NCBI RefSeq assembly: GCF_018279165.1
Contig: NZ_CP047289.1
Span: 558,001 to 622,000 of the forward strand
DNA length: 64,000 bases
Reading direction: 5' to 3'
Origin: Falsirhodobacter algicola
GTDB lineage: Bacteria; Pseudomonadota; Alphaproteobacteria; Rhodobacterales; Rhodobacteraceae
The notes beneath the pieces were generated by a model. It did not search any database, was not told where the DNA came from, and saw only the letters and a program-made list of their open reading frames with translations. The position numbers were made by a program, and so were the translations under genes. Shown here in pieces: positions 1-64,000 of this stretch. The number at the start of each line of letters is the position of its first letter. Positions within the stretch are counted from its first letter, which is position 1.

Positions 1-83
1 TCGTCTATCTTGGCGATGCGGAGACGTTCTCCGTCTCGCGCAATGCCCATGTCGCAACGTGGACCTATATCCGCAAGCTCTGA
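1..83 (+). CDS. C-terminal end of an unidentified protein (5' end outside window)
   Basis: Reading from base 3, an open frame runs in from the left edge and stops at TGA 81-83, giving about 26 residues that end in TWTYIRKL. It lies 66 bp upstream of obgE on the same strand. I do not recognise the fragment. In related bacteria rplU, rpmA and a small acetyltransferase often precede obgE, but nothing in these residues proves that identity. Confidence 0.45.
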   Translation, partial: VYLGDAETFSVSRNAHVATWTYIRKL

Positions 84-2278
<2,195 letters not shown>

Positions 2279-2288
2279 GGAGGATCGG

Positions 2289-3545
2289 ATGGACGACGCA
2301 GCGGTGGCGGATCTGATGCAGGCGATCGGCGCTAAGGCGCGGGCGGCGGCGGCGGAGCTGGCCTTCGCGCCAGTCGAGGCCAAGCGCCGTGCCCTGCTGG
2401 CCGCCGCCGATGCCGTCCATGCGGGGCAGGACGCGATCCTTGCCGCCAATGCCGCCGATGTGGAGGCCGCGAAGGCCCGCGGCATTTCCGGCGCCTTCCT
2501 CGATCGTTTGATCCTCGATGCAGGGCGCATCGCCGGGGTGGAAGGCGCGCTGCGCGACATCGCGGCGCAGGACGATCCCGTAGGGCAGGTGATCGCAGAA
2601 TGGGACCGCCCGAACGGGCTGAACATCCGCCGCGTCCGCACGCCCCTTGGCGTGGTCGGCGTCATCTATGAAAGCCGTCCGAATGTCACCGCCGATGCGG
2701 GCGCGCTGTGCCTGAAGGCCGGCAATGCCGTGATCCTGCGCGGCGGCAGCGAAAGCGCGCAGTCCTCGGCGGCGATCCATGCCTGCCTACAGGCGGGGCT
2801 GGTCGCGGCGGGGCTGCCGAAGGATGCCATCCAGCTCGTTCCCGTGCAGGACCGCGCGGCGGTGGCCGAAATGCTCCGCATGAACGAGCATATCGACGTC
2901 ATCGTGCCGCGCGGGGGCAAGGGCCTCGTCGGTCTGGTCCAGCGCGAGGCGCGGGTGCCGGTCTTTGCGCATCTGGAGGGGATCAACCACGTCTATGTCG
3001 ATGGGGCGGCCGATCCGGCCAAGGCGATGGCGGTGGTCGTGAACTCCAAGGCGCGGCGGGTCGGGGTTTGCGGTGCGGCGGAATGTCTGCTGATCGACCG
3101 CGCCTTTGGCGCCGGGGCCGATCTGGTGCGCGGCCTTCAGGAGGCGGGGATCGAGGTGCGGGCCGAAGGCGCGCTGGCTGAATTGCCCGGCGTCGTTCCG
3201 GCGCAGGAGGAGGATTTCGGCCAAGAATTCCTCGCCCCCGTCATCGCCCTGCGGGAGGTGGACGGCGTGGACGGCGCGATTGCGCATATCCGCCGCTTCG
3301 GCTCGGGCCATACCGATGCGGTCGTGACCGAGGATGCGGCCGTGGCGGCGCGGTTCTTCCAGCGGCTCGATTCGGCCATTCTGCTGCAGAACGCCTCCAC
3401 GCAGTTCGCCGACGGGGGTGAATTCGGGATGGGCGGAGAGATCGGGATCGCGACGGGCAAGATGCACGCGCGCGGCCCCGTGGGGGCCGAGCAGCTGACG
3501 AGCTTCAAATACCTCGTGACCGGCGATGGAACGGTCCGCCCCTAG
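2289..3545 (+). CDS. proA: gamma-glutamyl phosphate reductase
   Basis: NADPH-dependent reduction of glutamyl 5-phosphate to glutamate semialdehyde, the second step of proline synthesis; works directly on the ProB product. The 418-residue protein is the usual length and shows family motifs such as [17 protein letters not shown] and the catalytic cysteine context VGVCGAAE. A good ribosome site (GAGGAGGAT) precedes the ATG. The TAG stop lies within CTAG 3542-3545, whose other strand is the stop of chpT. Confidence 0.97.
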
Positions 3546-4105
3546 AAGGCGATGGCGATACCCCCCTCGGACCGGGTCAGCGAGGGGGTCCCGCCCGCCG
3601 CGGCGATGGCGCTGCGGGCCAGCGCAAACTGCACGGTCGCGGCGGTCAGATCGCCCGTCCCTTCGGTCAGCAGTTCCCATGGCGCATCCCGCAGGCGCCG
3701 CGCTTCGGCATGAAGGCTGCGCTCGGACGTGATGGTAATGCTGCCGCCATAGGCGAGCGCGGTTTCCATGCACTGGATCAGCAGGAACAGGATCCGCGCC
3801 TCGGTCCGGCTGACGGCACCGGGCTGCCAGTCGATGGTGATGCGGCCGTTCATCGCGCCAAGGATCGACCGGATCTCGGCCACGCCGATCGGGGCCTCGG
3901 CCGGGGCACCGAAGGCGATGCGCAGGAAACGGATGCGGGCGCTGGCATGGGCGATGCTTTCGGACATCAGCGTCATCTCGGGGCTGGCGGGCACGCCCGT
4001 CATCGCCAGAAGCTCCATCCCGTTGCCGATCGCGCCGATCGGGTTGATAAGGTCATGACAGATACGCGAACCGATCAATGTGCTCAGATCGGAAATTTCA
4101 GTCAT
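3542..4105 (-). CDS. chpT: ChpT-like histidine phosphotransferase
   Basis: Resembles the alphaproteobacterial ChpT family, dimeric phosphotransferases that pass phosphate from the hybrid kinase CckA to CtrA. The 187-residue product carries the family signature [14 protein letters not shown], with the probable phospho-acceptor His17, followed by a degenerate ATPase-like fold. An upstream in-frame ATG at 4144 would add 13 residues but would run into the DUF3553 gene; 4105 is preferred because CGGAG sits 6 nt upstream and the product then begins with MTEISDL, as in relatives. No ctrA or cckA is in this window, so the pathway role is inferred from the family. Confidence 0.85.
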
Positions 4106-4116
4106 CGGAGGCTCCG
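4106..4116. promoter_or_regulatory. palindromic Shine-Dalgarno shared by divergent chpT and DUF3553 gene
   Basis: CGGAG-g-CTCCG is a perfect dyad within the 13 bp between two divergent start codons. On the plus strand it supplies GGAGG 7 nt before ATG 4119. On the minus strand it supplies CGGAG 6 nt before ATG 4105. No room remains for a promoter between the genes, so each promoter must lie inside the other coding region. Confidence 0.6.
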
Positions 4117-4118
4117 CC

Positions 4119-4289
4119 ATGAACGAGATACTTGAACCGGGCATGCTTGTCCGGCATCCCGCGCAGCCTGACTGGGGCCTTGGTCAGGTGCAATCGCGAA
4201 TCGGCATGCGGGTCACGGTGAATTTCGAACATGCGGGCAAGGTCGCCATCGACGGGCGCGAGGTGCATCTGGTCCCGGTCTTCGAATGA
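4119..4289 (+). CDS. DUF3553 domain small protein
   Basis: A 56-residue protein beginning MNEILEPGMLVRHP and containing WGLGQVQS, VTVNFEHAGK and a C-terminal VHLVPVF, matching the small DUF3553 family of alphaproteobacteria. The fold is probably a small beta-barrel (KOW/SH3-like), but I cannot give a function. It starts 13 bp from chpT on the other strand and is followed after 16 bp by olsB, with which it may be cotranscribed. Confidence 0.75.
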   Translation: MNEILEPGMLVRHPAQPDWGLGQVQSRIGMRVTVNFEHAGKVAIDGREVHLVPVFE

Positions 4290-4305
4290 GGAGTGTGATT
4301 GACAG

Positions 4306-5118
4306 GTGCCGCGGCCAGCGGATACGGCAATCGTCATGATGGCGGACGAAGCGTATTTGACCCTGCGTTTGGCGCGGGATGACCGGGACCTGATGGCCGC
4401 GCAGCGGCTGCGTTATCGCGTCTTCGTCGAGGAACTGGGCGCGGACGGCCCGATGGTCGATCACGACCGGCGGCTGGAATGCGACCGCTTCGATCCGTAT
4501 TTCGAGCATCTCCTGCTGATCGACAAGCGGCGCGATGCGGCGGCGCTGGATGATGTGGTGGGGGCGTATCGGCTTTTGTCTTCGGCGCGGGCGGATCAGG
4601 CGGGGGGGTTCTACTCGGCCACCGAATACGATCTGTCGCCGCTTCTGGCCACGGGGCGGAACCTTTTGGAACTGGGCCGGTCCTGTGTGCACCGCGATTT
4701 CCGGGGCGGTATGGCGATGATGCTGCTGTGGAACGGCCTTGCCGCCTATGTGCTGGAGCGGGGGATCGAGATCCTGTTCGGGCCTGCAAGCTTTCACGGC
4801 ACGGATGCGGGGCGGCTGGCGCTGCCGTTGGCATGGCTGCACCACCATCACCTCGCCCCCGAGGAGTTGCGCGTGACCGCGCGCCCCGCGCAGCGCCAGC
4901 CGATGGATCTGATCGCCGCCGACGCCCTCGATCGCAAGGCCGCGATGCTGGCGATCCCGTCGCTGATCAAGGCCTATCTGCGCTTTGGCGGTTTCGTCGG
5001 CGAGGGCGCTTGGATCGACCGCGAGTTCAACACCACCGATGTCTGTCTGGTCATGGACACGGGGCGCATGTCGGAACGGCATCGCGAATTCTACGCACGC
5101 AAGGGACATGACGGATGA
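4306..5118 (+). CDS. olsB: L-ornithine N(alpha)-acyltransferase (ornithine lipid synthesis)
   Basis: OlsB transfers a 3-hydroxyacyl chain from acyl carrier protein to the alpha-amino group of ornithine, making lyso-ornithine lipid. The 270-residue GNAT-type protein shows the family features RLRYRVFVEELGADGP near the N terminus, LLELGRSCVHRDFRGG in the acyl-binding core, and FNTTDVCLVMD near the end. The GTG at 4306 is chosen because GAGGAG sits about 12 nt upstream; ATG codons at 4336 and 4339 are alternatives that start closer to the conserved region. The stop overlaps olsA by ATGA. Confidence 0.92.
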   Translation: MPRPADTAIVMMADEAYLTLRLARDDRDLMAAQRLRYRVFVEELGADGPMVDHDRRLECDRFDPYFEHLLLIDKRRDAAALDDVVGAYRLLSSARADQAGGFYSATEYDLSPLLATGRNLLELGRSCVHRDFRGGMAMMLLWNGLAAYVLERGIEILFGPASFHGTDAGRLALPLAWLHHHHLAPEELRVTARPAQRQPMDLIAADALDRKAAMLAIPSLIKAYLRFGGFVGEGAWIDREFNTTDVCLVMDTGRMSERHREFYARKGHDG

Positions 5119-5936
5119 CGTGGCAGGACGGCGACATGGCCTTTGCGCCGATCGGGTGGCGCGGTTGGATGCGGCTGATCTGGCGGGCGCCGCTGCTGCT
5201 CTTGATCAATTTCGGCTGCCTTGCGCTTTTGTGCCTCGTCCGATTGGTCGAACGGCCGCTTTTCGATCTGCGCCGACCGATCACGCCGTGGATCACGCAA
5301 TTCGTCTGCATCAGCTCTCTCTGGACGATGGGGATCCGCCTGCGCCGTCATGGGCGCGCGATGGAAGAGCGGGGCGCGATCGTCGCCAATCACGCAAGCT
5401 GGCTCGATATCTACACGCTGAACGCCTGCGCCCGGATCTATTTCGTGTCCAAGGCAGAGGTCGCGCGTTGGCCGGGCATCGGCTGGCTGGCCCGCGCGAC
5501 GGGTACGGTGTTCATCAACCGCCGGGGCGCAGAGGCCCGCGCCCAGCAGCATTTGTTCGAAGAACGCCTGCGCGCCGGGCACCATCTGCTGTTCTTCCCC
5601 GAAGGAACCAGCACGGACGGTCGCCGGATTATCCCATTCAAATCAACCCTCTTTGCGGCGTTCTTTGCAGAGGATCTGAAGGACGATATGGCGATCCAGC
5701 CCGTCACCGTCGCCTATCACGCGCCGCCCGGCACCGATCCGCGGTTCCATGGCTGGTGGGGCGGCATGCCGTTCGGGCCGCATATGAAACAGATGCTTGC
5801 CGCGCCGCCCGGCGGGGCGGTGGATGTGACGTTCCACGATCCGATCCCGGTGGCCGAGGCGGGCAATCGCAAGGTGCTGACGCAGCGGGCCGAAGCGGCC
5901 GTACGATCCGCCCATCCCTGCGGCACCCTGACCTGA
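5115..5936 (+). CDS. olsA: lyso-ornithine lipid O-acyltransferase
   Basis: PlsC-family membrane acyltransferase that adds the second fatty acyl chain to lyso-ornithine lipid, completing the phosphorus-free ornithine lipid. It has 273 residues, with hydrophobic segments near 25-45 and 60-75, the catalytic HX4D motif (His93, Asp98 in NHASWLD) and the downstream FPEGTS motif. The ATGA overlap with olsB supports this substrate rather than general lysophosphatidic acid, though OlsA proteins can use both. It ends 4 bp before the convergent racemase gene. Confidence 0.9.
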   Translation: MTWQDGDMAFAPIGWRGWMRLIWRAPLLLLINFGCLALLCLVRLVERPLFDLRRPITPWITQFVCISSLWTMGIRLRRHGRAMEERGAIVANHASWLDIYTLNACARIYFVSKAEVARWPGIGWLARATGTVFINRRGAEARAQQHLFEERLRAGHHLLFFPEGTSTDGRRIIPFKSTLFAAFFAEDLKDDMAIQPVTVAYHAPPGTDPRFHGWWGGMPFGPHMKQMLAAPPGGAVDVTFHDPIPVAEAGNRKVLTQRAEAAVRSAHPCGTLT

Positions 5937-5940
5937 GGCA

Positions 5941-6591
5941 TCAGGCAAGTGTGGCGATGATCGCCCGCGCCAGATGCGCCGAGGCCGTGACCCCGTCGAT
6001 CAGCGGCACGCCGGTCCGGGCCTGAAGATCGGCGCGCAGGGGCGCCATGCCGGCGCATCCAAGGGCGACGGCCCGCGCGCCATCGCCGGCTGCGGCGGTG
6101 ATCTCTTCGGCAAGGCGGGCGCGGGTGGCCTCGCTCCCTTCCTCCACGGTCAGGACGGGCAGGCCGCTGGCCCGGACGGCAAGGCAGGCCCCGGACATCC
6201 CAGAGCGGGCGATGTTCCCCTCCAGCACCGGAACCGAGACGGGCAACGTCGTCACCACCGCGAATGCGCCATAGGTCAGCGTGCCGACCGTATAGGCCGC
6301 TTGCCCGATCCCGATCACCGGGCAGTGGGCTGCGGCGCGCAATTCCTCGAGGCCGGTATCGTCGAAACAGGCGATCACGATCGCATCGGCGGCCAGCGCC
6401 TCTGCGGCGGGCAGCATGGCCCGCAGCCCGGCCACCGCCTCCGCCCCATCCTTGGGCCCTTGGATGGCCGGGGGGCCGCCGGTATTGGTCCAGCCGATGA
6501 TCTCGGCCTCGGGCAGGGCCGCGCGGGCGGCGGCAACGATGTCATCGGTCATCGACGCGGTGGAGTTGGGATTGAGATACAGCAGCCGCAT
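5941..6591 (-). CDS. Asp/Glu/hydantoin racemase family protein
   Basis: A 216-residue member of the Asp/Glu racemase superfamily (cofactor-independent, two-cysteine enzymes), closest in character to hydantoin racemases. It begins MRLLYLNPNST and has the paired catalytic cysteine contexts IACFDDTGL and VALGCAGM. It is the last gene of a five-gene ABC transporter operon, 6 bp after a permease, which suggests that it acts on the imported compound. The true substrate (hydantoin, amino acid or related) cannot be read from the sequence. Confidence 0.85.
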   Translation of the reverse strand: MRLLYLNPNSTASMTDDIVAAARAALPEAEIIGWTNTGGPPAIQGPKDGAEAVAGLRAMLPAAEALAADAIVIACFDDTGLEELRAAAHCPVIGIGQAAYTVGTLTYGAFAVVTTLPVSVPVLEGNIARSGMSGACLAVRASGLPVLTVEEGSEATRARLAEEITAAAGDGARAVALGCAGMAPLRADLQARTGVPLIDGVTASAHLARAIIATLA

Positions 6592-6597
6592 CGCGGA

Positions 6598-7434
6598 TCA
6601 GACCCCTTTGCCCGCATCCGAACCCAGCCGCGCCCGGCGCCGCGCCATGACCCAAGCCAGCAGCAGGAACGCCCCGATGATCAGCAGCGAAAACGCCGTG
6701 GTCAGCGTCCCGAGGGCATAGACGACGGGCGTCGTGACATTCGTCGTCATCCCGAAAATCTCCAGCGGGAGGGTGTTGTAGCTGCCGGCCGTCAGCAGCG
6801 TGCGCGCGAATTCGTCATAGCTGAGGGTGAAGCCGAACAGCGCCACCCCGATCAGCGAGGGCGCGATGATCGGCAGCACCACGAAGCGGATCGTCTGCCA
6901 CGCGCTTGCCCCCTGATCGCGGGCCGCTTCCTCATAGCTGCGGTCGAAGCGGTTGAAGACGGCGAACATGATCAGAAGGCCGAAGGGCAGCGTCCATGTC
7001 AGCTGCGCGCCGAAGCCCGATGTCGCCCAATGCACCTTCAGACCCAATTGGTTGAAGATCAGCCCGACGCCGAGCGAGATGAGGATCGAGGGGATCACCA
7101 ACGAGGCGATGGTTGCATAGAACAGCAGGCCCGATCCGGGAAACCGTTTGCGGAAGGCAAGGCCCGCCATGACCGACACGACGACCGTCGTGACCATCAC
7201 CATCAGACCAAGGGCGAAGGAACGGCGGAACGCGCCCCAGATGTCGCCGACCGCCTGCTGCTGAAACAGCTCATGGAACCAGTTCAGCGACACGCCGCGC
7301 ATCGGGAAGGTCAGCCCGCCCTCCGGCCCTTGGAAGCTGAGGATGCCGATCGTGATCGTCGGCCCATAGAGGAACAGCACGAACAGGGCGAAGACGACGC
7401 TGAGGACGTAGAAGCTGCGGGGGCGTTTCTCCAT
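6598..7434 (-). CDS. ABC transporter permease, PotC-like
   Basis: A 278-residue inner-membrane permease of the spermidine/putrescine type, with about six hydrophobic segments and the EAA-type loop EEAARDQGASAWQTIRFVVLP that contacts the ATPase. It begins 4 bp after the stop of the partner permease. The PotC resemblance shows the transporter class only; substrates of this class also include other amines and carboxylates. Confidence 0.9.
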   Translation of the reverse strand: MEKRPRSFYVLSVVFALFVLFLYGPTITIGILSFQGPEGGLTFPMRGVSLNWFHELFQQQAVGDIWGAFRRSFALGLMVMVTTVVVSVMAGLAFRKRFPGSGLLFYATIASLVIPSILISLGVGLIFNQLGLKVHWATSGFGAQLTWTLPFGLLIMFAVFNRFDRSYEEAARDQGASAWQTIRFVVLPIIAPSLIGVALFGFTLSYDEFARTLLTAGSYNTLPLEIFGMTTNVTTPVVYALGTLTTAFSLLIIGAFLLLAWVMARRRARLGSDAGKGV

Positions 7435-7438
7435 GAGG

Positions 7439-8296
7439 TCAGAGCTCCTTGCGGATGTTGACGAAGCGCAGCAGGATCGCGATCATGATCAGCACGGTGC
7501 AGAGCAGCACCACCGCCGTCGCAGCCGCCGACGGATATTGCAAAAGCCCGATATCGTTGGAGATGAGCCGCCCGACATTGGCCCGCTGCGAGCCCGACAT
7601 GAAGCGCACGGTGATGAAATCCCCCATCACCAGCGTCAGCACGAAGATCGTGCCGATCATGATGCCCGGTTTCGTCAGCGGGATGATCACGTGGACCAGC
7701 GTCTGGAACCCGCTCGCGCCGTTGTCGCGCGCCGCCTCGATCAGGTTGCGGTCGATCCGCATCATCGTGTTGAAGATCGGCACCACCATGAACAGCGTGT
7801 AGAGGTGCACGAAGGCGAGGATCACCGAGAAATCGGAATAGAGCAGCCATTCCAGCGGCTCGTCGATCACGCCCCATGACATCAGCGCCTGATTGGCAAT
7901 CCCGTTACGGCCAAGGAACGGAATCCACGAGATCATGCGGATGATGTTCGAGGTCCAGAACGGGATCGTGCAGAGCAGGAAGAGCGCGATCTGCACCGTC
8001 TGCGAGCGGATGTGAAAGGCGAGGAAATAGGCCACGGTGAAGCCGATCGCCAGCGTCATCGCCCATGTGATGAAGGCATAGCGGAACGTGGCGGCAAAGA
8101 CCTTGTACGTCACCGGAGAGCCGAAGAGGAACTGGTAATTCTCCAGGCTGAAGGCCGGGATGATCGAAAACTCGGTCGCCTGCCAGAAACTGACGATCAC
8201 GATGGTGATGATCGGCGCCAGCAGAAAGCCCAGCAGCACCACCGTCAGCGGCGCTGCCTGAAGCCATCCCGTCACCGTCTCGCGGGTCACTTTCAT
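7439..8296 (-). CDS. ABC transporter permease, PotB-like
   Basis: A 285-residue permease with an N-terminal hydrophobic helix after MKVTRETVTGWLQ and the ATPase-contact loop IEAARDNGASGFQTL. The frame stays open upstream to 8557, but that extra part is arginine/histidine-rich and overlaps the binding-protein gene, so ATG 8296 is taken as the start. It pairs with the permease that follows to form the membrane channel. Confidence 0.9.
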   Translation of the reverse strand: MKVTRETVTGWLQAAPLTVVLLGFLLAPIITIVIVSFWQATEFSIIPAFSLENYQFLFGSPVTYKVFAATFRYAFITWAMTLAIGFTVAYFLAFHIRSQTVQIALFLLCTIPFWTSNIIRMISWIPFLGRNGIANQALMSWGVIDEPLEWLLYSDFSVILAFVHLYTLFMVVPIFNTMMRIDRNLIEAARDNGASGFQTLVHVIIPLTKPGIMIGTIFVLTLVMGDFITVRFMSGSQRANVGRLISNDIGLLQYPSAAATAVVLLCTVLIMIAILLRFVNIRKEL

Positions 8297-8361
8297 CGGG
8301 GTGCTGCCCTTCACTTCGGCTTGGACGTGGGGCCGGGGGCGCGGTGCCCCCGGCATCGGCA

Positions 8362-9627
8362 TCAGGAGGCGATGAACTCGTTCCATTTGCGGACCATGTA
8401 CTGGTTCTCGTCCATGACGGCGTTCCAGCAGGCGACATGCCCCATGCGTTCGTAGAAGGAGCCGCCGTCGCGCACCTCGCCCACCTCGGCCAGCTTGTCG
8501 CCGGTGGGGCTGGTGATGACATCGGTCGCGGGCTTGCCCTCGAACCAATAGCCCCACTCGTTCTCGGTCATGAAGTCCTTGGAGGTTTCGGGAACGGCCG
8601 AATAATAGCCCTGACGCATCAGATAGCCGCCGACCCAGCCCGACAGATACCAGTTGATGTAGTCATAGGCCGCATCCAGCTCCATCCCCGAGAGGGATTT
8701 CGACAGGCCGAGACCGCCGCCCCAGCTGCGATAGCCTTCCTTCAGCGGTTGGTACACGCAAGGGATGCCGCGCGATTTCACGGCCGTGATGGCGGGCGAC
8801 CACATCGACTGGATCACCACCTCGCTGGAGGCCATGAGGTTCACGGATTCGTCGAACGTCTTCCAGAAGGCGCGGAATTGGCCGGCTTTCTTCGCCTCGG
8901 TGAAGATCGCCATGGTCTTGTCGATCTCGTCCCGGGTCATGTTGCCCTTGTCGCCATAGGTGATCTCGCCCATCGCTTCGCAGACCATGGCCATGTCCAT
9001 GATCCCGATGGAGGAGATGTCGAGCAGCGACGCCTTGCCCCGGAATTCGGGGTTCAGAAGCTCGGCCCAGCTGTCGATCGGGCGGCCGATCAGGTCGGGG
9101 CGGATGCCCAGCGTGTCGGCGTTGTAGATGGTCGGGATCAGGGTCATCCAGCCGGTTTCCTGATCGGCGAAGCTGGTGCTGCCGGGGCCTTCGACAAAGC
9201 CGACGCTGTGGGGCGCGGTGCCCTGCGCGATGTCGGTTTCCGGCGTCAGCTTGCCCGTGGTGAAGATCGGCACGATCCGGTCGTAATTCTGGATGCGGCT
9301 GGTATCCATCGCCTGCAGGTTGCCCGTCGGCCAGACCTTCTTGCAGATCCAGTATTCGATATCGGCGATGTCGAAGCTGCCCGGCTGCGTGGCCGCGCGC
9401 TGCGTCACGGCGTCGGAATCCAGCGCCGTCATCTCCAGCGAGAAGCCGAGATCTTCCTTCACCTTGTTGGCGACGTCGTTGAGGTTGGACACGCCCGTGC
9501 CGAACTGGCGCAGTGTGATGTTCTTGATCTCCTGCGCCCAGATCATCGGCGCAGGCAGGGCGGAGGCGCCAAGTGCGGCGGCACCGGATTTCAGGACGGA
9601 GCGGCGGGTATAACCGGCTTTCGACAT
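8362..9627 (-). CDS. ABC transporter periplasmic binding protein, PotD-like
   Basis: A 421-residue solute-binding protein. The N terminus carries a twin-arginine signal (TRRSVLKSGAAALGASALP) ending near APMIWAQ, so it is probably exported folded by Tat. The rest resembles extracellular solute-binding proteins of the spermidine/putrescine class. The start at 9627 is chosen because the upstream in-frame extension is not signal-like. It lies 65 bp before the permeases and 31 bp after the ATPase gene. Confidence 0.9.
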   Translation of the reverse strand: MSKAGYTRRSVLKSGAAALGASALPAPMIWAQEIKNITLRQFGTGVSNLNDVANKVKEDLGFSLEMTALDSDAVTQRAATQPGSFDIADIEYWICKKVWPTGNLQAMDTSRIQNYDRIVPIFTTGKLTPETDIAQGTAPHSVGFVEGPGSTSFADQETGWMTLIPTIYNADTLGIRPDLIGRPIDSWAELLNPEFRGKASLLDISSIGIMDMAMVCEAMGEITYGDKGNMTRDEIDKTMAIFTEAKKAGQFRAFWKTFDESVNLMASSEVVIQSMWSPAITAVKSRGIPCVYQPLKEGYRSWGGGLGLSKSLSGMELDAAYDYINWYLSGWVGGYLMRQGYYSAVPETSKDFMTENEWGYWFEGKPATDVITSPTGDKLAEVGEVRDGGSFYERMGHVACWNAVMDENQYMVRKWNEFIAS

Positions 9628-9658
9628 GGTCACGTTTCCCTCTGTTGGAGTGTCGCTG

Positions 9659-10633
<975 letters not shown>

Positions 10634-10856
10634 CGCTGTCCTTCCCGTGTCCCTGATCCGACGTAAGGGGAAGGCCGCGCCCGAATGCACCGAAAAGACA
10701 CTTTCCCCCGCCGCAAATCCGGGTTCGACTGGTTTTTGAGCAGCCTTCCACACAAAGCGCACGATTTCCGAAACAAGATTGTATTCGATCCGGTCGACAA
10801 GGCGTCCGGCATTGCGCGCAATCCCCCTCCCGCCCAAGGATCGGGGGAGAGATTGG

Positions 10857-11546
10857 ATGCATATGAATACGAGCCCGCGCCCCGCCGACCCCGAAACGAT
10901 CGCCGCCGATCTGGCGCTAGCGATCCACGAACACCGTCTCGCCCCCGGTACCAAACTGTCCGAGGACGAGGTGGCGGAGATTTACGGCGTGTCGCGCACG
11001 CAGATCCGCGCCGCGTTGCAACGGCTGGCGCATGACCGATTGGTGGAGCTTAAGCGCAATCGCGGTGCCTTCGTCGCCCGGCCCAGCGTGAGAGAGGCGC
11101 GGGAAGTGTTCGAAGCGCGCGCCCTGCTGGAGCCGCGGACGGCCCGATCCGCCGCCGCACGGATGACGGCGGACGATATCGCCGCCTTGCAGCGTCATAT
11201 CGACGAGGAACATGCCGCGATGCGCAGCGGCGATGCGGGGCGGGCGCTGCACTTGTCGAGCCGCTTCCATCTGGAGATCGCGCGGATCGCCGATCAGGCG
11301 ACCATCGCCGAGTTCATCGCCCAACTCGTGGCCCGTTCGTCGCTGATCATCGCGCTGTACTGGCACCGGCGCGGCGCGCTTTGCGAAAGCCACGCCCACC
11401 ACGCCCTCGTCCGCGCCTTCACCGAACGGGACGGCGATCTGGCCGAGGAATTGATGAAGAACCACTTGCTGGACCTTCTCAGCTCGCTCGATCTGCGGGG
11501 GCGGGCCTCCGCCCCGGCCACCCTGCGCGAGGCGTTGGGCGCATGA
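10857..11546 (+). CDS. GntR-family (FadR/FCD subfamily) transcriptional regulator
   Basis: A 229-residue regulator with an N-terminal winged helix-turn-helix ([25 protein letters not shown] at about 37-61, in pieces) and a C-terminal all-helical FCD ligand-binding domain ([16 protein letters not shown], then HLSSRFH and [11 protein letters not shown] with metal-binding histidines). It is divergent from the ABC operon and probably controls it, with the transported compound or its metabolite as effector. The ATG at 10857 has GGGGGAGA 7 nt upstream; ATG 10863 is an alternative. Confidence 0.9.
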
Positions 11547-12361
11547 TCCTGCGGAACATGTCACTGGCCGAGGTGGAGATGGTCCTCGACTGGGCGGCGG
11601 CAGAGGGGTGGAACCCCGGCCTCGACGATGCCGAGGCGTTCCACGCGGCCGATCCGGGTGGGTTCTTCTTGGCCGAGGTCGGGGGCGTTCCCGCCGCGGC
11701 CGTGTCCGTCGTCAATCACGACGATCGGAACGCGTTTCTCGGCCTCTATATCTGCCGGCCCGGGTTTCGGGGGCAGGGCATCGGTTTTGCCTTGTGGCAA
11801 CACGCCCTGCGCCATGCGGGTGACCGAGCCATCGGTCTGGACGGGGTGGAGGCGCAGCAGGCGAATTACATGCGTTCGGGGTTCGTGCGTCATGGCGCGA
11901 CCCTGCGTTTCGGAGGCCAGCTTCGGCCCGGCGATACGACCGGTATCGTCGAGGTTCAGCCCGGCGATATCGATCCCCTCATCACCCTCGATGCAAAGGC
12001 CGGAGGTCTGCGCCGGGCGGCATTCCTGCGCCGCTGGCTGGCCCCGAGCGCGACGCGGCGAACCGTCCGGATGCAGGACGGCACGGGATTCGCAACGGTC
12101 CGGCAGTGCCGCGAGGGGCTGAAGATCGGCCCCATCGTCGCGGAGAGTTCGGCAGAGGCCCTGCGGCTCGCCAGCGCCGCGGCGGACATCTTTCCCGGAT
12201 CGCCCGTCCTGATCGACATATGCGACAGCAATATCGGCCTGCGGGATCTGCTGCGGGAGCGGGGTTTCGCACCCGTCTTCGCGACGGCCCGGATGTATCG
12301 CGGAACGGCCCCCAAGGGCACGGCGCATATGCAGGCCATCGCCAGCATGGAGCTTGGGTGA
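11543..12361 (+). CDS. two-domain GNAT acetyltransferase
   Basis: A 272-residue protein with an N-terminal GNAT domain; the acetyl-CoA loop RGQGIG is at about 80-85. A C-terminal second domain (about 145-270) resembles the partner domain in YitH/DUF1248-type acetyltransferases. The substrate is unknown. Its ATG overlaps the GntR stop as ATGA, so it is cotranscribed and translationally coupled with the regulator, which suggests a role in the same catabolic or uptake system. Confidence 0.8.
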   Translation: MILRNMSLAEVEMVLDWAAAEGWNPGLDDAEAFHAADPGGFFLAEVGGVPAAAVSVVNHDDRNAFLGLYICRPGFRGQGIGFALWQHALRHAGDRAIGLDGVEAQQANYMRSGFVRHGATLRFGGQLRPGDTTGIVEVQPGDIDPLITLDAKAGGLRRAAFLRRWLAPSATRRTVRMQDGTGFATVRQCREGLKIGPIVAESSAEALRLASAAADIFPGSPVLIDICDSNIGLRDLLRERGFAPVFATARMYRGTAPKGTAHMQAIASMELG

Positions 12362-12429
12362 TAGCATCCTGCACAGCCGAACAAGCCTATGCGGCCCAGC
12401 AGTCTATCGCATTGTTTTTTGTGGTAAAC

Positions 12430-12504
<75 letters not shown>

Positions 12505-12517
12505 ACTTGTGGGGCGG

Positions 12518-12546
12518 TTATTAGCCAAGGCGGTTGTCAGCCGCAA
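12518..12546 (-). promoter_or_regulatory. probable promoter of tRNA-Gln
   Basis: Upstream of the tRNA on the minus strand, TTGCGG (12546-12541) and TAATAA (12523-12518) are separated by exactly 17 bp, with the -10 box 13 bp before the mature 5' end. The sequence just after the -10 is GC-rich (CCGCCCC), as in stringently controlled stable-RNA promoters. Confidence 0.5.
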
Positions 12547-12607
12547 GAGGAAAAATGAAAAAATCCGCCACGTTGCCGAAGCTCTTGGCGGAGGGTAGGA
12601 GCAGGGC

Positions 12608-13774
12608 ATGAAACGTGTTGATGTCATCGTCCTTGGGGCCGGCGCTGCCGGTATGTTCTGCGCGATCGAGGCGGCTCGGCGGGGGCGGAGCGTCCTCGTG
12701 ATCGACCATGCCGCCCGCGCGGGGGAGAAGATTCGCATCTCCGGCGGCGGGCGGTGCAATTTCACGAACCTCAACATCGCGCCGGAGGCGTTCCTGTCGC
12801 GCAATCCGCGCTTCGCGCTCTCGGCGCTGAAACGCTACACGCAGTGGGATTTCATCGCGCGGATGGATGCGGCGGGGATCGCGTGGCATGAAAAGACGCT
12901 GGGGCAGCTTTTCTGCGACGGCAAATCGCAGCAGGTGATCGACATGCTGCTGCGGGACATGCAGCAGGCGGGGGTGGAGCTGTGGCTCGACACCGCCGTC
13001 GAGGCCGTGGCCGAAGGTTACCGCGTGACGACGGCGCGGGGGATCGTGGAGGCGTCCTCGCTCGTGGTGGCGACGGGGGGCAAGTCCATTCCCAAGATGG
13101 GGGCCACCGGCTTCGGCTACCGCGTGGCAGAGCAGTTCGGCCTGCGGCTCGTGGAGACGCGCCCCGCGCTCGTCCCGCTGACCTTTGCCGAGCAGGAGCT
13201 TGAGGATCTGCGCCCGCTGGCTGGGATCGCGGTGCCCGCGCGGGTCAGGACCGGGCGGGCCTTCGATGAATCGCTGCTCTTCACCCATCGTGGCCTGTCG
13301 GGGCCGGCGATCCTTCAGGCCAGCAGCTATTGGCGCGAAGGGGAGCCGCTTCTGGTCGATCTGCGCCTGCAGGGCGCGCTGCGCGATGCGCTGACGGCGG
13401 CCCGCCGGGCCGAGCCGCGGGCGGCGCTGCGCACTATTTTGGCCCGTCTGCTGCCGGACAAGCTGGCGCGGCTGCTGGCCGAACGCTCCGGCCGGGATGG
13501 GGCCGTGGGGGCGCTGTCGAACCAAGCGATCGAGGAATTGGAGGCCGGGCTTGCCGCATGGACGCTGCGGCCCGTCGGCACCGAAGGCTATCGCACGGCC
13601 GAAGTGACGCTGGGTGGGGTCGATACCGACGATCTAGACGGGCGGACGCTGCAGGCGCGGGCCCGCCCGGGGCTATTCTTCATCGGCGAGGTGGTGGACG
13701 TGACGGGTTGGCTCGGCGGCTATAACTTCCAATGGGCGTGGTCATCGGGCTGGGCCGCCGGGCAGGTGGCCTGA
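12608..13774 (+). CDS. YhiN/HI0933-family FAD-dependent flavoprotein
   Basis: A 388-residue NAD(P)/FAD-dependent oxidoreductase-like protein. The N terminus has the dinucleotide-binding motif LGAGAAGMFCAIEAARRG, followed by the family signature GEKIRISGGGRCNFTN at about 38-53, and a C-terminal GEVVDVTGWLGGYNFQ that closes the FAD site. The family is widespread but its reaction is not established. The ATG has GGAGGGTAGGAGC upstream. It ends 3 bp from the convergent acyltransferase gene. Confidence 0.9.
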   Translation: MKRVDVIVLGAGAAGMFCAIEAARRGRSVLVIDHAARAGEKIRISGGGRCNFTNLNIAPEAFLSRNPRFALSALKRYTQWDFIARMDAAGIAWHEKTLGQLFCDGKSQQVIDMLLRDMQQAGVELWLDTAVEAVAEGYRVTTARGIVEASSLVVATGGKSIPKMGATGFGYRVAEQFGLRLVETRPALVPLTFAEQELEDLRPLAGIAVPARVRTGRAFDESLLFTHRGLSGPAILQASSYWREGEPLLVDLRLQGALRDALTAARRAEPRAALRTILARLLPDKLARLLAERSGRDGAVGALSNQAIEELEAGLAAWTLRPVGTEGYRTAEVTLGGVDTDDLDGRTLQARARPGLFFIGEVVDVTGWLGGYNFQWAWSSGWAAGQVA

Positions 13775-13777
13775 CCC

Positions 13778-14659
13778 TCAGCGCGCCTTCTTCCAGCGGC
13801 GGTGGATCCAGAACCACTGATCGAGATGCTTGCGGACCAAATCCTCCAGCGAGTCGTTCAGCGCCTGCGTCATCGTCACCGGATCGGTATGGGGGACGGG
13901 CGCTTCCATCAGGATCTCGAAATCGAGGCCGTTGTCCTGACGGATCGCATAGGTCGGCACCAGAAGCGCGTTGTACTTGATCGCAAGCTCGGCCGCCGAA
14001 AGGGCGGTCAGGGCCTTCTTGCCGAAGAAGGTCAGCGGCTCGCCATCGTACATGTGCAGGTCGATCAGCATGCCGAGCTTTCCGCCCGCCCGCAGATGCC
14101 GCAACATTCCGCCAAGGCCCTGCCGCCCCCGCGGAAAGGCGGGCGTGCCGAGCGCTTCCATTGCCGCGACGTAATGGGTGTTGAAATAACGGTTGTTCAT
14201 CGGCCGGTAGAGCACGCCCACCGTATAGCCGCGCGCCGTCATCGCGGCCCGGCTTGCCTCGTAATTGCCGAAATGGCCGGTCAGGAAGATGATCGGGCGT
14301 TTGGCGGCATGGGCTTCTTCCACGGCGGCAAGGCCCGGCCCGGTCACGGGGCTGGTGCCGGCGCGCTTCATGAATTCCGCGCCGGAATAGCTTTCGATGA
14401 CACTGCGCCCGGCATTGTTCGGCACGCGGTGAACCAGACGCTCCACCTCCTCGGCGGGCAGGTCTGGCAGGACGAGCGCGAGGTTGTCGCGGATGCGCTT
14501 GCGGTATCCCGCCAGCGGCGCGATCACGCGGCTCATGACCCAGCCGCACAGGGGCACACGGACCCGGTAGGGCAGGATCAGAAGCCCGCCGATCAGCGTG
14601 CGCAGCGCTGCATTCTCAAGCCAGTCTCTGGCTTGGCTTCTCTTCTTCCTAGCCATCAA
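13778..14659 (-). CDS. LpxL/HtrB-like lipid A acyltransferase
   Basis: A 293-residue member of the lysophospholipid acyltransferase superfamily, LpxL/HtrB branch, which adds secondary acyl chains to lipid A at the inner membrane. It shows an N-terminal hydrophobic segment near 20-50 and the catalytic HX4E motif (His129 and Glu134 in HFGNYE). The start overlaps the stop of the DMT transporter by 4 bp. Which acyl chain is transferred, and whether the acceptor is lipid A or another lipid, cannot be told here. Confidence 0.85.
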   Translation of the reverse strand: MMARKKRSQARDWLENAALRTLIGGLLILPYRVRVPLCGWVMSRVIAPLAGYRKRIRDNLALVLPDLPAEEVERLVHRVPNNAGRSVIESYSGAEFMKRAGTSPVTGPGLAAVEEAHAAKRPIIFLTGHFGNYEASRAAMTARGYTVGVLYRPMNNRYFNTHYVAAMEALGTPAFPRGRQGLGGMLRHLRAGGKLGMLIDLHMYDGEPLTFFGKKALTALSAAELAIKYNALLVPTYAIRQDNGLDFEILMEAPVPHTDPVTMTQALNDSLEDLVRKHLDQWFWIHRRWKKAR

Positions 14660-15501
14660 CCCTTCCGTGTTTCACGGTGCCAGACATAAAGCCCGGCCCC
14701 CACGATCACAAGGGCACCGAGGATCGTCCAGCGGTCCGGCCATTCCCCGAAGAACACCGCCCCCCAGAGCGTGGCCAGAACGATGCCGGCATAGCCGAAG
14801 GGCGCGATGGCCGATGCTTCGCCAGCCGAAAAGGCGCGCAGCAGAAAGAGTTGCGCGCTGCTGCCCAGAAGCGCGATCGCAACGAAGCCCCACAGATCGC
14901 CCATCGCGATGGGGGTATAGGCCATGGGCAGCGCCAGTGTGGTGACGATCGTGCCGATCATCGCCGAATAGACCATGGAGGTTCCCGGCGGATCGGAGAG
15001 GCCGATCCAGCGCGTCGCTAGCGCATGGCCCGCATAGCAGACCGCGCAGCCCATCGGCAGAAGGGCGGCGGGGGTGAACACTTCGGCGCCGGGGCGGATG
15101 ATGATCAACGCGCCGGTCAGCGTGGCCGCGATCCCGAGCAGGCGGCGCAGGCCGATCCGTTCCCCCAGAAACAGCGCGGCCCCTAGCGTGATCAAGACGG
15201 GGTTGGTGTCGGCGATGGCCGTCGCCTCGGCCAGACCGATGAAGCCGAGCGCGACGAAGAAGAACGCGGTCGATCCGAACTGCAGCACCGAGCGCAGGAC
15301 CTGCACCTTCGGATTGCGGGTCCGGAGCGCGCCCGGAAAGCGCCGGTTCAACATCAGCACGATGACGGCGACCTGCCCGGCATAACGCGCCCAGATGACC
15401 TGAAGGGCCGGATATCCAGCTTCCACGAGGTGTTTTGCCGTGGCATCCATCAGCGTAAAGCAGAAGATGCCCAGCAGCATGTAGCCGATCGCCCTGTTCA
15501 T
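14656..15501 (-). CDS. EamA/DMT-family transporter
   Basis: A 281-residue integral membrane protein with about ten hydrophobic segments and two repeated EamA domains; drug/metabolite transporter superfamily, substrate unknown. ATG 15501 (MNRAIGYMLLG) is preferred over the upstream ATG because the added residues are arginine-rich and not membrane-like. It lies between pqiC and the LpxL-like gene on the same strand, 39 bp after pqiC. Confidence 0.85.
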   Translation of the reverse strand: MNRAIGYMLLGIFCFTLMDATAKHLVEAGYPALQVIWARYAGQVAVIVLMLNRRFPGALRTRNPKVQVLRSVLQFGSTAFFFVALGFIGLAEATAIADTNPVLITLGAALFLGERIGLRRLLGIAATLTGALIIIRPGAEVFTPAALLPMGCAVCYAGHALATRWIGLSDPPGTSMVYSAMIGTIVTTLALPMAYTPIAMGDLWGFVAIALLGSSAQLFLLRAFSAGEASAIAPFGYAGIVLATLWGAVFFGEWPDRWTILGALVIVGAGLYVWHRETRKG

Positions 15502-15540
15502 GGCGGCGACCCTATGTCGCCGCCACGGCCGCCACAAGCG

Positions 15541-16098
15541 TCAGCGCGAGACGGAACGCGCGATTTGCGTGGCCAGTTGGGCCACCGCCGTCGATTGGGC
15601 CGCCGCGATCTGCGCCGGCTCTTCGCCCGGCAGCGGCACGGTGATCGCGAAATCGCGCGACGGCACGCCGAGCGACACGCCCTCGGCCCGGACATAGTAC
15701 ACACCGTCGAGGTGGAAGAGCCCGTCCGCCCCGGCTAGGATGCGGTCCACGCGCACATCCACCTCGCCATCCGGCAGCCCCGACAGGGGCCACGGCTCGG
15801 GGGCCACGGTGGCCGACAGCATGGCGTTCAACTGCCGCGACAGCGCCAGCGTCACCGCGCGGGGTTGCAGATCCGCCCAGCGGACGCGGGACATCACCTC
15901 GACGGCGCCGGCGGCGTTCTGGCGGGCCATAGTGTCGTCGGTCGCGTAATCGGGCAGGGAGATTTCGCGCACCATGATGGTGCGGGCTGCGGTGGCATAG
16001 CGCGCCTCGGTCGGTTGAACCTGAAGCTGATAGCCGGGGGCGGTGCCACAGGCCGCCAGCACCGAGACGAGCAGAAGGGGAAGCGGGAGTTTCATCAT
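15541..16098 (-). CDS. pqiC: PqiC-like outer-membrane lipoprotein
   Basis: A 185-residue lipoprotein with signal peptide and lipobox LAAC (Cys17), followed by the ABC-type auxiliary lipoprotein fold. PqiC proteins sit in the outer membrane and receive the PqiB periplasmic tunnel that carries lipid between membranes. The gene follows pqiB by 18 bp in the same operon, which supports the assignment. Confidence 0.85.
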   Translation of the reverse strand: MMKLPLPLLLVSVLAACGTAPGYQLQVQPTEARYATAARTIMVREISLPDYATDDTMARQNAAGAVEVMSRVRWADLQPRAVTLALSRQLNAMLSATVAPEPWPLSGLPDGEVDVRVDRILAGADGLFHLDGVYYVRAEGVSLGVPSRDFAITVPLPGEEPAQIAAAQSTAVAQLATQIARSVSR

Positions 16099-16116
16099 GT
16101 CTCTCCGGACCGGGGC

Positions 16117-18219
16117 CTAGCGCCCGAGGATGATCGAGTTCGGGTTGCGTTGGATGGCGCGCGCCAGCGAGGTCACGGAATCCGCAGCCTCCTGCAGGCT
16201 GCGCAGCGCCGTGACCAGTTCCACGTTGAAGCGCGAATCGCTGCCATAGCCCGAGACGGCACCACCGGCATCCTGCAGCACCTGCGCCGCCTGCGCGGTC
16301 AGGGCGGGCAGATCGTCGGCCGCCTGCCGGATGCTGTCGGCCGCGCGCTGCGCGGCGGCGATGGCCTCGTTGGCGTTGCCGATGGCCCCGCCTTCGCGCA
16401 CTTCGGCCAGAACCTGAGCGATTTCCGACAGCGAATTCGCCAGGGCCGCGGGCACACGTTCGGCGCCGGGCTGCGACAGGACGCCATTCGCGCTTTGCAG
16501 AAGGCGGTCGGTGCTGTCGGCCAGATCCTGGATTTGCAGATCGTTCGCCTTCACCGACAATTCGCGCAGCTGCGCGGCGATCTGCGGGAACTCGGCCGAG
16601 GCCTGCTGCACGCCTTCCAGCGTGGTGTTCGCCTTCTGGATCGCGGCCACGAGATTCTCCACCGCTTGGCCGTCCTGCAACCGATCCGCGATGTCGCGCA
16701 GCCCGTCGGTCGTCTGCCGCAGATTGGCGAGCGTGCCGGACACATCCTCCCCCGTCAGCAGGGCGCGGGCATCGGCGATCAGGCCCGCCGCCTCTTCGGG
16801 AACGCGCCGGGTCTCGGGGTCGCCAGCCAGCGTCTGGATGCTGCTGAGCGCGCCGATCGCGGCCTGCATCAACTCCTCCACCGGCAGGCCGCCGATGCGG
16901 TTGATGACGCCCTGCGCCGTCGTCTGGAATTCGGTGATATCGGCCGGGGCGGTCGGCACCAGCGGGAAGGGCCGGTGATCGAGGTCCAGTTCCGCCGGGG
17001 CGGCGTCCGGCTGTTCCACCAGTTCCACCATGAGCGAGCCGGTGAAGAGCGAGGCCGTCGCAAGGCGCGCGCGCAGGTTGCGTTCGCGCACGAGCGTGGC
17101 CACGAAGTTCTGCGCATCCTCCACCTGAGCGTCCTCGGGCAGACCGAGCGCGGAGACATCGATCTCGAGGTTTGCCAGCATCCGCACGCCGGGCGTCTCG
17201 ATGCTGGTATCGGCGATGGCGCCCAGATCGGTCACGCGGCCGATCGTGGCCCCGTTGTAGCGGACCTCGGCCCCTTCGATCAGGCCCGCCACCGACCCGT
17301 CGAACACGATCGACAGCGGCAGTTGCACTTCGGAGGCGGAGGTGAAGACCGAGCTGCGGGCATCGGCCTCGTTCGGATAGACGAAGAACTCCTCGCCGGG
17401 CTTGATCGTCTCACCGCCCGACACGATCGTGTCGAAGTTGATCCCGCCTTCGATCAGCGCCGCGAGCGAGCGGACATCGAGATCGATCCCCGTCGCGCCC
17501 AGCGTGATGTCGAAGCCCGAGGCATCCCAGAACCGCGAATCCGTGGTCAGGAGTTTGTCGTAGGGCGCGCGGATCACGGCATCCAGCAGCACAGTGTTGC
17601 CGTCATCGGCAAGGCGCGGCGTGCCGACGCTGCCGACCTCGATCCCCTTGTGGATGATGGGGGCACCGGCGGAGATCTGGTTGCCGTCGCGCAGGCGCAG
17701 CGTCACGGTCGTGCCGTTCTGCGATTGCAGGGGCGGGGCCTCAAGGCCCTTGAACTCGCGCTGCGGCTCGCCGCTCGCCTCGGCGTCCCAATTGCCCGCG
17801 ATATACGCCCCCGACAGGACGGTATCGAGGCCGCTGATCCCGCGCACCGACACTTCGGGGCGCACCACCCAGAATTGCGCATCGGCGTCGATGTAGCGCG
17901 CGATGTCGCTCGCCACGCGCAGGTTCACCTCCACCCGGCCGAGATCGGAGGAGAAGTTCACCGATTCCACCGTGCCGATCACCACGTCGCGGTAACGCAC
18001 GGCGGTCTGGCCCGCCTCGATCCCGCTGGCATTGTCGAAGCTGACGGTGATGAGCGTGCCGCGATCGGTATAGCTTTGGACCGCGACGATGACCGCCACG
18101 ATCAGCGCCAGCACCGGCACCAGCCAGATGATGGAAATGCGGTTCCACCAGTGACGGCGCGGGGGACGGATTTCCATCTCGGGCGGGGCGGGCGGCGGCG
18201 TGTCGGTCAAATCAGTCAT
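16117..18219 (-). CDS. pqiB: PqiB-like MCE protein
   Basis: A 700-residue intermembrane lipid-transport protein. A single N-terminal membrane helix (IIWLVPVLALIVAVIVAV) is followed by three MCE domains at about 45-135, 160-230 and 285-390. A long helical C-terminal region rich in alanine, leucine and glutamine probably forms the needle-like stalk across the periplasm. It is longer than the E. coli protein (about 546 residues), mostly in this helical tail. The start overlaps the preceding pqiA-like gene by 8 bp. Confidence 0.92.
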   Translation of the reverse strand: MTDLTDTPPPAPPEMEIRPPRRHWWNRISIIWLVPVLALIVAVIVAVQSYTDRGTLITVSFDNASGIEAGQTAVRYRDVVIGTVESVNFSSDLGRVEVNLRVASDIARYIDADAQFWVVRPEVSVRGISGLDTVLSGAYIAGNWDAEASGEPQREFKGLEAPPLQSQNGTTVTLRLRDGNQISAGAPIIHKGIEVGSVGTPRLADDGNTVLLDAVIRAPYDKLLTTDSRFWDASGFDITLGATGIDLDVRSLAALIEGGINFDTIVSGGETIKPGEEFFVYPNEADARSSVFTSASEVQLPLSIVFDGSVAGLIEGAEVRYNGATIGRVTDLGAIADTSIETPGVRMLANLEIDVSALGLPEDAQVEDAQNFVATLVRERNLRARLATASLFTGSLMVELVEQPDAAPAELDLDHRPFPLVPTAPADITEFQTTAQGVINRIGGLPVEELMQAAIGALSSIQTLAGDPETRRVPEEAAGLIADARALLTGEDVSGTLANLRQTTDGLRDIADRLQDGQAVENLVAAIQKANTTLEGVQQASAEFPQIAAQLRELSVKANDLQIQDLADSTDRLLQSANGVLSQPGAERVPAALANSLSEIAQVLAEVREGGAIGNANEAIAAAQRAADSIRQAADDLPALTAQAAQVLQDAGGAVSGYGSDSRFNVELVTALRSLQEAADSVTSLARAIQRNPNSIILGR

Positions 18220-18814
18220 CCCAGATGGTGCGCGGATCGAAGGAAAGCGCCGCCTGCATGGTAAAGGCGACGGAAACGGCGAAGCAGATGGCGGCCAGCC
18301 CCGGATTGATGCTGGCCACGATGTTGAATTGCACCAGCGAGGCGAGGATGGCCACGACGAACACGTCGATCATCGACCAGCGGCCGATGAATTCCACCAC
18401 CGCGAACAGCCGGTGCTGGGCGTGTTCAGACATGACTTGCCGCGTTCTCAGCGACATGGCCAGAAAGCCGATGGCGAGGAACTTGCCGACCGGGATCACG
18501 ATGGACGCGGCAAAGACGATCAGCGCGATCGGCGCATCGCCATGGGCCCACAATTCGATGACACCGCCGAGGATCGTCGATTCGCTGTGCGAGCCGAAGG
18601 TGTTGGTCAGCAGCATCGGATAGAGGTTGGCCGGAATATAGGCGATCAGCCCGGCCCACCACCACGCCCAGACCCGCTGAAGCCCATGCGGATTGCGGCT
18701 GCTGAGGCGTGCGCCGCAGCGGTCGCATCGCGGCACGCCCGGCGGGTGCACGCGGCTGCAGCGCGTGCAGGCGACGAGCCCGGCCGCGCGGGCGGTGACG
18801 ATCTGATCGCTCAT
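18212..18814 (-). CDS. pqiA: PqiA-like membrane protein (second half)
   Basis: A 200-residue protein with an N-terminal zinc-ribbon-like pair of CX2C motifs (CTRCSR, CDRCGA) and about four hydrophobic segments. It resembles one of the two repeats of E. coli PqiA. With the upstream gene it probably makes a two-chain equivalent of PqiA, the inner-membrane partner of PqiB. The two genes overlap by ATGA. Confidence 0.85.
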   Translation of the reverse strand: MSDQIVTARAAGLVACTRCSRVHPPGVPRCDRCGARLSSRNPHGLQRVWAWWWAGLIAYIPANLYPMLLTNTFGSHSESTILGGVIELWAHGDAPIALIVFAASIVIPVGKFLAIGFLAMSLRTRQVMSEHAQHRLFAVVEFIGRWSMIDVFVVAILASLVQFNIVASINPGLAAICFAVSVAFTMQAALSFDPRTIWDD

Positions 18815-19461
18815 GCGGAGCGGGCGCGGTCGATCGCGCTCCAGATCTGTTCACGGTCCATGTAGCTGTCCTGCCAGAGCGAGATGATGACCAGAATGGC
18901 GAAGGTCCAGAAGGCCACTCCGGGCGTGACGCTGGCAAGGCCCGACACCTTCACCAGCGCGACGGCCACACCGATCACGAAGATTTCGGCCATGGACCAT
19001 GGCCGCAGCCTTTCGGCAAGGCGGAAAGCGTCGGCCGCATGCCGCGCGGCGGGCCGCCCGCGCACCAGCGGCACAAGGGTATAGAGGGTCAGCGCCAGCC
19101 GGATCGCCGGGATCACGATGATGAAGGCCGCGCAGGCCAGCGACAGCGGCGCGAGGACGCCTTCGGAAAAGGCCATCGTCGCATCGAGGATCGAGGCATC
19201 CGAATGCATGCCCGCCGCGCTTAGATCGAGGAACGGGGTCAGGAGGGCGATCACCAGCAGCACCGCCGAGGCCAGCGCCAGCGCGATGATCCGCACGAAG
19301 GCCCCGCGCCGCGGCGCGATCAGCACGCTGTGACAGCGGCGGCACTGCGCCCGTTCGCGCGGCCGCACCTCGGTCAGCCGATACAGGGCATCGCAATGGG
19401 GGCAGGCCCGCAGCTGTTCCAGCGGAACATCCGCCCATTCATGTCGTGCCCTCATGTCCAT
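18811..19461 (-). CDS. pqiA: PqiA-like membrane protein (first half)
   Basis: A 216-residue protein with CPHC and CRRC zinc-ribbon motifs at about 18-44 and about four membrane segments; first gene of the operon pqiA-pqiA-pqiB-pqiC-DMT-lpxL-like. E. coli PqiA carries two such halves in one chain, whereas here they are separate genes. ATG 19455 (MRARHEW) is an alternative start two codons in. No promoter is evident in the 155 bp shared with the divergent iron operon. Confidence 0.82.
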   Translation of the reverse strand: MDMRARHEWADVPLEQLRACPHCDALYRLTEVRPRERAQCRRCHSVLIAPRRGAFVRIIALALASAVLLVIALLTPFLDLSAAGMHSDASILDATMAFSEGVLAPLSLACAAFIIVIPAIRLALTLYTLVPLVRGRPAARHAADAFRLAERLRPWSMAEIFVIGVAVALVKVSGLASVTPGVAFWTFAILVIISLWQDSYMDREQIWSAIDRARSA

Positions 19462-19616
19462 GCGCCCATTCTATGTCAGCCGGACGCCGCGTCAACGCGC
19501 CGGACGGTCTGCCGATGGTTTACAAAAAAACTGGGATATGCTGAATGGCCCACGAACATCCGGCAGCCAGATTTTTTCGCCAGCCATCCGGGCCTTACTC
19601 AGCAAGAGGAAAGAGC

Positions 19617-20534
19617 ATGCGAATGAAACTTGGGGCCGTTCTGGGCGGGTTGTGCCTTGCTGTGGCGGGCAGCGTGTCGGCGCAGTCCATCACCATCCCG
19701 CATCGTCAGGGCGAAGTGACGCTGGACAGCCGTCCGGAGCGCGTCGTCGTGATGGATTGGGCCAATGTGGACAATCTCGATGCGCTCGGTGTTTCGATCC
19801 TCGGGGTGCCGGGGTCGAACGCGCCGGAATATCTGTCGAAATTCCGCTCGGACGATTATCTGAAGCTGGGCAGCCTGCAGGAGCCGGACGTGGAGGGGAT
19901 CGCCGCGGCGGACCCCGATCTGGTGATCGTGGCCGCCCGTTCGCGCCAGTCGCAGCCGCAGCTGAACCGGATCGCCCCGACGGTGGATCTGTCCATCGAC
20001 AACGACGATTTCATCGACAGCGTCACCGCCAACATCACCGAACTTGGCGAGATCTTCGGCAAGGAGGATCGCGCCGCCGAAATGAATGCCGAGCTTCGGT
20101 CCAAGGTCGATCGCCTGCACGACGCCGTTCAGGGCAAGGGCCGCGCCCTGACCTTGGTCACGAGCGGTGGCAAGATCGGCGTCTACGGTCCCGAATCGCG
20201 GACGGGTTGGCTGCACAAGGAAGTGGGCTTCCCCTCGGTCCTCGATGATGTGGACGATCGTTCGGACCGCGGCGATGCGGCCAGCTACGAGTTCATTCTG
20301 GAAACGAACCCCGACTGGATCTTCGTCGTGGACCGCGACACGGCCATCGCGGCCGAAGGCGGGCAGGCGGCGGCCGCGCTTCTGGACAACGAGCTGGTGC
20401 ATCAGACCACCGCGTGGAAAGAGGGCCATATCGTCTATCTCGATCCGCAGAAGGCCTATATCGTCATGAACGGCTATCAGGCCGTGTCGGACCTTCTGGA
20501 TCAGGTCTACGAGGCCGTCACCGCCGACAGCTGA
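19617..20534 (+). CDS. ferric-siderophore ABC transporter binding protein (YclQ/FatB type)
   Basis: A 305-residue periplasmic binding protein with signal peptide (cleavage near GSVSA-QS) and the class III (helical-backbone) fold: HRQGEVTLDSRPERVVVMD near the start and LVIVAARSR in the middle. It most resembles catechol-siderophore binding proteins such as YclQ and FatB. The ATG has AAGAGGAAAG just upstream. First of four genes; a stem-loop separates it from the permeases. The siderophore is not identifiable. Confidence 0.87.
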   Translation: MRMKLGAVLGGLCLAVAGSVSAQSITIPHRQGEVTLDSRPERVVVMDWANVDNLDALGVSILGVPGSNAPEYLSKFRSDDYLKLGSLQEPDVEGIAAADPDLVIVAARSRQSQPQLNRIAPTVDLSIDNDDFIDSVTANITELGEIFGKEDRAAEMNAELRSKVDRLHDAVQGKGRALTLVTSGGKIGVYGPESRTGWLHKEVGFPSVLDDVDDRSDRGDAASYEFILETNPDWIFVVDRDTAIAAEGGQAAAALLDNELVHQTTAWKEGHIVYLDPQKAYIVMNGYQAVSDLLDQVYEAVTADS

Positions 20535-20540
20535 AGGAGC

Positions 20541-20561
20541 CGGGCCGGTCCGACCGGCCCG
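20541..20561 (+). other. intercistronic stem-loop in the iron operon
   Basis: CGGGCCGGTC and GACCGGCCCG form a perfect inverted repeat around a single base; in RNA the inner pairs would open to give an 8-bp stem and 5-nt loop. No T-run follows. It sits in the 35-bp gap between the binding protein and the first permease and could protect the upstream mRNA or reduce downstream expression. Confidence 0.55.
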
Positions 20562-20569
20562 ACAATCCC

Positions 20570-21544
20570 ATGACGCATCCCGCCGCCCTTCCTTGTGCCA
20601 TCCTCGCGGTCGTCCTTCTGGCGGCCCTAAGCCTGTTCGTGGGCGTGACCGACATCGCGCCGATGGACGTGCTGCGCGGGCAGGCCGATGCGCGGCAGAT
20701 GCAGGTGCTGCTGGCCAGCCGCGTGCCCCGGACGCTGGCGCTCGTCCTTGCGGGGGCGGCGACGGCGGTGGCGGGGCTCGTCATGCAGATGATCGTGCGC
20801 AACCGCTTCGTCGAACCATCGACCACGGGAACGGTGGAATCGGCGGGGCTGGGCCTTCTGGTCGTGACCGTGCTGGCGCCTGGCATGCCCGTCATGGGCA
20901 AGATGCTGATCGCGAGCCTGTTCGCGCTGGCGGGGACGGCGCTCTTCATGCGCATCCTGCGGATGGTGCCGCTGCGCGATGTGCTGCTGGTGCCGCTGGT
21001 CGGGATCATGCTGGGCGGCGTGATCGGGGCGGTGACGACGTTCTTCGCCTATCGCTTCGATCTTCTCGCCTCGGTCGGGGCGTGGTCCATGGGGGATTTC
21101 TCGGGCGTGCTGCGCGGCCGGTACGAGCTGTTGTGGCTGGCCGGTGCGCTGGCCGTTGCCGCCTATGCCGCCGCCGACCGGCTGACGCTGGCGGCGATGG
21201 GCCGGGATTTCACCACGAACCTTGGCCTCAATTACCGCAGCACGATGGTGCTGGGGCTGATCATCGTCTCGCTCGTCAGTGCGACGGTGCTGGTGACGGT
21301 GGGGGTGATCCCGTTCCTCGGTCTGATCGTCCCGAACGTCGTCAGCCTGATGATCGGCGACAATATGCGCCGCACCGTGCCGTGGGTCGCGGTGATGGGC
21401 ACCGGGTTCGTCCTGATCTGCGACATCCTTGGCCGCACCATCCGCGCCCCGTACGAGATTCCGATCGCCACCATGCTGGGCGTGATCGGCAGCGCGGCCT
21501 TCCTGTTCCTGCTGCTGCGGCGGAGGCATCATGCCGCGCCTTGA
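20570..21544 (+). CDS. ferric-siderophore ABC transporter permease (YclN/FatD type)
   Basis: A 324-residue FecCD-family inner-membrane permease with about nine hydrophobic segments and the conserved stretches RVPRTLALVLAGAATAVAG and GVIPFLGLIVPNVVSL. The ATG at 20570 lacks a clear Shine-Dalgarno and follows the stem-loop. Its 3' end overlaps the second permease by 14 bp, so expression is coupled. Confidence 0.88.
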   Translation: MTHPAALPCAILAVVLLAALSLFVGVTDIAPMDVLRGQADARQMQVLLASRVPRTLALVLAGAATAVAGLVMQMIVRNRFVEPSTTGTVESAGLGLLVVTVLAPGMPVMGKMLIASLFALAGTALFMRILRMVPLRDVLLVPLVGIMLGGVIGAVTTFFAYRFDLLASVGAWSMGDFSGVLRGRYELLWLAGALAVAAYAAADRLTLAAMGRDFTTNLGLNYRSTMVLGLIIVSLVSATVLVTVGVIPFLGLIVPNVVSLMIGDNMRRTVPWVAVMGTGFVLICDILGRTIRAPYEIPIATMLGVIGSAAFLFLLLRRRHHAAP

Positions 21545-22490
21545 TCGCCCCATTCTGGTGCTGGCCATCCTTGCCGCGCTGGCGCTGCTGTCGATCGCGG
21601 CCTTCATGACGCTGGGCGTGCGGGGCAACTGGCCCTTCGTGCTGGAATATCGCGGGCGCAAGGTGCTGGGGCTGATGCTCGTGGCGTGGTGCGTCGGGGT
21701 GTCGACCGTCCTCTTTCAAACGGTGACGGGAAACCGCATCCTGACCCCGTCGATCATGGGGTTCGACGCGCTGTTCGTGCTGATCCGCACCGCCGTCGTG
21801 TTCTTCTTCGGGTTCGGCGTTCTGGCCACGCTGCCCGATCAGGCGCAGTTCGGGGCCGAGGTTCTGGCGATGACCGGCTTTGCGGTCCTGCTGTTCCAAT
21901 GGCTGTTCCTGCGCGGGCAGCGCAGCCTGCATCTGATGGTGCTGGTGGGGATCGTGTTCGGCGTCCTGTTCCGCAATCTTTCGGCCTTCATGCAGCGCAT
22001 GCTCGATCCGGTGGAGTTTCAAAGCCTGCAGGACAGCTTCTTCGCCAGTTTCGGGCGGATCGATCCGACGCTTCTGGGCGTCTCCCTGCTGCTGGTGGCG
22101 GGGGCGAGCCTTGCGGCCTGGCGCATCTCGCACGCCTTCGATGTGCTGATCCTTGGGCGGGAGCAGGCGATCAGCCTTGGCGTGCCTTACCGCCGCATGG
22201 TGGCCGCGATCCTGTGCATCATCGCCGTTCTGGTGGCGGTGGCGACGGCGCTGGTCGGGCCGGTGACGTTCTTCGGCCTGCTGGTCGTCAGCCTTGCGCA
22301 TGTCCTTTGCGGCACGGGGCGGCACCGCTACATCCTGCCGGCATCGGTTCTGTTGGGCATCATCTGCCTCGTCGGCGGTCAAACCCTGCTGGAGCGGGTC
22401 TTCGCCTTCGACACCGCGCTTTCGATCATCATCGAGTTCCTCGGCGGGCTCATCTTCATCATTCTTCTGATCCGGGGGGCGGCGCGATGA
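21531..22490 (+). CDS. ferric-siderophore ABC transporter permease (YclO/FatC type)
   Basis: A 319-residue second FecCD-family permease that pairs with the preceding one. It has about nine hydrophobic segments and motifs such as VSTVLFQTVTGNRILTPSI and LVGPVTFFGLLVVSLAH. The start lies inside the first permease gene and the stop overlaps the ATPase start as ATGA. Confidence 0.88.
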   Translation: MPRLDRPILVLAILAALALLSIAAFMTLGVRGNWPFVLEYRGRKVLGLMLVAWCVGVSTVLFQTVTGNRILTPSIMGFDALFVLIRTAVVFFFGFGVLATLPDQAQFGAEVLAMTGFAVLLFQWLFLRGQRSLHLMVLVGIVFGVLFRNLSAFMQRMLDPVEFQSLQDSFFASFGRIDPTLLGVSLLLVAGASLAAWRISHAFDVLILGREQAISLGVPYRRMVAAILCIIAVLVAVATALVGPVTFFGLLVVSLAHVLCGTGRHRYILPASVLLGIICLVGGQTLLERVFAFDTALSIIIEFLGGLIFIILLIRGAAR

Positions 22491-23245
22491 TCGTCATCGA
22501 CAATGTCAGCAAGACCTTCGGCGGCGTGCCGGTCGTCGATGGCGTCAGCGTCACGCTGGGCGGGCCGGGCGTCACGTCCATCATCGGGCCGAACGGGGCG
22601 GGGAAATCGACGCTCCTGTCGCTGATCGCGCGGCTGACGGATCGGGACGGGGGCAGGGTGTCGGTGGACGGGCTGGACGTGGACCGCACGCGCAGCGACA
22701 TCCTTGCCCAGCGGCTGTCGATTCTGCGGCAGGACAATCACATCGCCTCGCGGCTGACGGTGCGCGATCTGGTCGGTTTCGGCCGCTATCCCTATTCGCA
22801 CGGGCGCCTGACGGCCGAGGATCGGGCGCGGGTGGATCAGGCCATCGCCTATCTGCACCTGACGGAGCTGAGCGAGCGTTTCCTCGACGAGCTGTCGGGC
22901 GGGCAGCGTCAGCGGGCGCATATCGCGATGGTGTTGGCACAGGACACCGATTACGTCCTGCTGGATGAGCCGCTGAACAACCTCGACATGAAGCACGCGC
23001 GCAACATGATGCAGCAGATCCGCCGGGCGGCGGATGAGCTGGGCAAGACCGTTGTGCTGGTGCTGCACGACATCAACTTCGCCTCGTGGTATTCGGATAC
23101 GATCGTGGCGATGAAGGACGGCCGGATCTGTCATGCCGGCCCCTGCGCCGAGATCATGCGCAGCGAGGTCCTCTCCTCCATCTACGACATGGAGATCGTC
23201 GTGCAGGAGGTTCAGGGCAAGCGGATCAGCCTGTTCTACGCCTGA
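22487..23245 (+). CDS. ferric-siderophore ABC transporter ATPase (YclP/FatE type)
   Basis: A 252-residue ATPase with Walker A GPNGAGKST, signature LSGGQRQRAHIAMVLAQ, Walker B YVLLDEPLNNLD and the switch histidine in VVLVLHDINFA. It completes a binding protein-permease-permease-ATPase system for iron-siderophore uptake. The LexA box of mmcB starts 25 bp after the stop. Confidence 0.92.
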   Translation: MIVIDNVSKTFGGVPVVDGVSVTLGGPGVTSIIGPNGAGKSTLLSLIARLTDRDGGRVSVDGLDVDRTRSDILAQRLSILRQDNHIASRLTVRDLVGFGRYPYSHGRLTAEDRARVDQAIAYLHLTELSERFLDELSGGQRQRAHIAMVLAQDTDYVLLDEPLNNLDMKHARNMMQQIRRAADELGKTVVLVLHDINFASWYSDTIVAMKDGRICHAGPCAEIMRSEVLSSIYDMEIVVQEVQGKRISLFYA

Positions 23246-23269
23246 TCACGCGGATGGGACTGGACGAAG

Positions 23270-23284
23270 GTTCGTGCTTCGTTC
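23270..23284 (+). promoter_or_regulatory. LexA box upstream of mmcB
   Basis: GTTCGTGCTTCGTTC fits the alphaproteobacterial LexA operator GTTC-N7-GTTC exactly. It lies 13-27 bp before the chosen start of mmcB, a damage-inducible gene in relatives, so mmcB is probably repressed by LexA and induced by DNA damage. Confidence 0.75.
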
Positions 23285-23296
23285 ATGTTTGGGGGC

Positions 23297-23764
23297 ATGA
23301 TCCCCGACGACGACCCCATGCTCTCCGCCGCGCCCGGCTTTCGACTGGCCCGCGGTGTCGCGCGTCATCTGCGCAGCCTCGATTACGTCTCGGTGCAGGA
23401 ACTGGTGCCTGCGGCGGGGCTGCGGGTGGATGTGATGGCCCTCGGCCCGAAGGGGGAGGTGTGGATCGTCGAATGCAAATCCGGCCGCGCCGATTTCGCA
23501 GCAGACCGCAAATGGCACAACTATCTCGAATGGTGCGATCGGTTCTTCTGGGCGGTGGATTCCGATTTCCCGACCGATCTTCTGCCCGAAGGGACGGGCC
23601 TCATCCTCGCCGATGCCTATGATGCCGAGATCATCCGCATGGGGCCGGAGGCGCGCCTTGCGCCGGCGCGGCGCAAGGCGATGGTGCATTGCTTCGCCCG
23701 TCACGCCGCCCTGCGCTTGCAGGGGGAGCGTGATCCCGGCTGCCGCGGCGGCGCGCGGATCTAG
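23297..23764 (+). CDS. mmcB: MmcB-family DNA repair protein
   Basis: A 155-residue protein of the MmcB family, SOS-linked and implicated in tolerance of mitomycin-type damage in Caulobacter. It has a PD-(D/E)XK-like nuclease core: LRVDVMALGPKGEVWIVECKS supplies Asp and the E-x-K pair, in two strands. ATG 23297 is preferred; ATG 23285 directly abuts the LexA box and ATG 23318 is also possible. Its stop shares CTAG 23761-23764 with the convergent DUF6324-like gene. Confidence 0.87.
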   Translation: MIPDDDPMLSAAPGFRLARGVARHLRSLDYVSVQELVPAAGLRVDVMALGPKGEVWIVECKSGRADFAADRKWHNYLEWCDRFFWAVDSDFPTDLLPEGTGLILADAYDAEIIRMGPEARLAPARRKAMVHCFARHAALRLQGERDPGCRGGARI

Positions 23765-23973
23765 CGTTTCTTCTTCGGGGCCGGATCGCTTCCCATGGCC
23801 CGCGCGCGTTCGGCGGCGGCCAGAAGCTCCTCGGCGATCTCCTCGGCCTCGTCAGGGTCGAAGTCGAGCGGCAGTTCCATGCCCTCCGCCTCGATGTAAA
23901 TGCGGACCATGCCGACCGAGGTCGGACCGATCTGCAGATTCGCGGCGATGTCGCTTTGTTTGTCGATGCTCAT
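23761..23973 (-). CDS. DUF6324-like small protein
   Basis: A 70-residue acidic protein starting MSIDKQSDIAANLQIGPTS, with a central IYIEAEGMELPLDFDPDEAEEI and a lysine-rich tail (PKKKR). It matches my recollection of the DUF6324 family common in Rhodobacteraceae; function unknown. ATG 23973 is chosen over the upstream in-frame start because AGGAGC lies 5' of it and conserved residues begin there. Convergent with mmcB. Confidence 0.75.
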   Translation of the reverse strand: MSIDKQSDIAANLQIGPTSVGMVRIYIEAEGMELPLDFDPDEAEEIAEELLAAAERARAMGSDPAPKKKR

Positions 23974-24038
23974 GCGCGATGCTCCTTTACGCGCGGGACT
24001 AGTGCCGGAAACAAGAGGATGCAAGTGCACGAAGGGTC

Positions 24039-24067
24039 TTGCAATCCGTTTTGCACGCGTTTAAACG
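24039..24067 (+). promoter_or_regulatory. probable promoter of tRNA-His
   Basis: TTGCAA (24039-24044) and TAAACG (24062-24067) are 17 bp apart, and the -10 box lies 9 bp before the mature tRNA 5' end. The -10 is weak, and TTTAAA two bases upstream is an alternative with a short spacer. Confidence 0.4.
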
Positions 24068-24076
24068 GCCCCCAGT

Positions 24077-24153
24077 GCCGACTTAGCTCAGTAGGTTAGA
24101 GCACCAGATTGTGGATCTGGGGGTCCCCCGTTCGAGCCGGGGAGTCGGTACCA
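24077..24153 (+). tRNA. tRNA-His (anticodon GTG)
   Basis: A complete cloverleaf: acceptor GCCGACT with AGTCGGT, anticodon stem CCAGA/TCTGG with loop TTGTGGA, T arm CCCCG-TTCGAGC-CGGGG, discriminator A73 and encoded CCA. The base before G1 is T, so the usual extra G at -1 is not encoded. With A73 this matches the unusual alphaproteobacterial tRNA-His identity set. Confidence 0.97.
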
Positions 24154-24257
24154 TCACGACCTTGCGCCCATCATGGGCGCGGTCACGAACCTCTTGCTTG
24201 CCAATCCCGTATCGGGCGTGAAAGAAGCGCCCCGGCAAGCCCGTGAAAGAGGATCTC

Positions 24258-25193
24258 ATGCGCATCACTTCCTTCCTTATGGCCTGTGCGGCCACCCTGT
24301 CCGCATCGACGGCCTTCGCGCAGGACGGCGCGGACTGCGCCACGATCCGCAGCTTCGATCCGGGCTGGACCGACATCACCGCCACCAACGGCGTGGCGGG
24401 CGTGATTCTGGATGCCCTCGGCTATCGGTTGCAGATTCAGACGCTGTCGGTTCCGGTCGGCTATTCGGCGATGAAATCCGATCAGATCGACGCATTCCTT
24501 GGGAATTGGATGCCGGCGCAGGCTGCGTTTATCGACGATCTGGATGCGGCCGGAAAGGTGCAGGTGCTGGGCACGAACCTCGAAGGGGCGAAGTTCACGC
24601 TCGCCGTGCCGAAGGAAGAGGCGACCGCGGGGATCGCATCGGTTGCGGATCTCGCGGCCCATGCTGATGCGTTCGACCGCAAGATCTATGGGATCGAGCC
24701 GGGGGCCCCGGCGAACCAGAACATCCTGAAGATGATCGACACCGAGGGGCTGGGCCTTTCGGGCTGGCATATCGTCGAATCGAGCGAGCAGGGGATGCTG
24801 GCGCAGGTGACGCGGGCCGTGCGTTCGGACAAGCCGATCGTGTTCCTCGCTTGGGCGCCGCACCCGATGAACAACGACATCGACATCCAATATCTGAGCG
24901 GCGCCGACGACTGGTTCGGCCCCGATTACGGCGGGGCTACGGTCCGCACCGTGGCGCGCCCTGATTGGGCGGCCCAATGCCCGAACGCGGCGGCGATCCT
25001 GAGCAATCTGCGATTCGACATCCAGATGGAGAATGACCTGATGGGAGAGATCCTCGACGGTGCCGCACCGGACGAAGCCGCGACCGCGTGGATCAAGGCG
25101 AACCCCGAACGTCTGGACGACTGGTTGAAGGATGTCACCACGCGGGATGGTGCCCCCGCCGCCGCCGCCCTTCGCGAGGCGCTGGACCTCTGA
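24258..25193 (+). CDS. choline/glycine-betaine-type binding protein, ChoX-like
   Basis: A 311-residue periplasmic binding protein of the OpuAC/ProX type with a signal peptide ending near TAFA-QD. The tryptophans expected in the ChoX cation box are present at Trp37 (DPGWTD), Trp84 (GNWMP) and Trp199 (AWAPH). With the same offset, the fourth aromatic position is Phe113 rather than the Tyr of ChoX. ATG 24258 has AAAGAGG upstream. No permease or ATPase gene adjoins it; it stands between tRNA-His and dusA, so any transporter partners are elsewhere. Confidence 0.85.
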   Translation: MRITSFLMACAATLSASTAFAQDGADCATIRSFDPGWTDITATNGVAGVILDALGYRLQIQTLSVPVGYSAMKSDQIDAFLGNWMPAQAAFIDDLDAAGKVQVLGTNLEGAKFTLAVPKEEATAGIASVADLAAHADAFDRKIYGIEPGAPANQNILKMIDTEGLGLSGWHIVESSEQGMLAQVTRAVRSDKPIVFLAWAPHPMNNDIDIQYLSGADDWFGPDYGGATVRTVARPDWAAQCPNAAAILSNLRFDIQMENDLMGEILDGAAPDEAATAWIKANPERLDDWLKDVTTRDGAPAAAALREALDL

Positions 25194-25205
25194 GGGGGGA
25201 GGGAT

Positions 25206-26198
25206 ATGGACGCGAACCTGCATCAGGACCGGGTGGCGCGGCTTGCCGTCGCCCCCATGATCGACTGGACGGACCGCCATTGCCGGGTGTTCCACCGGAC
25301 GATGTCGCGCCATGCGCGCCTCTTCACCGAGATGGTCGTCGACAAGGCGATCATCCACGGTCCCCGCGCGCGCCTTCTGGGGCATGACGCGGCGGAACAT
25401 CCGGTGGCGTTGCAGATCGGCGGGTCCGAGCCCGAAAGCTTGGCCGAGGCCGTCCGCCTTGCCGCGCCCTTTGGCTATGACGAGATCAACCTGAATGTCG
25501 GCTGCCCGTCGGACCGGGTGCAGTCGGGATGCTTCGGCGCGGTCCTGATGAAGGACCCGGCGCTGGTCGGGCGCTGCGTTGCGGCGATGATCGGCGCGGC
25601 GGAGGTGCCGGTGACGGTGAAATGCCGCATCGGCGTCGATGACCAGAACCCCGAAGAGGTGCTGCCGGCCTTTCTCGATACCATTGCGGCGGCTGGGGTG
25701 CGGCAGGTCACGATCCATGCCCGCAAGGCGTGGCTTCAGGGCCTGTCCCCGAAGGAGAACCGCGATATTCCGCCCCTCGATTACGATCTGGTCCTGCGGA
25801 TGGCGCAGCGTTTCCCGGATCTATCCATCGCGATCAACGGCGGCATCACCTCGCTGGATCAGGCGCGCGATCTGATGGCGCAGGGGCTGGACGGCGTCAT
25901 GATCGGACGCGCCGCCTATCACGATCCGATGTCGGTCCTGTCCGGGGCCGATGCCCTATGGGGCGAGGATTTCGCCCCCGAACCGGCCGAGGTGCTTGCC
26001 GCGATGCGCCCCTATATCGCCGCGCATCTGGCGGAGGGCGGGCGGCTGCATCAGATCACGCGGCATATGCTCGGCCTTTTCACGGGCCGTCCGGGCGCGC
26101 GGGCATGGCGGCGGTATCTGTCGGAACATGCGGGCCGGCCGGGGGCGGGGCTGCCGGTTCTGGACGATGCCGAAGGCGCGGTCCGCGCCGCCGCCTAG
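25206..26198 (+). CDS. dusA: tRNA-dihydrouridine synthase A
   Basis: FMN- and NADPH-dependent reduction of uridine to dihydrouridine at tRNA positions 20/20a. The 330-residue protein has the DUS TIM-barrel: VAPMIDWTDRH at the start, INLNVGCPSDRVQ with the catalytic cysteine, VTVKCRIGVDD and VMIGRAAYHDP. The ATG follows GGGGGGAGGG. The gene ends in a CTAG shared with the stop of ruvX. Confidence 0.94.
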   Translation: MDANLHQDRVARLAVAPMIDWTDRHCRVFHRTMSRHARLFTEMVVDKAIIHGPRARLLGHDAAEHPVALQIGGSEPESLAEAVRLAAPFGYDEINLNVGCPSDRVQSGCFGAVLMKDPALVGRCVAAMIGAAEVPVTVKCRIGVDDQNPEEVLPAFLDTIAAAGVRQVTIHARKAWLQGLSPKENRDIPPLDYDLVLRMAQRFPDLSIAINGGITSLDQARDLMAQGLDGVMIGRAAYHDPMSVLSGADALWGEDFAPEPAEVLAAMRPYIAAHLAEGGRLHQITRHMLGLFTGRPGARAWRRYLSEHAGRPGAGLPVLDDAEGAVRAAA

Positions 26199-26647
26199 AG
26201 GTTCTGCATCCGGTCCAGCGCGCCTTGCAGGATGAACCCGGCGGCGACGTGGTCGATCACCTCGGCCCGGCGGCGGCGCGAGGTGTCGGCCTCCAGCAGG
26301 GCGCGTTCGGCGGCAACGGTAGAGAGGCGTTCGTCCCAGAACCCGATCGGCAGGTCCGTCAGGCGCGAAAGGTTGCGCGCGAAGGCGCGGGTCTTTTGCA
26401 CGCGCGGCCCTTCGGTCCCGTCCATGTTCAGCGGCAGGCCGAGGATCAGGCCCTTGATCTGCCGTTCGGCCACGAGGCGGAGCAACGCCTCGGCATCCAG
26501 CGTGAACTTGGTCCGCCGGATGGTCAGAAGCGGCGTCGCCACCTGCCGGAACGTGTCCGATACCGCGACGCCGATCGTCTTGTCGCCGAAGTCGAGCCCG
26601 GCAATCGCGCCATATTGCGGAAGCAGGCGGGTGAAATCTTCGATCAA
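26195..26647 (-). CDS. ruvX: RuvX/YqgF-type pre-16S rRNA nuclease
   Basis: A 150-residue YqgF-family RNase H-fold protein, implicated in 16S rRNA 5'-end maturation and formerly called a putative Holliday junction resolvase. Motifs are LDFGDKTIGVAVSD near residue 17 with the first catalytic Asp, GLILGLPLNMDGTEGP, and a C-terminal RRAEVIDHVAA. Its start overlaps the ccmI stop by 4 bp. Confidence 0.92.
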   Translation of the reverse strand: MIEDFTRLLPQYGAIAGLDFGDKTIGVAVSDTFRQVATPLLTIRRTKFTLDAEALLRLVAERQIKGLILGLPLNMDGTEGPRVQKTRAFARNLSRLTDLPIGFWDERLSTVAAERALLEADTSRRRRAEVIDHVAAGFILQGALDRMQNL

Positions 26648-27825
26648 GGGGATACTCCTGCCGCGATGGCGGCCTGCTGAAGGATGTCGAGGTCGGCCGG
26701 ATCGTCATGGCTGGCTTTGGCGGTGGCAAAGGCCGCGCGGGCATCGTCCGTCCGGCCCAGAACGCCGTAGGCCCGGATGAGCTGCGCCCATTCGTCTGCA
26801 TCCCCGCCCGTGGCGGCCAGCCGCGCCGCCAGCCCTTCGACCATGCCGGTGATCGCCTCGGATTGTGCGTCCGGGGCGAGCGAACGGATCGCATCCGCGC
26901 CGGGGGGAAGATCGTCGGGCGCGGTCCAACGGACGCCCGCACGGGCCGCGATGTCGGGCATGGCGGCCAGAACCTGAGGGCGCCATGCCGCATCCGGGGG
27001 TCCGACCTCCAGCGCGCGGCGCCACAGACGAAAGGCCACATCCTCGCGCCCGCCTTGGGCCATCATCAGCCCCGACAGGAACAGCGCCAGCGGCTCGCGC
27101 GGATCGCGCGACAGCGCGCGGTCTAGCAGCGCCTCCGCCTCGGGGGAAAGGTAGCCCCCGGCGGCATAGCCGAGATATTGCGCGGCAAGGGCATAGTCCT
27201 GCGCGTCCCCGGTGCGACGGGCGATCTGCTGCTGCGCTTCGGCGGCAGCGCTGTAATTGGCGAGGGCGGCCTCGTTCTCGGCCAGAAGGCGCTGGCCGCG
27301 CAGATCGTCGGGGTTGCGGGCCACGGCCTGACGCAGCTGATCCATGAGGCCCGCAAGCTCGGGGTCGGGGGGCGTGGTCTGCGGGGCGGGGGCGCGGCGT
27401 TCGGCCTCGGCCTGATCGGGGCGGGCGGCGCGCGCGGCCTCGATCGCGTCGATCCGGGGGCCGAAGGGCGCATCGGCATAACCGGGCGCCCCCACGCGCA
27501 GATAGAACGGCACCGCCGCCGCGACGCAGACCGCGACGAGGATCGCCGCCGGCAGCACCGCGCCGCGCCCGCGCGCCCGCTTGGCCCCCGCCGCCCGGTC
27601 CGCATCCAGCAGACGGCGCGAGATTTCCAGCCGCAAGCGGTCGGCCTCGTCCGGCATCAGGGTGCCCCGTTCGAGATCGCGGGTGATGTCCGTCAGTTGC
27701 GCGCGATAGAAACGCAGGTCGGAGCCTTCGTCATCCCCGCCCCGAACCAGAAGGGCGCGGATCAACGTCGCGGCCACCGCAAGACACAGGCAGCCGATGA
27801 TCGCCCAGAAGATCCAGTTCTGCAT
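26644..27825 (-). CDS. ccmI: cytochrome c biogenesis protein CcmI
   Basis: A 393-residue inner-membrane protein of the CcmI/CycH family, which holds apocytochrome c for heme attachment. Two membrane helices (about 5-25 and 90-110) flank a cytoplasmic loop with the family motif FYRAQLTDITRDLERG. A periplasmic C-terminal part rich in alanine and glutamate carries TPR-like repeats. It is the first gene of a ccmI-ruvX pair; other ccm genes are not in the window. Confidence 0.9.
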   Translation of the reverse strand: MQNWIFWAIIGCLCLAVAATLIRALLVRGGDDEGSDLRFYRAQLTDITRDLERGTLMPDEADRLRLEISRRLLDADRAAGAKRARGRGAVLPAAILVAVCVAAAVPFYLRVGAPGYADAPFGPRIDAIEAARAARPDQAEAERRAPAPQTTPPDPELAGLMDQLRQAVARNPDDLRGQRLLAENEAALANYSAAAEAQQQIARRTGDAQDYALAAQYLGYAAGGYLSPEAEALLDRALSRDPREPLALFLSGLMMAQGGREDVAFRLWRRALEVGPPDAAWRPQVLAAMPDIAARAGVRWTAPDDLPPGADAIRSLAPDAQSEAITGMVEGLAARLAATGGDADEWAQLIRAYGVLGRTDDARAAFATAKASHDDPADLDILQQAAIAAGVSP

Positions 27826-27971
27826 CGGAAGGCCCTTTCGTTCGCCCCTTCATAGAAGGATCGCGGCGCAGGCGGAAGCCGCCCCCCGGATATTTGCATC
27901 CGGGCCGGGGCTGGGGGAACCGCCTTGCCCCGGCATGTGTTCCCTTCGCACAGGAACAGGAGCATGCCGAC

Positions 27972-28136
27972 ATGGCCCCCAATGACGACAGGAGCGGCAA
28001 GGACGCCCGGCGCGGCCCGATGAAGATCGTCTATGCGGTGATCCTCGTGGGGATCGTCGCCATCATCGGCACGGCGGTGCTGACCGGCCACGGCCCCGAC
28101 GAAGGCGCCGACACCGTGGTCCACACAACGAATTGA
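27972..28136 (+). CDS. small single-pass membrane protein, unknown
   Basis: A 54-residue ORF: a charged N terminus (MAPNDDRSGKDARRG), one hydrophobic helix of about 21 residues (IVYAVILVGIVAIIGTAVL), and a short acidic/polar tail. The ATG at 27972 has CAGGAGC about 10 nt upstream. I recognise no family. It lies alone on the plus strand between divergent ccmI and convergent rpe, ending 4 bp from the rpe stop. The clean start, helix and fit in the gap make a real gene likely. Confidence 0.65.
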   Translation: MAPNDDRSGKDARRGPMKIVYAVILVGIVAIIGTAVLTGHGPDEGADTVVHTTN

Positions 28137-28140
28137 CCGC

Positions 28141-28827
28141 TTATCCCGCGACGGCATCCCGAATGGCGCGCATGTTCGCACCATAAGGGGCCGGATCGGA
28201 AACCGATCCGCCGCGGAACACCGCAGAGCCCGCGACCAACACATCCGCCCCCGCCTCGGCCACGAGGGGGGCGGTTTCCGGCGTGACGCCGCCGTCGATC
28301 TGCAGATGGATCGGACGATCGCCGATCATCTCGCGCAGCGCCCGCACCTTCGCCACCTGCGAAGCGATGAAGGACTGACCGCCAAACCCCGGATTGACCG
28401 TCATCACGCAGATCAGGTCCACCATATCCAGAAGATGCGGCACCGCCTCGATCCCCGTTCCGGGGTTGAGGGCGAGACCCGCCTTCGCCCCCGCGCCGCG
28501 GATCGCCTGAAGCGTGCGGTGGATATGCGGGCCAGCCTCCACATGGGCGGTGATGATGTCGGCGCCGGCCTTGGCGAAGGCCTCGATATAGGGATCGACG
28601 GGGGCGATCATCAGATGCACGTCCATGACCGTGCGGATATGCGGGCGCAGCGCCGCGCACATCGCCGGGCCGAAGGTCAGGTTCGGCACGAAATGGCCGT
28701 CCATCACATCGACATGGATCCAGTCCGCGCCCTGATCCTCCACCGCGCGGCATTCGGCGCCGAAGGCGGCGAAATCGGCGGCAAGGATCGAGGGGGCGAT
28801 TTTCAGGCTGCGGTCAAAGGACATCAT
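28141..28827 (-). CDS. rpe: ribulose-phosphate 3-epimerase
   Basis: Interconverts ribulose 5-phosphate and xylulose 5-phosphate in the pentose phosphate and Calvin pathways. The 228-residue TIM-barrel shows the metal/catalytic motifs WIHVDVMDGHFVPNLTFGP and MTVNPGFGGQ, and the C-terminal phosphate-binding VLVAGSAVFRGG. It follows the ThiE-like gene by 25 bp on the same strand and may be cotranscribed. No Calvin-cycle genes are nearby. Confidence 0.96.
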   Translation of the reverse strand: MMSFDRSLKIAPSILAADFAAFGAECRAVEDQGADWIHVDVMDGHFVPNLTFGPAMCAALRPHIRTVMDVHLMIAPVDPYIEAFAKAGADIITAHVEAGPHIHRTLQAIRGAGAKAGLALNPGTGIEAVPHLLDMVDLICVMTVNPGFGGQSFIASQVAKVRALREMIGDRPIHLQIDGGVTPETAPLVAEAGADVLVAGSAVFRGGSVSDPAPYGANMRAIRDAVAG

Positions 28828-28852
28828 CTGCTCCGTCTGGGCGCGTGCGGGG

Positions 28853-29473
28853 TCAACCGAGGGGCGCGAGAAGTTCGTTCAGCGCGGCAAGGGGATCGTC
28901 GGTACCCCAGATCTCATCGCCGATGCCGAAGAAATCGGTCACGGGGGCGAGTTGCGCCACCCGCGCCGCCGTCAGCGCTCCTTCGGCAACGACCGGCACC
29001 TCGATCATCTCGGACCACCACGCGAAAAGCTCGTGCTCGGCTTGGCTTCCATCGTCCAGCGGCGTCGGGCCGACCGGGCCGAAGGCGATGTAATCGGCCC
29101 CGGCATCGCCAGCGGTCATGCCTTCGTGCCGGGTGGTGCCGCAGAAGGCCCCGATGATGGCGTCGTTGCCCAGATCCTTGCGCACCTTGCGTACCGACCG
29201 CGAGCCATCCATCAGATGCACCCCGTCCAGCCCGAGGCGTTCGACCAGAAGGACATGCTTTTCGATCACCAGCGCGATGTCGCGCGCATGGCAGATCTCG
29301 CGCAGCGCATCGGCGGCGCGGGCGATCTCGTCCTCGTCGCGCGTCGCGAGCGAAAGGCGCAGGCAGGCGATCTCTGCGCCGTCCAGCACGCGGGCAAGGC
29401 GCGGGGCGAAAACCTCGGCATCGAAGGCGGCCGGGGTGGAGAGATAGATTTGGGGACGCTCGGCATCGGCCAT
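28853..29473 (-). CDS. ThiE/TenI-like TIM-barrel protein with degenerate active site
   Basis: A 206-residue protein with the overall thiamine-phosphate-synthase fold (GLDGVHLMDG, GADYIAFGPVGPT), but motifs normal in ThiE are altered. The stretch usually containing the substrate-binding Lys reads LRLSLATRDEDE, and the NDR motif is replaced by IEKH. I therefore doubt thiamine synthesis; it may be a TenI-like or uncharacterised paralogue. ATG 29473 is used because the open frame further upstream is not protein-like. It sits upstream of rpe. Confidence 0.78.
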   Translation of the reverse strand: MADAERPQIYLSTPAAFDAEVFAPRLARVLDGAEIACLRLSLATRDEDEIARAADALREICHARDIALVIEKHVLLVERLGLDGVHLMDGSRSVRKVRKDLGNDAIIGAFCGTTRHEGMTAGDAGADYIAFGPVGPTPLDDGSQAEHELFAWWSEMIEVPVVAEGALTAARVAQLAPVTDFFGIGDEIWGTDDPLAALNELLAPLG

Positions 29474-29578
29474 CTTCGGGCTCCGTGTTCGTGACTGGCC
29501 GCTGCCATAGCGCAACCGGCGGCGGTTGTCATCAACATGTGCCCGGCGTATCAGAGCGCACGCAGAAAAGAGGCCCCC

Positions 29579-30307
29579 ATGATCCCGCCCGCCTTCATCC
29601 TCGTGCGCCCGCAGATGGGCGAGAATATCGGCGCGGCCGCCCGCGCGATGCTGAATTTCGGGCTGGAGCGGATGCGCATCGTCGATCCGCGCGACGGCTG
29701 GCCGAACCCGAAGGCCAATGCGATGGCGTCCGGCGCGGGGCGGGTGCTGGATGCGGCGGGGCTGTTCCCCGACCTTCCGACCGCGATCGGCGATTGCGAC
29801 TATGTCTTTGCCACCACCGCGCGGGGGCGGGAGCTGACCAAGCCCGTGATGACCCCGGAACGCGCGATGGAACATGCTCGCGCCCTCTCGGCCGAGGGCA
29901 AGCGCGTCGGCATCCTCTTCGGCCCCGAACGCGCCGGGCTGGAGAACGAGGATGTGGCCTTGGCCAATGCCATCATCACCGTGCCGGTGAACCCGGAATT
30001 TCCATCGCTCAACCTTGGGCAGTGCGTGCTGCTGACGGCCTACGAATGGCGCCGCCAGACGGTGGAGGTTCCGGCCGAGGTTCTGCACATGGCCCGCACC
30101 GACCTTGCCACCGCCGTGGAGGTGGAGAAGCTGGGCGATCATTTCGAGGAACGTCTGGACGAGGCGGGCTTCTTCTTCCCGCCTGCCAAATCGCCCGGCA
30201 TGCGCCTTGCGCTGCGCAACATGTGGAGCCGTCTGAACCTGACCCGCGCCGAGGTTCAGACCTTCCACGGCATGCTGCGTCAAATCGTCCGCCGCCGCGA
30301 CGGTTAA
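29579..30307 (+). CDS. trmJ: tRNA (cytidine/uridine-2'-O-)-methyltransferase TrmJ
   Basis: A 242-residue SPOUT-class methyltransferase that 2'-O-methylates position 32 in the tRNA anticodon loop using S-adenosylmethionine. Seen motifs are RPQMGENIGAAARAM at the N terminus, FGPERAGLENED in the middle, and VPVNPEFPSLNLGQCV in the trefoil knot that binds the cofactor. ATG 29579 follows AAAAGAGG. It is a monocistron upstream of the Mrp operon, 104 bp away. Confidence 0.92.
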   Translation: MIPPAFILVRPQMGENIGAAARAMLNFGLERMRIVDPRDGWPNPKANAMASGAGRVLDAAGLFPDLPTAIGDCDYVFATTARGRELTKPVMTPERAMEHARALSAEGKRVGILFGPERAGLENEDVALANAIITVPVNPEFPSLNLGQCVLLTAYEWRRQTVEVPAEVLHMARTDLATAVEVEKLGDHFEERLDEAGFFFPPAKSPGMRLALRNMWSRLNLTRAEVQTFHGMLRQIVRRRDG

Positions 30308-30411
30308 ACCGGGCCAAGCGGCTGGAATCCTTGCCTGCTGCGGTTGCGGCTGGCGGGATTTGCGCGCTATCGTGACGGGGCACCCTATCGCGAAAGGACC
30401 GGCCCGCCCCG

Positions 30412-33318
30412 ATGCTCGCACATTCGCTCCTGTCCGTCCTTGTCGCGCTGCCCTTCATCGGCAGTCTGATCGTCGCCACGGTGCACGAACGGGCGCGCAA
30501 GGCGGCGGCGGTGGTGGCGGCGCTGACGATGGCAGCGGGGCTGGTGATCCTTGCCGCGCTCTGGCCGCGCATCGCCGAGGGCGATGTGCTGCGCGATTAC
30601 AACGCATGGCTGCCGCAGCAGGGGATCAACCTGACGTTGCGGATGGACGGCCTCGTCTGGCTCTTTGAGCTGCTGGTGTTCGGCATCGGGCTTCTGGTCG
30701 TCGTCTATGCCCATTACTACCTCTCGCGCCGGGATTCCGCCTCGCGGTTCCTTGCGCTGCTGCTGGCCTTCGCCGGGGCGATGAACGGGATGCTGCTGTC
30801 GGGCAACCTCGTGATGCTGACCGTGTTCTGGGAACTGACGAGCCTCTTTTCGTTCCTCTTGATCGGTTTCTGGCGGCGCAATGCGGGCGCGCGGGACGGG
30901 GCGCGCACCGCGCTGGTCATCACCGGGGGCGGCGGGCTGTGCCTGCTCGGGGCGATGGTCATGATCGGCTATATGGCGGGCAGCTACGATCTGGATGTCG
31001 TGCTCCGCTCGGGCGATGCGATCCGCGCGCATCCGCTGTATCTGCCGGCGCTGTCGCTGTTCCTGCTGGGCTGCTTCACGAAATCGGCGCAGTTCCCGTT
31101 CCATTTCTGGCTTCCGGGCGCGATGGCCGCGCCGACGCCGGCCTCGGCCTATCTGCATTCGGCGACGATGGTGAAGATGGGGGTGTTCCTCCTCGTGCGC
31201 TTCTCGCCGGTGCTGGGGGGCACGGCGGTCTGGTTCAACGTGGTGGCGGGCGTTGGGATGGCGACGCTGACGATCGGGGCGATCGTGGCGCTGTTCCGGC
31301 ACGATCTGAAGGGGATTCTGGCCTATTCCACCATCAGCCATCTGGGCCTGATCGTCGCGCTGGTCGGGATCGGCGGGCCGGACGCCATCGTCGCCGCGAT
31401 TTTCCACACGATGAACCATGCGGTGTTCAAGGCCTCGCTCTTCATGGCGGCGGGCATCATCGACCACGAGACGGGCACCCGCGACATCCGCCGCCTGTCG
31501 GGTCTGCGCCGCGCCATGCCGCGCACGGCGGCGCTGGCGGCGATCGCCTCCGCATCCATGGCGGGGGTGCCGCTTCTGAACGGCTTCATTTCCAAGGAGA
31601 TGTTCTTCGCCGAAACCTTCGCATGGCATGGCGGTTCGGCGTTCGACGATTCGCTGCCCTATATCGCGGTAGTGGCCTCGCTCTTCTCGGTCGCCTATTC
31701 GCTGCGTTTCGTGCACTCTGTCTTCTTCGGCGCGCCGGCGCAGGATCTGCCCTCGCCGCCGCAGGAGCCGGCCGCGTGGATGCGCCGCCCGGTGGAGGTG
31801 CTGGCCATCCTGTGCCTCCTGATCGGGATCGCGCCCTCCGTGGTGGTGATGCCGGTCCTGACCGTCGCGGCCGGGGCCGTGCTGGGCGATGATGTGCCGG
31901 ACTTCTCGCTCGCGCTTTGGCACGGGATCAACACCCCGTTCTTCATGAGCGTGATCGCCATAGTCGCGGGCTGCGCGGTGTATGGCTTCGGGCGTGGCCG
32001 CATCGCTCGCGGGCCGGAGGGGCCGCCCCTTCTGCACCGCATCCGCGCCAGCCGCATCTTCGATGCCGTGATGGTGCAGGCCGCATGGAGCCTGCCGCGC
32101 CGCATCGTCCGCGCCCTCGGGACCGAGCGGCTTCAACCGCAGATGCGTCTTCTGGTGCTGGCGGCGGTGGCGGGCTGCCTTCTGGCGCTGTGGAAGCAGG
32201 GGGCGACGGCGGCCTCCGTCAGCGCGGCGGGCTTCGATCCGGCCTTTGCCGTGTTGTGGATCTTCGGCGGGGCTTCGGCCATCGCGGCGGCGTGGATGGC
32301 CAAATACCACCGCTTCGCCGCGCTGGTGCTGCTGGGCGGGGCCGGGATCGCGACCTGCGTCACCTTCGTCTGGCTGTCGGCCCCCGATCTGGCCGTGACC
32401 CAGCTTCTGGTGGAGATCGTGACCACGGTGCTGCTGCTTCTGGGCCTGCGCTGGTTGCCGCAGCGCCATCCCGATCCCGCCTTCCGCGAAGGCGCGCGCG
32501 CCCGCCTCCGCCGCCGGGGCGATCTGGTGCTGGCCGTCATCTGCGGGATCGGCACGGCGGTGCTGGCCTATACGGTGATGACGCGCCCGCCGGGCAATCT
32601 TCCGTCGGACTGGTTCCTTCAGCATTCCTATTCCGAAGGCGGGGGCACCAATGTGGTCAATGTCATCCTCGTGGATTTCCGCGCCTTCGATACGTTCGGC
32701 GAAATGGCGGTGCTGGCCATCGTCGCGCTGACGGTCTTTGCGCTGCTGCGCCGCTTCCGCCCGGCGGTCGAAAGCAATGCGCTGACCCATCAGCAGCGTC
32801 TTCAGAACGACCATGACGACGCCGCCGACGGGCGCGAGCGGGGGGATACGGTCCGCGACTATCTGCTGGTGCCCTCGGTCATCATGCACTGGATGTTCCC
32901 GGTGATCGTGCTGCTGGCGGCGGAGTTGTTCTTCCGCGGCCATGATCTGCCGGGCGGCGGGTTCGCGGCGGGCGTCACGTTGGCCATCGCCTTCCTGCTG
33001 CAATACCTCGCCGCCGATGTGACATGGGTGGAGGATCGTCTGCGCATCCTGCCCGTGCGCTGGATCGGCCTTGGCCTGCTGATCTCGGCCGGGACGGGGA
33101 TGGGGTCGTGGCTGTTCGGCTATCCGTTCCTGACGGCGCATTCGCGCTATGTCGCGGTGCCGCTGATCGGGGATGTGCCGGCGGCGACGGCGCTTCTCTT
33201 CGATCTGGGGGTGGCGGCGCTGGTGGTCGGGGCGGTGGTGCTGATCCAGATCGCGCTGGCCCACCAATCGCTGCGCTGGTCGCGCGCCCGCGAGAAATCC
33301 CGCAAGGAGGACGGCTGA
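30412..33318 (+). CDS. mrpA: Na+/H+ antiporter subunit A fused to subunit B (MrpAB/PhaAB type)
   Basis: A 968-residue multi-spanning protein. Residues 1 to about 780 are MrpA/NuoL-like, including the proton-channel signature KSAQFPFHFWLPGAMAAPTP. From about 815 onward the sequence is an MrpB domain (WMFPVIVLLAAELFFRGHD). Fused A+B subunits are known in rhizobial Pha systems. It is the first gene of a six-gene operon with ATGA junctions, for cation/proton exchange in pH and Na+/K+ homeostasis. The exchanged ion cannot be deduced. Confidence 0.93.
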   Translation: MLAHSLLSVLVALPFIGSLIVATVHERARKAAAVVAALTMAAGLVILAALWPRIAEGDVLRDYNAWLPQQGINLTLRMDGLVWLFELLVFGIGLLVVVYAHYYLSRRDSASRFLALLLAFAGAMNGMLLSGNLVMLTVFWELTSLFSFLLIGFWRRNAGARDGARTALVITGGGGLCLLGAMVMIGYMAGSYDLDVVLRSGDAIRAHPLYLPALSLFLLGCFTKSAQFPFHFWLPGAMAAPTPASAYLHSATMVKMGVFLLVRFSPVLGGTAVWFNVVAGVGMATLTIGAIVALFRHDLKGILAYSTISHLGLIVALVGIGGPDAIVAAIFHTMNHAVFKASLFMAAGIIDHETGTRDIRRLSGLRRAMPRTAALAAIASASMAGVPLLNGFISKEMFFAETFAWHGGSAFDDSLPYIAVVASLFSVAYSLRFVHSVFFGAPAQDLPSPPQEPAAWMRRPVEVLAILCLLIGIAPSVVVMPVLTVAAGAVLGDDVPDFSLALWHGINTPFFMSVIAIVAGCAVYGFGRGRIARGPEGPPLLHRIRASRIFDAVMVQAAWSLPRRIVRALGTERLQPQMRLLVLAAVAGCLLALWKQGATAASVSAAGFDPAFAVLWIFGGASAIAAAWMAKYHRFAALVLLGGAGIATCVTFVWLSAPDLAVTQLLVEIVTTVLLLLGLRWLPQRHPDPAFREGARARLRRRGDLVLAVICGIGTAVLAYTVMTRPPGNLPSDWFLQHSYSEGGGTNVVNVILVDFRAFDTFGEMAVLAIVALTVFALLRRFRPAVESNALTHQQRLQNDHDDAADGRERGDTVRDYLLVPSVIMHWMFPVIVLLAAELFFRGHDLPGGGFAAGVTLAIAFLLQYLAADVTWVEDRLRILPVRWIGLGLLISAGTGMGSWLFGYPFLTAHSRYVAVPLIGDVPAATALLFDLGVAALVVGAVVLIQIALAHQSLRWSRAREKSRKEDG

Positions 33319-33662
33319 TGGAACTGATCCTCTCCCTTGCCATAGGGGTGCTCGTCGGCTCGGGCATGTGGCTCGTGCTGCGGCCCCGCAGCTTTCAGGT
33401 CATCACCGGGCTGTGCCTTCTGTCCTATGGGGTGAACCTGTTCATCTTTTCCATGGGCGGCCTGCGGGTCGGCGCGGCGCCGATCCTGACCCGCGGCGCC
33501 GAGGTCGATCCCGCCGCCTATGCCGATCCGATCCCGCAGGCGCTGGTTCTGACGGCCATCGTCATCAGCTTTGCCACGACGGCGCTGTTCCTCGTGGTTC
33601 TGCTGGCGGCGCGGGGCTTTTCCGGCACGGACCATGTCGACGGAAAGGAGCGCAAGCGATGA
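33318..33662 (+). CDS. mrpC: Na+/H+ antiporter subunit C
   Basis: A 114-residue NuoK-like subunit with three hydrophobic segments; the family stretch PQALVLTAIVISFATTAL is clear. It shares one base of its start with the stop of mrpA (TGATG). Confidence 0.93.
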   Translation: MELILSLAIGVLVGSGMWLVLRPRSFQVITGLCLLSYGVNLFIFSMGGLRVGAAPILTRGAEVDPAAYADPIPQALVLTAIVISFATTALFLVVLLAARGFSGTDHVDGKERKR

Positions 33663-35326
33663 ACCCGGTGGAGGCGCTGGCCGGGGCCACGACCCCGCAT
33701 CACCTGATCCTCGCTCCGATCCTCGTGCCGCTGATCGCGGCGGCGGCGATGCTCTTCTACGAGGATCGCCAGCGCGGGGCGAAGCTGGCCATCAGCCTCG
33801 TCGCGGCGGTGACGGTGCTGATCGCCTCGGTGGTCCTGATGCTGGACGCCAAGGGCGAGGGGCCGTCCGGCGGGACCGAGGTCGGCCTTTATCTCTTGGG
33901 CGATTGGCCGACGCCCTTCGGCATCAACCTCGTGCTGGACCGGCTGTCGGCGCTGATGCTGTTCCTGTCGGCGCTCTTGTCCGTTCCGGCGCTCGTCTAT
34001 GCCTCGGCGATGTGGCAGGGCCGCGGGCAGCATTTCCACAGCCTGTTCATGTTCCTCATGATGGGGGTGAACGGAGCGGTGCTGACGGGGGATCTCTTCA
34101 ACCTCTTCGTCTTCTTCGAGATCATGCTCGCGGCCTCCTATGGGCTGGCGCTGCACGGATCGGGGCCGGAGCGGGTGCGGGCGGGGATGCATTACATCGC
34201 GATCAACCTGCTCGCCTCGCTGTTCTTCCTGATCGGGGTGGCGATGATCTACGGCGTCGCCGGCACGCTGAACATGGCCGAACTTGCCCGCCAATTGCCT
34301 GCCCTGGACGAGGCGCAGACCCCGCTCGTGCATGCCGCGCTGGCGATCCTCGCGGTCGTGTTTCTGGTGAAGGCGGGAATGTGGCCGATGTGCTTCTGGC
34401 TGCCCTCCACCTATCAGGCGGCGGCGGCCCCGGCCTCGGCGATGTTCGCAATTCTGACGAAGGTCGGCGTCTATGTCCTTCTGCGGCTTACGTTTCTGGC
34501 CTTCGCGCCGGGCGAGGGGGTGAGCATCACCTTCGCGGCGCAGGTACTGGTGGCGGGGGGCATCGCGACGATGCTCTTCGGCAGCGCGGGCATCCTCGGG
34601 GCACAGAACATGTCGCGGATGGCGGGGCATGCGGTGCTGATCTCCTCGGGGACGATGCTGACGGTGATCGGCCTCGGGCTTCAGGGCGGCGGCAGCGCGA
34701 TGCTGTCGGGCGCGCTCTTCTATATGGTCGGCTCCACCCTCGCGCTCTCGGCGCTGTTCCTGCTGGTGGAGCTGGCGGAACGCGGGCGCGGGGCCATAGC
34801 CTCCATGCTCGCGCTCTCGGCCGATCTCTACGGCGCCCCGGATGAGGAGATGGAGACGCCGCCCCCAGTGCCCGGCCTTCTGGTGCCGGCGGGGATGACG
34901 CTGCTGGCGCTTTGCTATGCGCTGTTGGTTCTGGTGCTGGCGGGGCTGCCGCCGCTGCCGGGCTTTCTGGGCAAGGTCATGATGCTGTCGGGCCTGTTGG
35001 AGGATGCGACGACGGGCCGCCCGCAGGTCTGGGTCTTCATGGCGGTGCTGATCGGTTCGGGCTTTGCCACGCTGGTCGCGCTGATGCGGGTGGGGGTGCA
35101 GACCTTCTGGACCTCGGTCGATGAACAGCCGCCCGCCGTCATGGTGACCGAGATCGCGCCCGTCATCGTGCTGATCGCCGTCATCGTTGGAATGACATGG
35201 CAGGCGCGGCCGATCATGCGCTACCTCGAGGCGACGGCGACCGCGCTGCACCGCCCCTCGGTCTATGTGAACGGCGTGCTGGAGGCGGACCGCACCGTCG
35301 ATCGGCGGCAGGAGGCGGGGGAATGA
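33659..35326 (+). CDS. mrpD: Na+/H+ antiporter subunit D
   Basis: A 555-residue NuoN/NuoM-like proton-channel subunit with about fourteen hydrophobic segments. Motifs include FNLFVFFEIMLAASYGL and VKAGMWPMCFWLPSTYQAA. It overlaps mrpC and mrpE by ATGA. The soluble-looking tail after about residue 530 is longer than in many MrpD proteins and ends VDRRQEAGE. Confidence 0.94.
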   Translation: MNPVEALAGATTPHHLILAPILVPLIAAAAMLFYEDRQRGAKLAISLVAAVTVLIASVVLMLDAKGEGPSGGTEVGLYLLGDWPTPFGINLVLDRLSALMLFLSALLSVPALVYASAMWQGRGQHFHSLFMFLMMGVNGAVLTGDLFNLFVFFEIMLAASYGLALHGSGPERVRAGMHYIAINLLASLFFLIGVAMIYGVAGTLNMAELARQLPALDEAQTPLVHAALAILAVVFLVKAGMWPMCFWLPSTYQAAAAPASAMFAILTKVGVYVLLRLTFLAFAPGEGVSITFAAQVLVAGGIATMLFGSAGILGAQNMSRMAGHAVLISSGTMLTVIGLGLQGGGSAMLSGALFYMVGSTLALSALFLLVELAERGRGAIASMLALSADLYGAPDEEMETPPPVPGLLVPAGMTLLALCYALLVLVLAGLPPLPGFLGKVMMLSGLLEDATTGRPQVWVFMAVLIGSGFATLVALMRVGVQTFWTSVDEQPPAVMVTEIAPVIVLIAVIVGMTWQARPIMRYLEATATALHRPSVYVNGVLEADRTVDRRQEAGE

Positions 35327-35802
35327 AGCAGATCCTGCCCCATCCCCTTGCCGCTGCCGGGCTCTTGCTGATGTGGCTGATGCTGACGAGCTTTTCGCTC
35401 GGTCAACTCGTTCTGGGCACGGGCGTCGCGCTCGTCGCGGCCCGCGCCGTCGCCCCGTTGGAGCCGCAAGCGATCCGCATCCGCAACTGGCGACCGCTGC
35501 CGATGCTGTTCGTCGTCATCGTCTATGACATCCTGTGGTCGAACTTGCAGGTGGGGCGGCAGGTGTTCCGCCGCGCCGCGCCCCGGTCCGGCCTTGTCGA
35601 GGTCGCTCTGGACACGCGGAACCGCGCCGCCTTGGCCATTCTGGCGGTGGTCATCACCGCCACCCCCGGCACGGCATGGATGGGATGGGACCCGCGGCGC
35701 GGCATCCTCTTGATGCATGTCCTCGACATCGGCGAGGGCGAGACGTGGGAGCATACGATCCAGAACCGCTACGAACGCCGCCTGCTGGAGATTTTTGGAT
35801 GA
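35323..35802 (+). CDS. mrpE: Na+/H+ antiporter subunit E
   Basis: A 159-residue subunit with N-terminal hydrophobic segments and the family region ITATPGTAWMGWD, HVLDIGEGETWEHTI. It is needed for assembly of the antiporter rather than forming the channel itself. ATGA overlaps at both ends. Confidence 0.93.
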   Translation: MKQILPHPLAAAGLLLMWLMLTSFSLGQLVLGTGVALVAARAVAPLEPQAIRIRNWRPLPMLFVVIVYDILWSNLQVGRQVFRRAAPRSGLVEVALDTRNRAALAILAVVITATPGTAWMGWDPRRGILLMHVLDIGEGETWEHTIQNRYERRLLEIFG

Positions 35803-36080
35803 GCGCGACAATCCTGACCTTCGGCGTCGTCACGGCCCAGATCCTGCTGGGGGCGGCGATGCTGTGCATGCTGGTGCGGCTGATCCGCGGCCCACGCGCG
35901 CAGGACCGGGTGCTCGCGCTCGACGCGATCTATGTCGTGATGCTCCTGCTTCTGGTGACGCTGGGCATCCAGACCCGGACGGCGGTCTTCTTCGAGGCGG
36001 CTCTGATCGTGGCCGTTCTGGGCTTCGTGGCCACGGTGGCGCTGGCCAAATTCCTGATGCGCGGCGAGGTGATCGAATGA
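35799..36080 (+). CDS. mrpF: Na+/H+ antiporter subunit F
   Basis: A 93-residue subunit with three membrane helices and the conserved RLIRGPRAQDRVLALDAIY loop. Cotranslated with its neighbours through ATGA overlaps. Confidence 0.92.
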   Translation: MSATILTFGVVTAQILLGAAMLCMLVRLIRGPRAQDRVLALDAIYVVMLLLLVTLGIQTRTAVFFEAALIVAVLGFVATVALAKFLMRGEVIE

Positions 36081-36409
36081 CCGAGGTTCCGACATGGCTG
36101 GCCGTGGTGGTCGCGGGGCTGCTGATCCTTGGGGCGGGGCTGACGCTGCTGGGCGCGGTCGGGATGCTGCGCTTTCCGCTCTTCTATCAGCGGCTGCACG
36201 CTCCGGCGCTTGGCAATAGCGGGGGGACGTTGGCGATCATCCTCGCCTCGATGCTGTTCTTTTCCACCACCGGGGACAGGATCGTCGTGCATGAGATCCT
36301 GATCGGCTTCTTCATCATGTGCACGACGCCGGTGACGCTGATGCTGCTGGGGCGGGCGGCGCTTTACCGCGACCGGGCGCGCAAATCGCCGCCCCCGACG
36401 GAGGAGTGA
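36077..36409 (+). CDS. mrpG: Na+/H+ antiporter subunit G
   Basis: A 110-residue subunit with three hydrophobic segments and the family stretch GAVGMLRFPLFYQRLHAPA. Last gene of the operon. Its final 46 bp overlap the 3' end of modC on the other strand, so the two operons converge without an intergenic terminator. Confidence 0.92.
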   Translation: MTEVPTWLAVVVAGLLILGAGLTLLGAVGMLRFPLFYQRLHAPALGNSGGTLAIILASMLFFSTTGDRIVVHEILIGFFIMCTTPVTLMLLGRAALYRDRARKSPPPTEE

Positions 36410-37446
36410 CCCTCCACCGCGGCGGCCTTCAGGATCGCGAAACACTCCACCCCCGGCCGGAGATCGAGCGCGGCGATGGACCGTGCGGTCACGCTGGCCA
36501 GCAGCGGCCCGGCTTTCGTCCGTAGCCCGACGAGCGCCGTCGCCCCGCCTTCGGGCAGGGTTTCGACCCGCGCGGGCAGGATGTTCAGCGCCGAGAGCCC
36601 CTCCGGCCTGCGGCGGGACAGCATGACATCCGTCGCCTGTATCCGCACCCGCAGATCCCGCCCGACCGGCGCATCGGTCACGAGCCAAAGCAGGCCTGCC
36701 GCCGTGGAAAGGCGGGTCAGCCCGTCCTCCTCCTTCGCCTCGATCCGGGCCTGCAAGAGCGCGCCAAGCTCCCCCGCGCCCAGAAGGGGGCCAGCCCCGG
36801 CATCGGCCAGCAGTTCGGCCGGGGTGCCGGCCCCGCGCACGCGGCCCCCCTCCAGCAAGATGACCCGGTCCGACAGGCGGGCGATTTCGGCGACGGAATG
36901 GCTGATATAAAGGATGGGCGGCCCCTCGCCGTCGCGCAGATGCTCCAAATAGGGAAGGATCTCCTGCCGGCGCGGCGGATCGAGAGCGGAAAGCGGCTCG
37001 TCCATGATCAGAAGCGCGGGATCGGACAGCAGCGCCCGCCCGATCGCCACGCGCTGCCGCTCCCCGCCCGAAAGCCGGGCCGGGCGGCGCGTCAGCAGCG
37101 GCCCGATCCCCAGCAGATCCGCGATCCGGCCAAGCGAGGACGGATCGCGATTGCCATAGAGCAGGTTCGCCCGCACCGTCATATGCGGGAACAGGCGCGC
37201 GTCCTGAAAGACATAGCCGATCTTGCGCCGATGCGGCGGCACCCATGTTCCTGGCCCGAACATGGCGCTTCCGTTCAGGTGGATATGGCCCGCCTTGGGG
37301 CGCAGCAGCCCAGCCACCGCCTGTGCCACGGTCGTCTTGCCCGCGCCGGAGGGGCCGAACAGCGTCGTCACCCGCGCCTCCGACGCGAAGGCGATGTCCA
37401 GATCGAACCGGCCCAGCCGGTGGCGCAGCGCAATGTCCAGCGTCAT
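36364..37446 (-). CDS. modC: molybdate ABC transporter ATPase
   Basis: A 360-residue ATPase with Walker A GPSGAGKTT, signature LSGGERQRVAIGRAL, Walker [14 protein letters not shown] and a C-terminal Mop/TOBE domain (about 290-350) that senses oxyanion. ATG 37446 overlaps the modB end by ATGA; the frame is open further upstream, but that part is modB in another frame. The last 15 codons overlap mrpG. Confidence 0.93.
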   Translation of the reverse strand: MTLDIALRHRLGRFDLDIAFASEARVTTLFGPSGAGKTTVAQAVAGLLRPKAGHIHLNGSAMFGPGTWVPPHRRKIGYVFQDARLFPHMTVRANLLYGNRDPSSLGRIADLLGIGPLLTRRPARLSGGERQRVAIGRALLSDPALLIMDEPLSALDPPRRQEILPYLEHLRDGEGPPILYISHSVAEIARLSDRVILLEGGRVRGAGTPAELLADAGAGPLLGAGELGALLQARIEAKEEDGLTRLSTAAGLLWLVTDAPVGRDLRVRIQATDVMLSRRRPEGLSALNILPARVETLPEGGATALVGLRTKAGPLLASVTARSIAALDLRPGVECFAILKAAAVEGHSSVGGGDLRARSR

Positions 37447-38132
37447 CCGCGCATCCTGCGCGCGATGCCCCGCGCGACGTATTCCGACAGCAGGATTGCC
37501 CCCATCGACACCGCGATCGATACGAGGACGAGCCGCATCGCCCGATCCTCGGACCCCGGCACCTGCAACAGCGCATAGATGGCCGAGGGTAGGGTCTGCG
37601 TCTGGCCGGGAATGTTGGACACGAAGGTGATGGTCGCGCCGAACTCCCCCATCGCCTTGGCAAAGCCGAGGACGGCCCCCGCCACGATGCCGGGTAGGAT
37701 CAGCGGCAGCGTCACCGTCAGGAACACCCGAAGGCGCGGGGCCCCGAGCGTCGCCGCCGCCGCCTCCAGCCCTGGATCGACCGCCTCCACCGACAGGCGG
37801 ATCGCGCGGACCAGAAGCGGAAAGGCCATGACGGCCGCCGCCAGCGCCGCCCCCGTCCATTGAAAGGCAAAGACGATGCCGAGATCCGCCAGCCACGCCC
37901 CGACCGCGCCGCGCCGTCCGAAAGTGAGCAGCAGGAGGTATCCGGTCACGACCGGGGGCAGGATCAGCGGCAGATGCACCAGCCCGTTCAAAAGCTGCCG
38001 CCCCCAGAACCGCCCCCGCGCCAGCGCGACGGCGATGCCCACCGCGAAGGGCAGGCTGCACAGCGTGGCCACGAGCGACACCTTCAGCGACAGCGCAACC
38101 GCCTGCCATTCCTGAGGCGTCAGCGCATCCAC
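37443..38132 (-). CDS. modB: molybdate ABC transporter permease
   Basis: A 229-residue permease with about five hydrophobic segments, the ModB/CysU-type loop EAAAATLGAPRLRVFLTVTLP, and an N terminus typical of ModB. It starts 1 bp after the modA stop and ends overlapping modC. Confidence 0.92.
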   Translation of the reverse strand: MDALTPQEWQAVALSLKVSLVATLCSLPFAVGIAVALARGRFWGRQLLNGLVHLPLILPPVVTGYLLLLTFGRRGAVGAWLADLGIVFAFQWTGAALAAAVMAFPLLVRAIRLSVEAVDPGLEAAAATLGAPRLRVFLTVTLPLILPGIVAGAVLGFAKAMGEFGATITFVSNIPGQTQTLPSAIYALLQVPGSEDRAMRLVLVSIAVSMGAILLSEYVARGIARRMRG

Positions 38133-38133
38133 C

Positions 38134-38871
38134 TCAGTTCAGAACCCGGAAACCCTGCGCGGCAAAGATGCGCGCGGCCTCGTCGCCCGACAGGAAGGCG
38201 AGGAAGGCTGCGGCTTCAAGCCCCTCGCTGCCCTTCACCTGCGCGGCGGGGTAGGTGATGGGATCGTGGCTGTCATCGGGGAAGGAAGCGACCACGCTCA
38301 CCCGCGGTTCGGCCACGGCGTCGGAGGCATAGACGATGCCGAACGGCGCCTCGCCCGTCGCGACCAGCGCAAGCGCGGCCCGCACGTTGTCGGCCTGCGC
38401 GACATGCGGCCGAAGCGTGCCCCACAGGCCAAGATGGGTCAGCGCCTCCTTGCCATAGACACCGGCGGGAACGGAATCGACCAGCGCCATGGCCAGCCGC
38501 TCATCCCCGAGGGCCTGCGGCAGATCGGTGACCGGCAGCTGCTTCGTGCCCTGCGGCGCGACGAGCACGAGGCTGTTGCCCAAAAGGTCATGGCGGGTTC
38601 CGTCCTCGATCGCGCCCGCATCCGCCGCCGCATCCATCCAGTCCGTAGAGGCGGAGATGAACACATCCGCTGGCGCGCCCTGAATGATCTGCTGCGCCAG
38701 CACCGACGAGCCGGCATAAGAGATGTTAGCCGTTTCCCCCGTCTCGTCCTGCCATTCGCCCGCGATCTGATCGAGCGCGGTGCGCAGGCTGGCGGCGGCA
38801 AAGACCGTCACGGGCGCGGCCTGCAGCGGCGCGGCGGTGAGGGCGAGGATCAGGGCGGCGGAGCGGAGCAT
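38134..38871 (-). CDS. modA: molybdate-binding periplasmic protein
   Basis: A 245-residue binding protein with a signal peptide cleaved near PLQA-APV and the ModA motif VFAAASLRTALDQI. The chain SYAGSSVLAQQIIQGAPAD continues the ligand-binding lobe. First gene of modABC; only 48 bp separate it from opgH upstream, and I see no clear ModE-type operator there. Confidence 0.92.
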   Translation of the reverse strand: MLRSAALILALTAAPLQAAPVTVFAAASLRTALDQIAGEWQDETGETANISYAGSSVLAQQIIQGAPADVFISASTDWMDAAADAGAIEDGTRHDLLGNSLVLVAPQGTKQLPVTDLPQALGDERLAMALVDSVPAGVYGKEALTHLGLWGTLRPHVAQADNVRAALALVATGEAPFGIVYASDAVAEPRVSVVASFPDDSHDPITYPAAQVKGSEGLEAAAFLAFLSGDEAARIFAAQGFRVLN

Positions 38872-38919
38872 GCGTTCTTCCTTCTTTGCCGTCCGATGCT
38901 ATGCCGCCACCCCCGGGCG

Positions 38920-40698
38920 TCAAGCCGGGACAGCCACCGCCTCGGCCTCGGTCAGATCACGTTCGCCTTCCCAGCGGGCGAGGATGCGGTCCATCGTCAG
39001 CATGACGGGATGGGGATGACGCTCCACCGGCACGCGGAAGAGGCTGGTCATGCTGCGGCGCGAGGTCCAGCAGATGACGAGCGGCGCGATGATCATCGGA
39101 AGGGCGATGGGCAGCAGCCACGGCACCAGCCCCGGGAACAGGACATAGGTGGCCGACAGCACCACGAGACCCGTCACCACGATCCACCAACTGGCCGCCC
39201 AGCTTTCGCCGAGCGACAGCGAGCCGTCGCCCCGGTTGTTCGTCGGCCAGCCGCTATCGGCCCCGAAGATCACCTGAAGCACGGACCGCGTCTGGAACAT
39301 CATCAGGATCGGCGCGGTGATGGAGGAGAAGATCAGCTCCACCAGCGTCGATTGCAGCACGAGGCCGGCGCCGCCGAAATCGCGCGCGCGGCGCGACAGG
39401 ATAGCATCCGCCGCCACCAGCAGCTTCGGCAGGAACAAGAGCCCGAAGATGCCGACGGCAAGCCCGATCGCCTTCCACGTCTCGTCCGAGGGGAAGACCG
39501 GGAAGGGCCAGTCCGGCACGGGGAAGTAGTTGATCGGCGGCGTGAACCACGGCGCGGTGATGGAGGAGATAAGGAAGCCCAGCCAGAACAGCGGAGAGAT
39601 GTAGCTGAGGATCCCTTGGATGAACACGAAGCGGTTCCAGCTGCGAAGGCCCGGCGCGTTGACGATCTTGGCATGCTGAAGGTTGCCCTGACACCAGCGG
39701 CGATCGCGTTTGGCGTGATCGACGATGTTTTCGGGGCCTTCCTCGAAGCTGCCTTCGAGATCGTCATCGAGGCGCACGATCCACCCGGCGCGGGCCAGAA
39801 GCGCGGCCTCCACATAGTCGTGGCTCATGACATGGCCGCCGAAGGGCGGGCGGCCGGTCAGTTCCGGCAGGCCGCAACTCTCGGCGAAGGCGCGGCTGCG
39901 CACGATGGCGTTGTGGCCCCAGAAGGGGCCGGTCTCGCCCTGCATCATCGCAAGACCGCGCGCGAAGATGGGGGAATGGAAGCTGGCCGAATACTGCATG
40001 GCGCGGCCGAACCGTGCCTCGGCGCGCGTCACCTTCGGCAGGGTTTGCAGCAGACCAAGCCGCGGCTCGGCCTCCATCCGGCGGGCCATCTCCACGATGG
40101 TGTCACCGGCCATCAGGCTGTCGGCGTCGAGGATCAGCGCGAAATCATAGGCCGCGCCCGAGCGCTGGAAGAAATCTTCGATATTGCCGGCCTTGCGCCC
40201 GGCATTGCTGGTGCGGCGGCGGTAGAACATCCGCCCCTCGCCGTCGCAATCGTCCATCAGATGCTCGAACCAGATGCGCTCCTGCTCGGCGATGTCGTCC
40301 TTGCGGGTGTCGGACAGGATGGCGAAATGGAAATGCTCCGAATGGCCAGTCGCCTTGAGCGAGGCATCCATCGCGGCAACACGCGCAAAGACCGCCACCG
40401 GATCTTCGTTGTACACGGGAACGAGGATCGCGGTTTTGGTGCTGAGGCCGGTGAAGGCGGGCAGGGACGGCGCCTCGGCGCGGGACATCAGGCCCATGAT
40501 CGCCTGCGCCGCCCCCCATGCCAGCCAGAAGGTGGAGATCAGGATCAGGACCGAGCGCACGATGTCCATGACATCGAGCCCGTCGGCCATACCGAATTGA
40601 AGGAAGAGCATGAACGCGCCGATGGCGGCCACACCGCTGAACAGAAGCGCGAAGACGCGGGCCGCGGCTGCATGCCCGCGTGTGTCAGATTGCGCCAT
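38920..40698 (-). CDS. opgH: glucans biosynthesis glucosyltransferase OpgH/MdoH
   Basis: A 592-residue inner-membrane family-2 glycosyltransferase that polymerises UDP-glucose into osmoregulated periplasmic glucan. It has N-terminal membrane helices at about 12-70, the catalytic ALILDADSLMAGDT motif, HDYVEAALLARAG, and RRWCQGN (Q-x-x-R-W type), then several C-terminal helices. E. coli OpgH is about 847 residues, with a longer N-terminal cytoplasmic region. The ATG has only a weak ribosome site and lies in the same frame as the preceding small ORF, separated by a TGA and one codon. Confidence 0.93.
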   Translation of the reverse strand: MAQSDTRGHAAAARVFALLFSGVAAIGAFMLFLQFGMADGLDVMDIVRSVLILISTFWLAWGAAQAIMGLMSRAEAPSLPAFTGLSTKTAILVPVYNEDPVAVFARVAAMDASLKATGHSEHFHFAILSDTRKDDIAEQERIWFEHLMDDCDGEGRMFYRRRTSNAGRKAGNIEDFFQRSGAAYDFALILDADSLMAGDTIVEMARRMEAEPRLGLLQTLPKVTRAEARFGRAMQYSASFHSPIFARGLAMMQGETGPFWGHNAIVRSRAFAESCGLPELTGRPPFGGHVMSHDYVEAALLARAGWIVRLDDDLEGSFEEGPENIVDHAKRDRRWCQGNLQHAKIVNAPGLRSWNRFVFIQGILSYISPLFWLGFLISSITAPWFTPPINYFPVPDWPFPVFPSDETWKAIGLAVGIFGLLFLPKLLVAADAILSRRARDFGGAGLVLQSTLVELIFSSITAPILMMFQTRSVLQVIFGADSGWPTNNRGDGSLSLGESWAASWWIVVTGLVVLSATYVLFPGLVPWLLPIALPMIIAPLVICWTSRRSMTSLFRVPVERHPHPVMLTMDRILARWEGERDLTEAEAVAVPA

Positions 40699-40701
40699 GG
40701 A

Positions 40702-40857
40702 TCAGGGATCCGTCCGGGGCAGGCGAAGGCTGAACAGACGTTTCCAGATGCTGTCCTGCGTCGATTGCAGAACCTGCTTGGGCATCGCCAGCGGGGCGTC
40801 GGGAAGGGTGCCGCGCGGATTGGACGGGGCGGCGTCGTGCGTATCTTGCTGTGCCAT
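40702..40857 (-). CDS. 51-codon ORF between opgG and opgH (OpgI-like position)
   Basis: MAQQDTHDAAPSN starts 2 bp after the opgG stop. The chain is soluble, with a basic end (IWKRLFSLRLPRTDP) before TGA 40704-40702. Next come one Ser codon and the opgH ATG, all in one frame. The Rhodobacter sphaeroides opgGIH operon has an extra gene, opgI, at this position, but I cannot confirm homology. It could be a separate gene or a detached N-terminal part of OpgH, whose E. coli counterpart has a comparable cytoplasmic W/R-rich segment. Confidence 0.6.
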   Translation of the reverse strand: MAQQDTHDAAPSNPRGTLPDAPLAMPKQVLQSTQDSIWKRLFSLRLPRTDP

Positions 40858-40859
40858 GA

Positions 40860-42494
40860 TCAGTTGACCCATTGATATAGCCATGTCTCAGACAACTTGC
40901 GTCCGTAACCGGCGATATGCGCACCGAGTTCCACGATGCTGTCCGAGGTTGTCCGCACGTCCATGATGATCCGCCATATGTCGGTTCCGGGGATCCGCAC
41001 AAGGCTGGAATGTTCGACCGTGCCGTTCTGGATGTTGATCACCGGGTTCAACTGCGCATCGACCGGCAGATTGGCGATGGTGCCGCCCCGGAAGTCTATG
41101 ACGAACTTGCGGAAGTTCTGACCGTTATCGAGGCCGGAGACGCCGCCCGCGCCCGCCCGCGTTTCGAAGACATAGGCCAAAGGCTCGCCCGCATCGGGCA
41201 TCAGATCGCCCCAGCGGATGATGTAGGAATATTCCCGCTCGGTCCCCTTTTCGAAGCTGCCATCGGGCACCCAGAAGGCGACGATGTTGTCGTTCACCTC
41301 GGAATCGGAGGGGATTTCCACGAGCCGGATCGCGCCCTTGCCCCATTGACCGACGGGCTCGACGCGGGCCGAGGGGCGCCGTTCGTAGCGGGCCTCGAGG
41401 TCTTGGTAATTCTCGAACTCGCGGTCGCGCTGATACAGGCCGAAGGCGACGGGCGACTCCTCGGCGAAATACGACCCGCTCAACCGCGACGGGTTGTTCA
41501 GCGGGCGCCACAGACGTTCCCCCGTGGCGCGTTCGATCCGAAGACCGTCGGAATCGTGCACATTGGGGCGGAAATCGTCGAACTCGGAATGGTTCTTCTC
41601 GGCGAAGAGGAACATCGATGTGAGGGGCGCCACGCCCAGTTGCGCCACGGTTTCGCGCGCGAAGATGCGGGCCGTGACGCTGACCACGGTCTGCGAGCCG
41701 GGGGTGATGACGAAGCGGTACGCCCCCGTGACCGAAGGGCTGTCGAGCGCGGCATAGAGATGCACCGTCAGCGAATTGGCCGAAGGACGCTCCAGATAGA
41801 AGGCGGAGAAGCGGGGGAACTCCTCTTGCGTGGTGGTGGCGGTATTGAGCGCCAACCCGCGGGCCGAAAGGCCATAGCTGTTGCCGCGCCCCAATGCGCG
41901 GAAATAGGACGCGCCGAGGAAGACCACCAGTTCGTCGTAGATGTCGGGGCGGTTCATCGGCGTGGACAGCCGGAAGCCCGCGACGCCCGGAAGCTCCAGA
42001 TGCGGTTTGAAGCGGTCGGAGAGGTTGTTGTAATATTCGAAATCGTCGGTGGAGAACTGCATCTCCCGCGCGTGACCGTCCGCAACCTCGAACATCTGCA
42101 CGGGATTGCTGTAGAGCCAACCCATGTGGAAGGCCGCCACGCGGAACAGGCTGGCCGGGTCGTCGGACCAGCGGGCGCGATCGGCGCGGAAGTTGATGGC
42201 GCGGTAATCGTCGTATTGCAGATCGCCGAGGATGCCGGTCGGTTCGGGCGGCGCCTTGTAGGGCGTGGTCGCGGCCTGACGCATCTGTTCGGTCAGCACA
42301 TCGAAATCGAAGGCCATGTCCTGCGGGGCGGGGGCCGCTTCGGGCTGCGGCGGGGGCGGCGCCTCCACCTGATCCGGGGCGGGGGCCGGGGCATCTTGGG
42401 CGTGCGCGGGGAGGGAGACCAGCGCCGCACCGGCGGCCCCACCCATCAGGAGGGACCTGCGGGACAGGCGTGGGGCGGTCTTGCTCGATATCAT
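40860..42494 (-). CDS. opgG: periplasmic glucan biosynthesis protein OpgG/MdoG
   Basis: A 544-residue periplasmic protein needed to build branched osmoregulated glucan. The N terminus has a twin-arginine signal (SRRSLLMGGAAGAALVSLP, cleaved near AHA-QD) and a proline/alanine-rich linker. The beta-rich OpgG fold follows, beginning about FDVLTEQMRQ and including GRGNSYGLSARGLALNTA. ATG 42494 is chosen; ATG 42509 is possible. It is divergent from pstS. Confidence 0.92.
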   Translation of the reverse strand: MISSKTAPRLSRRSLLMGGAAGAALVSLPAHAQDAPAPAPDQVEAPPPPQPEAAPAPQDMAFDFDVLTEQMRQAATTPYKAPPEPTGILGDLQYDDYRAINFRADRARWSDDPASLFRVAAFHMGWLYSNPVQMFEVADGHAREMQFSTDDFEYYNNLSDRFKPHLELPGVAGFRLSTPMNRPDIYDELVVFLGASYFRALGRGNSYGLSARGLALNTATTTQEEFPRFSAFYLERPSANSLTVHLYAALDSPSVTGAYRFVITPGSQTVVSVTARIFARETVAQLGVAPLTSMFLFAEKNHSEFDDFRPNVHDSDGLRIERATGERLWRPLNNPSRLSGSYFAEESPVAFGLYQRDREFENYQDLEARYERRPSARVEPVGQWGKGAIRLVEIPSDSEVNDNIVAFWVPDGSFEKGTEREYSYIIRWGDLMPDAGEPLAYVFETRAGAGGVSGLDNGQNFRKFVIDFRGGTIANLPVDAQLNPVINIQNGTVEHSSLVRIPGTDIWRIIMDVRTTSDSIVELGAHIAGYGRKLSETWLYQWVN

Positions 42495-42623
42495 GGCTAC
42501 CCTGCTCATGTGACGTCGTGCGGCCCGAAGCCGCGATTTCGTCTGATATATTGGCCGGTCGCAATCGGTTGCAAGCAAATCAGGTGGAAAGCCGCCTATG
42601 GACGGCATCATTCCGCGGGCCGT

Positions 42624-42663
42624 GTGTCATAAAACCGTCATGGATATGTCACATACAGGTCGC
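42624..42663 (+). promoter_or_regulatory. PHO box upstream of pstS
   Basis: Four 7-bp units at an 11-bp pitch: GTGTCAT (42624), CCGTCAT (42635), ATGTCAC (42646) and the weaker AGGTCGC (42657), separated by AT-rich 4-mers AAAA, GGAT, ATAC. This fits tandem PhoB half-sites of the CTGTCAT type. It lies just upstream of a -10 box and replaces a conventional -35, as expected for PhoB activation during phosphate limitation. Confidence 0.85.
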
Positions 42664-42671
42664 AGGCCGGG

Positions 42672-42677
42672 GATAAT
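42672..42677 (+). promoter_or_regulatory. -10 element of the pstS promoter
   Basis: GATAAT lies 8 bp after the last PHO unit and about 50 bp before the pstS ATG. No TTGACA-like -35 precedes it at 17 bp; that position falls inside the third PHO unit. Confidence 0.55.
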
Positions 42678-42726
42678 CAGCCCCATGACCGGGGCAGAAC
42701 CCCAGGTAGAATCCAAGGAGAGACCG

Positions 42727-43755
42727 ATGTCGTTTCTGAAAGTCACCGTGTCCATGATGGCCATCGCCGCTGCCGGCGTCACCGCTGCTTCGGCGCAAAG
42801 CCGCGATCAGGTGCAAGTCGCCGGGTCGTCCACGGTGCTGCCCTATGCCACGATCGTCGCCGAAGCCTTCGGCGAGAACTTCGATTTCCCGACGCCGGTC
42901 GTGCAGTCGGGTGGCTCGGGCGCCGGTCTGGCCCAGTTCTGCCAAGGCGTCGGTGAGAACACCGTGGATATCGCGAACTCCTCGCGCCTGATCCGCGACA
43001 GCGAACTGCAGACCTGCCACGACAACGGCGTCAACGACATCATGTATGTGCGTTTCGGCTATGACGGGATCGTCTTCGCTTCGGACGTGAACGGCGCTTC
43101 CTTCGCCTTCACCCCGGCCGACTGGTTCAAGGCGCTGGCCGCTCAGGTCGTCGTGGACGGCAAGCTCGTTGCCAACCCCTACACCAACTGGAACGAAGTG
43201 AACCCGGATCTGCCGGATCAGCCGATCCTGACCTTTATTCCGGGCACCAAGCACGGCACGCGTGAAGTCTTCGAAGAGAAAGTCCTTGCGGCTGGCTGCG
43301 AAGAATCGGGCGCGCTGGAAGAAATGACGGCCATGTCCGACGAAGACACCGCCGAAGCCGCCTGCACCGCCGTGCGCACCGACGGCCGTTCGGTCGATAT
43401 CGACGGTGATTACACCGAGACGCTGGCCCGCATCCAGTCGGATAGCAACGGCATCGGCGTGTTCGGTCTGTCCTTCTACGAGAACAACATGAACACGCTT
43501 CAGGTCGCGACGATGTCCGGCGTGACGCCGTCGACCGAAACGATCGCCTCGGGTGAATACCCGGTGTCGCGTCCGCTGCAGTTCTATGTGAAGGCCGCGC
43601 ATCTCGGTGTGATCCCGGGCCTGAAGGAATATGTCGAGTTCTTCGTCTCGGACGACATGGCCGGCCCGAACGGCCCGCTGGCGGCTTATGGCCTCGTGTC
43701 CGATCCGGAACTGGCCGACACGCAAGCGGCTGTCGCTGCTGAAGAAACGATGTAA
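42727..43755 (+). CDS. pstS: phosphate-binding periplasmic protein
   Basis: A 342-residue phosphate-binding protein with a signal peptide (cleavage near ASA-QS) and the phosphate-binding start VAGSSTVLPYA, GGSGAGLAQFCQG, and ANSSRLIR. The ATG has AAGGAG about 6 nt upstream. Controlled by the PHO box above. Codon use looks more uniform than in neighbours, in keeping with high expression. A stem-loop follows the stop. Confidence 0.94.
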   Translation: MSFLKVTVSMMAIAAAGVTAASAQSRDQVQVAGSSTVLPYATIVAEAFGENFDFPTPVVQSGGSGAGLAQFCQGVGENTVDIANSSRLIRDSELQTCHDNGVNDIMYVRFGYDGIVFASDVNGASFAFTPADWFKALAAQVVVDGKLVANPYTNWNEVNPDLPDQPILTFIPGTKHGTREVFEEKVLAAGCEESGALEEMTAMSDEDTAEAACTAVRTDGRSVDIDGDYTETLARIQSDSNGIGVFGLSFYENNMNTLQVATMSGVTPSTETIASGEYPVSRPLQFYVKAAHLGVIPGLKEYVEFFVSDDMAGPNGPLAAYGLVSDPELADTQAAVAAEETM

Positions 43756-43781
43756 GAACCGGGACAGGTTCAAGGTTCACA

Positions 43782-43812
43782 GCCCGGCCGAACCCTCGGC
43801 CGGGCCTCTTTT
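43782..43812 (+). terminator. intercistronic terminator/attenuator between pstS and pstC
   Basis: GCCCGGCCGA and TCGGCCGGGC form a perfect 10-bp stem with loop ACCC, followed by CTCTTTTC. Strong GC stem plus T-run indicates partial termination, giving more PstS than membrane components. Confidence 0.7.
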
Positions 43813-43827
43813 CAGACGAGAGTCCCC

Positions 43828-45291
43828 ATGCCCGTGCTCTGGATACTGCTGACGGTTCTGGCCATCGCCCTCGCCGCCTTCGCGCTGGCGCGGCGCAATG
43901 CGCTGGCCAGTGCCAAAGACGATCCCCGCATCCTGCATTCGCTTCCGTCCTACTATGGTTGGTACGCGTTCATTCTTGCGGCGCTGCCAGCCGTTTTCGT
44001 GATGCTGGTCTGGCTGATCGTGCAGCCGATGATCGTCGAGAACCGCGTGAATGCCGCCCTCGATGCCGCGCCCCAAGAACTGTCGATGGTGGAGCGCGAG
44101 GGCGCCCGGCGCGACAGTGGCACCGTGGCGCAGGCGATCCGAAGCGCCGTATCCTCGGGTGCGATGACGCTGCGGCAGATCGACGGTTTCGCGGCCGATC
44201 CGCAGGCGCTGGCCCCGGCGCTGCGCGATGCGGGTGTGCCGATCCTGACCAATATCACCCAGCCCGTCTATGACGGGGCACAGGCGCTTCTGGCCGCCTC
44301 GGCCAGCCTCAACATCGCGATGGCCGTCGTTGCGATCGCCGTCGCGCTGATCGGCGCGCTGATCGCCGTGCGGCGTACGCGGCCCGATTTCCGCGCGCGC
44401 AACGCGGTGGAGCGGGTGACGCTGGGCATTCTGATCGGGGCCTCGGTCATCGCGATCCTGACGACCATCGCCATCGTCTGCTCGTTGATTTTCGAGACCT
44501 ACAATTTCTTCCAACAATATCCGTGGACGGCCTTCTTCTTCGGAACCACATGGGCCCCCGTGTTCCAAGGCCAGAGCGAGCTGGGCATCCTGCCGCTTTT
44601 GTGGGGCACGCTCTATATCAGCCTGATCGCGCTGGCGGTGGCCGTGCCAATCGGCCTTTTCGCGGCGATCTATCTGTCGGAATACGCCTCCAACCGGGTG
44701 CGTTCGGTGGCCAAGCCCCTGATCGAGATCCTCGCCGGCATCCCGACCATCGTCTATGGTCTGTTCGCGCTGGTGACGGTCGGTCCGATGCTGCGCGACT
44801 ATTTCGCCCAGCCGCTGGGGCTCGGCTCCACCGGATCGTCCGTGGCGACGGCGGGTCTGGTCATGGGGATCATGATCATCCCCTTCGTCTCCTCGCTGTC
44901 CGATGACATCATCAACGCCGTTCCGCAAAGCCTGCGCGACGGCTCCCTCGGCCTTGGTGCTACGCAATCGGAAACGATCCGTCAGGTGGTCTTGCCGGCG
45001 GCGCTGCCGGGCATCGTCGGGGCCGTCCTGCTGGCCGCCTCGCGCGCGATCGGTGAGACGATGATCGTGGTGCTGGGGGCGGGGGCCGCCGCGCGGATCG
45101 ACGTGAACCCCTTCGAGGCGATGACGACGATCACGGTGAAGATCGTCTCGCAGTTGACCGGCGATACCGACTTCAACTCGCCCGAGACGCTGGTCGCCTT
45201 CGCCCTTGGCCTGACGCTGTTCGTCGTGACGCTGTGCCTCAACATCCTCGCGCTGATCATCGTGCGCAAATACCGGGAGCAATACGAATGA
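43828..45291 (+). CDS. pstC: phosphate ABC transporter permease PstC
   Basis: A 487-residue permease, longer than the E. coli protein (about 319), because of an N-terminal extension of roughly 180 residues with its own membrane helices and a periplasmic-looking loop. The core has the loop GSLGLGATQSETIRQVVLPAALP. The extended form is common in alphaproteobacteria. It overlaps pstA by ATGA. Confidence 0.92.
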   Translation: MPVLWILLTVLAIALAAFALARRNALASAKDDPRILHSLPSYYGWYAFILAALPAVFVMLVWLIVQPMIVENRVNAALDAAPQELSMVEREGARRDSGTVAQAIRSAVSSGAMTLRQIDGFAADPQALAPALRDAGVPILTNITQPVYDGAQALLAASASLNIAMAVVAIAVALIGALIAVRRTRPDFRARNAVERVTLGILIGASVIAILTTIAIVCSLIFETYNFFQQYPWTAFFFGTTWAPVFQGQSELGILPLLWGTLYISLIALAVAVPIGLFAAIYLSEYASNRVRSVAKPLIEILAGIPTIVYGLFALVTVGPMLRDYFAQPLGLGSTGSSVATAGLVMGIMIIPFVSSLSDDIINAVPQSLRDGSLGLGATQSETIRQVVLPAALPGIVGAVLLAASRAIGETMIVVLGAGAAARIDVNPFEAMTTITVKIVSQLTGDTDFNSPETLVAFALGLTLFVVTLCLNILALIIVRKYREQYE

Positions 45292-46625
45292 CCGACGCCA
45301 CGGCAAACCCCCGCCGGTCCTCGCTGCTGAAGGTCGATGCCCGCACCCGGCGGCGCAACGCGGCCGAGCGGCGCTTCCGCGCCTTCGGCATCGCGGCGAT
45401 CGCGGTCGCGCTTCTGGCGCTGGCCACGCTCTTGGTGACGATCGTGGGCGGCGGTGCCTCCGCCTTCCGTCAGACCTATGCCGCCTTCGAGATGACGCTG
45501 CCCGCCGATGTGCTGGACCCGCAGGGCAACCGCGATCCGGCCGAAATGGCGCGCGTGTCTACCATCGGCTATCAGAACGTCCTGCGGGGCGGGCTGATCG
45601 CGGCGGTTCGCGAGGCGGGCATCGTTCCCGAAGGCGTGCAGGACAACGAGATCACGGGCGTGCTTTCCGCCGAGGCGGCCGCCCAGCTGCGCAACCGCGT
45701 GCTGAACAATCCCGATCTCGTCGGCCAGAAGGTCGACGTCTATGCGCTGGCGCAGGGCCGGGTGGACGGCATCTTCAAGGGCCGCGTCACCGCCGAAAGC
45801 GCGGTGCGCGACAACAACATCACGCCGCAGGTCGTCGATCTGGCGCAGGCGATGGTGGCGAATGGCCTGATGGAGACGCGGTTCAACTGGAATTTCATCA
45901 CCAACCCCGACGCATCGGATTCCCGCCCCGAAGCGGCAGGCCTCGGCGTCGCGATCCTCGGCTCGTTCTACATGATAGCGGTGGTGCTGCTTCTGTCGGT
46001 GCCGATCGGGGTCGCAAGCTCCATCTACCTTGAAGAATTCGCGCCGAAGAACCGCTGGACCGATGTGATCGAGGTGAACATCTCGAACCTCGCGGCGGTG
46101 CCGTCGATCGTGTTCGGTATCCTCGGCCTCGCCATCTTCATCAACTTCGCGCATCTGCCGCAATCGGCCCCGATCGTGGGCGGCCTCGTGCTGACGCTGA
46201 TGACGGTGCCGACGATCATCATCTCCACCCGCGCGGCGCTGCGGGCGGTGCCGCCGTCGATCCGCGATGCCGCGCTCGGCATCGGGGCCAGCCGGATGCA
46301 GTCGGTGTTCCACCATGTGCTGCCGCTGGCGATGCCCGGCATCCTGACGGGCACGATCATCGGCCTTGCCCAAGCCTTGGGCGAAACGGCGCCGCTGCTG
46401 CTGATCGGGATGGTGGCCTTCGTGCGCGATTATCCGGATGCGCCGCCGGCGGGTCTGTTCGATCCGGCCTCTGCGCTGCCGGTTCAGGTCTATAACTGGA
46501 CGCAGCGCGCGGATCCTGCTTTCGTGGAACGTGCGTCGGGTGCGATCATCGTGCTCCTTGCGTTCCTTCTTGTGATGAATGCGGTCGCGATCATCCTGCG
46601 CCGCCGCTTCGAACGTCGCTGGTGA
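45288..46625 (+). CDS. pstA: phosphate ABC transporter permease PstA
   Basis: A 445-residue permease, extended by about 150 residues compared with E. coli PstA. The first helix (about 24-45) is followed by a large periplasmic insertion, then the core helices with [24 protein letters not shown]. It forms the channel with PstC. pstB follows after 10 bp. Confidence 0.92.
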
Positions 46626-46635
46626 GGGATCCATC

Positions 46636-47433
46636 ATGAACGACATGCGATTTACGGAGAGAGATGTGTCCGCCAACGACATGAAGATCAGGGCGCGCGA
46701 CGTGAACGTGCATTACGGCACGAGCCACGCGCTCAAAGGGGTGGACGTCGACATCCTGAACGGCAACGTCACCGCCTTCATCGGGCCGTCGGGCTGTGGG
46801 AAATCCACCTTCCTGCGCTGTCTGAACCGGATGAACGACACCATCGCCGCGGCCAAGGTGACGGGGCGGATCGAACTGGACGGCGAGGATATCTACGATC
46901 CCAAGGTCGATCCGGTGCAGTTGCGCGCCAAGGTCGGCATGGTGTTCCAAAAGCCGAACCCCTTCCCGAAATCCATCTTCGACAACGTCGCCTATGGTCC
47001 CAAGATCCACGGGCTGACGCGGTCGCGGGCGGAACTGGACGAGGTGGTGGAGGCATCGCTGCGCAAGGCCGCCCTTTGGAACGAGGTGAAGGACCGCCTG
47101 ACCGCGCCCGGCACCGGGCTGTCGGGTGGCCAGCAGCAGCGTCTGTGCATCGCGCGGGCCATCGCCACCTCTCCCGAGGTGCTGTTGATGGACGAGCCGT
47201 GCTCGGCGCTGGACCCGATCGCGACTGCGCAGGTCGAAGAGCTGATTGACGAGCTGCGCAGCCAGTTCGCCGTGGTTATCGTCACCCACTCCATGCAGCA
47301 GGCCGCGCGCGTCAGCCAGAAGACGGCGTTCTTCCACCTCGGCAATCTGGTGGAGTTCGGTGAGACGAACCAGATCTTCACCAACCCGCGCGATCCGCGG
47401 ACCGAAAGCTATATCAGCGGCAAGATCGGATAA
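46636..47433 (+). CDS. pstB: phosphate ABC transporter ATPase PstB
   Basis: A 265-residue ATPase with Walker [10 protein letters not shown] at 50-58, signature [15 protein letters not shown], Walker [13 protein letters not shown] and switch His in VIVTHSMQQ. Start ATG 46636 gives a 15-residue N-terminal lead before the conserved [13 protein letters not shown]. It is followed by phoU after 3 bp. Confidence 0.95.
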
Positions 47434-47436
47434 GAG

Positions 47437-48147
47437 ATGAACAGCGACACACATATCGTTTCCAGCTTCGATCGCGATCTCGAATCCGTTCAGGCCATGA
47501 TCATGAAGATGGGCGGGCTGGTGGAGGAGGCGCTTTCGAACGCCGCCCGCGCCATGGAAACGCGCGACGACGAACTGGCCCAGCAGGTGCGCGAGAACGA
47601 CCGCGCCATCGACACCCTGGAAGAGCAGGTGAACGCCGAATGCGCCCGCGTCATCGCCCTGCGCTCGCCCATCGCGGCGGATCTGCGCACGGTGCTGACG
47701 GTCATCAAGATCTCCGCCAGTCTGGAACGCTCGGGCGATTTTGCGAAGAACCTCGCCAAGCGGTCCACGGTCCTGTCGCAGATGGCGCCGATCCCCGGTG
47801 CGGCCATCGCGATCCGCCGCATGGCCAAGACGGTGGAACTGCTGCTGAAGGACGCGCTCGACGCCTATATCCAGCGCGATGCGGCGCTGGCGGCCGAAGT
47901 GCGGCAGCGCGACGCCGAGGTGGATCAGATGTACAACGCGCTGTTCCGCGAATTCCTGACGCATATGATGGAAGACCCGCGCAACATCACCGCCTGCATG
48001 CATCTGCATTTCATCGCCAAGAACATCGAGCGGGTGGGCGATCACGCCACGACCATCGCCGAGCAGGTGATCTACCTCGTCACCGGGTCGATGCCCGAAG
48101 AGGGGCGCATCAAGGGCGACGAAACCTCCTATATCGGGGTCGAATGA
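47437..48147 (+). CDS. phoU: phosphate signalling protein PhoU
   Basis: A 236-residue protein with two three-helix PhoU repeats (about 15-100 and 120-210), including the metal-site type motif ERVGDHATTIAE. It links transporter activity to the PhoR/PhoB system. Its stop overlaps the phoB start (ATGATG). Confidence 0.94.
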   Translation: MNSDTHIVSSFDRDLESVQAMIMKMGGLVEEALSNAARAMETRDDELAQQVRENDRAIDTLEEQVNAECARVIALRSPIAADLRTVLTVIKISASLERSGDFAKNLAKRSTVLSQMAPIPGAAIAIRRMAKTVELLLKDALDAYIQRDAALAAEVRQRDAEVDQMYNALFREFLTHMMEDPRNITACMHLHFIAKNIERVGDHATTIAEQVIYLVTGSMPEEGRIKGDETSYIGVE

Positions 48148-48839
48148 TGCCGCTCGCCGATCAACCGACCGTGCTGCTGGTGGAGGACGAACCCGCACAG
48201 CGGGAGGTTCTTGCCTACAACCTCGAGGCTGAGGGGCTGCGCGTCATTCAGGCCGCGAATGGCGAAGAGGCGCTGCTTCTGGTCGATGAGGCCGCGCCCG
48301 ATGTCGTCGTGCTGGACTGGATGATGCCCAACCTTTCTGGGATCGAGGTCTGCCGCCGCCTGAAGACACGGCCCGAAACGCGCAGCCTGCCGGTCATCAT
48401 GCTGTCGGCGCGGTCGGAGGAAGTGGACCGGGTGCGCGGGCTCGAGACGGGGGCGGACGATTACGTCGTGAAGCCCTATTCGGTGGTGGAGCTTCTGGCG
48501 CGTGTGCGGACGCAACTGCGCCGCTCGCGCCCGGCGGCGGTGGGGCTGATCCTCGAATGGGACGACATCCGCCTCGATTCCGAAACGCACCGAGTCTATC
48601 GCAGCGACAAGATCCTGAAACTCGGCCCGACCGAGTTTCGGCTGCTGACGACCTTCATGGAAAAGCCCGGCCGCGTCTTCAGCCGCGAGCAGTTGCTGGA
48701 CAGGGTCTGGGGCCGCGACATCTATGTCGACACGCGCACGGTGGATGTGCATATTGGGCGGCTGCGCAAGGCGCTGTGCGTGCATGGGGGCGATGATCCG
48801 CTGCGCACGGTGCGCGGGGCGGGATACGCCCTCGGCTGA
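48144..48839 (+). CDS. phoB: phosphate regulon response regulator PhoB
   Basis: A 231-residue OmpR-family regulator. The receiver domain has the acidic pair VEDEP, the phospho-acceptor Asp58 in VVLDWMMP and the conserved Lys in VVKPYS. The C-terminal winged helix ends RTVRGAGYAL. It binds PHO boxes such as that upstream of pstS, giving autoregulation of this operon. The kinase gene phoR does not follow it and is not in the window. Confidence 0.92.
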   Translation: MMPLADQPTVLLVEDEPAQREVLAYNLEAEGLRVIQAANGEEALLLVDEAAPDVVVLDWMMPNLSGIEVCRRLKTRPETRSLPVIMLSARSEEVDRVRGLETGADDYVVKPYSVVELLARVRTQLRRSRPAAVGLILEWDDIRLDSETHRVYRSDKILKLGPTEFRLLTTFMEKPGRVFSREQLLDRVWGRDIYVDTRTVDVHIGRLRKALCVHGGDDPLRTVRGAGYALG

Positions 48840-48859
48840 TCGGGGGTCGCGTCGTCCGG

Positions 48860-48883
48860 GCGCCGCTGGTAATATGGCGGCGC
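48860..48883 (+). other. weak stem-loop between phoB and cysE
   Basis: GCGCCGC and GCGGCGC form a 7-bp stem around a 10-nt loop; no T-run follows. It may be a weak transcript end or chance. Confidence 0.3.
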
Positions 48884-48900
48884 AACCCGGAGGACCGTCC

Positions 48901-49704
48901 ATGGCAGAAACCCGCACCAATATCTCCACGCTCGACCCGATCTGGCAGCGGATCTGCGAAGAGGCGCAGCAGGCGATCCGGGACGAGCCGCTGATCGGCG
49001 GCTTCGTGCATGCCAGCCTGCTGCATCATCCGACGATGGATCGCGCGCTGGCCTATCGTTTCGCGCTGAAGCTGTCCTCCAACGATATGAGCGAGCAGAT
49101 CCTGCGGGAGATCGGCGAAGAGGCCTATGCCGCCAGCCCCGACATCGTTCAGGCGGCGCGGGCCGATCTGACGGCGGTCTTCGATCGCGATCCAGCCTGC
49201 CATCGGTATTTGCAGCCTATGCTATACTTCAAGGGATATCAGGCGCTGCAAGCCTATCGCATCGGCCATTGGCTCTGGACCCAAGGGCGCCGGGATATGG
49301 CCTATTTCGTGCAGATGCGCGTGTCCGAGGTGTTCGGCGTCGATGTGCATCCGGCGGCGAAGGTCGGCCGCGGGGTGATGATCGACCACGCCCATTCCAT
49401 CGTCATCGGTGAGACGGCGATCGTGGGGGACAACGTCTCCATGCTGCATTCGGTGACGCTGGGCGGTACGGGAAAGCAGGACGGCGATCGGCATCCCAAG
49501 ATCGAGGATGGGGTGATGATCGGCGCGGGGGCAAAGGTGCTGGGGAACATCACGGTCGGCCATTGCAGCCGAATCGCCGCGGGCTCCGTCGTGCTGCGCG
49601 ACGTGCCGCCCTGCACCACGGTGGCCGGTGTGCCCGCCCGCGTGGTGGGCGAGGCCGGATGCGATCAACCGTCGATCAACATGGACCAACTCGTCAAAGA
49701 CTGA
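48901..49704 (+). CDS. cysE: serine O-acetyltransferase
   Basis: Transfers acetyl from acetyl-CoA to serine, giving O-acetylserine for cysteine synthesis. The 267-residue protein has the helical N-terminal domain and the C-terminal left-handed beta helix with HAHSIVIGETAIVGDN, LHSVTLGGTGK and AGSVVLRDVP. A good Shine-Dalgarno (CCGGAGGA) precedes ATG 48901. Probably its own transcription unit, closed by the terminator after it. Confidence 0.94.
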   Translation: MAETRTNISTLDPIWQRICEEAQQAIRDEPLIGGFVHASLLHHPTMDRALAYRFALKLSSNDMSEQILREIGEEAYAASPDIVQAARADLTAVFDRDPACHRYLQPMLYFKGYQALQAYRIGHWLWTQGRRDMAYFVQMRVSEVFGVDVHPAAKVGRGVMIDHAHSIVIGETAIVGDNVSMLHSVTLGGTGKQDGDRHPKIEDGVMIGAGAKVLGNITVGHCSRIAAGSVVLRDVPPCTTVAGVPARVVGEAGCDQPSINMDQLVKD

Positions 49705-49713
49705 TCCAAATGA

Positions 49714-49745
49714 AAACGGCCGGAGGCAGATGCCTCCGGCCGTTT
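49714..49745. terminator. terminator between convergent cysE and pdhC
   Basis: AAACGGCCGGAGGC and GCCTCCGGCCGTTT form a 14-bp perfect stem with loop AGAT. A run of A or T lies at the base on both sides, so it can act in both directions in the 63-bp gap. Confidence 0.8.
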
Positions 49746-49767
49746 GCACGATCGTAGGATGCTGGCC

Positions 49768-51114
49768 TCAGGCCAGCATCGCCATCGGATTTTCGAGGTT
49801 CTCGACGATCGCCTTCATCAGTTCGGCGCCGAGCGCGCCGTCGATCACCCGGTGATCGACCGAAAGCGTCATCGACATCATCGTCGCGACCGTCAGTTCG
49901 CCATCTTTCCCGACGACCGGCTTCTTCAGCCCGGCACCGACGGCGAGGATCGCCCCATGCGGCGGGTTGATGACCGCGTCGAAGTTCTCGATCCCGAACA
50001 TGCCAAGGTTGGAGATCGCGAAGCTGCCGCCCTGATATTCATGGGGGGCAAGCTTCTTGTTCCGTGCCCGTGCCGCCAGATCCTTCATCTCGGCCGACAG
50101 GGTCGAGAGCGATTTCTGATCGGCATCCTTCAGCACCGGCGTGAAGAGACCGCCTTCGATGGCGACGGCCACGGCGACATCCGACGGCTTCAGCTTCAGG
50201 ATGCGGTCGCCGGCCCAGACGGCGTTCGCACCCGGAACCTGTTGGAGTGCCAGCGCACAGGCCTTGATGATGAAGTCGTTGACCGACAGCTTCACACCGC
50301 GACCTTCGAGCTGCGCGTTCAGCGTCGCCCGGAACTTCATCAGCGGATCGAGATTCACATCTCGGCGCAGATAGAAGTGCGGAATTGTCTGCTTGGCTTC
50401 GGTCAGACGGGCCGCGACGGTGCGGCGCATGCCGTCCAGCGCGACTTCCTCATAGGGGCGGCCGTCATACATCTTCTTGACGGCATCGGCGCTGCTCGCG
50501 GCGGGTGCCACGGGGGCGGCGGCCTTCGGTGCGTCGGCTTTGGGCGCAGCCGCAGCCTCGGGTGCAGCGCCGGCTTTCGCCGCCTCCACATCCGCGCGGA
50601 TGATGCGGCCATGCGGGCCGGAGCCCTTTAGCTGCGTCAGATCAAGCCCTTTGTCCTTGGCGATGCGGCGGGCGAGGGGCGAGGCGAAGACGCGTTTGCC
50701 ATCCGCCACCGGCGCCGGAAGCGCGCCGGGTGCAACACGTCCAGCCGGAGCCGGCTGTTCGGACTTCGATGCGCCCTTGCCGGCGCCCTCGGGCTCGACC
50801 TGCTCTTGCCGGCCGGCTTTCTCGTCTTCGGTGTCGGCCTTCTGCGCCTCGGTGCCCTCGGGCACCTCCTCACCATCCTCGACGAGGATGGCGATCGGCT
50901 GGTTGACCTTCACGCCCGACGTGCCTTCGGCGATGAGGATCTTACCCATCGTGCCTTCGTCCACGGCCTCGAATTCCATCGTGGCCTTGTCGGTCTCGAT
51001 TTCGGCGAGGATCATGCCGGAGGTGACTTCGTCACCCTCCTTCACATGCCATTTCGCCAGCGTCCCTTCCTCCATCGTGGGGGAGAGGGCGGGCATCAGG
51101 ATCTCGGTTGCCAT
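49768..51114 (-). CDS. pdhC: pyruvate dehydrogenase E2, dihydrolipoyl acetyltransferase
   Basis: The E2 core of the pyruvate dehydrogenase complex, which transfers acetyl from lipoamide to coenzyme A. The 448-residue protein has one lipoyl domain at about 1-78 (lipoyl Lys43 in ETDKATM), an Ala/Pro/Glu-rich linker, a peripheral subunit-binding domain at about 140-180 ([13 protein letters not shown]) and the catalytic domain with DHRVIDGA, His near 421. Third gene of pdhA-pdhB-pdhC. Confidence 0.95.
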
Positions 51115-51124
51115 GCGTCCCTCC

Positions 51125-52519
51125 TCAGCGATAGCAGACGGATTTCACGGCCTCGATCACCTCGGCCGTGGTGACGAGCGCCAGTTTCTCAAGGTTGGCC
51201 GCATAGGGCATGGGCACATCCTTGCCGGTCAGGTTGATCACCGGCGCATCCAGATAGTCGAAGGCCTGCTGCATGATCGTGGCGGAGATGTGGTTGCCGA
51301 TCGCACCGACCGGGAAGCCTTCCTCCACCGTGACGCAGCGGTTCGTCTTGCGCACGGATTCCAGAACCGTTTCGTAATCGATCGGGCGCAGGGTGCGCAG
51401 GTCGATCACTTCGGCTTCGATCCCGTCCTCGGCCAGCTTGTCCGCCGCTTCGAGGGCGTAGGTCATGCCGATCCCGAACGAGACGATGGTCACGTCCTTG
51501 CCCTCGCGCCAGATGCGCGCCTTGCCGAACGGGATGGTGAAATCATCCATCACCGGAACGTCGAAGGACCGGCCGTAGAGGATTTCGTTCTCGAGGAAGA
51601 TGACCGGGTTCGGATCGCGGATCGCCTGTTTCAGCAGACCTTTGGCATCGGCTGCCGAATAGGGCATCACCACCTTCAGGCCCGGAATATGGGCGTACCA
51701 TGCGGCATAGTCTTGGCTGTGCTGCGCGCCCACGCGGGCGGCGGCACCGTTCGGACCGCGGAACACGATCGGGCAGCCCATCTGACCGCCGGACATGTAG
51801 AGCGTCTTGGCGGCGGAGTTGATGATCTGGTCGATCGCCTGCATGGCGAAGTTGAAGGTCATGAACTCCACGATCGGGTTCAGACCGCCGAAGGCCGCGC
51901 CCACGGCCAGACCGGCAAAGCCATGCTCGGTGATCGGAGTATCGACGACGCGCTTGGCGCCGAACTCGTCCAGCAGGCCTTGGCTGATCTTGTAGGCACC
52001 CTGATACTCGGCGACTTCCTCGCCCATCAGGAAGACCTTGTCGTTGCCGCGCATCTCTTCGGCCATGGCTTCGCGCAGGGCTTCCCGCACGGTCATGGTC
52101 TTCATCTCGGTGCCTTCGGGCCAATCGGGCGAGCGGTCGCGCTTGCCGGGAACCGCAGTGCCGGGCGAGGTGACGACCGGCTGGTCCATATGCTTGGCTT
52201 CGGAGCCTTCGGGCTTCTCGGGCTGCTTTTCTTCGGCGGGCTGGGCCGGGGCCTCGGCCACGTCGTCGACGCTTTCGCCTTCTTCGATCAGAACGGCGAT
52301 CGGGGTGTTGACCTTCACACCGGCGGTGCCTTCGGCGATCAGGATCTTGCCGATGATACCCTCATCGACCGCCTCGAACTCCATCGTGGCCTTGTCCGTC
52401 TCGATCTCGGCCATGACTTGGCCGGATTTGACCTCGTCACCTTCCTTGACCAGCCACTTGGCCAGCGTGCCTTCTTCCATCGTCGGCGACAGGGCCGGCA
52501 TCAGAACTTGCGTTGCCAT
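51125..52519 (-). CDS. pdhB: pyruvate dehydrogenase E1 beta with N-terminal lipoyl domain
   Basis: E1 beta subunit, 464 residues. The first 80 or so form a lipoyl domain (Lys43 in ETDKATM) nearly identical to that of PdhC, joined by a Pro/Glu/Ala linker to the transketolase-like E1 beta body ([29 protein letters not shown]). A lipoyl domain on E1 beta is known in alphaproteobacteria. ATG 52519 gives [10 protein letters not shown]. pdhC follows after 10 bp. Confidence 0.95.
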
Positions 52520-52532
52520 GGTATCGCCTCCC

Positions 52533-53522
52533 TTACGCGTAAATATCCGTCCAGAGCTCGGACACATCCGGCTCCGGGCTTTCCTTCGCGAACTCGGCGG
52601 ATTCGTTCACGACGGCTTTGATGTCTTTGTCGATCGCCTTCAGTTCCTCGTCCGAGGCATGGCCGCCGGTGACCAGAAGGTCGCGGACATGTTCGATCGG
52701 GTCCTTCTCGGAGCGCATCTTCTCCACCTCGTCCCGCGTGCGGTATTTCGCCGGGTCGGACATGGAGTGGCCGCGATAGCGGTAGGTGTTCATCTCGAGG
52801 ATGTAGGGGCCTTTGCCCGCGCGGCAGTATTCCACCGCCTTCTGACCGGCGGCCTTCACGGCCAGCACGTCCATGCCGTCCACAGCCTCGCCGGCGATGC
52901 CGTAAGCCGCGCCGCGTTCCCAATAGGAGGGCGACTTGGTGGAGCGCTTCACGCTCGTGCCCATGGCGTATTGGTTGTTCTCGATCACGAAGATGACCGG
53001 CAGGTTCCACAGCTGCGCCATGTTGTAGGTCTCATAGACCTGACCTTGGTTCGCTGCGCCGTCGCCGAAATAGGTGAAGGTCACGCCGCCGTTTTCCAGA
53101 TAGGCATCGGCAAAGGCCAGACCGGCGCCGATCGGCACCTGCGCCGCCACGATGCCGTGCCCGCCGTAGAAATGCTTCTCGCGGCTGAACATGTGCATGG
53201 AGCCGCCCTTGCCTTTGGAGTAGCCCCCCTCACGGCCGGTCAACTCGGCCATAACGCCCTTGGCGTCCATGCCGCAGGCCAGCATATGGCCGTGATCGCG
53301 ATAGGAGGTGACACGCTTGTCGCCTTCCTGCGCCGCAGCCTCGAGGCCGACGACGACCGCTTCCTGCCCGATATAGAGGTGGCAGAAGCCGCCGATCAGG
53401 CCCATGCCGTAAAGCTGGCCGGCCTTTTCCTCAAACCGCCGGATCAGCAGCATGTCGCGGTAATAGCCAAGGAGCTCGTCCTTGGAAACGTTGGGCAAAT
53501 CGGCCGGAGATTTGTTGGCCAT
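52533..53522 (-). CDS. pdhA: pyruvate dehydrogenase E1 alpha
   Basis: E1 alpha subunit, 329 residues, which with E1 beta decarboxylates pyruvate and acetylates lipoamide. The thiamine diphosphate motif runs from GDGAANQG to VIENN, and the phosphorylation-loop region has [17 protein letters not shown] 53522 has GGAGGAGGA just upstream. A conspicuous dyad lies 29 bp before the start. Confidence 0.95.
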
Positions 53523-53550
53523 CGCGTCCTCCTCCACCAGAAAGCGGAAA

Positions 53551-53568
53551 TAGTTTAGCATTAAACTA
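53551..53568. promoter_or_regulatory. candidate operator or 5'-UTR hairpin upstream of pdhA
   Basis: TAGTTTAGCATTAAACTA is a perfect 7-bp inverted repeat with a 4-bp centre, AT-rich in a GC-rich region. It lies 29-46 bp before the pdhA start and just downstream of the predicted -10 box. It could be a repressor site or a hairpin at the start of the mRNA. Confidence 0.5.
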
Positions 53569-53575
53569 CCTGTAG

Positions 53576-53603
53576 CGCATATGCTCGCAGGTGTGTAGCG
53601 CAA
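53576..53603 (-). promoter_or_regulatory. possible promoter of pdhABC
   Basis: On the minus strand TTGCGC (53603-53598) and TATGCG (53581-53576) are 16 bp apart. Two copies of TGTAGCGCA, at 53571-53579 and 53594-53602, overlap it at a 23-bp pitch. The match to consensus is moderate. Confidence 0.3.
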
Positions 53604-53641
53604 AAGTGCGCGGGTCGTTCTCAGCCCGATCTAGGGCGGTG

Positions 53642-53941
53642 TCAGCGTATGACGATCTCATCCTTGCGCATATAGCCGAGGATCTCCCGAGCCTGCTGAT
53701 CGAGCAGGTCGAGATCGAGGTAATCGTTGGACAGGCGTTTGGTCAGGTTGCGGACATTGTCCAGCTCGCCCTGAAGGCGGTCGCGTTCGGCGGTCAGTTC
53801 GGCCGTTTCGGCGCGGATCTGAACCTGCTGGAACACGCCGTAATCCCCTTGGACGGCAGCGAAGGTGAAATAAAGGCCCAATGTGGCCAATGCCATGACA
53901 TAGATCACGGCGCCAAGGGACAGGCGGTTGGTCTGTTTCAT
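53642..53941 (-). CDS. FtsB/DivIC-like septum formation initiator
   Basis: A 99-residue protein with one N-terminal membrane helix (about 10-30) and a coiled coil (about 40-80, RAETAELTAERDRLQGELDN), the layout of FtsB. FtsB-type proteins join FtsL and FtsQ at the division site. ATG 53941 (MKQTNRL) is used. It lies between fba and pdhA, a position common in alphaproteobacteria. The family is divergent, so the name is by architecture and context. Confidence 0.8.
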   Translation of the reverse strand: MKQTNRLSLGAVIYVMALATLGLYFTFAAVQGDYGVFQQVQIRAETAELTAERDRLQGELDNVRNLTKRLSNDYLDLDLLDQQAREILGYMRKDEIVIR

Positions 53942-54013
53942 CTTCTGCCTCGCACCGCGCCTGACCGCCGGCGCATCGGCGCAATGATGACACAAGCGCC
54001 CGGCAAGGCAAAG

Positions 54014-54039
54014 AGCCTCCCGGCACGGGCCGGGAGGCT
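54014..54039 (-). terminator. terminator after class I aldolase gene
   Basis: Read on the minus strand, AGCCTCCCGGC pairs with GCCGGGAGGCT around a 4-nt loop (11-bp stem), followed by CTTTGCC. It starts 8 bp after the aldolase stop codon. The T-run is short, so termination may be partial. Confidence 0.6.
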
Positions 54040-54046
54040 GCGGGGC

Positions 54047-54976
54047 TTATTCGTTGCCCTTGTAGATGTTCACCAGCTTGCCCAGCATCGCCAGCGCATC
54101 CTCGCGCGAGCGCTGGAACGAGTTGCGCCCGATGATGGAGCCGTTGCCGCCGCCCGCCAGAATGGCGCGCGCATCGTCGTAGACGGCATCCTCGCCCTTG
54201 GCCGCACCGCCCGAGAAGACGATGATCCGGCGACCGGCGAAGCTTGCCTGAACGCAGTGGCGCACACGATCCGCCAGTTCCGCGATCGGGATCTGCTGCG
54301 CGTCGTAGACCTTCTTGGCCTCGGGCTGCATGATGTGGTCGGTGGAGAGTTTGATCTTGATGATATGCGCGCCCAGAAGCGCCGCGACATGCGCGGCATA
54401 GGCGGACACGTCGATCGCAGTTTCGCCTTCCTTCGTGATGGCCTCGCCGCGCGGATAGGACCAGATCACCGTCGCGACGCCCTTGGCCGCCGCTTCCTTG
54501 CGCATTTCCACGATCTCTTCGAACATGTCGAGGGCCATGTCCGAACCGGGATAGATGGTGAAACCGATCGCCGAGCAGCCGAGGCGCAGCGCATCATCGA
54601 CCGAGGCGGTGATCGCTTGGTTCTTGCCCGCCGTGTCCGACATCAGCGAGTTGGCGGAGTTCACCTTCAGGATCGTCGGGATCTGACCGGCATAGGTGTC
54701 GGCGCCGGCCTCCAGCGGACCCAGCGGGGCGGCATAGGCCGACATGCCCGCATCGATCGCAAGCTGGTAGTGGTAATGCGGGTCATACCCTTCGGCATTG
54801 GGCGCGAAGCTGCGCGCGGGGCCATGCTCGAACCCTTGATCCACCGGCAGGATGATCATCTTGCCGGTGCCGCCCAGCTTCCCCTCCGACAACATCCGGG
54901 CGAGGTTCGCCTTCACGCCGGGGGTTTCCCCTTCGTAGTTGGCGAGGATCTTCTGGACTTTCCTGCTGGTGCGCAT
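54047..54976 (-). CDS. fbaB: class I fructose-bisphosphate aldolase (FbaB/DhnA type)
   Basis: A 309-residue archaeal-type class I aldolase, which cleaves fructose 1,6-bisphosphate through a Schiff-base lysine without metal. Motifs are LPVDQGFEHGP near the N terminus, IWSYPRG, the lysine-bearing HIIKIKLSTD, and the phosphate-binding VFSGGAAKGE and GGGNGSIIGRN stretches. It stands next to pgk on the same strand, consistent with a glycolytic role. Confidence 0.9.
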   Translation of the reverse strand: MRTSRKVQKILANYEGETPGVKANLARMLSEGKLGGTGKMIILPVDQGFEHGPARSFAPNAEGYDPHYHYQLAIDAGMSAYAAPLGPLEAGADTYAGQIPTILKVNSANSLMSDTAGKNQAITASVDDALRLGCSAIGFTIYPGSDMALDMFEEIVEMRKEAAAKGVATVIWSYPRGEAITKEGETAIDVSAYAAHVAALLGAHIIKIKLSTDHIMQPEAKKVYDAQQIPIAELADRVRHCVQASFAGRRIIVFSGGAAKGEDAVYDDARAILAGGGNGSIIGRNSFQRSREDALAMLGKLVNIYKGNE

Positions 54977-55004
54977 GTCTCTTCCCTATGCTGACTGCTC
55001 GGGG

Positions 55005-55033
55005 AAGGTAGAGGGGGGCGCGAAGGCTGACAA
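55005..55033 (-). promoter_or_regulatory. possible promoter of fbaB
   Basis: Minus-strand TTGTCA (55033-55028) and TACCTT (55010-55005) are 17 bp apart, about 30 bp before the aldolase start. Moderate match to consensus. Confidence 0.4.
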
Positions 55034-55063
55034 TGCAGTTCGCGCTAACACCCCGTCGATTTG

Positions 55064-56254
55064 TCAGACGTGTAGTGCCTTCACGCCCGGAAGCTCCTTG
55101 CCTTCCATCCATTCGAGGAAAGCGCCGCCCGCGGTGGAGATATAGGTGAAGCGTTCCGCCGCCCCGGCCTTGTTCAGCGCGGCCACGGTATCGCCCCCGC
55201 CAGCGACCGAAACGAGCTGTCCGGCCTCGGTCAGTTCGGCGGCGCGGGCGGCTGCGGCGTTGGTGGCGGTGTCGAAGGGCTCGATCTCGAAGGCGCCGAG
55301 CGGGCCGTTCCAGATCAGCGTCTTGGCCTTGCCGAAGGCCATCGCCACATGGGCCACGCTTTCCGGTCCGGCATCGAGGATCATCGCATCGGGCGGGCAG
55401 GCTTCGGCCAGCACCGTCTCGCTTGCGGCGCCTGCCTTGAACTCCCGCGCGACGACGACATCGAGCGGCAGGATGATCTCGCAGCCGGCAGCCTGCGCCT
55501 TGGCGAGGATCTCGCGGGCGGTGTCGGCCATGTCGCGTTCGGCAAGGCTCTTGCCGACTTCGATGCCCTGCGCCACGAGGAAGGTATTGGCCATGCCGCC
55601 ACCGATCACAAGATGATCGACCTTGCCGACGAGGTTGCCCAGCAGATCGAGCTTCGTGGACACCTTCGCCCCGCCGACCACCGCAACCACCGGACGCGCC
55701 GGAGAGCCGAGCGCCGCATCCAGCGCCTTCAGCTCCGCTTCCATCAGGCGGCCCGCCGCCGACGGCAGCATCCGCGCGATCCCTTCGGTCGAGGCATGGG
55801 CCCGGTGCGCGGCGGAAAACGCATCGTTGACGTAAATGTCACCGAGCGCGGCCATCGCCGAGGCCAGTTCGGGATCGTTCTTTTCCTCGCCGGCATGGAA
55901 GCGGGTGTTCTCCAGCAGGACGACCTCGCCCTCGGATGCGCTTTCGATCGCGGTACGGGCGGCATCGCCAATGCAATCCTCGGCGAAATTCACTCGCATC
56001 CCGAGGGCACGTTCCAGTGCGGGAAGGATGTGGCGCAGGCTCATCTCCGGGACGGGCTGGCCCTTCGGGCGGCCGAAATGGGCCAGCAGCACCGGCAGGC
56101 CGCCGGCCTGAACGATGTCGCGCACCGTGGGCACGATCTTCTCGATGCGGGTGGCATCGGTCACGACGCCATCCTCCATCGGGACGTTGACGTCCACGCG
56201 CACCAGCACGGTCTTGCCCTGCAGATCCATGTCGTCCAGCGTTTTCCAGGTCAT
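55064..56254 (-). CDS. pgk: phosphoglycerate kinase
   Basis: Reversible phosphate transfer between 1,3-bisphosphoglycerate and ADP. The 396-residue protein has the N-domain motif [14 protein letters not shown] with [18 protein letters not shown], and the nucleotide-binding C-domain with [14 protein letters not shown] and [15 protein letters not shown] 56254 (MTWKTLDDM) has GAGGAGGT upstream. It is divergent from the cyclophilin pair. Confidence 0.97.
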
Positions 56255-56278
56255 TGGAACCTCCTCTTGGCTTGGCGC

Positions 56279-56308
56279 AAGTAGCACCGGATCACCCCCG
56301 AAGGTCAA
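56279..56308 (-). promoter_or_regulatory. possible promoter of pgk
   Basis: Minus-strand TTGACC (56308-56303) and CTACTT (56284-56279) are 18 bp apart, 25 bp upstream of the pgk ATG. Tentative. Confidence 0.3.
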
Positions 56309-56373
56309 CGGTGCCTTTTCACCGGGCGCCGGGCGCATTACGTTCCGCCCCGGAACCACAAAGGAGAGGCCCG

Positions 56374-56880
56374 ATGGCCGAGATCAAGGATCCCGAAAAC
56401 ACGATCATCATGACGCTGAAGGACGGCGACGTGGTGATCCAGCTTCTGCCCGACGTGGCCCCGAAGCATACGGAGCGTATGAAGGAGCTGGCCCGCGCCG
56501 GCGCCTATGACAACGTCGTCTTCCACCGCGTCATCGAAGGCTTCATGGCCCAGACGGGCGATGTGGAGAATGGCAATGCCGAGCAGGGGTTCGACCTGCG
56601 CCGCGCCGGTACGGGCGGATCGGACCTGCCGGACCTGCCGGCCGAATTCTCCAAGATCCCGCATGCCCGCGGCAGCCTTGGGGCCGCACGTTCGATGAAC
56701 CCGAACTCGGCCAACAGCCAGTTCTTCATCAACTTCAAGGATAACGATTTCCTGAACGGCCAATACACCGTTTACGGCCAAGTCGTCAGCGGGATGGAGT
56801 TCGTGGACAAGATCGTCCGGGGCGAGCCGCCGCAGAACCCCGACCGCATGATCCGCGTGCGCGTGGCCGCCGATGCGTAA
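56374..56880 (+). CDS. ppiB: cytoplasmic cyclophilin-type peptidyl-prolyl isomerase
   Basis: A 168-residue cyclophilin that speeds cis-trans isomerisation of proline peptide bonds. No signal peptide; the core has [16 protein letters not shown] with the catalytic Arg, and [21 protein letters not shown] in the active-site wall. ATG 56374 follows AAAGGAGAGG. It overlaps the second cyclophilin gene by 8 bp. Confidence 0.93.
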
Positions 56881-57427
56881 GCTGGCGCTTGCCGCGGCGC
56901 TGTGCCTTGGGGCGGTTCCCGCCTTGGCGCAGGAGGATGGGCCGGGCCCGAACCTCGTGATCGACATCGCGGGGCAGGGTGCGAATGGCGAGGTCGTGAT
57001 CGACCTGCGCCCCGACCTTGCGCCCAAACACGTCGCCCAGATCGTGAAGCTGGCCGAATCCGGTCAGTACGACGATGTGGTGTTCCACCGCGTCATCGAC
57101 GGCTTCATGGCCCAGACGGGCGATGTCGAGTTCGGCAAGGGCGGCTCTACGGCCCGTGCGGGCATGGGCGGTTCGGACCTGCCGGACATCCCGGCCGAGT
57201 TCACCTCGACCCCGTTCCAGCGCGGCACGGTGGGCATGGCCCGTTCGCAGGATCCGGATTCGGCGAACAGCCAGTTCTTCATCATGTTCGCGCCGGGCGA
57301 TTTCCTGAACGGCCAGTACACGGTCGTCGGTCAGGTGATCAGCGGCATGGACGTGGTGGATGCGATCACCCGGGGCGAGCCGCCGCGCAACCCCGATCGC
57401 ATGGTCCATGTGACGGTTCAGAACTGA
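56873..57427 (+). CDS. periplasmic cyclophilin-type peptidyl-prolyl isomerase
   Basis: A 184-residue cyclophilin with a signal peptide ([21 protein letters not shown]), so a periplasmic counterpart of its upstream neighbour. The core [17 protein letters not shown] and ANSQFFIMFAPGDFLNGQY closely matches the cytoplasmic copy, suggesting tandem duplication followed by gain of an export signal. A strong terminator follows. Confidence 0.93.
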   Translation: MRKLALAAALCLGAVPALAQEDGPGPNLVIDIAGQGANGEVVIDLRPDLAPKHVAQIVKLAESGQYDDVVFHRVIDGFMAQTGDVEFGKGGSTARAGMGGSDLPDIPAEFTSTPFQRGTVGMARSQDPDSANSQFFIMFAPGDFLNGQYTVVGQVISGMDVVDAITRGEPPRNPDRMVHVTVQN

Positions 57428-57433
57428 GATATG

Positions 57434-57460
57434 GAAAGGCCCCCGATCCGGGGGCCTTTC
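57434..57460. terminator. terminator between cyclophilins and DUF475 gene
   Basis: GAAAGGCCCCCG and CGGGGGCCTTTC form a 12-bp stem with loop ATC; A and T runs at the base make it usable from both sides. It lies in the 36-bp gap between convergent genes. Confidence 0.8.
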
Positions 57461-57463
57461 GCG

Positions 57464-58543
57464 TCAATCCGACGTCTGGGCGTCGTGGTCCGGGTTGGCT
57501 CGGTTCCACCGGATGGAGGACCAGAGCGCCACCCCGATCAGACAGGCCCCGCCGAGGCCGGTGATCACCTCGGGAATATGGGTCAGCGTCTGGACGTACA
57601 TGATCACGGACAGGATCAGGATCGCATAGAACGCCCCATGTTCGAGGTAGCGGTACTGCGTCAGCGTCCCCCGCTCCACCAGCATGATGGTCATGGAGCG
57701 GACATACATCGCCCCGATGCCGAGGCCGATCGCGATGATGAACAGGTTCTGCGACAGCGCGAAGGCCCCGATCACCCCATCGAAGGAGAAGGACGCGTCC
57801 AGCACCTCCAGATAAAGGAAGGCCCCGAGGCCGCCCTTCACCGCCGCGTCCGTCGCATCCTGCGAGCGGTCGAGGAAGGCGCCCAGCACCTCCACCAGCA
57901 GGAAGGTCACGAGGCCATAGACGCAGGAGATGATGAAGGTGGACCGCATCGGCCCCTCCGGCAGCAGCCGCGAAAAGGCGAGGGCCACCACGAGGACGAA
58001 GGCGATCTCCAGCCCCTTGATCGAGGCATAGCGCTGCGCCCAGCTTTCGATGGTATGGACCCAGTGGATGTCCTTCTCCTCGTCGAAGAAATAGGACAGG
58101 GCGACCATCATCAGGAACGTGCCGCCGAAGGCTGCGATCGGCAGATGGGCATCGTGCATGATGGCGGCATAGCGGTCGGGATCGGTCGCGGCCATCTGGA
58201 TCGCGGCCCAAGGCCCGATCTTCGCCGCGATCACGACGATCAGAAGCGGGAAGACGATGCGCATCCCGAACACGGCGATGATGATGCCCCATGTCAGGAA
58301 GCGGCGCTGCCAGACCGGGTCCATCGTCTTCAGCTTGTTGGCGTTGACGATGGCATTGTCGAAGGAGAGCGAAATCTCCAGCACCGCAAGGACTGCGACG
58401 ATGAAGAAGATGGAGGCGGTGCCCTGCACGGTGCCCGTCATCTGCCAGCCCAGCCACGCGCCAAGCGCGAGGCCTACGACCGTGGCGACGAAGGCCCATG
58501 TCAGGTAGGAAAGCGTGGATTTCTTTGCGGAGGCGGCGCTCAT
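57464..58543 (-). CDS. DUF475/TerC-like integral membrane protein
   Basis: A 359-residue membrane protein with about nine hydrophobic segments and the paired TerC-superfamily motifs LEISLSFDNAIVNANKL near 55 and DASFSFDGVIGAFALS near 230; the acidic residues in membrane helices suggest metal-ion handling. TerC relatives export manganese or support metal loading of exported proteins, but for DUF475 the role is not known. The ATG overlaps the stop of a 15-codon upstream ORF. Confidence 0.87.
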   Translation of the reverse strand: MSAASAKKSTLSYLTWAFVATVVGLALGAWLGWQMTGTVQGTASIFFIVAVLAVLEISLSFDNAIVNANKLKTMDPVWQRRFLTWGIIIAVFGMRIVFPLLIVVIAAKIGPWAAIQMAATDPDRYAAIMHDAHLPIAAFGGTFLMMVALSYFFDEEKDIHWVHTIESWAQRYASIKGLEIAFVLVVALAFSRLLPEGPMRSTFIISCVYGLVTFLLVEVLGAFLDRSQDATDAAVKGGLGAFLYLEVLDASFSFDGVIGAFALSQNLFIIAIGLGIGAMYVRSMTIMLVERGTLTQYRYLEHGAFYAILILSVIMYVQTLTHIPEVITGLGGACLIGVALWSSIRWNRANPDHDAQTSD

Positions 58544-58587
58544 GTCCGGCCCCCCGCCACGGCTGCGTCGAACAGCGGATGGCTCAT
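58540..58587 (-). CDS. 15-codon leader ORF of the DUF475 gene
   Basis: ATG 58587 opens MSHPLFDAAVAGGRT, and its TGA overlaps the DUF475 ATG as ATGA. Such a position allows translational coupling or leader-peptide control. A weak GGA lies 10 nt upstream of the ATG. No repeated regulatory codon is seen. Confidence 0.35.
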   Translation of the reverse strand: MSHPLFDAAVAGGRT

Positions 58588-58661
58588 GATAATAACGTCC
58601 ATGCGGCAGGAACGTTGCGGTGCCGACATCACGTGAGTTGCCGCATTACTGACGCCAGAGG

Positions 58662-58694
58662 GGCCCGGTCACCGATCCGGCCCATCACCGGGCC
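58662..58694 (-). other. inverted repeat downstream of bpt
   Basis: GGCCCGGT and ACCGGGCC, 8-bp arms around 17 nt, between bpt and the DUF475 gene. No T-run. It may be a weak terminator for bpt or part of the DUF475 leader. Confidence 0.35.
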
Positions 58695-58734
58695 GTGAGC
58701 GATATGTAACGCGCAGGCCCGGATGCGGCAAGGG

Positions 58735-59544
58735 TCAGCCGCGACGTGCCTCGGGCAGGGAGATGCGGGCGACCTGTTCGGCGATCGGATCGACCAACGG
58801 CGGATGGCGCGTCGCCTCATGCGCGGCCGGATCGCCGAGATCCTGCCATGTGCCGTCCTTGTAGATGTCGAGGGCGTTGAAATTCGCCTTGTAGCCCATC
58901 TTCCGGCTGCCCGGCACCCAATAGCCCAGATAGACATAGGGCAGGCCGGCCTCGCGTGCGATGCGGACATGATCGAGGATCAGGAACACGCCGAGGCTGC
59001 TTTCGGCCAGATCCGGGTCGTAGAAGGAATAGACCATCGACAGCCCGTCATCGAACACATCCGTCAGCGATACCGCCGCAAGGCCGTCCGGCCCGCCATA
59101 TTCGATGACGCGGCTGCGGATCGGCGTTTCTTCGATCATGGCGGCGAATTCGAAGATGTCCATATCGGCCATGCCGCCATCCGAATGGCGCACGTCGAGA
59201 TAGCGGCGGAAGAGGGCGTATTGATCCTCGGTCGCCCAAGGTGCCGTCGGATTGCGGCGCAGATGCGCGTTGCGTTTGAGCACACGGCGCTGCGTCCGGG
59301 AGGGCTTGAAATCGGCGACGCGGATGCGCGCCGACAGGCAGGCCGCGCAATCGGCGCAGGATGGGCGATAGAGCACGTTCTGCGAGCGGCGGAAGCCTTG
59401 CTTCGACAGCGCGTCGTTCAGGACCTGCGCATGTTCCCCATGAAGTGCCGTGAACAGCTTCCGTTCCATCCGCCCATCGAGATAGGGGCAGGGCTGCGGG
59501 GCTGTCACATAGAACTGCGGCGCGATGGGAAGGGTGTGACGCAT
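58735..59544 (-). CDS. bpt: aspartate/glutamate leucyltransferase (arginyltransferase family)
   Basis: Adds leucine from Leu-tRNA to proteins with N-terminal Asp or Glu, marking them for ClpAP degradation (bacterial N-end rule). The 269-residue protein has the ATE-family cysteine motif CADCAAC and [20 protein letters not shown] in the C-terminal GNAT-like domain. ATG 59544 ([15 protein letters not shown]) is preferred over the upstream in-frame start because family members begin here. Confidence 0.9.
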
Positions 59545-59626
59545 GAACACTCTGCCAAGGGTGGGTGACATGAAGGTAACGCCCCCACCCGCATTCGCCA
59601 AGCGGAGATCGCGAAGATTCTGCCCT

Positions 59627-60067
59627 TCAGGCCGCGCGATGCACGCAAACCGTGTCGAGGACGAGGTCCGTCAGCCCCTGACCGCGCCGCGTCGTCAGCA
59701 TCAGCACCACCGACAGCGCCTGAACCAGAAGCGTTCCCATCGACAGGTAATAGCCGATGACATGCAGCAGCGCCTCGCCGCCATCCAGCGGCTGCCCTCG
59801 GCGGTTCAGGAAATGGATGCCCAAAAGCCGCATCCCCGGTGTCGCCGAACCGCGCGCAAGCCCCCACCAGCGGTAGATGAAGCTGACGCAGAGGAACAGC
59901 AGCGGGTAGAAGAAGATCGCGGTGAAGGCCGTGAACGGCACGATGATCAATGTCAGAACGAAGATCAGCGTCAGGTCGAGGCACCATGCGATCGCCCGGC
60001 GCGTCGGCACCCCGCGATAGAATTCGGCATGGCGGTCGGGATCGGGCAGTGGATCGATCTGGGGCAT
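59627..60067 (-). CDS. RDD-family membrane protein
   Basis: A 146-residue protein with two to three hydrophobic segments and the RDD features: [15 protein letters not shown] near the first helix and [16 protein letters not shown] after the second. RDD proteins are small membrane proteins sometimes linked to ion transport; role here unknown. bpt follows 82 bp downstream on the same strand. Confidence 0.82.
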
Positions 60068-60122
60068 CCGGTCATGTCTCTGTTAGGGGGGGTGAGGGGC
60101 GGCCCGGTAGGGCCGCCGCAGA

Positions 60123-60530
60123 TCAGTCGGCGGCGGTCGGTACGTCGCGCGTCTTGGTGCGTTCGTCCATGAAGGCGTCGAACTCCTGTTTGTCCTTCGC
60201 CTCGCGCAGGCGCTTGAGGAAGGATTCGAAGGCCGTCTGTTCCTCTTCGAGGCGGCGCAGGGTGTCGGCCTTGTAGGCGTCGAAGGCGCGGTTTCCGGTC
60301 GGACGCGCCGCCGAGGCAAGGCCCGAGGTTCGGCGCACGATGTCTTTGCGGCTGAACATGCGTTTGCTCCAGATCATATAGGCAAGGATGCCAAGCCCAA
60401 CAGGCCAAGCAAGAACGAAACCGAGGATCGTGGCCGCGATCCAAGCGGTGCGGCCGCGTTCGTCAAGCCAGCCTTCGGCGCGGCGCGGCCAAGTCAGGAT
60501 GCCGCCGGGCGCGGCGGATGATGCGTTCAT
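60123..60530 (-). CDS. DUF2852 membrane protein
   Basis: A 135-residue protein with one strong hydrophobic region (TAWIAATILGFVLAWPVGL), a basic loop (SKRMFSRKDIVRR) and a charged helical C terminus (YKADTLRRLEEEQTAFESFLKRLREAK, in parts). This matches DUF2852, common in alphaproteobacteria and of unknown function. ATG 60530 (MNASSAAPG) is chosen; the frame is open further upstream, but that part overlaps a dyad. Confidence 0.8.
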   Translation of the reverse strand: MNASSAAPGGILTWPRRAEGWLDERGRTAWIAATILGFVLAWPVGLGILAYMIWSKRMFSRKDIVRRTSGLASAARPTGNRAFDAYKADTLRRLEEEQTAFESFLKRLREAKDKQEFDAFMDERTKTRDVPTAAD

Positions 60531-60557
60531 TCGGGCGTTCCTCCAAGTGCGAATAGG

Positions 60558-60578
60558 GATGTGAAAGCCATTCACATC
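60558..60578. promoter_or_regulatory. candidate operator between DUF2852 gene and glnE
   Basis: GATGTGAA and TTCACATC form a perfect 8-bp inverted repeat around AGCCA. A further TTCACAT lies at 60629-60635. The dyad is 28 bp from the DUF2852 start and 108 bp from the glnE start, the right place to control either gene. Confidence 0.5.
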
Positions 60579-60685
60579 ATCCAAGATCGGTATGCCCTGC
60601 CGCAGCTTCAAGATGCATGTTAAAGATTTTCACATAAGTGCCGCGCCGCTTGCCGATGGCCCGTGGACGGGCGATAGTCGGCGTC

Positions 60686-63382
60686 ATGACCCTGCAGGAC
60701 CGCATCACGCGCCTTCCGATCGTCCACGACGCCGCCGCGGCCGAGGATGTCCGTTCCACATGGTCCGGCCCGTGCCGCGACCTTTTGGCCGCCACCGCCA
60801 GCGCCAGCCCCTATCTGCGCGACCTGATCCGCAAGGAGGCCGACTGGCTCCCCTCCGCTCTGGCGGACCCGGAGGGGGCGCTGGCTGCGGAACTGGCCCG
60901 CGACGCCGATCTGGCGCAACTTCCGGTGATGCTGCGCAAGTCGAAACGGCGGGTGGCGCTCTTGACGGCGCTGGCCGATCTGGGCGGCGTCTGGTCGCTG
61001 GAGGAGGTGACGGGCGCGCTGACCGATCTTGCCGACCGCGCCGTGGATCTCAGCGTCCGGCGGCTTGTGGAGGCCGAGATCCGGCGCGGCAAGCTGGCCG
61101 AGGCAGGGCCCGCCTCGGGCATGGTCGTCATCGCCATGGGCAAGACGGGCGCGCGGGAGTTGAACTATTCCTCCGACATCGACCTGATCTGCCTGTTCGA
61201 CGAGACGCGCCACGATGACTGGCAGGAGGCGCGGGCCGCCTTCATCCGGGTGACGCGCAAGATGACCGCGATCCTGTCGGACGTGACAGCCGAGGGTTAT
61301 GTCTTCCGCACCGATCTGCGGCTGCGGCCCGACGCGGCGGTGACGCCGGTCTGCATCTCCATGGGCGCGGCGGAGAGTTATTACGAAAGCGTCGGCCGGA
61401 CGTGGGAACGCGCGGCCTTCATCAAGGCACGCCCCTGCGGCGGCGATCTGGAGGCGGGAGAGCGTTTCCTGCGCACTCTGACGCCGTTCGTGTGGCGAAA
61501 GCACCTCGATTTCGCCACGATCGAGGATACGCATGACATGCGCGCCCGCATCCGCGACCATCGGGGCCTGCACGGCCCGCTGAAGGTGGAGGGGCACGAT
61601 CTGAAGCTGGGACAGGGCGGTATCCGGGATATCGAATTCTTCACCCAGACGCGCCAATTGATCGCTGGGGGGCGCGACCCCTCGCTGCGCGACCGGACCA
61701 CGGTGGGCGGGCTGAAGGCGCTGGCGGCTGCGGGCTGGATCGACGACGACACGGCCCAGGAGCTTACGGATCTTTACCGCGCGCATCGTCAGGTGGAGCA
61801 TCGGTTGCAGATGATCGGCGATCAGCAGACGCACCGCGTGCCCGCCGATCCCGAATCGCTGGCCCGCATCGCCCATCTGAACGCCGAAACCCCGGAGGCG
61901 TTCGGCGCCCGCCTGCTAACCCGGCTGGAGCGTACCGCCGACCTGACCGAAGCCCTGTTTGAGCCGGCCGATACGCCGGATGAGCCGGACCTGTCCGAAC
62001 GCGCCCGGGCCATCGTCGAGGGGTGGAGCGGTTATGCCGCGCTGCGTACCAACCGCGCGCGCACGATCTTTCGCCGCATCCGGCCGCAGCTTCTGACGCG
62101 GATGCAAAAGGCGCGGGAGCCTGAGGAGGCGCTGCTCGCTTTCGACGGTTTCCTGCGGGGCCTGCCTGCGGGCGTGCAGATATTCTCGTTGTTTGAGGCG
62201 AATCCGCCGCTGGTGGATCTGATCGTGGACATCGCCTCGGTCGCGCCGGATCTCGCGCGCTATCTCTCGCGCCATTCGGGGGTGCTGGACGCGGTGATCG
62301 GCGGGCGCTTCTTTGAGCCATGGCCGGGGCTTGCGGGGCTTCAGGCCGACCTTGCGCTGCATCTGGGCCGGGCAGGCGATTACGAGGCGAAGCTCGATGC
62401 CTCGCGCCGCTGGATGAAGGAATGGCATTTCCGCATCGGCGTGCATCACCTGCGCGGGCTGATCGACGCGGATCAGGCCGGAACGCATTATGCCGAACTG
62501 GCGCAGTCGGTGATCACCGGCCTCTGGCCCGTGGTGGTGGCGGAGTTTGCGCGGCGCCACGGCCCACCGCCGGGCGTGGGCGCGGCCGTTCTCGGCATGG
62601 GCAGCCTTGGCGCGGGGCGGATGCACTCCCGCTCCGATATCGACATGATCGTCATCTACGACTGTGAAGCCGACGTGGAAAGTTCGGGCGACAAGCCATT
62701 GATCGCACGCATGTATTACGCTCGGTTGACGCAAGCGCTTCTGACGGCGCTGACGGCGCAGACGGCCGAAGGCGCACTCTACGAGGCCGATATGCGGCTG
62801 CGTCCTTCGGGGCGGCAAGGGCCGCTTGCGACATCGGTCGAGGCGTTCCGCACCTATCAGATGAACGAGGCATGGACGTGGGAGCATCTGGCTCTGACCC
62901 GCGCACGCCCGCTTGTAGGGCCGGAGGCGCTGGTCTGCCGGGTGGAAGAATTGCGGCAGGAGGTGATCCGGGTGCGCGGGCGCGATGCGCGCGTGGCGGG
63001 CGATGTCGCCGACATGCGCCGCCGTCTGAATGCCGCCAAGCCCCTTCGGACGGCGTGGGATGCACGCAACGGCAGCGGGCGGCTGATGGATCTGGAGCTG
63101 CTGGCCCAGTGCAACGCGCTGCTCGGCGCATGCATGGCCACCTCGGTGGAGGCGCAGATGGCGGGCCTCGGTCCTTCGCTGCGTGACGCGGATCGGCTGT
63201 TCTGGCGGGTGCAATGCGCAAGTCGGCTTCTGTCGCCGGTCCCCCTCAATCCCGACGATACGGGAGAGGGTGCACGGACCTTTTTGCTGCGCGCATTGGG
63301 TCCGGAAGGTGATCTGGCGGCGGCCCTGTCGGACCATGCGGACCAAGTGGCCGCCGCCTTCGATCGTCTGTTGGCGCGTTAG
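60686..63382 (+). CDS. glnE: bifunctional glutamine synthetase adenylyltransferase/deadenylase
   Basis: Adds and removes AMP on glutamine synthetase in response to nitrogen status through PII. The 898-residue protein has two nucleotidyltransferase domains: N-terminal MGKTGARELNYSSDIDL at 151-167 (AMP-removing) and C-terminal GMGSLGAGRMHSRSDIDM near 637-654 (AMP-adding), each followed by helical bundles. ATG 60686 (MTLQDRI) is chosen; ATG 60656 is possible. Slightly shorter than E. coli GlnE (about 946). Its TAG overlaps the eda stop. Confidence 0.93.
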   Translation: MTLQDRITRLPIVHDAAAAEDVRSTWSGPCRDLLAATASASPYLRDLIRKEADWLPSALADPEGALAAELARDADLAQLPVMLRKSKRRVALLTALADLGGVWSLEEVTGALTDLADRAVDLSVRRLVEAEIRRGKLAEAGPASGMVVIAMGKTGARELNYSSDIDLICLFDETRHDDWQEARAAFIRVTRKMTAILSDVTAEGYVFRTDLRLRPDAAVTPVCISMGAAESYYESVGRTWERAAFIKARPCGGDLEAGERFLRTLTPFVWRKHLDFATIEDTHDMRARIRDHRGLHGPLKVEGHDLKLGQGGIRDIEFFTQTRQLIAGGRDPSLRDRTTVGGLKALAAAGWIDDDTAQELTDLYRAHRQVEHRLQMIGDQQTHRVPADPESLARIAHLNAETPEAFGARLLTRLERTADLTEALFEPADTPDEPDLSERARAIVEGWSGYAALRTNRARTIFRRIRPQLLTRMQKAREPEEALLAFDGFLRGLPAGVQIFSLFEANPPLVDLIVDIASVAPDLARYLSRHSGVLDAVIGGRFFEPWPGLAGLQADLALHLGRAGDYEAKLDASRRWMKEWHFRIGVHHLRGLIDADQAGTHYAELAQSVITGLWPVVVAEFARRHGPPPGVGAAVLGMGSLGAGRMHSRSDIDMIVIYDCEADVESSGDKPLIARMYYARLTQALLTALTAQTAEGALYEADMRLRPSGRQGPLATSVEAFRTYQMNEAWTWEHLALTRARPLVGPEALVCRVEELRQEVIRVRGRDARVAGDVADMRRRLNAAKPLRTAWDARNGSGRLMDLELLAQCNALLGACMATSVEAQMAGLGPSLRDADRLFWRVQCASRLLSPVPLNPDDTGEGARTFLLRALGPEGDLAAALSDHADQVAAAFDRLLAR

Positions 63383-64000
63383 CGCAGGGCCGCCGCTTCG
63401 CGGGCAAGCTCCTCGATCCCGGCCCAATCGCCGGCGATCATCTTGTCCTTGGGCGCGACCCAGCTTCCGCCGACGCAGAGCACGTTGGAGGAGCTGAGGT
63501 AATCCTTGGCGTTCTTCAGCGACACGCCGCCCGTCGGGCAGAAGGACACCTGCGGGATCGGACCCGACAGCGATTTGATCGCGGGCGCACCGCCGGCGCT
63601 TTCGGCCGGGAAGAACTTCTGCACGGTGTACCCACGCTCCAGCAGAAGCATCACCTCGGTCGCGGTGGCGGCGCCGGGCAGGAGGGGAAGCCCCTCATCC
63701 TCGCAGGCGGCAAGGACGCGGTCCGTCGCGCCGGGCGAAACGCCGAAGGTCGCGCCCGCGGCTTTCGCGGCCTTCACGTCGGCCGGGGTCAGCAGCGTGC
63801 CCGCACCGACGAACCCGCCCTCAATTTCGGACATGGCGCGAATCGCGTCCAGCGCGGCCGGGGTGCGCAGCGTCACCTCCAGCGCCGGAAGGCCGCCGGT
63901 GATCAACGCCTTCGCCAAGGATGCGGCGTGGGCGACATCGTCGATCACGAGAACGGGGATGACCGGCGCGAGCCGGCAGATTTCGGCGGCGCGGGAGCTT
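63379..64000 (-). CDS. eda: KDPG/KHG aldolase, 5' end outside window
   Basis: Cleaves 2-keto-3-deoxy-6-phosphogluconate to pyruvate and glyceraldehyde 3-phosphate, the last step of the Entner-Doudoroff pathway. The frame stays open to the right edge: residues before the in-frame GTG at 63948 read RLAPVIPVLVIDD, which is the conserved beginning of the aldolase, so the start lies beyond the window. Schiff-base Lys is in VQKFFPAESAGG, and CPTGGVSLKNAKDYL forms the phosphate site. edd would be expected upstream, but that region is not in the window. Confidence 0.93.
   Translation of the reverse strand, partial: SSRAAEICRLAPVIPVLVIDDVAHAASLAKALITGGLPALEVTLRTPAALDAIRAMSEIEGGFVGAGTLLTPADVKAAKAAGATFGVSPGATDRVLAACEDEGLPLLPGAATATEVMLLLERGYTVQKFFPAESAGGAPAIKSLSGPIPQVSFCPTGGVSLKNAKDYLSSSNVLCVGGSWVAPKDKMIAGDWAGIEELAREAAALR

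Follow-up and report, generated by a model that had tools for sequence, protein, structure and literature searches.

A separate, conserved opgI gene precedes opgH in Falsirhodobacter algicola and encodes a core motif resembling OpgH termini

In the opgGIH-opgC operon of Rhodobacter (Cereibacter) sphaeroides (Cogez et al. 2002), opgI is reportedly required to make the glucan backbone. No explanation of the role of OpgI was found in the literature that we searched. According to one report (PMC10514313), R. sphaeroides opgI and opgH complement an opgH deletion in E. coli. The present study concerns a small ORF flanked by opgG and opgH, all three on one strand, in a 64,000-nucleotide stretch of Falsirhodobacter algicola DNA (the window). 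This ORF is the opgI gene, as in the Rhodobacter opgGIH operons, and belongs to a known kind of gene. What looks new, judging from sequence comparison, is that its constraint is limited to a short core and that the core motif also occurs at the N- or C-terminus of OpgH. We consider it probable that OpgI is an independent conserved gene whose product is an OpgH terminal motif, detached and independent of placement, that docks non-covalently.

The opgG-opgI-opgH locus and the conservation of opgI

The opgG gene (40860..42494, minus strand) belongs to the MdoG family (Pfam PF04349, E 2.5e-182); its N-terminus gave a weak twin-arginine-signal match below the cut-off (TAT_signal, E 0.092). Its stop codon, TGA 40862-40860, is followed by TC and then by the opgI ATG at 40857. 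opgI (40702..40857, minus strand) comprises 51 codons closed by TGA 40704-40702, and additional in-frame ATGs upstream of its start (40884 and 40872) would lengthen it into overlap with opgG. Between this TGA and the opgH ATG at 40698 lies a single Ser codon, TCC 40701-40699, and the frame is shared across the join (40699..40704, minus strand). The opgH gene (38920..40698, minus strand; NCBIfam NF003959, E 1.2e-302) has 592 codons, with its stop ending at 38920, and encodes a membrane glucosyltransferase in a short form without the terminal motif. A preliminary description of this DNA gave the layout with exact coordinates and correctly put the protein at about 645 residues if the TGA were translated (51 + 1 + 1 + 592 = 645, the length of the chain that we folded with AlphaFold). 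The AlphaFold model shows a likeness to cellulose synthase and to cyclic glucan synthase. The ORF after opgH is one that we take to be modA-like.

At 136 of the 137 loci of this OpgH clade, opgH is preceded by a small, separate ORF whose product carries the motif P-x-A-P-[LM]-x-M-P-x-Q-x-L or one of its variants, some genomes being counted twice (e.g., L003 and L076). The strict pattern was missed at 10 of the 137 loci, of which eight carry a variant at the right place; at one of the other two (L146), a motif ORF was found on a later survey, and at the other (L144), where only 223 bases were available ahead of the match, the motif is absent. A profile of OpgI, applied to 295 genomes of the family, gave matches of E ≤ 2.3e-5 in 52 genomes, every one directly 5′ of opgH. 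These 52 are the genomes with an OpgH above 500 bits, and the next best match elsewhere had an E of 2.3e-4; the agreement is partly by construction, as some of the matched genomes also contributed rows to the profile. Likewise, the E of 3.2e-13 in the window's genome was obtained with the window's own protein as a row of the profile. The conservation of the small ORF exceeds chance, and among the three options offered in the preliminary description, that of an opgI-type gene of Rhodobacter opgGIH operons was the right one.

Within the genus, pN/pS was 0.17 in the 15-residue core of OpgI (residues 16-30, GTLPDAPLAMPKQVL; 40768..40812, minus strand), which bears the motif common to OpgH termini, vs 0.89 outside the core. 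Selective constraint appears to be visible solely on this core. The 61 OpgI proteins tested belong to no dedicated Pfam or NCBIfam family; NCBIfam gave five matches to them, three being to MdoH models (best E 0.007), and one stray, to a different family, outscored these (E 0.0036).

The core motif and the termini of OpgH

When run against 4581 six-frame ORFs, an HMM of OpgI recovered the N-termini of OpgH, the best reversed-sequence match having an E of 1.1. Comparison of OpgI with the N-termini of one-piece OpgH by hhalign yielded a P of 4.3e-7 and a probability of 92.7%. Furthermore, 8 of the 13 weaker matches of the genome-wide OpgI profile were N-termini of long OpgH. By these comparisons, the OpgI core and the N-terminal segment in one-piece OpgH appear homologous, as the reading of a detached terminal motif has it. 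Motif-bearing N-termini occur among other Alphaproteobacteria and in f156, a family of another class. The C-terminal placement was found at all 14 short-form OpgH loci fetched from family f161 and at two loci of f150; this set gave a P of 2.1e-4 (probability 46%) against OpgI and a P of 7.7e-6 (probability 84%) against the N-terminal set. Besides, the motif occurs in longer separate proteins, up to about 150 aa, encoded upstream of opgH or, once, downstream. Beyond the clade, sequence likeness to OpgI is weak; searched over whole genomes, the profile recovered the motif at E ≤ 1 in 6 of the 17 genomes known to bear it. Pattern matches at L175, L185, L190, L239, L250, L255, and L261, and the second one in L200, were set aside as chance.

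The motif might instead be an unrelated proline-rich tail that arose repeatedly, with OpgI doing a job independent of OpgH. Its shortness lends itself to this view, as 15 residues could converge, and so do the modest likeness of the C-terminal set to OpgI (just P 2e-4, probability 46%) and the low sensitivity that the profile shows beyond the clade. However, the profile matches up to E 0.01 in the 295 family genomes lie at opgH but for three strays and one further match, whose genome has no listed OpgH, and every placement found is at or beside OpgH. We regard an unrelated tail as unlikely.

Many OpgH proteins, including that of E. coli, have no detectable motif; therefore, the family can work without it. 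The preliminary description had likened the small ORF to the N-terminal region of E. coli OpgH, a likeness that hhalign did not find (probability 0.2%), nor did it between that region and the longer separate OpgI proteins (0.3%) or the C-terminal motif set (3.1%). Thus, OpgI as the counterpart of the E. coli OpgH N-terminal region was rejected. In E. coli OpgH (847 aa), the motif was undetected at either terminus. By eye, an 'MPPxxRTxMxPxPW' stretch of E. coli-type proteins bears a slight likeness to the motif, which no comparison supported.

In AlphaFold models, the pLDDT of the core was 93 when joined to OpgH vs 91 for OpgI alone, and since these values are nearly equal, the comparison does not separate docked from free. 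The sole structural hint is a strand or bridge residue, residue 27, that is present in the joined model and absent in OpgI alone. Eight OpgH positions, five of them at 270-287, differ between motif-bearing (63 rows) and motif-lacking (24 rows) proteins; these mostly mark the E. coli-type clade. The co-occurrence of OpgH residues and motif comprised four independent pairs on supported branches, too few to reach significance. In an OpgH tree of 88 rows (quick method, midpoint root), the main split clade is next to the clade with the N-terminal motif; the C-terminal clade lies apart from them, and some separate forms (L158 and L159) fall outside the main split clade as well. This tree labels L146 'none' despite its separate motif ORF, uses 11 of the 16 C-terminal rows, and leaves out L165, for which the filter found no ORF; a first joint alignment, in which short rows seemed scattered over OpgH, was dropped.

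Translation start, stop codon and reading frame

A Shine-Dalgarno-like GGACGGA, located by eye, lies inside the end of opgI, 5′ of opgH (40709..40715, minus strand), and may serve as the opgH ribosome site. The anti-Shine-Dalgarno duplex energy before the opgH ATG was −5.7 in the window; six congeners sharing its spacing ranged from −3.2 to −7.1, and the average over 120 loci was −5.4, a mean that leans towards strong sites because the starts were chosen partly by that score. The weak opgH ribosome site proposed earlier was therefore rejected, its strength being usual for the group, and the argument for dependence on the small ORF that was built on it fails because the site is not weak. Translational coupling or reinitiation of opgH is nonetheless plausible from the 3-nt spacing.

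Such coupling could be the whole purpose of opgI, i.e., a leader ORF that matters for being translated, which would bring ribosomes to opgH, and not for its peptide. The opgI start runs into or adjoins the end of opgG (relative start −4 for 82 of the 120 distinct proteins and −1 for 20, with the choice of start biased towards these positions), opgH starts 3 nt past the opgI stop in 38 of the 50 in-frame cases, and pN/pS is 0.89 outside the core, all in keeping with a leader. In contrast, the core peptide is under purifying selection (pN/pS 0.17), and the motif recurs within OpgH at one end or the other, where a leader role is impossible. A mere leader is, in our estimation, quite improbable.

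Among the 120 distinct proteins from the 127 loci passing the pattern, opgI is in frame with opgH in 50, out of frame in 69, and undetermined in one; all three relative frames occur. The stops in the 50 in-frame cases are TAA (21), TGA (20), and TAG (9), and one in-frame relative (L083) has two consecutive stops. In the genus (n = 7), the opgI stop is TGA in six and TAG in one (L004), and the first start codon of opgH lies 3 nt past it in all seven. Because frames and stop codons vary in this manner, both TGA recoding and a recent nonsense mutation are strongly disfavored and were rejected. On the sequences compared, the stop ahead of opgH is an ordinary gene boundary, neither a break nor a recoding signal.

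Programmed TGA readthrough, or other recoding, would yield a single 645-residue OpgI-OpgH protein and would suit the shared frame, the one sense codon separating TGA and ATG in the window, and the frequency of the in-frame 3-nt spacing in the clade (38/50). We give it very little credence, as TAA or TAG closes opgI in many in-frame relatives, including TAG in a congener, another in-frame relative has the double stop, 69 further relatives are out of frame, and opgH is equipped with a start codon and a group-typical ribosome site for itself. The conserved stop identity and frame of a stop-codon readthrough gene were not found among the relatives, and the readthrough suggested earlier falters even within the genus. 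A recent nonsense mutation splitting a one-piece opgH in this lineage has the slightest chance of all. One-piece OpgH with the N-terminal motif is known in other bacteria, which would suit such an event, but relatives from Devosia, Martelella, Nitratireductor, and Stappia have the split along with the rest of the clade, and 69 of 119 junctions put opgI and opgH in different frames. The 'once longer opgH' of the preliminary description touches on something true in deep time, in that the OpgI core matches the one-piece OpgH N-terminus elsewhere, and not as a recent break, given three stops and three frames among relatives. That description regarded as contrary evidence relatives in which the small gene is clearly distinct, conserved, and differently framed or spaced, and the comparison turned up just such relatives (136/137 separate, 69/119 out of frame).

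OpgI as a candidate docking subunit and its relation to known systems

If OpgI is a detached terminal motif of OpgH, it would be translated on its own, with the 3′ end of opgI carrying the opgH ribosome site and the two genes probably coupled. Both OpgH termini are expected to be cytoplasmic, as in the topology for E. coli. The free OpgI peptide may bind the cytoplasmic side of OpgH as a non-covalent subunit that the enzyme needs to build the glucan backbone. The stop-bearing linker would then be dispensable, which could explain why the motif is covalently joined in some systems, free in others, and attached at the opposite end in yet others. Our judgment is evenly balanced on the broader proposal that the roughly 15-residue P-x-x-x-P-x-x-M-P-x-Q-x-[LFW] element serves OpgH glucan synthases as a transferable subunit for docking or activation, provided in cis at the N- or C-terminus or in trans as OpgI, with E. 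coli-type enzymes lacking it or having an unrecognised substitute. Recognition of OpgI as a detached motif would make its role directly testable through those 15 residues. If true, it would offer a natural example of a short motif that relocates within one enzyme family, occurring as N-terminus, C-terminus, or free peptide. For annotators, the opgI-opgH arrangement calls for caution, as it is not a frameshifted or truncated opgH.

E. coli OpgH shares with the window's enzyme the family and an N-terminal region ahead of the membrane helices, and differs in having no motif detectable at either terminus. The R. sphaeroides opgGIH-opgC operon shares the gene order, with a small gene between opgG and opgH; there the operon has opgC, whereas here the modA-like ORF follows opgH instead. 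The opgC acyltransferase gene is absent from the Falsirhodobacter operon, and PF01757 (acyltransferase-3) had no match in the window's genome; opgC characterises the R. sphaeroides operon and does not define opgI. In Cereibacter ovatus (L077), a motif variant, APCIMPKQ, lies at the same place as in the window, and the core or a variant is present in Rhodobacter amnigenus and R. aestuarii (L080 and L081). Through these proteins, the small ORF appears homologous to that of Rhodobacter/Cereibacter. The one-piece OpgH (MdoH) glucosyltransferases that bear the N-terminal motif have the core ahead of the first membrane helix; the motif is covalently attached there and is a separate protein here. Finally, the C-terminal-motif OpgH proteins of another class (f161 and f150) have the same core motif and the same enzyme, with the motif on the opposite end.

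The opgI gene and its surroundings

On the minus strand, the opgG stop (TGA, 40862-40860) is followed by opgI, a 51-codon ORF from the ATG at 40857 to a TGA at 40704-40702. One Ser codon (TCC) separates this stop from the opgH ATG (40698), and the two ORFs share a reading frame; the preliminary description had this layout right. OpgG matched MdoG (PF04349, E 2.5e-182) and OpgH matched MdoH (NF003959, E 1.2e-302), and no Pfam or NCBIfam family matched the 51-aa OpgI up to E 1. An antisense open frame of 869 codons across opgH and opgI (38266-40875, plus strand) in the ORF listing is probably explained by high G+C content.

Downstream of the operon, the same listing places molybdate-transport-like ORFs (36364-38871), presumably modA/modB/modC-like, and upstream, divergent ORFs (42598-45291), which we take to be pstS/pstC-like. 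TGTCAT-type repeats, seen by eye in the gap between the pstS-like ORF and opgG (about 42600-42660), look like a Pho box, and could also touch opgG expression. No opgC follows opgH in the window, and its family, acyltransferase-3 (PF01757), had no match at E 0.001 across the whole genome, with a match present in 10/14 control genomes. If the glucan is succinylated at all, a different enzyme would therefore have to do it.

Conservation of opgI and of its core

A small ORF carrying the motif P-x-A-P-[LM]-x-M-P-x-Q-x-L or a variant precedes opgH in 136 of 137 OpgH-clade loci (57 and 80 from two sets, some genomes being in both); the single exception, L144, has just 223 bases available before the OpgH match. 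This bears out one reading of the preliminary description, namely the opgI-type gene of opgGIH operons. The 127 loci passing the strict pattern gave 120 distinct OpgI proteins of 44 to 112 aa, 50 in frame with opgH, 69 out of frame and 1 undetermined. A separate, conserved small gene in other frames and spacings, which that description had named as counting against its account of opgI and opgH, was looked for and found. Nor is TGA a kept feature before opgH, as it had considered: stops of all three kinds end both the in-frame (TAA 21, TGA 20, TAG 9) and the out-of-frame cases (TGA 57, TAA 6, TAG 6). Within the genus (n=7), opgI is always in frame with a 3-nt spacer, ending in TGA in six members and TAG in one.

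A profile built from 61 OpgI proteins (A3) matched 52 of 295 whole family genomes at E 2.3e-5 or better, in a search that is partly self-fulfilling, as some of the 52 contributed rows to A3. All 52 matches sit immediately before opgH (coordinates compared by eye), and the genomes are those with high-scoring OpgH. Judged by sequence, opgI is a conserved separate gene.

Across the seven genus members, pooled pairwise pN/pS was 0.17 for the core GTLPDAPLAMPKQVL (15 codons) and 0.89 outside it; these figures are rough, because pS is about 0.6, with synonymous differences near saturation, and the flanks align poorly. In these alignments, visible selection in OpgI is limited to the core.

The core motif at the ends of OpgH

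The OpgI core matches an OpgH terminus in sequence comparisons. Among 4581 six-frame ORFs out of 66 other loci, an HMM of split OpgI proteins matched N-termini of one-piece OpgH (e.g., locus L161, E 1.1e-5, and L183, 6.2e-5), two separate ORFs (L170, L058) and one OpgH C-terminus (L189); the best match in a reversed-ORF control had E 1.1. Profile-profile comparison of OpgI with 18 OpgH N-termini gave P 4.3e-7 (probability 92.7%); since these were chosen as motif-bearing, the HMM and genome-wide searches are less biased. Below the top 52 genomes, A3 gave 13 weaker matches (E 2e-4 to 0.01): eight N-termini of long OpgH frames, one separate ORF beside OpgH (genome G071), one in G232, without a listed OpgH match, and three strays. 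Searching NCBIfam with the 61 OpgI proteins gave five matches, three to MdoH models (best E 0.007) and two others, one of which outscores MdoH (E 0.0036); these models, independent of our OpgI alignments, agree weakly with an OpgH likeness.

In other OpgH proteins, the motif is C-terminal. In short-form OpgH of f161, a family of another class, it lies 5 to 47 residues before the C-terminus in 14/14 loci (L204-L217, one being L189, which first drew attention), with W as its last residue in two, and pattern search found none before opgH there. In f150, another such family, it is C-terminal in two loci and N-terminal in two. Sixteen OpgH C-termini gave P 2.1e-4 (probability 46%) against OpgI and P 7.7e-6 (84%) against the N-terminal set. 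Stappia, Roseibium, Aurantimonas and Jiella, together with some other Alphaproteobacteria (L158, L159, L254, L257), encode separate proteins of greater length whose motif is close to the C-terminus. Seven separate OpgI-like proteins are longer, with an added N-terminal part (L139, L142, L149, L146, L159, L254, L257), the first three of which were searched against Pfam and had no match. In one case, a separate protein with the motif at its end lies downstream of opgH (L240:850-1236, minus strand).

As far as sequence tells, part of the OpgH proteins lack the motif. By pattern search, a first cross-class survey of 48 loci, including E. coli and a very distant match (L176), found it N-terminal in 15, C-terminal in 2, separate in 3 and absent in 28, with degenerate N-terminal forms by eye in L179, L180 and L202. 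In a second survey, whose 29 loci partly overlap with the first, the motif was N-terminal in 12 and separate in 4; of the 13 lacking it, L243 and L251 seem to have degenerate forms. In 14 genomes taken as motif-less, A3 found nothing below E 0.014 genome-wide, which is weak evidence of absence because A3 sensitivity is low: outside the clade, among 33 chosen genomes, it matched the motif at E <= 1 in 6 of 17 bearing it (G314, G368, G613, G524, G523, G515). The proposed likeness to the N-terminal region of E. coli OpgH fell away, with no homology between 20 rows of the E. coli-type region and OpgI (probability 0.2%) or longer OpgI (0.3%).

OpgI as a probable detached part of OpgH

A joined OpgI-OpgH AlphaFold model (stop read as a residue, 645 residues, 54-row alignment) reached pTM 0.88 and mean pLDDT 88.2, with ten-residue means of 41, 82, 93, 65, 51 and 44 over OpgI and the junction, predicting a confident core and a disordered junction. 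The confident core is undercut, because OpgI alone scores alike there (63, 76, 91, 72, 75, 67; pTM 0.26). The joined model is set apart by a single strand or bridge residue (27) in its OpgI part, which is missing from OpgI alone; since the OpgI part holds no other such residue, the partner should lie in OpgH, a weak sign of predicted contact. In its predicted fold, OpgH is similar to bacterial cellulose synthase and to the cyclic glucan synthase, and sequence search found no solved-structure relative at E 0.001.

The gene, its conservation and its likeness to both OpgH ends are shown by sequence comparison. In the most probable reading, OpgI is a free peptide subunit of OpgH. It would be translated from its own start adjoining the opgG stop, and opgH would be initiated, presumably by coupling, at a ribosome site inside the opgI 3' end. 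The OpgI core would then bind OpgH in the cytoplasm and be needed for its activity. We consider it probable that opgI is a separate gene for a detached OpgH terminal motif that docks non-covalently. To the broader idea, that this motif of ~15 residues is a transferable docking or activating subunit, acting in cis at either end or in trans, we give about even chances.

As a kind of gene, opgI is already known. R. sphaeroides reportedly needs all three genes (opgG, opgI and opgH) for backbone synthesis, as the 2002 work of Cogez is said to have found, and the detached-terminus view may already be noted there. In the literature searched, including passages of PMC10514313, PMC11389396 and PMC4726272, OpgI was not described as a detached, movable OpgH terminus. 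According to PMC10514313, R. sphaeroides opgI and opgH together complement an E. coli opgH deletion.
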